Shown here: piece after piece, positions 1-32,995 of the stretch
Layout of the letters: every line of letters begins with the position of its first letter
Position numbering within the stretch: position 1 is the stretch's first letter
DNA from: Thermosynechococcaceae cyanobacterium YX3bin19
GTDB lineage: Bacteria > Cyanobacteriota > Cyanobacteriia > Thermosynechococcales > Thermosynechococcaceae
DNA length: 32,995 bases
Assembly (NCBI GenBank): GCA_030447595.1
Contig: JAUJON010000019.1
Location: 1-32,995 of the forward strand
Reading direction: 5' to 3'
Program-made: the position numbers and the translations under genes
Notes under the pieces: generated by a model
Told to the model about the DNA's origin: nothing
Seen by the model: only the letters and a program-made list of their open reading frames with translations
Databases searched by the model: none

Positions 1-3194
<3,194 letters not shown>

Positions 3195-3373
3195 AGTTTT
3201 AGAAGATGCTAGTGAAGCCAGCGTGTAGATTTTAATCTCTATCAGAGCACAAACACTGTCACCAGTGCTGCAGAAACTTCAGCAGTCTGATTGATAGCTA
3301 TTTCTGCGCCTGGGACATCCAGAAGTAAAGCCAGCACTAGGCTAGCAGAATCATCTGCAGGTGGAATGATTCC

Positions 3374-3913
3374 CTACAGGGAGTCTTGCCCGTCCCTCAG
3401 CGCCGGGCAAGACTCCCTGATAGTACCAACTCGGCGACCCAGAATCACTAAATCCCGCTCGACCCCATCCAACCTAGCAATGCCGGGGAGATAACCCCAA
3501 CGCTGAAAGGCCAGCCCCTCGAATAGCCGTAAGCTTGGCAAATTGTGGCTAAAGATAAACCCTAGCAAGGCTGTAAATCCCAGGGCTGGACTTTGCTGAA
3601 TTGCTTGGCGCAGCAGTTGCTTCCCAATCCCTTGCCGATGAAGGAGCGGAGCAACATAGAGACTAATTTCTGCCGTGACGTGGTAGGCTGGCCGGCCATA
3701 GAAGGACTGAAACCCCAACCATCCCACCACAGCTGCGTTTGATTCCATCACCCAAAGCGGATAACGGGTCGGAGTATGGGCTCGGAACCAAGTGAGCCGC
3801 TCTTCAACGGATACCGGATCTATGTCTGCGGTAGCCATCCGACTAGGGATAGCAGCATTGTAAATTTGCACGATCGCCGGCAAATCAGTCTCAACTGCAT
3901 CACGAATCACCAT
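3374..3913 (-). CDS. GNAT N-acetyltransferase, phosphinothricin-acetyltransferase-like
   Basis: Predicted acetyl-CoA-dependent N-acyltransferase of the PAT/bar-like GNAT group (179 aa). The N-terminus MVIRDAVETDLPAIVQIYN and the acetyl-CoA loop RQGIGKQLL (R/Q-x-x-G-x-G/A) are typical. The segment SHNLPSLRLFEGLAFQRWG is the family's conserved helix 4 region. The natural substrate is unknown; family members acetylate amino-acid-like amines. It follows the YihY gene on the same strand with a 27-nt gap, so the two may be cotranscribed. Oddity: the family normally ends close to LVILGRRV. Here the last 16 or so residues are encoded by a perfect 16-bp inverted repeat that runs into the stop codon, so the C-terminus appears to have been extended by the repeat. 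Confidence 0.85.
   Translation of the reverse strand: MVIRDAVETDLPAIVQIYNAAIPSRMATADIDPVSVEERLTWFRAHTPTRYPLWVMESNAAVVGWLGFQSFYGRPAYHVTAEISLYVAPLLHRQGIGKQLLRQAIQQSPALGFTALLGFIFSHNLPSLRLFEGLAFQRWGYLPGIARLDGVERDLVILGRRVGTIRESCPALRDGQDSL
3377..3419. repeat. Perfect 16-bp inverted repeat at the 3' end of the GNAT gene
   Basis: Arms CAGGGAGTCTTGCCCG (3377-3392) and CGGGCAAGACTCCCTG (3404-3419) are exact reverse complements separated by 11 nt. The structure lies inside the last codons of the minus-strand acetyltransferase gene. It could act as a terminator for that gene, but no T-run follows on the minus strand, so it may instead be a short interspersed palindromic repeat. No second copy was seen in this window. 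Confidence 0.85.
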
Positions 3914-3940
3914 TCTCTCTGACTTGCAGCAGCTCCCTTC

Positions 3941-4834
3941 TCAGGTTGACCTCCGGCCGATCTTTGGCCCCATAGCCTCACCCACCGTTACGTTAAGCTG
4001 CGCTCCAATCAGCAGGGCTAAAGCGCTCAGGTAGAGCCATAGGAGCAACACAATTACAGCGCCGATCGCCCCATAGGCCTGGTTATAGTTGCCAAAATAA
4101 ATCACATAAACCCGAAACAGACCTGATACTGTGGCCCAGAGCAAGGCAGCTAAAATAGCCCCAGGTAGGATCGGTGTTCCTGGCCGCCAGCGGCTGGGCC
4201 CATAGCGATAGATAAACGCTGAGGCGATCGCCACCATTCCCAGAGCGAGAGGCCAGCTCAACAGCCGCCAAATTTCCAGCAGCCCCCCCTCAAAGATGCC
4301 ACTTTCTCTTGCCACTCGGCGAATAATTAAATCGCTAACGAATACTAAAAATGAAGCGAAGGCAAGAAATATGATCGTGCCAATCGTTAAGATGATGGCA
4401 ACTAATTTTGCTTTCCAGAAGGGCCGAGTTTGTGGGGGTGGAATTTCGAAAATGTGATCTAAAGCCACCATGGCAGAATTAAGGGCGCTGGAAGCAACCC
4501 AGAGTGCAGCAATAAAGCTAAGAGAGAACAACCCACTATTTTGACTGGCGTAAAGCTGCTCTTGAACGAAGTCTCCGACTAATATCAGTACTTCCTCCGG
4601 TGCAACCTCGCTCAGTTGGCCCACCAACCCTTGAAAGGTGTTCTCTGTGGAAGCACCAAACAAACCAATCGCAGTTAAAGCCGTTAATGCTGCCGGAAAA
4701 ATAGCTAGCATTGCATTGTAAGCCATCTCCGAAGCCAAGCCAGGTAAACGCTGCTTGCCTACATTTACCAGTACTTTCTTAAAGGTGGCAAAGCTAAGAT
4801 AGCGAAAAAAACGAAAGAAGCGACCTGGTGCCAT
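3941..4834 (-). CDS. YihY/virulence factor BrkB family membrane protein
   Basis: Integral inner-membrane protein of 297 aa in the YihY/BrkB family (once mislabelled RNase BN). Its biochemical function is not established. The family pattern is clear: an amphipathic N-terminal segment (RQRLPGLASEMAYNAMLAIFP), then about six hydrophobic helices. The strongest are near residues 41-61, 101-122, 142-168, 195-208, 225-240 and 250-276. The conserved YNAMLAIFPA, SALNSAMVALDHIF and GSWR/GPSRWRPGTPILPGA-type stretches are present. ATG at 4834 fits the family start. It lies divergently from nblS across about 200 bp and 27 nt upstream of the GNAT gene. Confidence 0.9.
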   Translation of the reverse strand: MAPGRFFRFFRYLSFATFKKVLVNVGKQRLPGLASEMAYNAMLAIFPAALTALTAIGLFGASTENTFQGLVGQLSEVAPEEVLILVGDFVQEQLYASQNSGLFSLSFIAALWVASSALNSAMVALDHIFEIPPPQTRPFWKAKLVAIILTIGTIIFLAFASFLVFVSDLIIRRVARESGIFEGGLLEIWRLLSWPLALGMVAIASAFIYRYGPSRWRPGTPILPGAILAALLWATVSGLFRVYVIYFGNYNQAYGAIGAVIVLLLWLYLSALALLIGAQLNVTVGEAMGPKIGRRST

Positions 4835-5037
4835 AACCTCGTAATCAGGATAAAATCTCTAGCGATTGGCTGAGTGCGGTGAAGGGGAATGGACTGTAGT
4901 ACCTGTGATGCGACAGGAGCTTCATGTCAAGATAGTTGCAGGAGGTAACAGTTTAGCGTTCGAATGGGGGTCTGAAAGACCTTTCTTTGCAGCCGTAGAT
5001 TTTAAGTTTCGTTGCTTTGTACTGGTTAGGGTTTCCC

Positions 5038-7008
5038 TTGATTGCTTTCTTGAAAACAGTTAAAGAAGTTATCACTCGTTGGTGGTCTGAGTTTACCATT
5101 CAGACTCGTCTCATGGCTGCAGCGACCTTAGTTGTTTCCTTGCTCATGAGTGGCTTGACCTTCTGGGCAGTTAATACTATTCAGGAAGATGCTCGTCTGC
5201 ATGACACCCGGTTTGGACGAGATTTAGGGCTTTTACTAGCAGCTAACGTTGCTCCCCTCGTAGCCGATCATAACTACACCGAGCTAGCCCGGTTTTCCCG
5301 CAACTTTTATCGCAGTACCTCGAGTGTTCGCTACATGCTCTACGCCGACGAGCAGGGAAATATCTATTACGGTATTCCCTTCTCTGCCTCGCAGGTCACC
5401 AACTCCCTCACACTGCGGCGACGTATTCAATTGCCAGAAAACTATGCCATGGGCGCAGATGCCCCTATGGTTCGACAGCATCTCACTCCTGATGGAGAGG
5501 TCGCAGATGTGTTTGTCCCCCTGAGGCATGACGGTCATTACATGGGCGTTTTAGCGATCGGGATTAATCCTAATGCTACAGTTGTTGCTTCTTTTCACTT
5601 GACGCGGGACGTTACCATTGCTGTATTTATCTCAATTTGGGTAATATTCGTTCTCGGCGCTGTTTTTAATGCCTTGATCATTACTCGACCGACGAAGGAG
5701 CTGCTGTTGGGCGTTAAGAATATTGCCGCTGGTAACTTTAAGCAGAGAATTGGTCTGCCGTTTGGGGGAGAACTCGGTGAATTAATCGCTAGCTTCAACG
5801 ATATGGCGGAACGTTTAGAGCGCTATGAAGAGCAAAATATTGAAGAGCTAACTGCTGAAAAGGCAAAGCTAGAAACTTTAGTCTCAACCATCGCAGACGG
5901 TGCGGTGCTGATCGATACTGACCTCCGAGCCATTCTTGCTAACCCAACCGCTCGACGTATTTTTGGTTGGGAGGCCAACGATGTTATCGGGTCTAATATT
6001 CTGCACCACCTACCGACTGCCGCTCAGGTTGAACTCGCTCGCCCCCTGCACAAAGTTGCTTTAGGAGAATGTGATGGTGCTGAATTTCGCATTACGCTGA
6101 ATGAACCGAGTAAACGAACGATTCGCATTCTTCTGACCACAGTTCTTGATCAATATCGTGAGAAGCCGAAAGGGATTGCGATGACGGTCCAGGATATTAC
6201 CCGGGAGGTAGAGTTAAACGATGCGAAGAGCCAGTTCATTAGCAATGTTTCTCACGAACTGAGAACACCCTTATTCAATATCAAATCGTTCATTGAAACT
6301 CTGCATGATTACGGTGAGAGCCTCAGCGAGCTGGAGCGACGGGAATTTCTAGATACGGCTAACCATGAGACAGATCGCCTGAGTCGGTTAGTCAATGATG
6401 TGCTGGATCTCTCCCGCCTTGAGTCTGGGCGCCAGTATCAGTTTGAAGCGGTAGACATTGCTCAAACCATCGAACAAACGCTGCGAAGTTACCAGCTGAA
6501 TGCTCGCGACAAAGGGATTCAGCTGGTCCAAGAGATTGAGCCAGGCCTGCCAACTGTCTGGGGCAACTATGACTTACTCCTGCAGGTTTTTGCCAATCTT
6601 GTTGGGAATGCGCTGAAGTTTACCTTGGCAGGGGGAAAAGTCGCCATTCGTGCCTATTTGCTTGATCTTCCTGAAGCGAATAACCTCAGCCAGGTCAGGG
6701 TAGAAGTGTCTGATACGGGAATTGGGATTGATTCATCCGACCAACAAGCAATTTTTGAGCGATTCTTTCGAGTTGAGAACCGGGTTCACACGCTTGAGGG
6801 GACGGGTCTGGGCCTTTCCATAGTGCGAAGCATCCTGGAAAAGCACCACACTACGGTTCATCTAATTAGTGAGTTAGGAGCTGGCACAACTTTTTGGTTT
6901 GATTTAGCAGTTGCTCAAGCAGAGGGAGTACCATTCAATGGGCTGGTTCTAGAAGAGACTTTTATTTCAGCAAAATTTATTTCAACAGCAGTGGACTCAA
7001 CCTTATAA
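5038..7008 (+). CDS. nblS: Sensor histidine kinase NblS (Hik33/DspA)
   Basis: Membrane histidine kinase of the cyanobacterial NblS/Hik33/DspA family (ycf26 in red-algal plastids). The family controls high-light, nutrient, cold and osmotic responses and phycobilisome breakdown. The order of parts is: transmembrane helix (about residues 26-46), periplasmic sensor, second helix (about 192-216), HAMP (about 217-265), PAS (about 285-390), HisKA with phospho-acceptor H406 in SHELRTPL, then HATPase with N-box LVGNALKF and G-boxes DTGIGI and GTGLGLSI. There is no ATG start. TTG codons occur at 5017, 5038 and 5050. I chose 5038 because GTTAGGG sits about 6 nt upstream and family members begin near this point; 5017 would add seven residues. 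The HAMP-to-kinase core is complete. Confidence 0.95.
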   Translation: MIAFLKTVKEVITRWWSEFTIQTRLMAAATLVVSLLMSGLTFWAVNTIQEDARLHDTRFGRDLGLLLAANVAPLVADHNYTELARFSRNFYRSTSSVRYMLYADEQGNIYYGIPFSASQVTNSLTLRRRIQLPENYAMGADAPMVRQHLTPDGEVADVFVPLRHDGHYMGVLAIGINPNATVVASFHLTRDVTIAVFISIWVIFVLGAVFNALIITRPTKELLLGVKNIAAGNFKQRIGLPFGGELGELIASFNDMAERLERYEEQNIEELTAEKAKLETLVSTIADGAVLIDTDLRAILANPTARRIFGWEANDVIGSNILHHLPTAAQVELARPLHKVALGECDGAEFRITLNEPSKRTIRILLTTVLDQYREKPKGIAMTVQDITREVELNDAKSQFISNVSHELRTPLFNIKSFIETLHDYGESLSELERREFLDTANHETDRLSRLVNDVLDLSRLESGRQYQFEAVDIAQTIEQTLRSYQLNARDKGIQLVQEIEPGLPTVWGNYDLLLQVFANLVGNALKFTLAGGKVAIRAYLLDLPEANNLSQVRVEVSDTGIGIDSSDQQAIFERFFRVENRVHTLEGTGLGLSIVRSILEKHHTTVHLISELGAGTTFWFDLAVAQAEGVPFNGLVLEETFISAKFISTAVDSTL

Positions 7009-7031
7009 ATGGCACACTCGCAGTCTAAAAT

Positions 7032-7361
7032 TTACAGCGCTAACAGGACCGCGATCGCCATTAAACCTACGAAAAGAAGCCAAATGTAGCGGCGCTGGGA
7101 TCGGTTCGCTGATGCTGGAGCCTGATGCCTGGAGGCTACAGCTTGGTCACGGTAGAGGGTACAGTCTCTGGCGTAGGGGCGTTGGGGAAAGGTGCAGGTG
7201 TCGTCTAGATGGTAAAGACAAGATTGGCACAAGTAATCTTCCCCAGAGGCGCGATGCAACAGAATACCAGGGTGGCCGTGGGCTTTAAGCAGCGTCTGAC
7301 AATGGGGACAGGTGAGCGCCTGAGTATCAACAGATTGACGACAGTGAGGACAATGGGGCAT
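7032..7361 (-). CDS. Small zinc-ribbon protein with C-terminal membrane anchor
   Basis: A 109-aa protein starting at the ATG at 7361 (MPHCPHCRQSVDTQ). A longer in-frame reading starting at 7412 would overlap the end of the upstream gene and lacks family-like sequence. It has a double CxxC zinc ribbon (CPHC ... CPHC, residues 4-23). A second Cys-rich patch follows (CQSC ... DTCTFPQRPYARDCTLY), reminiscent of the conserved cyanobacterial CxxC/DC motif. One hydrophobic helix (WLLFVGLMAIAVLLAL) ends the protein. No enzymatic motif is visible. It probably binds zinc on the cytoplasmic face of a membrane; the function is unknown. Its start is 13 nt downstream of the TIGR03792 gene, so the two likely form an operon. 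Confidence 0.75.
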   Translation of the reverse strand: MPHCPHCRQSVDTQALTCPHCQTLLKAHGHPGILLHRASGEDYLCQSCLYHLDDTCTFPQRPYARDCTLYRDQAVASRHQAPASANRSQRRYIWLLFVGLMAIAVLLAL

Positions 7362-7374
7362 AGTCCAAATCCAC

Positions 7375-7686
7375 TTATTCAGGCTTAGCAAGTTTGTAGA
7401 GGTAATATTCACTAGCTTCTACCAGTTGGCAGGTGCAACCCATGATTTCAGCAATCTGGAACTCAAGCTGTTCTAACTGCTTTTGCGGAAACGATTTCCA
7501 CTGCTCACGACTGGCCCAGCGAACTACAATCACAATCTCTGTTTGATCATCCGGGTTGAGCCATACTTCTTTGCCCAGAAAGCCAGGATGATTCGTGAGT
7601 GCCGGTGTCCAAATCTCAGCATCGCTCTGGATATACTGCTCATACAGAACTGGAGGAACTTTAAAATTTAGCCACTCAATAAACAA
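7375..7686 (-). CDS. TIGR03792 family protein (ABM-like fold)
   Basis: A 103-aa cyanobacterial protein of the TIGR03792 group, which resembles antibiotic-biosynthesis-monooxygenase-like ferredoxin folds. The recognised pattern is FIEWLNFKVPP at the start, then AEIWTPALTNHPGFLGKEVW and VVRWASREQWKSFPQ. Function is not established. The start codon is TTG at 7686, giving MFIEWLNF; this matches where family members begin, and no ATG is available nearby. It is the first gene of a likely two-gene unit with the zinc-ribbon protein. Confidence 0.8.
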   Translation of the reverse strand: MFIEWLNFKVPPVLYEQYIQSDAEIWTPALTNHPGFLGKEVWLNPDDQTEIVIVVRWASREQWKSFPQKQLEQLEFQIAEIMGCTCQLVEASEYYLYKLAKPE

Positions 7687-7918
7687 TGGAATGATGTAGA
7701 TGTAACACTAACTAGACCTAAGATAGCGCGTTTCAATAATCGACCAAGTTCCTAGCGCTATGATCCTGGATCAGCAGCCCGCCCCATGCTTAGAACAGCT
7801 TGGGTCTGACAGAATAGAGTAAGGGTGGATAAGCCGTCTTCCAAAACAAACCAAGCACTTCCGTGCAGTGGATTCAGTTAATTAATCGTCCTTTTAGGCA
7901 AGTCACGAAGAAAGCATT

Positions 7919-8242
7919 ATGGATAGTAACAACTTGCTCAAACAACTTTTGATGATTGGCGTTGGCACAACTTCGCTAGTCGCAGAAAAGATCCGGGAAG
8001 TCAGCGATCAATGGGTTAAAGAAGGTCGATTAAATCCTGACCAGGCAAAATCGTTTGTCGATGACTTTATGCGGCAGCTACGGACGGAAGCCGGAGGCTG
8101 GGACGAGCAAATGCACCGACAGCTTCGCAATGTCCTTCAAGACCTAGGTGTGCCTCGCCAATCAGAGATGGATGAACTCCGGGGCCGGATTGATCGCCTA
8201 GAACGACAGGTGCGAGACTTAGAAAATAAACTTTGGCGTTAG
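7919..8242 (+). CDS. Phasin-like coiled-coil protein
   Basis: A 107-aa protein starting at ATG 7919. The N-terminal half (LLKQLLMIGVGTTSLVAEKI, then KEGRLNPDQAKSFVDDFM) matches the PhaF/PhaI-type 'phasin family' proteins annotated widely in cyanobacteria. The C-terminal half is a heptad-type coiled coil (MDELRGRIDRLERQVRDLENKL). Phasins coat polyhydroxyalkanoate granules, but in cyanobacteria this small family is not proven to do so and may be a general oligomeric scaffold. The next gene, encoding FKBP, starts 27 nt downstream on the same strand, suggesting cotranscription. Confidence 0.75.
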   Translation: MDSNNLLKQLLMIGVGTTSLVAEKIREVSDQWVKEGRLNPDQAKSFVDDFMRQLRTEAGGWDEQMHRQLRNVLQDLGVPRQSEMDELRGRIDRLERQVRDLENKLWR

Positions 8243-8256
8243 CCAATCGATGCTTT

Positions 8257-8262
8257 GGGAGG
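8257..8262 (+). promoter_or_regulatory. Strong Shine-Dalgarno GGGAGG that decides the FKBP start
   Basis: GGGAGG at 8257-8262 is followed by a 7-nt spacer and TTG at 8270. This favours translation from TTG 8270 over the upstream in-frame TTG at 8255, which overlaps the ribosome-binding site itself. Confidence 0.65.
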
Positions 8263-8269
8263 CAGAACA

Positions 8270-8782
8270 TTGCAGAGTATTTTAATCAGTCTTGGAATTG
8301 TTCTATTTTGTGCTTTGATCTTGGTCATCGCCCAATTCACTACAGGTACCCCGGAATCCTTTGCCACACCCTTGGTCCCTGTAGAAACCCTGGTGTCTGA
8401 ATCCCCTCAAGAGGCTAATAGTAACGTGCAATCCAACTCAGAATACACTACAACTCCTTCGGGTCTACAGTACCGTGACCTTGAAACCGGAACAGGCACG
8501 ATGCCTCAGCCAGGACAACAGGTAGTAGTCCACTACACAGGGACGTTGCCAGACGGCACAAAATTCGACAGTTCCCGCGATCGCAACCAGCCCTTTCAGT
8601 TCCGCATTGGTGTGGGTCAGGTCATCAAAGGCTGGGATGAAGGCGTCAGCACCATGCGAGTCGGGGGCCGCCGCCAACTGGTGATTCCCCCAGACTTGGG
8701 ATATGGTGCTCGCGGTGCCGGGGGTGTAATTCCACCCAACGCTACACTCGTTTTTGATGTAGAGTTGCTGCGAATTAGCTAA
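8270..8782 (+). CDS. FKBP-type peptidyl-prolyl cis-trans isomerase, membrane-anchored
   Basis: Catalyses cis-trans isomerisation of Xaa-Pro bonds to help protein folding, here probably outside the cytoplasmic membrane. With the TTG start at 8270 the protein is 170 aa. It begins with a hydrophobic signal or anchor ([20 protein letters not shown]), then a Ser/Thr-rich linker and one FKBP domain (about residues 65-170). Active-site landmarks are present: [35 protein letters not shown] and the C-terminal LVFDVELL. It follows the phasin-like gene by 27 nt. The next gene is convergent. Confidence 0.93.
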
Positions 8783-8821
8783 AGGCCCTCGATCACAAAA
8801 GGGATACTGATTGCCTCATTG

Positions 8822-9757
8822 CTACTGTTGGGAGGGCTGAACAACAAACTCAGAGTCAATTGGTTCAGCCTGTCGTGCGTTAACCAAGGCCTGATAAATC
8901 AAAGCAGCAGCTTCAGCGCGAGTAGTATTTTTACTGGGATTCAAAAGTTGGGGATTAGGATGATTCACAACAATTCCGGCCTGAGTTGCTGCCCTAACTG
9001 CGTCAGTTGCCCAGTTGGGAATTTGACTAGCATCCTGGTAAGGCAGGGGTTTGGCAGCAGGCTGGGTAGAAAGCCCCAAACCGCTTGCCAGGGCAACTAG
9101 GGCCTGGACTTTAGGAATTTGTTGGGTTGGCCGAAAGATATTTCCAGGATACCCAGTCAAGAATCCAGTTTGGGTTGTCTCTTGAATTGCTTGGGTAGCC
9201 CAAAAGTCAGTAGGTATGTCCTTGTACTGCACTGCAGTTTGTTGCGGAGATTGGCCAAACGCTTCCCGGATAAAGGTGGCAAATTCTGCACGGGTTACAG
9301 GCTGATTGGGCCTATAGGTGCCGTCATTGAAGCCGCTGATGATTCCCCGCTGTGAAAGCGCCAAAATAAAAGGGCGGGCCCAGTAGTCATCCGGAACATC
9401 TGAAAAATTCGCTGGTTGAGCTGTTCCTGCTCCTACAGTCTCTCGCCCGACAGACTCAGGTCCAACGCGTCTCTGTCCCACAATTGCTGGTCCAACCCTA
9501 TCTTCCTCGGGGATTGCGGGAGGTGCCGGAGTCGAAACGGGTAATTCCGCTTCTGGAGCAGGGAGGAGTTGGGGAGCTTCCTCAGCGGGTGTAAATGCGA
9601 ACAAGTTTTGTAGATCAAATATGCCTCTTTCCCTGGTTAAAGACCAGAAGAGGATGGCACCAATTGTTGTAAAGGCAACGAAGACACCGACAAACTCGTT
9701 AAAGCCAAGGGAATCCCTGCGAGATGGACGAGGGCCAGAGGGAGGTAAATTTGTCAT
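8822..9757 (-). CDS. SLH-domain protein with N-terminal membrane anchor
   Basis: A 311-aa surface or envelope protein. A basic N-terminus is followed by one transmembrane helix (about residues 24-43, FVGVFVAFTTIGAILFWSL) and a Pro/Glu-rich linker. The linker contains repeated VGP/VG units around residues 87-112. Three S-layer-homology repeats follow, at about 117-166 (FSDVPDDYWARPFILALSQ), 177-226 (YKDIPTDFWATQAI) and 240-292 (ending TRAEAAALIYQAL). SLH repeats usually bind pyruvylated secondary wall polysaccharide or peptidoglycan. In cyanobacteria they can also be anchored in the inner membrane facing the periplasm, as the helix suggests here. Start ATG 9757. Confidence 0.9.
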   Translation of the reverse strand: MTNLPPSGPRPSRRDSLGFNEFVGVFVAFTTIGAILFWSLTRERGIFDLQNLFAFTPAEEAPQLLPAPEAELPVSTPAPPAIPEEDRVGPAIVGQRRVGPESVGRETVGAGTAQPANFSDVPDDYWARPFILALSQRGIISGFNDGTYRPNQPVTRAEFATFIREAFGQSPQQTAVQYKDIPTDFWATQAIQETTQTGFLTGYPGNIFRPTQQIPKVQALVALASGLGLSTQPAAKPLPYQDASQIPNWATDAVRAATQAGIVVNHPNPQLLNPSKNTTRAEAAALIYQALVNARQAEPIDSEFVVQPSQQ

Positions 9758-9857
9758 TTTGATCGGGGCAAAAGGGACAGTTAGGTTGCTCCAGTGAATT
9801 GTAAGCCCAGTAGACAGTTGGGCGTAGAAATCTTGGTAACATTTAGCGAAATCTAAC

Positions 9858-10457
9858 TTAAGGCTGAGAATCAGGCAGGTTGTCTTCCACCGCCATCTCA
9901 GGTACTAAATGCTTTTCCACTAAAGCAGGAACTTCTTCAGGGCACACCCGAGTGTAACGAGTTTTGTCAGGCATAAAGACAAGGTTAGGACCAGCTTTAC
10001 AGCGATTCATACAGCCTGTTTTTCTCAGTAAAACCTGGCCCTCGAGACCGCGATCGCCCAGGGCTGTTTCTAAAGCCTGACATACTGACTGGGCACCACG
10101 CTTCATGCAGGGCGCCTTTTGACAAATCATGACCCTGGCCTGCGTTCCAGCGGTTTGAACTTTGGAATAGGGAAACCTTTGCGAGCACTTTGGCGAAGCT
10201 GGTTTAACTATTAATGCTTTCAGTTTAAGTTTGCCCGTTTTTGAATTGAGCTTTTGCTTACCGGCAATTTGAATCCAATCACCGGGCGCCAAGACTTGGC
10301 TCAGGGGAGACCGTAATTTTTTAGATAACTTAACGTAGCACTCACCTTCAGAGGTGGCTAGCCATAAACCTTTGGGGAAGTAACCTTCAGCAACAAAGCT
10401 TAGAAGCCGCCCTTCAAGGTTAAGTTTTGATGCTTTGCTGTGCTTTAGTTTACCCAT
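9858..10457 (-). CDS. Thioredoxin-like (2Fe-2S) ferredoxin-domain protein
   Basis: A 199-aa protein in two parts. The C-terminal part (about residues 105-185) is a thioredoxin-fold 2Fe-2S domain with the four expected ligands: C112 and C117 (ICQKAPCMKRG), then C149 and C153 (GCMNRCKAGPN). The N-terminal part (about 1-90, Lys-rich, with YVKLSKKLRSPL and GDWIQIAGK) is a small beta-rich domain found in many cyanobacterial homologues. Its role is not known to me. It probably transfers electrons, but no partner is visible: the neighbours are an SLH protein and an RNA-binding protein. Start ATG 10457, upstream of about 400 bp of non-coding DNA. Confidence 0.85.
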   Translation of the reverse strand: MGKLKHSKASKLNLEGRLLSFVAEGYFPKGLWLATSEGECYVKLSKKLRSPLSQVLAPGDWIQIAGKQKLNSKTGKLKLKALIVKPASPKCSQRFPYSKVQTAGTQARVMICQKAPCMKRGAQSVCQALETALGDRGLEGQVLLRKTGCMNRCKAGPNLVFMPDKTRYTRVCPEEVPALVEKHLVPEMAVEDNLPDSQP

Positions 10458-10853
10458 GGCTAATTCCTTAATTCTCCCAGGTCCAAAAACACCAACGGAT
10501 TGCTAGAGCACAATGGACATTCATCTACAAATTACCATTTCTGAGTGTCGAATGAGGTTTTGATTAAAGTTGGGGGATAGTTCTTGTTGAAGTGCTTAGG
10601 GCAATTAAACCTCCTGAAATAGTTCACCAAAATCGATGATTATGTCAAAATAAGTCAGTTCGGTGCATCAATGGCTGAGTTAAACCGTCTATTTGTCGGA
10701 TTGATACAGTTAATTGTTTCTAACCACCTTTGATTACAAGATGAAATATTAGAAGCCTTCGGCTTTGGTTCTGCTGTTTGTTTGCAGACGCTTGGCTCCG
10801 ATGTCTAATGCTTTCTCCGAGCTATCCTTAGTAACCAGACCACCGTTTTTAGT
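10458..10853. other. Divergent intergenic region upstream of the ferredoxin-like and rbp genes
   Basis: About 400 bp with no supported gene. It contains AT-rich stretches and a short hairpin AAGCC-TTC-GGCTT at 10753-10765. The region must hold the promoters for both flanking divergent genes. The part from about 10740 to 10853 would be the 5' leader of the rbp gene. Leaders of cyanobacterial rbp genes are often long and involved in cold regulation, but I see nothing here that proves this. Confidence 0.4.
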
Positions 10854-11154
10854 ATGATTATTTACATAGGCAATTCTGCCCCGCTGGCGAATTGAGGATG
10901 ATCTCCGCGATATTTATTGGTGCGTATGTGGCGCTATTAAGCGGGTTGTATTACCTATAGACCGTGAAACTGGCCGTATGAGAGGTTTTGCATTTGTAGA
11001 AATGGCTCAGGATGCGGAAGAAGATGCAGCCATTACTGAGCTTGATGGAGCAGAGTGGATGGGCCGTCAGCTGAGAGTCAATAAAGCAAAACCCCGCGAA
11101 GCAGGTGGACAAGGGAGCCGTGCTTCAGGCGATTTCTCTGGCAATCGTTACTAG
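10854..11154 (+). pseudogene. RRM-type RNA-binding protein gene (Rbp family), frameshifted
   Basis: Encodes, if repaired, a single RRM protein of about 100 aa like the cyanobacterial RbpA-type cold-responsive proteins. ATG 10854 reads MIIYIGNSAPLAN (RNP2 = IYIGNS) and then hits TGA. One base later the frame EDDLRDI continues through LPIDRETGRMRGFAFVEM (RNP1 = RGFAFVEM) to a stop at 11152-11154. A single extra base near 10893 therefore breaks the gene. A second oddity lies near 10915-10930: the segment reads YWCVCGAIKR where the family has about five residues ending YGAIKR, as if about three extra bases were present. No Gly-rich tail beyond about 15 residues. This may be a sequencing error rather than a dead gene. 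Confidence 0.8.
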
Positions 11155-11289
11155 ATTCTCACTACTAGGGACCGCGCATTCTAGAGAGTTCAAAACCAGC
11201 TCCCCCATTTCCCTGGGGTTGAAAGCATTTGGCTTGAATTTAGCTCAATCCACTGATTAAACGCCATACTGGGTATAGTCAGGCAAAGA

Positions 11290-11856
11290 ATGCCTTTTCA
11301 ACTTAGTGAAGTTGTTATGAAACGTAAGCCGACTGCCGTCAAAGCCCCACTGCCCAATACTGCTGCTAGACCTAAGCCAGTTGTCTTTAACTCTTTAGTC
11401 CTGGCGGTTCTAGCAGGTGTATTTGTTTTAGGGATTGGGCTTGGCGTTGTGTTTAGCAGCACAACTAATCTCAATTCAGAAAACGTTGCCTCAACTCAAT
11501 ACATTGACCAAAGTGCACCAGATCCTCAAATCTGTATCAACTATGGAGCAAGCGCTACGGTTATGGACACGCGAGTCTTCGTAACCTATGAGCCGTTTAG
11601 CGTTTACGTTTCCCAGCCGATTATGCAGCCCGGATGCGTTCTGCGCAAATCTAACTGGTCTATTTTGGAGCAGAGAAAGTTAGTCAACTCAGAACAGGTA
11701 CGAGACTGCAAGCAGCGACTCAATACCTTTGGTTACATCGGTAAGCTGGAAAATAGGCCCCAGATTAGCTGTGTCTATCAAAGCGACAGCGATAAAAATC
11801 GTTTCCTCAACGGTCCGGGCAATGGTTCTACAGCCCCAGAATCCGATAACTTTTAG
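11290..11856 (+). CDS. DUF3172 family membrane protein
   Basis: A 188-aa protein of the cyanobacterial DUF3172 family, with no known function. It has a Lys/Pro-rich cytoplasmic N-terminus and one transmembrane helix (about residues 35-55, LVLAVLAGVFVLGIGLGVVF). The outside-facing domain carries the family signature DPQICINYGASATVMDTRVF and four conserved cysteines (QIC, GCV, RDC, ISC) that could form disulfides. ATG 11290 has AGG about 6 nt upstream. An in-frame ATG at 11317 (MKRKPTAV) is an alternative start. Confidence 0.85.
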   Translation: MPFQLSEVVMKRKPTAVKAPLPNTAARPKPVVFNSLVLAVLAGVFVLGIGLGVVFSSTTNLNSENVASTQYIDQSAPDPQICINYGASATVMDTRVFVTYEPFSVYVSQPIMQPGCVLRKSNWSILEQRKLVNSEQVRDCKQRLNTFGYIGKLENRPQISCVYQSDSDKNRFLNGPGNGSTAPESDNF

Positions 11857-11922
11857 GTTGGTCGAGATTTTTAGAGTATCCTGACGAAATAGAGAGTTGC
11901 TGCTTAGGTTAACGGCTATTCC

Positions 11923-12720
11923 TTGAAAGAAGCAAACGCTAGTTCTAGTCTTGACCTCTGGAGTCAGCGGCTACTGGCAGCTATCCTGCTGGGTGGCCAG
12001 GTACTCATTCATCTCCTCAGGGGTAAGGTTCATCGGCGCAACACTATCGAGCAAATGGTCTCGGTAGGTCCAGAGTCCTTAGTCGTGGTCCTGATTACCG
12101 CTAGCTTTGTCGGCATGGTGTTCACTATCCAAGTGGCCCGAGAATTTATTAATTTTGGGGCAGTAACAGCAGTTGGGGGTGTTTTAGCAGTTTCACTTAC
12201 TCGTGAACTGGGTCCCGTTTTAACGGCAGTGATTATTGCCGGACGAGTCGGGTCTGCCTTTGCCGCTGAGTTAGGTACCATGCAGGTTACGGAGCAGATT
12301 GATGCACTTTACATGCTTCATACCGACCCTGTGGATTACTTAGTCATTCCCCGGCTGATTGCCTGTTGTCTCATGCTACCTGTACTGACAATGCTGGCAC
12401 TCATCACCGGTATGGCAGGGGGCGTTTTTGTTGCAGCTAGTCTGTACAGTATTCCCCAGAATGTTTTTCTCAATTCTGCCCAGAACTTACTTAATCTCTG
12501 GGATATTTGTAGTGCCATGATCAAGGCAGGTGTGTTTGGTGCTTTAATTGCGGTTATTGGTTCGAGTTGGGGGCTGACAACCACAGGGGGTGCCAAAGGG
12601 GTAGGCCAGTCTACCACGACCGCTGTTGTTACCGCGCTACTGGCTATTTTTATTACCAACTTTTTCCTCTCCTGGTTGATGTTTCAAGGAGCGGGTAGTG
12701 CATTCTTGCAAGGTGCATAA
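11923..12720 (+). CDS. mlaE: MlaE family lipid ABC transporter permease
   Basis: Permease of an MCE/Mla-type ABC transporter moving phospholipids or other lipids between inner and outer membranes. Plastid and plant relatives are Ycf63 and TGD1. The 265-aa length matches the family. Typical stretches are TIEQMVSVGPESL, ASFVGMVFTIQVAREF, SLTRELGPVLTAVIIAGRVG, AELGTMQVTEQIDAL and GGAKGVGQSTTTAVV, with five to six hydrophobic segments. The start is TTG at 11923; no in-frame ATG occurs before the conserved region. The ATPase (MlaF) and MCE-domain protein are not adjacent, as is common in cyanobacteria. It leads a same-strand run with DUF3119, DUF3086 and plsY. Confidence 0.93.
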   Translation: MKEANASSSLDLWSQRLLAAILLGGQVLIHLLRGKVHRRNTIEQMVSVGPESLVVVLITASFVGMVFTIQVAREFINFGAVTAVGGVLAVSLTRELGPVLTAVIIAGRVGSAFAAELGTMQVTEQIDALYMLHTDPVDYLVIPRLIACCLMLPVLTMLALITGMAGGVFVAASLYSIPQNVFLNSAQNLLNLWDICSAMIKAGVFGALIAVIGSSWGLTTTGGAKGVGQSTTTAVVTALLAIFITNFFLSWLMFQGAGSAFLQGA

Positions 12721-12746
12721 GGAAGAAAAGCCAGCCGTTCCTTAAA

Positions 12747-13163
12747 ATGAAGAAGAGCCATCAACTACTGAAATTGGAATTGCCTGTGACTACAGTTTCT
12801 TCTGCCCCTGAGTCTATCGAGTTGAATCCGAGCTATCGCCTCCCTGTGGGTCTAGCGATCGCGGCTCTACCCACTCTATTCCTGCAAGTCTGGTTTGGTG
12901 CTGTCCTACTTCTGTTTGCTGGGTTCCTGCTCTGGCAAGCGGCAACGCTGCGGCTGTTCTTCACTGGGACGGCCCTGGAAATTTACCGGGGTGCCAAACT
13001 AATCCGGCATTTTCCCTATACTGACTGGCAAAACTGGCGCATCTTCTGGCCCTTGGTACCAGTTCTGTTCTATTTCAAAGAGGTAAACAGTATCCACTTT
13101 CTGCCAATCCTGTTTGACCCTAAAGGATTACAAGCTGCACTTGAAGGTCGCTGTCCCCGTTAG
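12747..13163 (+). CDS. DUF3119 family protein
   Basis: A 138-aa cyanobacterial DUF3119 protein of unknown function. Two hydrophobic segments form a hairpin (about residues 33-62), with ALPTLFLQVWFGAVLLLFAG visible. A short domain with FTGTALEIYRGAKLIRHFPY and IHFLPILFDPKGL follows. This layout resembles a small bPH-like membrane-attached domain, but that is only an impression. It starts 26 nt after mlaE and 53 nt before the DUF3086 gene, so it is probably in the same transcript. Confidence 0.85.
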   Translation: MKKSHQLLKLELPVTTVSSAPESIELNPSYRLPVGLAIAALPTLFLQVWFGAVLLLFAGFLLWQAATLRLFFTGTALEIYRGAKLIRHFPYTDWQNWRIFWPLVPVLFYFKEVNSIHFLPILFDPKGLQAALEGRCPR

Positions 13164-13216
13164 GTCAGTTCAATGCCTAATCAAGTGCCCTATATTCTCT
13201 CGTCAATTGAGATTTC

Positions 13217-14293
13217 ATGAATTCCGACGAACTTCCCGTTCCCAATCTCACAGGATCAAAGCCGGCAACGCCCTTAGAGGTTTCAGCCAATGAGTTAGCA
13301 GAGCCTGCGGCTAACAGCCCCCAAATGGTAAAGCTCCAGCAGCAAGCCCAGGCCCTGCAGCAAGAGATTGAGGAACTGCAAACGGCAAAGGCTCAAGTGC
13401 TGCGGGCTCAGATTGCTGAGATTCAGGCGGCGCTCGAACAGATAACCAAGGAAAACCTTGGCCAGCTTCAACAGCGCCAGCAAGCGCTGCAGATTACAGT
13501 AGAACAGTTAGAACGGCGGCAGGAGAGAGTACGAGAGGAGATGCGGACCAGCTTTGCAGGGGTTTCGCGAGACTTGGCTATTAGAGTTCAAGGGTTTAAA
13601 GACTACCTGGTGACTAGCCTGCAAGATCTCGTGGTAGTTGCTGAGGAGTTAGACCTGGCTCCTAAGGCAAAAGAAACGGCACCCCAGCAGCCTACTCTGC
13701 CAGAGTCTGCTAAACCTGTAGCACCTCAGTTTGCTGAGCAAGGCTTCCAAGAACAGGTGCGACAAATTCGCAAGCTGATTGACCAGTACCGCACGGCACC
13801 CAACTACTACGGGGCACCGTGGCAACTCCGCCGCACCTTTGAGCCGATCCACGCTGAGCGGGTTTCCAACTGGTTTTTTACCTTGGGTGGGCGGGGAGCC
13901 CTGCGCTCCATGGGGAGCCGCCTGCAGAATATCCTGATTGCCTCTGCGATTATTTCGATTTTGCGATCGCTCTATGGTAGCCGGGTGCGTTCCCTGATTT
14001 TAGCCAATACACCAGAACGTCTAGGAGACTGGCGACGGGGGCTCCAAGACTGTCTGGGGGTTTCTCGCAGCGACTTTAGCCCGGAACGGGGAATTTCGCT
14101 GTTTGAATCGCCAGAGTCCTTGGTCCAAAGAGCAGATCGACTGGTGAAAGAGGGGCAGTTGCCGCTGATTTTGATTGATGACTCTGAGGAGCAGGTCAGC
14201 CTCTCCCTGCTACAGTTTCCTTTGTGGCTGGCGTTCGCAGCCGAGCCACAGCCGAAACCGGCCCGCTCCTCATCCTTTGATTTCTTTGAGTGA
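13217..14293 (+). CDS. DUF3086 family coiled-coil protein
   Basis: A 358-aa cyanobacterial DUF3086 protein of unknown function. Residues about 35-115 are a long coiled coil rich in Gln, Glu and Ala. A linker follows at about 150-175. The conserved C-terminal domain (about 180-345) contains APNYYGAPWQLRRTFEPIH, NWFFTLGGRGALRSMGSRL, IIASAII-type hydrophobics and LPLILIDDSEEQV. No signal peptide or clear transmembrane helix is visible, apart from one amphipathic stretch near ILIASAIISILRSLYG. The ATG is at 13217. It lies between DUF3119 and plsY on the same strand. Confidence 0.87.
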   Translation: MNSDELPVPNLTGSKPATPLEVSANELAEPAANSPQMVKLQQQAQALQQEIEELQTAKAQVLRAQIAEIQAALEQITKENLGQLQQRQQALQITVEQLERRQERVREEMRTSFAGVSRDLAIRVQGFKDYLVTSLQDLVVVAEELDLAPKAKETAPQQPTLPESAKPVAPQFAEQGFQEQVRQIRKLIDQYRTAPNYYGAPWQLRRTFEPIHAERVSNWFFTLGGRGALRSMGSRLQNILIASAIISILRSLYGSRVRSLILANTPERLGDWRRGLQDCLGVSRSDFSPERGISLFESPESLVQRADRLVKEGQLPLILIDDSEEQVSLSLLQFPLWLAFAAEPQPKPARSSSFDFFE

Positions 14294-14346
14294 TCTCGGC
14301 ATGATGAAATAGATTTAATACAGAGTTCCAAAACTGAGAAGCAAAG

Positions 14347-15033
14347 ATGTCGTCAATGGGTTGGTGGTGGCTAGCTAACGGTGGTTTACTGCTAGTGAGT
14401 TATCTTTTAGGGTCAATCCCGTTTGGTTACCTGGCAGGCCGCACCCTTAAGAGAATTGATATTCGCGAGTGTGGTTCTGGCTCAACCGGAGCAACTAATG
14501 TGCTGCGAACGCTGGGTAAGGGTCCGGGGCTAGCGGTTCTCTTGGCGGATGTACTCAAAGGGGTTGGGGTGATCGCCCTGGTCCGCTGGGTTGACTCCCC
14601 GGATGGTGGGTTCAGTAGCCTGCTCCCCAGCAGTGCCAACCTGCAGTGGTTGCCCTGGCTGGTGATTTTCAGCGGATTGGCTGCCATTCTCGGCCACAGC
14701 AAATCGGTCTGGATCAATTTCACTGGCGGAAAATCTGTTTCAACGGGTCTGGGCATTTTGCTAACCATGTCCTGGCCTGTAGGTCTAGGCACCTTAGCGA
14801 TATTTAGTATTGTTCTTGCCCTCACGCGGATTGTCTCACTCGGTTCCATTTGCGGTGCGATCGCGGTCACTGTCCTCATGGTGCTGATGAATCAACCGCT
14901 ACCCTATATCTTGTTTGCCCTAGCAGGCGGGCTCTATGTCATTTGGCGACATCGAGCGAACATTCAGCGCCTGCTAGCTGGAACGGAGCCACGGCTTGGC
15001 CAGGAGCCGTCCCTAGAAGCAATGCCTGATTAA
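14347..15033 (+). CDS. plsY: Acyl-phosphate glycerol-3-phosphate acyltransferase
   Basis: Transfers an acyl group from acyl-phosphate to glycerol-3-phosphate, the first step of membrane phospholipid and glycolipid synthesis. It is an integral membrane enzyme of 228 aa with about six hydrophobic helices. The three conserved loops are present: GSGSTGATNVLRTLGKGPG, GHSKSVWINFTGGKSVSTGLG (written here across its parts GHSKSVW and FTGGKSVSTG), and the C-terminal IWRHRANIQRLLAGTE. It ends the mlaE-DUF3119-DUF3086-plsY run. Its stop codon shares a TTAA with the stop of the convergent proC, leaving no space for a terminator between them. Confidence 0.95.
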   Translation: MSSMGWWWLANGGLLLVSYLLGSIPFGYLAGRTLKRIDIRECGSGSTGATNVLRTLGKGPGLAVLLADVLKGVGVIALVRWVDSPDGGFSSLLPSSANLQWLPWLVIFSGLAAILGHSKSVWINFTGGKSVSTGLGILLTMSWPVGLGTLAIFSIVLALTRIVSLGSICGAIAVTVLMVLMNQPLPYILFALAGGLYVIWRHRANIQRLLAGTEPRLGQEPSLEAMPD

Positions 15034-15848
15034 CGTCCCAGTTCTTCAGATCGCTGGCTGGCTGCTTGCACTGCTTGGATTAAGGCAGCACGGAAACCAG
15101 ATTGTTCTAGGACAGTAATTCCAGCGATCGTTGTCCCGCCAGGACTGGTAACGCGGTCTTTTAGTTCCGCGGGGTGCATCCCCGATTCTTTTAACAACTC
15201 AGCGGTTCCCAGTACAGTTTGTAGCGCTAGCTTCGCGGCGATCGCCCGCGGCAGACCTGCTGCGACTCCCCCATCAGCCAGGGCCTCAATTGCCACCGCC
15301 ACATATCCCGGGCCTGAACCCGATAGTCCGGTCACGGCATCCATTAACGGCTCTGGAACTTCCACGACTTCCCCCAGAGCTTGAAAAATTTCCCGCGCCT
15401 GTTGCAGATGAGAGGGGTTAGCCTGCGCTCCCGCCACGATCGCTGTCATCCCCGCCCCTACGGTTGCCGGTGTATTTGGCATGGCGCGGATCACCGGCTG
15501 ACCTGGAAAGGCAAACTCCAGCTTTCTCAAAGGCACACCCGCTAAGATTGAAATGACGAGCGATTGACCTGTGCCTTGAGGGCTTTTTAAGTGTTCTAAT
15601 ATAGCCTCAAACACCTGAGGCTTGACTGCTAAGAGCAGAATTTCTGCCGCTGCAGCGACCGCTTGATTATCTGCCATAGCCTGAACCCGATAACGCTCTG
15701 ACAGCAAGCTGCAACGCTCAGGATCGGGATCACTAACAAGAACTTGCTCCGGCAAGTAAGATTGTTGAGCCAGCAGGCGGGATAAAATAGCTTCACCCAT
15801 TACCCCGCCACCGATAATGCCAAGTTTTACAGACGCTTGACTACTCAT
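15030..15848 (-). CDS. proC: Pyrroline-5-carboxylate reductase
   Basis: Reduces 1-pyrroline-5-carboxylate to proline with NAD(P)H, the last step of proline synthesis. The 272-aa length is standard. The N-terminal Rossmann motif reads LGIIGGGVMGEAIL. The C-terminal dimerisation domain has the family signatures AMPNTPATVGAGMTAIV, SGSGPGYVAVAIEALADGG and VTSPGGTTIAGI. ATG at 15848. It is downstream of sepF on the same strand with an 80-nt gap. The pipX/pipY-sepF-proC neighbourhood is often conserved in cyanobacteria and, for yggS-sepF-proC, in other bacteria as well. Confidence 0.96.
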   Translation of the reverse strand: MSSQASVKLGIIGGGVMGEAILSRLLAQQSYLPEQVLVSDPDPERCSLLSERYRVQAMADNQAVAAAAEILLLAVKPQVFEAILEHLKSPQGTGQSLVISILAGVPLRKLEFAFPGQPVIRAMPNTPATVGAGMTAIVAGAQANPSHLQQAREIFQALGEVVEVPEPLMDAVTGLSGSGPGYVAVAIEALADGGVAAGLPRAIAAKLALQTVLGTAELLKESGMHPAELKDRVTSPGGTTIAGITVLEQSGFRAALIQAVQAASQRSEELGR

Positions 15849-15928
15849 CTCCTCCTAAGGGATTAAACCGCAGTGTAACTGGCTTAGAAGCGTTTACTCT
15901 GCAAGAGCTGCTTGCTCAATCAGACCCA

Positions 15929-16510
15929 CTACTGAGCAAAGCGACTAACTACTGGATCACCTGCCCAAGCTGCTGCGGGAGAGCGGTGTGGCTGAGACTG
16001 AGGCACTTCATGAACCACGCCGGATTGAGTACTGACTTGGACGCAGCTAGGGGTAAATAGAAAAATACTCTCGCCGATTCGCTCTTGGTGCCCATCAATG
16101 GTGAACGTAGCACCGGCAACGAAATCTACAGCTCGCTGAGCTTGCTCCGGGTCCATCATCGTCAGGTTCAAGACAACTGATTTACGCTCTCGCAGTGCCT
16201 GAACAACTTGAGGCATCTCTTCAAAAGCATGGGGCTCAATCACCATTACTTCTGCAACTGCACCCCAAGACTTCCAGGCACTAGGCATACCGACGACGTT
16301 GTTTGGACTTGACATCGTTGACCCCATTCCGACTTCAGATCGGTGACTTTGACCTTCTACTTCCTTGCCATTGGCATGAGAAGGCTCGGATGGATAAGAG
16401 CTTTGGTAGTGCTGTCCATCTACTACGTCATACTCGTCATCCTCGTACTCAGAATCTACTGAACTATTGATTCCCACAAAATCTCGAAGTTTAGAAAAGA
16501 TCGTGCTCAC
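15929..16510 (-). CDS. sepF: Cell division protein SepF (Cdv2)
   Basis: FtsZ-associated division protein that tethers and bundles FtsZ at the membrane. 193 aa, starting with the amphipathic membrane-binding helix [14 protein letters not shown]. An acidic, disordered linker of about 70 residues follows. The conserved SepF core runs from about residue 85 to 165 ([48 protein letters not shown]). The tail is Ser/Pro-rich. It lies between pipY and proC on the same strand, with 409 bp of AT-rich DNA upstream that probably holds its own promoter. Confidence 0.94.
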
Positions 16511-16919
16511 AACTTATGCTCCATCGTCAACTGAGACAACTTTGAAAGATTATCTATCAAATCTAAGGTAATTAAAAGTTAATTCACTTTATACAATTAA
16601 CAGGATAAAACTAATTAACTTTGCTAAAAATAACCCGTTTATTGAGTTTTGCACAAAGCAGCAATTCTAGTTTGTAAATTAAACAAGTGGGATGCGACAC
16701 TAATAACTGGTCGACTTTAGGGACAAAATCAGAATTGACTTATCCTATTGTCAAATTTGAATTAACAGTATCATCAAACTTGGTAACTGAGTAGCAGTTA
16801 GCAATTTAAGCTCAATTTTGCATAAGTTTCCCTAAATCTTTCCTGCTGCTGGACGCGAGTACAAATACCAGGACGGCCCGCTAGGTTCAGCATCTTTTCC
16901 AAGGGTAAGGGTCGCATGG
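16511..16919. other. AT-rich intergenic region between pipY and sepF
   Basis: About 410 bp with no open frame worth calling. It is clearly richer in A+T than its surroundings, especially 16540-16700. It lies immediately upstream of sepF on the minus strand, so it probably carries the sepF promoter and leader. A short inverted repeat TTGAC/GTCAA near 16737-16756 is too weak to interpret. Confidence 0.4.
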
Positions 16920-17605
16920 TTATAATCCAGGTCTATCTCCGAAGAGAATTCGTCCCAGGCGTACCATTGTAGTCTTGGCTTGCAAAGCTAGCTTGTAGTC
17001 CTCTGACATCCCCATAGACAGCTCTGCATGATCAGATTCGGTAGGTTCTGTTGGCGGATTTGCTCCGCGAGTTCGCGAGTTTGTTGGAACACAGAGAGAA
17101 TTTCGCTGGCCTCCAGTTCCAAAGGAGGAATTGTCATTAAACTCTGAATTCTTTAGGTGACGGCACTGACTTAACTGTGATAAATCTGCCATCAAGTCAG
17201 ATACCATCCACCCGTACTTGTGCGGATCAGGGACGATTTTCACCTGTAGACAAACATTGAGGGAATGCGGCAGCTCTGCTGCTAGGCGATCGAGTCGCTG
17301 AGCCAGTTTTAGGCTATCTACAGAATGAATCCACTGGAAGTACTGCAGGGCATTTTGGGCTTTGTTGCTCTGAAGATGCCCGATCATATGCCAGGTAATG
17401 CCAGGCAAGTCTTGAAGTTCCACTTGTTTAGTGGTTTCCTGAACCCGGCTTTCACCAAAGTCTCGAATCCCAACGGCATAGGCTTGCCGCATGACGATGA
17501 CGGTACCTGCCGGCGACGGCAATCAGCTTCGCACCGAGTCAGGCAGTGAAGCCTGAATTTCGGCAATGCGATCCCGAGCAGAACCGGACTATCAAAGGGA
17601 GTCAT
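16920..17605 (-). pseudogene. pipY: PipY/YggS, PLP-binding homeostasis protein gene, multiply frameshifted
   Basis: Should encode a fold-type III PLP-binding homeostasis protein of about 220 aa, the partner gene of pipX. ATG 17605 overlaps the pipX stop as ATGA, and the end SMGMSEDYKLALQAKTTMVRLG is intact. In between, the frame changes several times. Near 17580 it shifts into IAEIQASLPDSV. Near 17530-17500 the expected LIAVSKQVPV region is disrupted and the PLP lysine of the AVSK motif is not readable in any frame. After about 17160 the frame shifts to TIPPLELEASEILSVFQQ. It shifts back before ELSMGMSED. The out-of-frame stretches remain fully family-like, which suggests sequencing error or very recent damage. 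The longest single open piece is 16920-17522. Confidence 0.85.
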
Positions 17606-17871
17606 TGAAAGGTACGCTTGTGAATTGCCTGAAGTTGATCGTACTCCGGCAACCGTCCATGACGACGCAAGTTTCGCAGGCGGTTTTCAACCAGAATCCG
17701 GGAATCAGTCCGGCTAATGGGTTCAAAATCAAAATTTTCCGGTCCAGTTGTGACCAGAAAAAATAGACGCTGAGCGTAAAGAGTTGTGAATAACTCCCGG
17801 TTTTCCTCCACTAAGCAAACCCGAAACAACAGACCAAAAGTTGGATGATTGAGGTAGGTTTCGGTGTTCAT
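17602..17871 (-). CDS. pipX: PII-interacting protein X (NtcA coactivator)
   Basis: Small cyanobacterial regulator of nitrogen metabolism. It binds the transcription factor NtcA as a coactivator under nitrogen shortage and is sequestered by PII (GlnB) when 2-oxoglutarate is low. The 89-aa length is exactly typical. The N-terminal Tudor-like domain reads MNTETYLNHPTFGLLF, VCLVEENRELFTTLYAQRLF and TTGPENFDFEPISRTD; the C-terminal helices end RNLRRHGRLPEYDQL. The stop overlaps the pipY start by 4 nt (ATGA), indicating coupled translation. No clear NtcA box (GTA-N8-TAC) was seen in the 372 bp upstream. Confidence 0.96.
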   Translation of the reverse strand: MNTETYLNHPTFGLLFRVCLVEENRELFTTLYAQRLFFLVTTGPENFDFEPISRTDSRILVENRLRNLRRHGRLPEYDQLQAIHKRTFQ

Positions 17872-18243
17872 TACTCCCAGGGAGAATAGCGCTGAAATTC
17901 ATTGATCAGCTAAGACAACAAAGGGAAAATACAATTTGTACTCCCTGTTTCCTCTATGGCCATCTCTGAACAGATTTAGCAGAAAGATAACTTCCGGCAG
18001 CCCAGGAAACGTTGAAGCTTCAAAAGCTGTAAAATTTATTTTTTGCAGGTTCAAATCCGCTCGAAAGTTATTTTTAGTTCGCTAAGCAGCGTAGCTAAAC
18101 AAGCGGATACGAATCCGCAGGTATTCGAGCAGACATCTGTCTCCTATGGAGCAATAAGCCAAGAGTCAGAAGCATTATCCTTCGGTGACTTTTGCTCTTG
18201 ATGGCAAGCGTTTATGATCAACCAGCCGTGACTGTAACACTGA
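17872..18243. other. Intergenic region upstream of pipX
   Basis: About 370 bp without a supported gene. It lies between the end of the PabB-like gene and the start of pipX, both on the minus strand, and so should contain the pipX promoter. Visible items are a perfect 6-bp hairpin at 18103-18118 and a partial palindrome TACAATTTGTA near 17931. A GGTTCAAATCC string near 18050 resembles a tRNA T-loop, but no cloverleaf can be built around it. Confidence 0.4.
18103..18118 (-). terminator. Possible hairpin terminator downstream of the PabB-like gene
   Basis: GCGGAT and ATCCGC form a perfect 6-bp stem with a 4-nt loop. On the minus strand it lies about 125 nt after the stop of the chorismate enzyme gene and is followed by TTGTTT, a weak U-rich tract. 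It could end that transcript before the pipX promoter. Confidence 0.3.
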
Positions 18244-19647
18244 TTAGTCGACACTTGCAAGCTTCAGTGCTGCAACTTGTGCCTGAGCTTTATCAAGAGA
18301 CTCCTGCCATTCCTGCCGGGGATCACTGTCGGCCACAATCCCAGCCCCGACCTGACCCCAAACAACAGACTCTGCTACCTTCTGTCTCATTGGTATGACT
18401 AGCAGGGTGCGAATCAAGATGTTTAAATCTAGATTTCCGCCCTGGTCTAAGTAGCCGCAGGAACCATAAAATAAACTTCGGCGAACCGGCTCTAGGGTCT
18501 CGATGATTTCCATACAGCGAACTTTCGGACAGCCGGTAATTGTGCCGCCCGGAAACATGGTTTGAATCAGATCAACTGGGTCACAGTCTCGGCGTAGTCG
18601 ACTGACAATGTTGCTGACCAGGTGCATCACGTGGCTATAGGACTCAATACTCATAAATTCATTAACCTGTACAGAACCCCATTCTGCCACCCGTCCCAGG
18701 TCGTTGCGCTGTAGATCAACCAGCATGACGTGTTCAGCATTTTCTTTTGGGCTCTGCAGGAGATCTTGAGCCTGCTGGTGATCGCGCTGCGGCGTATTGC
18801 CCCGCGATCGCGTTCCGGCAATGGGGCGGGTCTGGGCCTGGCCGTCTTGGAGCTGCACCAAACGCTCTGGAGAACAACTGACTACCGCTCCCCAGGGTGT
18901 TTGCCAGTAACTGGCAAAGGGGGAGGGATTAATCTGCTGCAGCACCCGGTAGAGCGTCCAGCTGTCGGCCTGGGTATAGGTAGCAAAACGTAGAGAGAGA
19001 TTGGCTTGGAAAATATCCCCGGCTTGAATGTACTGTTTTGCCTGGGAGACCATCGCTTCGTATTCGGCTGGCGAGGTTTGAAAAATTGGTAAGGGTGTCG
19101 TTCTAGAAGTTAGGAGTAGGCTGCTTTGCTGATTCCCTGGCTCGCATAAAGACCGCTGGAGTTGGTCCATCTGCTCAGTGCTGCTGGCGGCCAACCAGAG
19201 TTCCTGCTGCCAGTGGTCTAACACTGCAAAACACTCCGGTTCGTACCAGTAGGCTACGGGAAACGGCAGTTGTTCCGATCGCAAGTAGGGCAGTTGCTCA
19301 ATTTCCCAGGCCAGGTCATAGCCCAACCAGCCGAGCCAGCCCCCGGTGAATGGCAGCGGCGCAGGCGGTTCAGAGGTGGGCCGTCGCTGCAGCAGCTGCC
19401 GCAAGCAAGGCAGTATACTACCGACTCTGGGAGTCCACAGTTGAGGCCGTCCGGCGATACGCCGGGGGGAGCCAGCGCAGATGGAATAACGCGCTTGAGC
19501 AGTCGGTCGGGCCTGGGAGTGATCAGCAGGACTTTCTAGCAGGGTGGCAATCGGCAGGGGCTGGAACAACGCCTCAAACACCACTGAGCCACTGCGACCG
19601 TCGAGGGGCAGCGATTGCCAGTGCCAGGGTGGGAGCTTGGGCATCAC
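18244..19647 (-). CDS. Chorismate-binding enzyme, PabB/TrpE component I
   Basis: Converts chorismate plus ammonia (from a glutaminase subunit) to aminodeoxychorismate for folate, or to anthranilate for tryptophan. At 467 aa it is closer in size to PabB than to most TrpE proteins (about 500). The C-terminal chorismate-binding domain is intact: AGDIFQANLSLRF, SPERLVQL, PIAGTRSRG, ENAEHVMLVDLQRNDLGRVA, MFPGGTITGCPKVRCMEII, FYGSCGYL and GAGIVADSDPRQEW. The catalytic stretch reads PIAGT, with Ala where Lys-type PabB enzymes (PIKGT) have Lys, so the product cannot be assigned from this motif alone. I favour the PabB-like group by overall look. It begins 8 nt after the ECF transporter gene, suggesting one transcript. 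Confidence 0.88.
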   Translation of the reverse strand: MMPKLPPWHWQSLPLDGRSGSVVFEALFQPLPIATLLESPADHSQARPTAQARYSICAGSPRRIAGRPQLWTPRVGSILPCLRQLLQRRPTSEPPAPLPFTGGWLGWLGYDLAWEIEQLPYLRSEQLPFPVAYWYEPECFAVLDHWQQELWLAASSTEQMDQLQRSLCEPGNQQSSLLLTSRTTPLPIFQTSPAEYEAMVSQAKQYIQAGDIFQANLSLRFATYTQADSWTLYRVLQQINPSPFASYWQTPWGAVVSCSPERLVQLQDGQAQTRPIAGTRSRGNTPQRDHQQAQDLLQSPKENAEHVMLVDLQRNDLGRVAEWGSVQVNEFMSIESYSHVMHLVSNIVSRLRRDCDPVDLIQTMFPGGTITGCPKVRCMEIIETLEPVRRSLFYGSCGYLDQGGNLDLNILIRTLLVIPMRQKVAESVVWGQVGAGIVADSDPRQEWQESLDKAQAQVAALKLASVD

Positions 19648-19655
19648 TGATCCTC

Positions 19656-20648
19656 TTAGGTTCTACCCCCAAGCCAAAGCCGCGCCCCCCAGAAAAGACC
19701 CAGGCACCCCAGCGCCAGCCAATCCCCGGTGCGAATTCGCAGGGGATTCCACTGCACTCGGTGCTGGTTAGGACTGGTAAAGCCCCGCACCTGCATGGCG
19801 CTGGCAATCTGCTCTGCTCGCAAAAACAAATTTGCCAGTAGGCGATCGATCAACATCAACCAGATTTGAACAGCACCGCGAATTCCTAGTTTTTTCCAGT
19901 TAATTGCCCGCGTTCGCACTGAGCGGACGAGGTTTTGAATTTCTTCCATAACCAGGGGCAAGAAACGCAGGGAAAGAGTCAGGGTGAGCACAATTTCTGT
20001 AATCGGCCAACGGAAGCGCCGCAGGGGCTGCGCTAAGCTTTCCAGACCCGTCGTGATCTCTTCCGGTGCGGTAGTGAGCAGGTAGAGGTTAGTGCTGTAA
20101 ATCAAGGTGAACAGGATGGTACCCGTGCGGACTCCTAAATCTAGGGAGCGGCGCGTCACCGTCACCGGTCCTTGCTCAAACAGCACATATCGGTAGGATG
20201 TGGGCTGGGGTAGGTGACTCAAGTCTGGAGTCCCAGATAGCGATTCCTCCCGTTTGGACCATAATTCTCTCAAGTCATACCCGGCTCGCGATCGCCGGCG
20301 AGCCGGGATTTTAGTTGGCCCTGCAAAGGCAAATTCATCTTCCGGTAACCGAGGCTGGTAGTTCGTGGTTAGTCCATCCGGCATGATGGCCGTCAAGCAG
20401 CAAACCAGTACACTGAGGAATAGCAACCAACCGAGCTGCTGCCGCCACACTCGCAGGGGAATGGCAGCAGCCAGCGTCAGGATAATCAATAGTCCTACCA
20501 GCAGCAGCCGCCAGCCAGCACCTGCCAAGAATGGTGAAACCAGAAAGCTAAGTAACCAAGCCAGCTTGACGCGGGGATCGAGCCGATGTAGCCAGGTGAT
20601 AGGTTGTTCAATGTAGAGTCCCAGCGGTAGGGAGCGCAGGAGATCCAT
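19656..20648 (-). CDS. Energy-coupling factor (ECF) transporter T component, CbiQ family
   Basis: Transmembrane coupling subunit of an ECF vitamin or metal transporter, which links two ATPases to a substrate-binding S component. 330 aa. The N-terminal PITWLHRLDPRVKLAWLLSF is the family hallmark. Two coupling-helix Ala-Arg-Gly-like motifs are recognisable, as VRSVRTRAINW and IASAMQVRGF, and about five hydrophobic helices are present. The substrate is unknown; no S or A component lies nearby. Compared with cyanobacterial homologues as I remember them, residues about 109-146 look like an extra hydrophilic insertion. It is encoded partly by a 9-bp palindrome. ATG at 20648. Confidence 0.88.
   Translation of the reverse strand: MDLLRSLPLGLYIEQPITWLHRLDPRVKLAWLLSFLVSPFLAGAGWRLLLVGLLIILTLAAAIPLRVWRQQLGWLLFLSVLVCCLTAIMPDGLTTNYQPRLPEDEFAFAGPTKIPARRRSRAGYDLRELWSKREESLSGTPDLSHLPQPTSYRYVLFEQGPVTVTRRSLDLGVRTGTILFTLIYSTNLYLLTTAPEEITTGLESLAQPLRRFRWPITEIVLTLTLSLRFLPLVMEEIQNLVRSVRTRAINWKKLGIRGAVQIWLMLIDRLLANLFLRAEQIASAMQVRGFTSPNQHRVQWNPLRIRTGDWLALGCLGLFWGARLWLGGRT
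20281..20306. repeat. Perfect 9-bp inverted repeat around a HIP1 site inside the CbiQ gene
   Basis: CCGGCTCGC (20281-20289) and GCGAGCCGG (20298-20306) are exact reverse complements with an 8-nt loop. The loop and arm edges include the HIP1 octamer GCGATCGC at 20288-20295. It lies within the coding region for the hydrophilic insertion (ARRRSRAG). Confidence 0.7.
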
Positions 20649-20740
20649 CCAGGGGCTATCCGTTCAGGGTATAGGGTAGAAAGGCAGTATCCATAACTCC
20701 CCTTGTCTTTCTCAGGCTAGCGTATTCCCCATCCGAAACA

Positions 20741-21320
20741 GTGACTTTTCGATATCTCTTATTTCACAAACCCTACGGTGTTTTGACCTCAGTTCTCTTC
20801 TCCCCTGGTACGCAGCAGCCAACGCTGAAGGATTATATTTCCATCGCTGCGTATCCGGTGGGGCGCCTGATCGTGATAGTGAAGGGTTGCTGTTGCTGAC
20901 GAATGATGGTCCCATGCAGCATCGCCTCTGGCGATCCTCGGTTTGGTCATTCTCGAACTTACTGGTGCAGGGGAGCGCGTTCCCGATGCCGCCGCTTTGG
21001 CAATGTCGTTGCACAGGGCGTCGAAATTCAGCGCTATCGGACGCGGCCTGCTGTGGTTCGCATGCTTTCCCGGAACCTCTGCCACCCCGCGACCCCCTAT
21101 CCGCTTTCGCAAGCAGGTGCCCACAGCTTGGGTCGAGATCACACTCACCGAAGGCCGAAATCGCCAGGTGCGGCGGATGACTGCTGCAGTGGGGTTTCCA
21201 ACGCTGCGGCTGGTAAGAGTTGCGGATCACCACCCGCCGCTAGCAGGATTAGCTCTCGGCCAGTGGCGCGATTTAACCCCAGTCGAGTTGAAACGGCTGC
21301 AGCAATCGACTCGCGTTTAA
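20741..21320 (+). pseudogene. RsuA/RluE-type rRNA pseudouridine synthase gene, multiply frameshifted
   Basis: Would isomerise a uridine in ribosomal RNA. GTG 20741 opens a frame reading TFRYLLFHKPYGVLTSV, then LKDYISIAAYPVGRL. The family then needs the catalytic Asp of GRLD. Here a G is missing after 20869, so the frame is lost exactly at that residue. The sequence continues in another frame as [19 protein letters not shown], then [12 protein letters not shown], then RVPDAAAL, and so on. It recovers at [19 protein letters not shown] near the C-terminus and ends at 21320. At least four indels lie between 20869 and about 21110. The parts between are well conserved. The final stop shares a TTAA with the stop of the convergent gene. 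Confidence 0.82.
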
Positions 21321-22388
21321 TGCTTCAGAACCGGCTCTCTACCAAAAATTCTGCGACTGTGTGGTTCCTGGAGATACCTCACATCAGGGCCAGAGGGAAT
21401 AATCCCCTGGATCAGGGGAACAGGTTACCGTAGTCCCGCTTCACATCCTCTAGGCTGCAGGTCCCCGCAACGCCGGGTAGCTGATAGAGGTCCCGCAGGT
21501 AGGCTCCCAAGTTCCCATAGTCCTGAATTCTCCTGGGTTGCACTTAAACAGCCCGTAGTACACGATGTCAAAGCGGAACAGGGTGGTGAACAAGCGCACA
21601 TTCGCAAGCGTAACGCCATCTGCAAAGATAACGGCTCTTCGCCAAGGCCGCATCAATCTCATCGAGGACTGCGAACAGTCATTACAGGCGGCCTCATAGG
21701 CTGCCTGGGTCTGGGCAAAGCCGCAGCGAGCACACCGTTATTCACCGCCGGGTAGATCTTCCGGTTCCAGAAGTCAGAATCTTTTCTCGCAGTTCCTCTG
21801 GGTGCAGAGGTTCAGCTGAGGATGCTTGGCGTACTCGTTAAACTGTGACAGCATCACAATAATTTCGGCACTCTCGTTGTTGACGATCGCCTGGGTTTGC
21901 TTGTCCGACAGCTCCGGCACGGTGCAGCGTCCCTGGTAGCCAGGTTTGGCCAACTGGTACAGCTCAGCTAGGGTACGGCAACCTTCCTCCTGTTCGTTGA
22001 GTACCCATCCCCCCTCCTCTGGCGCAGGGGAAGCAACAGACAGCGATATTGTGTCTTCCAGACCCTTGAGTGCCCGTACTACTAAGGTCCGGTGTGCCCA
22101 GGGGCAGCCAAATCCAACGAAGAGGCTGTAGCGACCTGCCGCCGGTGGGTATGACCCTGGCTCCGGACCAATGGAGTTTCTAAACTCGCTGCTGGGGCGA
22201 ACGTACTCCCCTGACTGGTTGCGCGGAGCCAGCTTGGACATCATCAGATGCCAAAGAGTTGTCCAGACAAATCTTCCCAGCTTGATAATCAGCTTCCCAG
22301 GGAGGGAAGCTGGCTTCTTAGCTCCAGAAGCTTTCTGTGGGCTGCTAGGATGTTCGTTTTCTCGGGGTGAAGGGGTCGGCAGTGACAT
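21317..22388 (-). pseudogene. Glutathionyl-hydroquinone reductase (Xi-class GST) gene, multiply frameshifted
   Basis: Family members reduce glutathionyl-hydroquinones and contain the Cys motif CPWAHR, seen here in SLFVGFGCPWAHRTLVV. ATG 22388 opens 204 intact codons (21774-22388): a Pro/Lys-rich N-terminal extension, then SGEYVRPSSEF, and the thioredoxin domain up to LSQFNEYAKHPQLNL. After that, single-base losses or gains every 30-60 nt break the frame. The pieces DFWNRKIYPAVNNGV, RCGFAQTQAAYEAACND, FAVLDEIDAALA, YLFADGVTLANVRLFTTLF, LGAYLRDLYQLPGVAGTC and IIPSGPDVRYLQEPH can be read across frames. They extend the gene to a TAA at 21317, about 355 codons in all. Five or more indels lie between about 21440 and 21790. 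Confidence 0.82.
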
Positions 22389-22550
22389 AACGGAGGCCCT
22401 GAACTGGAGTAGCGAGAATGGTATCTATCCTTACCCTATCAATCCCCGCCAGTTTTAGCTGGCTACTCGCAAACGCAGATGATCTGACAAACCGGATTCA
22501 GACTGCTTAGAATGCAGGAGTTTAGTGATGCAATACCCAGGTCAAGACTA

Positions 22551-24704
22551 ATGTCAACGGTAAAGTGGATCACTCCAGCTTCCCTCGCAGTGACAACTGG
22601 CGTATCTACTCTATTGATTGGAATTTCCTTTATCGCCCTTGATGGGCTCAACCCATCTCGGCAGGCTCAAGAGCTGGATCGGGCTAAGACTGCTGAAGTT
22701 ACCCTTTCATCGCTTCTATGGCTTTCGCCCACTCAGCGGACGATTCCTTTAGAAGCCTTAGCCCAACTGGATTCGCCAACCAGCCATCGGGCTCGCTACT
22801 TACTTGCCAGCGATCACATTCAACAGCGGCAAGGGAAAGCAGCACTGACCTGGCTAGAGGGGCTAGAGCAAGACTATCTAGTTTTAGCTCCAGAAATTTT
22901 ATGCAAGCGCGCTCAAGCCTATGCACTGGCTGGAAACCAAGTCCAAGCAGAGGCCACTTGGCGGCAGCTGCTTCAGCGCTATCCAGGCCAGCCAGCGGCA
23001 GCAGAGGCGCTCTACGCTTTGGGACAGACGCAGCCTGACTACTGGAATCAAGCGATCGTTCAATTTCCCAGCCATCCTCGTGTGGTCGAAATTGCCCAGG
23101 CTCGGCTCCAGCAAAATCCCCAGCAGTTCCAATTACTTTTACTCCTAGCCCGACACGCGCTTTATTTGCCGGACATTTCTGCAGTGCTGGACCAGTTGGT
23201 GAGCCAGTATCAAGACCAGCTCCAGCCCCAAGACTGGGAGGCGATCGCCTTTGGCTACTGGAGGAAACAAGACTATGGTAAAGCAGGAGCCGCCTACGCC
23301 AAAGCTCCCCTCACGGCTCGGAATGCCTATCGCGCTGCCCGTGGCTTGCAGCTAGGCGGCAAAGAAAAAGAGGCGGTCAAAGCATATGAGCGCCTGATTG
23401 CTCAATTTCCCCAGGCAGCGGAAACGCCAAAGGCCTTGATCAAGCTGGCAAGCCTTGTCCCTACCACCCAAGCGCTACAGTATTTAGACCGGGCAGCTCA
23501 AGTCAGCCAAAGGCCGCAAGCAGGTGAGGCACTGCTTGCCAAGTTTAACTTGCTGGATAACCTCCATAACGTTCAAGCGGCTTTGCAAACCCGGCAACGG
23601 TTGCTGACAACTTACCGCAATACTGATGCTGCTGCAGAACTGCTGTGGACGGAAGCGCAAAGGCACGCTGAGGCTGAGAATTATGCCTACGCCCTCCAGC
23701 TAGCCCAGCAGATTGCTCAACACAATCCTGACAGTGAACTGGCACCCCAAGCCACCTTTTGGGCGGGTAAGTGGTCCAGCCAGTTGGGTCATCAAGCTCA
23801 GGCGAAAAAAACATTCAAGCAGGTCATCAACAGTTACCCCGAGTCCTACTATGCCTGGCGGTCTGCTGTCCGCCTGGGATGGGATGTGGGTGACTTTACC
23901 TCTGTACGCCAATTAGAACCGCAAATCACCCAGCAGCAGGAGCGTTTGGCCCTGCCTGTGGGGTCTACTGCTTTACAGGAACTCTACCTCCTCCACCAAG
24001 ACCGGGAGGCTTGGGTGCGCTGGCAGTGGGAACACCAAAATCGGATGAACCCGACCCCTGAAGAACAGTTGACTGACGGGCTGCTGCGTTTAGGGGTGGG
24101 GGATAACTTGGCGGGCTTGTTTATGCTGTCGGACCTACAGCGGCGATCGCGAGAGGAACCGGAAGTCCAACCTAAATACCAAGCGTTGCAGCAAAAACTA
24201 GGGTACTGGCAGGCTCTTTATCCTTTAGCTTTTATAGACCCTATCACCCATTGGTCTCAGCAGCGAGACCTGAATCCCCTACTGGTAATAGCTTTAATCC
24301 GCCAGGAATCCCGGTTTCAGCCAGCCATTCGCTCCTCTGCAGGAGCCACTGGTCTGATGCAAGTGATGCCAGCAACTGCTAGCTGGATTGCTGAGAAAAC
24401 AAAGTTGAAACACTACGAACTAAAGAGTCCTACTGAAAACATTAAACTCGGCACCTGGTACTTGGATTACACTCACCAGTCCTACAACAATAATTCCCTA
24501 CTGGCTGTTGCCAGCTATAACGCTGGGCCTGGAAATGTAGCAGGATGGGTTAAACAGAAAGAAGGGAGCGATCCGGATGTTTTTGTTGAAGCAATTCCCT
24601 TCCCTGAGACCAAGGGTTACGTCAAGGCTGTGTTTGAGAACTACTGGAACTACCAGCGGCTCTATAATCCGGGAATGTCTCAGCTATTACAGAAACGAGC
24701 TTGA
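22551..24704 (+). CDS. Soluble lytic murein transglycosylase with TPR-like repeats
   Basis: Periplasmic enzyme that cleaves peptidoglycan glycan strands to form 1,6-anhydro-muropeptides. The protein is 717 aa. An N-terminal signal or anchor (about residues 12-30, LAVTTGVSTLLIGISFIAL) is followed by about 500 residues of helical TPR/SLT-superhelix repeats. The C-terminal catalytic domain has glutamate E586 in VIALIRQESRFQ, then GATGLMQVMPATA and the AVASYNAGPGNVAGW signature. I chose ATG 22551 because an AGG lies about 10 nt upstream and the signal sequence starts close by. ATG 22512 is in frame and would add 13 residues. Intact despite lying between damaged genes. Confidence 0.93.
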   Translation: MSTVKWITPASLAVTTGVSTLLIGISFIALDGLNPSRQAQELDRAKTAEVTLSSLLWLSPTQRTIPLEALAQLDSPTSHRARYLLASDHIQQRQGKAALTWLEGLEQDYLVLAPEILCKRAQAYALAGNQVQAEATWRQLLQRYPGQPAAAEALYALGQTQPDYWNQAIVQFPSHPRVVEIAQARLQQNPQQFQLLLLLARHALYLPDISAVLDQLVSQYQDQLQPQDWEAIAFGYWRKQDYGKAGAAYAKAPLTARNAYRAARGLQLGGKEKEAVKAYERLIAQFPQAAETPKALIKLASLVPTTQALQYLDRAAQVSQRPQAGEALLAKFNLLDNLHNVQAALQTRQRLLTTYRNTDAAAELLWTEAQRHAEAENYAYALQLAQQIAQHNPDSELAPQATFWAGKWSSQLGHQAQAKKTFKQVINSYPESYYAWRSAVRLGWDVGDFTSVRQLEPQITQQQERLALPVGSTALQELYLLHQDREAWVRWQWEHQNRMNPTPEEQLTDGLLRLGVGDNLAGLFMLSDLQRRSREEPEVQPKYQALQQKLGYWQALYPLAFIDPITHWSQQRDLNPLLVIALIRQESRFQPAIRSSAGATGLMQVMPATASWIAEKTKLKHYELKSPTENIKLGTWYLDYTHQSYNNNSLLAVASYNAGPGNVAGWVKQKEGSDPDVFVEAIPFPETKGYVKAVFENYWNYQRLYNPGMSQLLQKRA

Positions 24705-24931
24705 GCAGTAAGTTGGTTGAGTCATTCGCTTGCGAACGTGCTGGACAGGGTGATGCCTTCCAAATATTCGTAGAGGTTTTGTTCAAACCGGGGGACAGGC
24801 CAGGATGAAGTTGAACTACTGAGCAAGAGTATTGCACACAAGGGCTGCTGGCAGTAGAGATCATCTCCCAAAACTGCCACCTTCAGGAGGCGATACCATT
24901 GCCCATGCTGCTATTTCTACAGATGAAGAAG

Positions 24932-26208
24932 CTAGCTGAGATCTAGGACCTTGGCAATCGTCTGGACATCCTTATCACCCCGCCCAGAGAAGTTGATCAC
25001 AATCCGAGGAGCGCCGTTCAACTGTGGGCAGAGAGGCTTTAGGTAGGCGATCGCGTGGGCTGTTTCTAGGGCAGGAATAATTCCTTCCAACTGAGACACC
25101 TCCTGGAAGGCTGCCACTGCTTCCCGGTCTGTGACACTGCAGTACTCCGCCCGTCCCAATTCCTTCAAATAACTATGTTCAGGCCCGACACCAGGATAGT
25201 CCAACCCAGCGCTGATCGAGTGGGCCTCCAATACCTGTCCGTCTTCGTCTTGCAGCAGGTAGCTCATCGCACCGTGCAAAACTCCAACCCGGCCATGGGT
25301 AAGGGTAGCCGCATGTTTAGTTGAATGGACGCCTTCCCCGGCAGCTTCAATACCGATCAGCCGCACCGCTGGCTCGTGGACAAACTCATGAAATAGTCCC
25401 ATGGCATTAGAACCACCGCCTACACAGGCCAGCAGAATATCAGGTAACCCTCCCCACTTTTCTAGAGCTTGAGCGCGGGTCTCCTGACCAATCACGGCAT
25501 GAAAGTCTCGTACCATCACGGGGTAAGGATGGGGACCAGCCACAGAACCTAGAATGTAGTGAGTCGTTTCTACGTTGGTCACCCAATCACGGATCGCCTC
25601 GGAAGTTGCATCTTTGAGAGTTCCAGTACCCGCAGCAACGGGTCGCACCTCAGCTCCCATTAGCCGCATCCGAAACACATTGAGCGCCTGCCGCTCCATA
25701 TCCTGTACGCCCATGTAAATGACGCAATCCAGGCCAAAACGAGCACATACTGTTGCAGTGGCAACGCCGTGCTGGCCTGCCCCCGTTTCCGCAATAATTC
25801 GACGCTTGCCCATGCGTTGAGCTAGCAGAACCTGCGCCAGGGCATTGTTGATCTTGTGCGCCCCTGTATGATTTAAGTCCTCCCGTTTCAGGTAGATCTG
25901 GGGACTTCCATGGGAGTGGGCATAGTGGGTGCTCAACCGTTCTGCAAAATACAAGGGCTGGGCCGTCCCACATAGTCCCGCAGCAACTCATTCAGGGTTC
26001 GCTGGAAAGCGGGATCGTTTCGGTACTGCTGAAAAGCCGCTTCTAGCTCATTCAGCGCCGGCATCAACGTTTCCGGAACATACTTACCGCCGAACTCAAA
26101 CCGCCCTAACGTATCGGGCTGCTGAACGGTATCGGGAGAAATTGCTACAGATTGATGAGAAGAGGAGAAATTGTCACAGGACCAAGTGAAGTAACGGCGT
26201 TGGCACAA
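24932..26208 (-). pseudogene. trpB: Tryptophan synthase beta chain gene, interrupted by a 1-nt frameshift
   Basis: TrpB condenses indole with serine to make tryptophan, using PLP. The two parts together give a full-length protein of about 415-425 aa. The upstream part (25933-26208) reads PDTLGRF, FGGKYVPETLMPALNELE and [12 protein letters not shown], then leaves frame. The downstream part continues at 25954 as [12 protein letters not shown] and includes the PLP lysine ([13 protein letters not shown]), the phosphate loop GGGSNAMG and [12 protein letters not shown] at the end. One base is missing near 25956, where AGCCC-TTG should read AGCCCC-TTG (PSPLYF), a C-run error. The 5' end is also unclear: TTG 26208 is in frame, but GTG near 26179 (VTISP...) looks more like a TrpB start and would need another indel. 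GRFEFGG is one residue shorter than usual. A living cell probably has an intact gene, so sequence error is likely. Confidence 0.92.
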
Positions 26209-26316
26209 TTATAAAGAAATTTCGCTCCTGGCACGATTATGAACGGATAATCACCTTCTCAGCACCCTTGAAACCTCAGGTTGAAAAGCCTTATTGGGTC
26301 CCGTTGCAAGAGTGCC

Positions 26317-26643
26317 TTACAAATCCTCAGGCAGCATACTCTTAAGCATCTTGGGGCTTTCTCCAGCCCAAATGTCCCAGCTTTTACCACTTCTAAGATG
26401 CTCAGGGCACTGTTGAATCACCCTAGACAAAGCAGGAACTTCGTCTCTTTCTAAAGCATCCAAAATAATTTTAGAGATTAAATCTCTAACTTCGACTCTT
26501 AGCTGCCTTTCTGAAAAATCTTCCCGGTTCGAGCGAGAAAATGGCTGAGTTGTCCCACTAAGGCAGTAGCCCAGGGCACAACCCATTAAGTAACAGAATA
26601 ATGCAGCAGCAAACCCACTGGGGAGGGTTAAGGAAGGCAACAT
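26317..26643 (-). CDS. Small membrane-anchored protein of unknown function
   Basis: A 108-aa protein I do not recognise. ATG at 26643. The N-terminus has one hydrophobic helix (about residues 9-28, SGFAAALFCYLMGCALGYCL). A soluble helical region follows with RVEVRDLISKIILDALERD and VIQQCPEHLRSGKSWDIWAG. The shape suggests a single-pass membrane protein with a cytoplasmic domain. No catalytic motif is visible. It is upstream of trpB on the same strand, but 100 bp away, so a shared transcript is possible but not shown. Confidence 0.55.
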   Translation of the reverse strand: MLPSLTLPSGFAAALFCYLMGCALGYCLSGTTQPFSRSNREDFSERQLRVEVRDLISKIILDALERDEVPALSRVIQQCPEHLRSGKSWDIWAGESPKMLKSMLPEDL

Positions 26644-26781
26644 ACTATCTTAGAGTATCCCTACCGGTTTAGCTTCTAGTCTAGTCAGAATGGTACCGGG
26701 TTAAGCACGATCGCAAATCTGCTCTGACGAAAAAATTCCATAAGGTTCTGAAGTCAAGGTTAACGAAAAGTAACCCTATCT

Positions 26782-27293
26782 ATGAAAGATCCTATTTTGG
26801 TTGTTGATTATGATGCCAATTGGCCTAGCCAGTATGAACAGGAGAAAATAGAATTCTTGATGCGCTTGGCAATACTGTCGCGGATATTCAGCACATCGGT
26901 AGTACCTCGGTGCCAGGGCTGGCTGCCAAACCCGTTATTGACATCCTTTTAGGTCTGGAACAGGTGCCACCAAGCCAAGCTCTGGTTTTCAGTCTTGAAA
27001 CTTTGAGCTACCTCTACTATGGCGAGTTAGGTATTCCTGGACGGCACTATTTTCGCCGAGGAGTGCCTCGTACTCACCAAATCCACTTGGTTCAGGTGGA
27101 TAGTGAGTTCTGGGAAACACACCTCCTCTTTCGGGACTTCTTGAGAACCCATCCAAATGCCGCACAGCAATACGAAGCTTTGAAACGTAAATTAGCTGTT
27201 GAATTCCGCTATGACCGCGATCGCTACACCAGTAGTAAGGCACCTCTGATTGAGCAGCTATTAGTCCAGGCAAGGGCGTGGCATCAGGCTTGA
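26782..27293 (+). pseudogene. GrpB/UPF0157 family protein gene with one frameshift
   Basis: GrpB-domain proteins (UPF0157) have a nucleotidyltransferase-like fold and occur alone or fused to dephospho-CoA kinase; their role is poorly known. ATG 26782 reads MKDPILVVDYDANWPSQYEQ, typical of the start. Near 26850 the frame changes: one base seems missing before ILDALGNTVADIQHIGSTSV. It then stays open through PGLAAKPVIDILLGLE and GIPGRHYFRRG to TGA at 27291-27293. The longest single open part is 26910-27293. The next base after its stop begins the stop codon of the convergent metallo-hydrolase gene. Confidence 0.82.
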
Positions 27294-28142
27294 TTAGACG
27301 GACACCTCAAAAGTGTAGGTATCACCGTGACTCAGGTACCTGATCTCGGTTGCTAGCCCTGCAGCTTCTATCTCCTGCTTAAAGTCCTCAAGTGGAGACT
27401 TTGAAAATAGTGTAGTCGTTAAAGTGAATAGGAATCGCGGTGCGCGGCGCAACAATCTTGACTGCCTCTACCCCTTGTTTTGCATCCATCGTCAGCAAAA
27501 TTCCAAAGGCTTTTGTTCCTCCTAGATGTAGCAAGGCTAGATCAATCTCGGGGGTAGCGCTGCGGGATGCTTTATCTGATCATAAACAAGCGTGTCACCA
27601 GTAATATAGAGACGAAACACAGTCTTCCCTGCCGTTGGCTGGAACTCTAATATGCTGCCCATCACCGGGGGTAAAGCGGCTGAGAGAATACCAGGTCCGT
27701 GCCTGCCGGGCATGGAAGTGATGCGGAGCTGGACGTCATCCTTGACCACGTTCAGCGTTTCCCAGGTGTTGAGGGGGTGGGCAGCGCTAAACCCTTTCTG
27801 CTTAAGCTTCGCTACTGCATGGGGCGTGGTGACGATTGGTAGGGCTTTGTCCAGCTTTTGCTCGGCTATCCGGTCAAAGTGATCCTCATGCATGTGCGAC
27901 AGGACGACCAAGTCAAGGGGGGGCAACTCTTCAATGGCGATCGCCGGATTAGTTTTACGGACTGAGCGCAACCCATAACCTAAATGCACGTGATCACCTT
28001 GATGCAGAAAGTTCGGGTCGGTGAGGATTGTGAATCCGGCGTACCGTAAAATAACTGTTGCAGTGCCAACAAAAAAGACTGAGCCCCTGGCAATATCTGG
28101 TGTTTTATTGTTAGACGGCAGCACTAAAGTTTCTTCATTCAT
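27294..28142 (-). pseudogene. UlaG-like metallo-beta-lactamase-fold hydrolase gene, frameshifted
   Basis: Encodes an MBL-fold metal-dependent hydrolase of about 280 aa. ATG 28142 opens 201 codons with FVGTATVILRYAGFTILTDP and the metal site HMHEDHFDR (HxHxDH), then SMPGRHGPG and LYITGDTLVYDQI. Around 27550-27570 the frame is lost: the expected IPQRYPEID region has about two bases missing and one extra C in a C-run. It continues as LALLHLGGTKAFGILLTMDA and AIPIHFNDYTIFK. One extra base near 27405 shifts again to SPLEDFKQEIEAAGL, and the gene ends EVSV at the TAA at 27294. Substrate unknown. It lies 70 nt downstream of an alpha/beta hydrolase gene on the same strand. Confidence 0.82.
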
Positions 28143-28212
28143 AATAAATTTTCTCTCTTTTTGATATTAGTTCTATTGAGTTAGAAGCAAAATAATAATA
28201 GTTAAATGCTTG

Positions 28213-29001
28213 TTATTCTGCTTCAATCCGATTAATAAAATCAAGGACAATAGCTGAAAACTGTTCCACACGGAAAACATTCCATTCGTGGTAAGCGCCA
28301 TCTACAACTACCATCTCGGAACCTTTATCTGTTGGGCAAGCCCTTGGCCGGCAATGAGGGAAGTTGTCAGATCGTTTGCTCCCCACGAGAAGACAGGGAG
28401 ATTCAATTCTTGGCAAAGCGGTTTGATATCTTTCTCCAATGCTACAAATAATGTCTGGATAGTATTTCGTGTTCGGAAGCAAATGTTGTAAAGCAAAGAC
28501 TGCAACATCTGCACCGCCTGCGGTAATCTCATTTGAGGCGCTCCCACAGTCAGCTCTATAGCTCTTTGCAACAAAACCTTTGGTATAGGATCAACAGGGA
28601 TACCTGTACTCCCAACTAATATCAGGCTTGCTACTAGGTTCGGCATTAAGGCTGCTAACGTCCCAGCAATTCCGCCCCCCAAGGAGTGTCCAACTAAATG
28701 AGACTTTTTAATATTTAACTTATCTAAAAAAGCAATTAAAAATTCAGCGTACTTCTTGTTGTAGTCCCAATCCGCTCTAGAGCCGCTGGTGCCAAACTGG
28801 TAGTTCAGGTGCAATGACCTGATAGTGCTGAGATAAACTATTTAACGCTTCTTGATAAGGCTCGGTTCCAACAGCCCATCCATGTATAAATGAAATTGGC
28901 TTGGCATTGGATACCACCCCTCCTTCTAAGTAGCGAATATGATGTTCATTGACATCAATGTGCTTTTCAGCCAGTTGATATTTCACTTTCTTTACCTGCA
29001 A
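28213..29001 (-). pseudogene. Alpha/beta hydrolase gene, frameshifted
   Basis: A predicted serine hydrolase of about 260 aa, split into three frames. Part 1 (28777-29001) has the oxyanion HGW (ISFIHGWAVGTEPYQ) and ends in VIAPELP. Part 2 resumes with FGTSGSRADWDYN and contains the nucleophile elbow GHSLGGG and LVGSTGIPVDPI. Part 3, after a shift near 28325, gives DKGSEMVVVDGAYHEWNVF with the likely catalytic His, and ends at 28213. The start could be TTG 29001 or GTG 28986; the latter has AGG upstream. The sequence is visibly more A+T-rich than its neighbours (for example 28700-28760), which may mean acquisition by transfer. It follows the acyltransferase by 5 nt, so cotranscription is likely. 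Confidence 0.78.
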
Positions 29002-29006
29002 TTCGC

Positions 29007-30055
29007 TTAAGGTCTTGCTAACTGGCCGGTTGTTTTTAGGATGAACTTTGATTGAATAGCTGCTCGATTTCGCCTTGCAGCTTTTTTCAGGTTCTCAGCC
29101 TGCTGGTAAGCAACGAATCGGGCGCTCCCCAAACCTATTACTGGGTGCAGCGGGTCTGGTGCAGGTGCCAGTGACCAAGGCTGATAGAGAGGCTGAAGGT
29201 AATAACATAGGCGAGATCTCATAGCCCATACCCCGGTTGACGGAAACAAAAGCAAGAGAGGCATCAGTAAAGATAGGGGAAAAAGGGCAGGGCTAATCGT
29301 CGGGCCAATTCTTTAAAGTTGACAGGCCCAGGGGTGTAGAAGTTCATTACCGATACAAACTACGGGCAGAATTGAATGCGGTAGTGATCGCTGAGCAGGG
29401 TCAGACTTGGGTGAAAGGTCTGTAGCTTATAGCGTTGTTTCCAGCCCTTTGCCGGACCTCTTAAACCCTCTGGCTGGTACAGCAGGATTGTGTTTTGTAG
29501 CAGCGCCGCTTCAAAACTATCTCGTTCTGCCCGCACCCCACCTAAAACCTGCGACCATCCAGGTGGCAGCCACCACCTGATCCAAAGGTGGTCAAACAGG
29601 GCAACACTGGCAAGGGGCTGTACGATCCATCCCCTTGCCTGGCTTAAGAGACAGGCTAATCCTAAGAAGTCCCAGGGGAAACACATACCAGCATGATTCA
29701 TTGCCACAATTAGGGGGCCTGACTGGGGTAAATTCTCAAGCTGCCGCAGCTCTCCCCGAAAATAGTACTTCACGATTGGGTCGAGGACTTCATCCCGGAA
29801 AGCTTGCTGGTAGGTAGGCTCAAACTGGTCCTTTTGCTTGTGAGGTAAACGACAACCCAGGCGTAGCCAGCGGCTCAATAATGCTAGATAGAATCCGCCA
29901 GGAAGCAGAAACAACCCATAGTCCAGCCAGTTCCACCCCTCTGGATCATCGTGGTAGTGCTGCCAGTGACGGTTGAACAAAACCAGCCATCCAGGGGGGT
30001 ACCAAAGACAAAACCAATCAAACCAGGTAAATCGATAGGGAGAAGGTGCCTTCAC
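29007..30055 (-). pseudogene. PlsC-like lysophospholipid acyltransferase gene, frameshifted
   Basis: Family members acylate lysophosphatidate or related lipids at the membrane. ATG 30055 opens 231 codons with WYPPGWLVLFNRHWQHY, a hydrophobic segment, and NHAGMCFPWDFLGL as acyltransferase motif I. The spacing is H-x7-D rather than the usual H-x4-D. YQPEGLRGPAKGW resembles motif III. The frame breaks at about 29362 in HYRIQFCP, where one base seems missing. The protein goes on as ILPVVCIGNELLHPWA, NFKELARRLALPFFP and PLLLLFPSTGVWAMRS, then to a TAA at 29007. At least three indels are needed. The 85-codon open frame at 29007-29264 is therefore the C-terminus of this gene and not a separate one. 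Confidence 0.78.
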
Positions 30056-30276
30056 AAGCTTGCCCTTCGGAATTGAGTCCTTACTGTCCTACAATAAACC
30101 TCTAACATTTTGCTGACTCGTCTAGCTAGGATTTTATGCTGGAAGTTCTGATATCTTTGAGTTCCTCTCCGAGACTGGGTGGATGTATCCGCCAAGTCAG
30201 TCTTCCAATTTGATCTCTACCCTCAGGCAGAATGTATCAATTAGTGAAGATGATCGAGAATGGTAAGGATTTATAC

Positions 30277-30284
30277 GAGAAGGA
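30277..30284 (+). promoter_or_regulatory. Ribosome-binding site GAGAAGGA that decides the diiron-oxidase start
   Basis: GAGAAGGA is followed by an 8-nt spacer and ATG 30293. It favours that ATG over the in-frame ATG at 30260, which has no comparable site upstream. Confidence 0.6.
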
Positions 30285-30292
30285 AAAGTAAC

Positions 30293-31408
30293 ATGCAGGG
30301 CAACACAGCGATGCTCCCAATCCTTCAAGGTGAGGCAAAGCATCCGCCAGCGAACCCACCCGCCTATGATGAAGCTGAGCAGCGATTTGTCAAACTACTT
30401 GCAGTAGAGGATTTAGATCACTACCTAGCAGTACAACCTTCAGCGGCGACAGGTTTTGAACAAGCGATCGCCAAGGCAATTGTAGAAGCGTATGAGCAAT
30501 CCGGTTCTACGGCAGCCCACCGGTTTCTCCAGCGTATTCTTTATCGAATTAACCGGCTGAAGCTGTTTTGGTACGACGACTTGCGGCACTATACCAACGA
30601 GCGATCGTTCTACTTACAGAAGGTACGCAACCAAATTGAAGCAGCCTGGCAAGCCTGGGAGCTGGCGCAACTCGATGTAGCAGCGCTACAGCAAGAGAAT
30701 GTTCAGCAAGCACTGACTGAGCGCTGTGCCCGTGACCTTGATCCACCGCTATCAGCATCGAGTCGCTATATTCAAGAGCAGATGACGGAAGCGGGCTACC
30801 GCCTGCTGCTGGCGATTGCCTCTTTTGATGGGTTAGTCGAAGGCAGTCGTCTTTCGCGTATCCTCGGCGGAGCCGCCAATGACGTGCAGTGCATGCTGAC
30901 GCGGGTGCTGATGGAGGAGTATGGCGGTGGTCGCCTTGCCCGTAAGCACTCCACCTTCTTTGCCCAAATGCTCGCTGAGTTTGATATGTCCACGGAGCCA
31001 GAGGCCTACTTTGACTTAGTGCCGTGGGAAGTGCTGGCCTGTGCCAATCACAATTTTCTGCTGACAGAGCGAAAGCGCTACTTCCTGCGGTACAACGGCG
31101 GCTTAACCTATTTTGAGGTAGCTGGACCTGCAGCCTACCGGAACTATTTAGCGGCAGCCCAACGGCTGGAGCTGTCAGCCGCGGCAATGGGTTATTGGGA
31201 ACTACACATTAAAGAAGACGAACGGCACGGCCAGTGGATGCTGCGGGATGTCGCTCTTCCCCTGGCGGCCCAATATCCGGATGATGCTTGGGAACTTGTG
31301 CTTGGTTATGACCAAGAGCGGCTGCTGGGCGATCGCGCTGGGGACGCTATTGTGCGATCAGTGCAGAAAGCAGAGCATCAGCCCTTGGCACTTGAAACAG
31401 CGAGATAG
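30293..31408 (+). CDS. Heme-oxygenase-like diiron oxidase ('iron-containing redox enzyme' family)
   Basis: A 371-aa protein with a C-terminal heme-oxygenase-like diiron domain (about residues 165-350). Enzymes of this superfamily use O2 for N-oxygenation, C-C cleavage or desaturation of amino acids and fatty acids. A full set of six putative iron ligands is visible: E183 (DGLVEGS), E209 and H219 (MEEYGGGRLARKH), H305, D309 and H312 (YWELHIKEDERHG). The spacing E-x25-E-x9-H and H-x3-D-x2-H fits the N-oxygenase/lyase group as I recall it from SznF. The N-terminal 160 residues are helical. It is the first of three same-strand genes, followed by a methyltransferase and an aminotransferase, with gaps of about 75 nt. 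The substrate is unknown. Confidence 0.87.
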   Translation: MQGNTAMLPILQGEAKHPPANPPAYDEAEQRFVKLLAVEDLDHYLAVQPSAATGFEQAIAKAIVEAYEQSGSTAAHRFLQRILYRINRLKLFWYDDLRHYTNERSFYLQKVRNQIEAAWQAWELAQLDVAALQQENVQQALTERCARDLDPPLSASSRYIQEQMTEAGYRLLLAIASFDGLVEGSRLSRILGGAANDVQCMLTRVLMEEYGGGRLARKHSTFFAQMLAEFDMSTEPEAYFDLVPWEVLACANHNFLLTERKRYFLRYNGGLTYFEVAGPAAYRNYLAAAQRLELSAAAMGYWELHIKEDERHGQWMLRDVALPLAAQYPDDAWELVLGYDQERLLGDRAGDAIVRSVQKAEHQPLALETAR

Positions 31409-31483
31409 AACGTAGACCACTCGGTTGTACTAGGCACTTTACGGCAATAGTAAGAGCTGGTTCTCCGGCAAGGGGTTTCCAGC

Positions 31484-32296
31484 ATGAGCAATACCAGGCC
31501 ATCAATGGACCTGTCAACTTTTTCAGCTTATCGTCAGCACGGAGTTATTACCTTGAAAGAGATATTAATTAGTCCACAAGAGTCTGCTCAGTTTTACTCT
31601 CCCAACAAAGTTTTCTTTTGTCCAGAAGAATCACAGTTTTACTCCCACTGCTTAGAGCGCTTGGTTCTCCGGAACTGTATCAGTTCTGAACGAGTGGTTG
31701 AGTTTGGCTGTGGGGATGGCAGTCCTGTGATCAGCGCCCTACTGAGAACTCCCTCCAGTAGCTCTATTCATGGTTACGACCTGAATCCTGACGCCTGCAA
31801 GGTGGCAAAGTCAAGAATTGAACAGTATAAACTTTGCAGTCGGTATGTGATTCACAATCAGTCTTTCTTTGAGTCCCCAAAGCCTGAGGCAGAGTATCTG
31901 ATTGCCAATCCACCCTATCTACCGGCACCAGATAAAAATATTCTCATGCCACTTCTGCATGGGGGTACAGATGGCTCTGCACTCACAAAACGGCTTTTAT
32001 CACTCGATTATGACAATGCACTCCTGATGATCTCTAGCTACTCTAACCCGGTGGAAACCGTCAATTATGCAGTAGCTCAAGGTTATGCTGTTGCTGACTT
32101 TATGGTTTCACCCCTAAAGTTTGGTTACTACAGCTCGGAGCCAAAAGTTGAGAACACTATCCTGGAGCTGCGAAAACATCAAAAGGCATTCTATTCTGAC
32201 AACGTATACTTCTTGGCGGGTGTGTTGTTCAAGAAGCGACAGGAATCCCTGGTAGATCTGTCTACTGAGTTATTGCAGGTTATGACTGCTTTATAG
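31484..32296 (+). CDS. SAM-dependent methyltransferase with NPPY motif
   Basis: A 270-aa class I methyltransferase. SAM motif I is VVEFGCGDGS (residues 71-80); the acidic residue after strand 2 is in GYDLNPDA. Motif IV is the NPPY of LIANPPYLPAP (142-145). NPPY is typical of enzymes that methylate amide or exocyclic nitrogens (HemK/PrmC and N6-adenine types), but small-molecule N-methyltransferases may also carry it. About 45 residues precede the SAM fold (with NKVFFCPEESQFYSHCLERL), as in PrmC-like proteins. AAGGGG at 31470-31475 lies 8 nt before ATG 31484. It sits between the diiron oxidase and aminotransferase genes, so a small-molecule substrate is plausible. A true PrmC would contain GGxDG at this place; GGTDGSALTKRLL is seen, so a PrmC-related origin is likely. 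Confidence 0.82.
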   Translation: MSNTRPSMDLSTFSAYRQHGVITLKEILISPQESAQFYSPNKVFFCPEESQFYSHCLERLVLRNCISSERVVEFGCGDGSPVISALLRTPSSSSIHGYDLNPDACKVAKSRIEQYKLCSRYVIHNQSFFESPKPEAEYLIANPPYLPAPDKNILMPLLHGGTDGSALTKRLLSLDYDNALLMISSYSNPVETVNYAVAQGYAVADFMVSPLKFGYYSSEPKVENTILELRKHQKAFYSDNVYFLAGVLFKKRQESLVDLSTELLQVMTAL

Positions 32297-32373
32297 ATTT
32301 CACAAAGCAGGAAAATAGTTCCGGTTGTTCTTGGGCCTAAGGGCCAGAAGGTCCATTGTAAAATCCTCAGAGA

Positions 32374-32995
32374 ATGATTTTTGAAGCCGCTCCAATTGCT
32401 TGGCACAATGGCAGATTAGTTCAGCGTGAACAAGCTGCACCCTCTGTTGCCAGCCATTCCCTCCACCTGGGTGTCGGTGTTTTTGACGGCATGATGGCCT
32501 ATTGGAACCACGACCATTATTATGTTCACCGTCAGACAGCCCATCTAGACCGTCTGCGGAACGGTGCGAATCAAATGGGATTGAGGTTTTCCTGGTCTAA
32601 TGAAGACCTGCAATCTGGTGTCTTGGCGCTTCTAGACGAAGTCCCTGCCGATAATTACTACATCCGACCGATCGTCTACCGTTCAGGACCCCAGTTGAAC
32701 TTCAACGACGCCATGCCTGTTGACGTGGCAATCTTAGGCGTTAGAACTGTCCGGGATGTAGATCAACCTTTAACGTGTCATATCTCCCAGTTTGAGCGGG
32801 TCTCTGGCCGAGCAATTCCCATCACCTGGAAGATCTGTGGAACCTATGTGAATAGTTACTTGACCCGCCGTGCTGCAGAGGCAAGCGGATTTAATGATGC
32901 CATTATGCTTGACCAGGAAGGGCGCATTACCGAAGCCACGGCTCCCAATCTTTTTCTTCTGCAAAAAGATACAGATGTCACCCCAGCACTAACAC
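32374..32995 (+). CDS. Fold-type IV aminotransferase, BCAT-like (3' end outside window)
   Basis: PLP-dependent transaminase related to branched-chain amino acid aminotransferase (IlvE) and D-amino-acid/aminodeoxychorismate enzymes. The 207 codons present begin MIFEAAPIAWHNGRLV and include SLHLGVGVFDGMMAYW and YYIRPIVYRSG. The PLP lysine is K153 (PITWKICGTYVNS), and E187 is in GRITEATAPNLFLL, the usual 34 residues apart. About 90-100 residues are missing at the C-terminus. The tyrosine/arginine loop residues that set substrate specificity cannot be judged fully. It is unlikely to be the housekeeping IlvE: it lies in a probable operon behind a diiron oxidase and a methyltransferase, and GTY replaces the usual GNY after the lysine. 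Confidence 0.87.
   Translation, partial: MIFEAAPIAWHNGRLVQREQAAPSVASHSLHLGVGVFDGMMAYWNHDHYYVHRQTAHLDRLRNGANQMGLRFSWSNEDLQSGVLALLDEVPADNYYIRPIVYRSGPQLNFNDAMPVDVAILGVRTVRDVDQPLTCHISQFERVSGRAIPITWKICGTYVNSYLTRRAAEASGFNDAIMLDQEGRITEATAPNLFLLQKDTDVTPALT

Follow-up and report, generated by a model that had tools for sequence, protein, structure and literature searches.

A heme-oxygenase-like diiron enzyme and a HemK-like methyltransferase form a two-gene unit that recurs among cyanobacteria

The stretch of DNA analysed here (the window; 32,995 nt, positions 1-32995) is one whole contig from a genome that is 74% complete. Three open reading frames on the plus strand occupy its right end; they encode a heme-oxygenase-like diiron enzyme (HDO), a methyltransferase (MT), and a class IV aminotransferase (AT). 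The features are as follows.

30293..31408, plus strand: HDO, predicted heme-oxygenase-like diiron oxidase/oxygenase of 371 aa with an N-terminal helical domain (PF14518, metal ligands, AlphaFold2 model)
31409..31588, plus strand: HDO-MT intergenic stretch of 180 nt, with no Rfam match
31589..32296, plus strand: MT, predicted HemK/PrmC-like class I methyltransferase, 235 aa from a probable TTG (start taken from the L032 locus and orthologues)
32374..32995, plus strand: AT, predicted fold-type IV (IlvE-like) aminotransferase, cut by the contig end (PF01063); judged not to be in the module

HDO starts at ATG 30293 (MQ.N), and its orthologues use the same start. The longest MT reading frame begins at ATG 31484. 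DNA similarity of the MT region to the nearest relative, L032, sets in sharply at TTG 31589; the orthologues start at the position of this codon or a few codons downstream, and a GGAG is found 8 nt upstream of it. TTG 31589 is probably the true start, and the gap between HDO and MT is therefore 180 nt, comparable to the median of ∼184 nt in co-directional relatives among the best 80 of 166 loci. MT and AT are separated by 77 nt. The original prediction had described three intact plus-strand genes separated by about 75 nt. All three genes are present, AT being cut by the contig end, and the MT-AT spacing agrees with that description; the figure of 75 nt between HDO and MT was an artefact of the longest reading frame.

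No Rfam match was found anywhere in the window, and a scan for sigma-70 promoters and terminators performed no better than shuffles. On the minus strand, an alpha/beta hydrolase gene (28308-29001) is apparently split over two frames, of which Pfam matches the larger part only; it is either a pseudogene or an assembly or frameshift error. In Nostocales loci (L033-L111), a conserved element reading roughly TTAATNTTTCTTTATAACYNNRGRAAGAGGTA, with an NtcA-like GTA-N8-TAC after it at about -80, lies ∼60-125 nt ahead of the HDO start; it is outside the window. A GTA-N8-TAC precedes HDO in 41 of 76 sequences, as against a shuffle mean of 3.7, the sequences being related to one another. The spacing of the -10 box at this site is unlike that of a standard NtcA promoter, and the match in the window is only 30 nt before the HDO start codon. 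Because of the relatedness, the odd -10 spacing and the position of the window match, we make no claim of NtcA control.

The co-occurrence of the genes was analysed in 386 genomes across the phylum. An HDO orthologue was present in 30 genomes, and an MT orthologue was present in the identical 30 (hypergeometric log10 p = -44.7, uncorrected for phylogeny and thus overstated because of shared inheritance). A 31st HDO match, in G360, was discounted as weak (E 3.8e-4) and lying inside a 2100-aa frame. The loci named here are the best 80 of 166, and in 75 of these 80 MT adjoins HDO: in 60 it lies downstream and co-directional, and in 15 the genes are convergent. On the tree of either protein the orientation switched only once or twice, and the genes are still neighbours, indicating that adjacency outlived inversion. 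The mirror correlation between HDO and MT was 0.83. The carriers include Nostoc, Scytonema, Microcoleus, Gloeocapsa, Brasilonema, Spirirestis, and Tolypothrix, among others.

Loci in which the pair is not linked were also found. In the near-complete genome G308, both genes are full length and 1.45 Mb apart, and in Chlorogloea (L090) MT is not beside HDO but lies in the genome on a contig other than the expected one. That such separated genes are both kept is independent evidence for a functional link. At L091 MT is missing from the fetched contig because the contig ends, and the genome does have it. Of the five loci where MT is not linked, two (L099 and L086) gave no MT in their genomes of ∼3.4 Mb, which are probably incomplete MAGs. 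The L086 contig, from a MAG that bears the label Tatlockia, has a cyanobacterial HDO near the Aliterella type and is most likely mis-binned.

Decaying copies of the pair were seen in three genomes. In G062 (L141), the HDO beside MT has lost residues ∼124-334, including all ligands, and a full-length HDO is retained on another contig. In G056 (L139), a single deletion joins the remnants of HDO and MT, and the catalytic cores of both are gone. In G352 (L140), HDO lacks residues 1-222 and the MT frame is apparently open, so loss is not in every case joint. Two carriers (G278:C159:114955-115437 and G101:C77:24635-25201) have an additional HDO of distant relationship (25-30% identity) away from the pair. 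The plasmid collection contained distant HDOs only (23-30%).

AT behaved differently. Its orthologues (57-74%) occur in 3 of the 386 genomes, namely the source genome, G197, where AT and the pair are on different contigs, and G172, from which the pair is absent. In the nearest relative, L032 (80% and 78%), the pair is followed by unrelated genes and AT is absent, and no AT orthologue was found near the pair in the other loci among the best 80 of 166. The only AT-type matches near the pair are IlvE-like genes of 28-29% identity, 3 to 8 kb off, in Microcoleus-type loci. The co-occurrence counts (3/386 against 30/386) and the lack of adjacency elsewhere lead us to reject AT as a member of the module; we take it to be a chance neighbour of the pair. 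Apart from MT, the only further conserved neighbours of HDO, again among the best 80 of 166, were ftsI/PBP-like (37/80) and glgB-like (30/80) genes in Nostocales, their names read from translations; we read them as vertical context rather than as part of a pathway. No gene for a transporter, a ligase, or any further pathway step was found linked to the pair.

Taken together, the functional unit is HDO and MT, two genes rather than three. The predicted genes are real, and the co-occurrence across cyanobacterial genomes that had been proposed as a check holds for HDO and MT, which are mostly adjacent and associated far beyond chance. It does not hold for AT, and the transamination step falls with AT. 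What survives of the predicted three-gene operon is a small oxidase/methyltransferase module.

HDO matched the heme-oxygenase-like family in Pfam (PF14518, E 1.6e-27). Its predicted ligands form a 3H/4C set (E183, E209, H219, E275, H305, D309, and H312), and all seven were invariant in 92 sequences. The core 3H/3C residues E209, H219, E275, H305, D309, and H312 align to SznF E215, H225, E281, H311, D315, and H318, replacement of which abolishes activity (PMC11705231). E183 aligns to SznF E189 on auxiliary helix 2, the extra Fe1 ligand that corresponds to RohS E93 (PMC11611611). The 3H/4C site was first seen in SznF and is estimated to occur in ∼25% of HDOs, of which only about a dozen have a characterised reaction (PMC13108848).

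A profile built from 28 HDO orthologues and compared with all PDB sequences gave confident matches to RohS (2.4e-18), SznF (9.9e-14), and HrmI (3.1e-6) only, with no sequence match to UndA, BesC, CADD, AetD, or PolF. Consistent with this, the 18 top Foldseek hits of the AlphaFold2 model (pLDDT 81) were HrmI, SznF, and RohS, with TM scores up to 0.8. These were followed by 3BJD and FlcD; UndA, BesC, CADD, and AetD were weaker, the matches to UndA, BesC, and CADD having E > 0.01. Identity to RohS and SznF is only ∼20%. The C-terminal cupin of the SznF type, with its three His, is absent; HDO ends ∼60 residues past the last ligand, and Pfam gave PF14518 only. RohS, SznF, and HrmI are all N-oxygenases (PMC13108848, PMC10654658). 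By fold and sequence affinity, HDO is a predicted 3H/4C diiron enzyme of the N-oxygenase type, and its reaction would be N-oxygenation, a reading based on the affinity to these three enzymes, the ligand set alone being no proof. The earlier assignment of the oxidase to the natural-product HDO family holds, with its affinity on the side of SznF, RohS, and HrmI rather than that of UndA, BesC, and CADD.

MT carries SAM motif I (VEFGCGDG), the catalytic NPPY, which was invariant in 76 sequences, and the GG.DG of HemK enzymes, and has a private conserved C-terminal half (FGYYSSEPKV...FYS...LAGVLF). The profile of its orthologues placed HemK/PrmC and the METTL5-type NPPY N-methyltransferases as the nearest solved relatives; Foldseek matches were non-specific. 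MT scored 33.6 bits against the PrmC model (RF_mod_PrmC, TIGR03534; cut-off 199.1), and the N-terminal RF-binding domain of PrmC is absent from it. Canonical PrmC was a separate gene in all seven near-complete genomes tested. The score and the separate PrmC of the relatives rule out MT as the PrmC of this genome, and its motifs mark it as a predicted HemK-like NPPY enzyme distinct from PrmC. The source genome itself, unlike its seven near-complete relatives, gave no match above the PrmC cut-off, which probably reflects MAG incompleteness (74%). Known NPPY families methylate planar nitrogens. N-methylation is therefore the likeliest activity of MT, and its methyl acceptor is presumably a nitrogen.

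These data favor, with a probability of about 0.55, a reading in which HDO and MT constitute one short pathway for N-oxygenation and N-methylation of one small nitrogen compound. HDO would bind O2 at its 3H/4C diiron cluster and N-oxygenate (hydroxylate) a nitrogen atom in a small molecule; amino acids, amines, guanidines, and amides are the probable substrates. MT would methylate a planar nitrogen on the same molecule, and the product would be an N-methylated, N-oxygenated metabolite made from a compound that the cell provides with no need of a dedicated assembly line. Methylation could precede oxygenation, as in the streptozotocin pathway, or follow it, as in that of fluopsin; both orders are compatible with the data. 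We infer a common substrate for HDO and MT. An HDO and an N-methyltransferase acting on one substrate is known logic, given SznE/SznF (PMC11705231) and FlcE/FlcA (PMC11363339). Several points weigh against this reading: the 3H/4C site by itself does not prove N-oxygenation; about a dozen HDOs are all that have been characterised, and HrmI, an N-oxygenase, is 3H/3C; identity to RohS and SznF is low; some NPPY relatives act on proteins or RNA and not on small molecules; the pair has no linked pathway gene; and the broken HDO beside an open MT in G352 and the two loci without MT (L099 and L086) depart from a strict pairing.

Could the pair instead protect against stress, with HDO limiting peroxide damage during drying, as has been proposed for DtpC of Acinetobacter, and MT modifying a protective molecule? 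Many carriers belong by name to genera that we take to be soil-crust, rock, or aerophytic. DtpC is itself an HDO, and survival of desiccation depends on its ligand residues (PMC13232832). However, DtpC, which was related to the present HDO at the level of the superfamily, is partnered by a catalase, not a methyltransferase, and we consider this explanation unlikely. It is nevertheless compatible with the two-step pathway, as the role of its product.

It is similarly doubtful that HDO works in the manner of UndA, BesC, or AetD, as a lyase, desaturase, or decarboxylase whose substrate is a fatty or amino acid and whose product MT tailors. These enzymes belong to the same superfamily, and not every 3H/4C member has been characterised. 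Against them stand the lack of a profile match to UndA, BesC, CADD, AetD, or PolF, the much weaker fold matches, and the invariant E183, which fills the Fe1 position used by the substrate carboxylate in UndA (PMC10654658).

Another explanation, that MT is a PrmC-like or METTL5-like N-methyltransferase of protein or RNA and HDO oxidises the same macromolecule, is in our view improbable. The profile matches to HemK and METTL5 and the retained GG.DG of PrmC speak for it; the missing substrate-binding N-terminal domain of PrmC, the separate canonical PrmC, a patchy presence (30/386) unlike that of a housekeeping modification, and the fact that known HDO substrates are mostly small molecules, with one ribosomal-peptide case, speak against it. 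Finally, a three-gene operon of AT, HDO, and MT for transamination, oxidation, and methylation is largely refuted by the distribution of AT described above and retains only a very slight chance, even though all three genes lie on the plus strand with a 77-nt MT-AT gap and the pair is present in two of the three genomes that carry an AT orthologue (p = 0.017, uncorrected for phylogeny).

Returning to the pathway of N-oxygenation and N-methylation, we suggest more tentatively that it is a widespread cyanobacterial two-enzyme route that needs neither an assembly line nor a dedicated ligase and converts a central metabolite directly into a small N-methylated, N-oxygenated (e.g. N-hydroxy, nitroso, or nitro) metabolite, possibly for survival in drying terrestrial habitats. 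A stress-related role may be considered by analogy, the lead coming from the terrestrial carriers and DtpC (PMC13232832). HDO N-oxygenases and HDO-methyltransferase partnerships are already known, and no description of this two-gene module, of its private MT family, or of the phylum-wide pattern was found in the open-access literature subset. An invariant 3H/4C site with a fixed methyltransferase partner recurs across many cyanobacterial families, and genome mining for large clusters could overlook two-gene pathways of this kind. One or two expressed proteins and a metabolite comparison in a tractable Nostoc could reveal a new metabolite.

Among known systems, DtpC of Acinetobacter desiccation tolerance, compared at the superfamily level, is likewise an HDO in a two-gene operon, its partner being the catalase KatE. 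MT resembles the PrmC/HemK glutamine N5-methyltransferases in its SAM fold, NPPY, and GG.DG, and differs from them by its score far under the cut-off, the absence of the RF-binding N-terminal domain, and the separate canonical PrmC. The lysine N-oxygenases HrmI and BelK are the best full-length fold matches (TM 0.74/0.80); they are 3H/3C enzymes of 17-18% identity that form nitro groups on lysine in peptide natural-product pathways. RohS of azomycin biosynthesis (PDB 9PFX, 9PFW) is the closest solved relative by sequence and has the extra Fe1 glutamate, whereas its N-terminal part is shorter, its identity over the fold is ∼22%, and it acts on 2-aminoimidazole in another gene set. FlcE and FlcA combine HDO N-hydroxylation with SAM-dependent N-methylation in one pathway (PMC11363339), but fluopsin C biosynthesis requires five genes, with two HDOs and further enzymes, and includes an oxidative decarboxylation. 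In streptozotocin biosynthesis in Streptomyces, SznF (StzF) is paired with SznE, which N-methylates the same substrate (PMC11705231, PMC13108848). The cyanobacterial pair differs in its lack of a cupin, its ∼20% identity, its HemK/NPPY-type methyltransferase, and the absence of linked pathway genes; it shares with SznF the predicted HDO N-oxygenase type, the same seven 3H/4C ligands, and the N-terminal domain.
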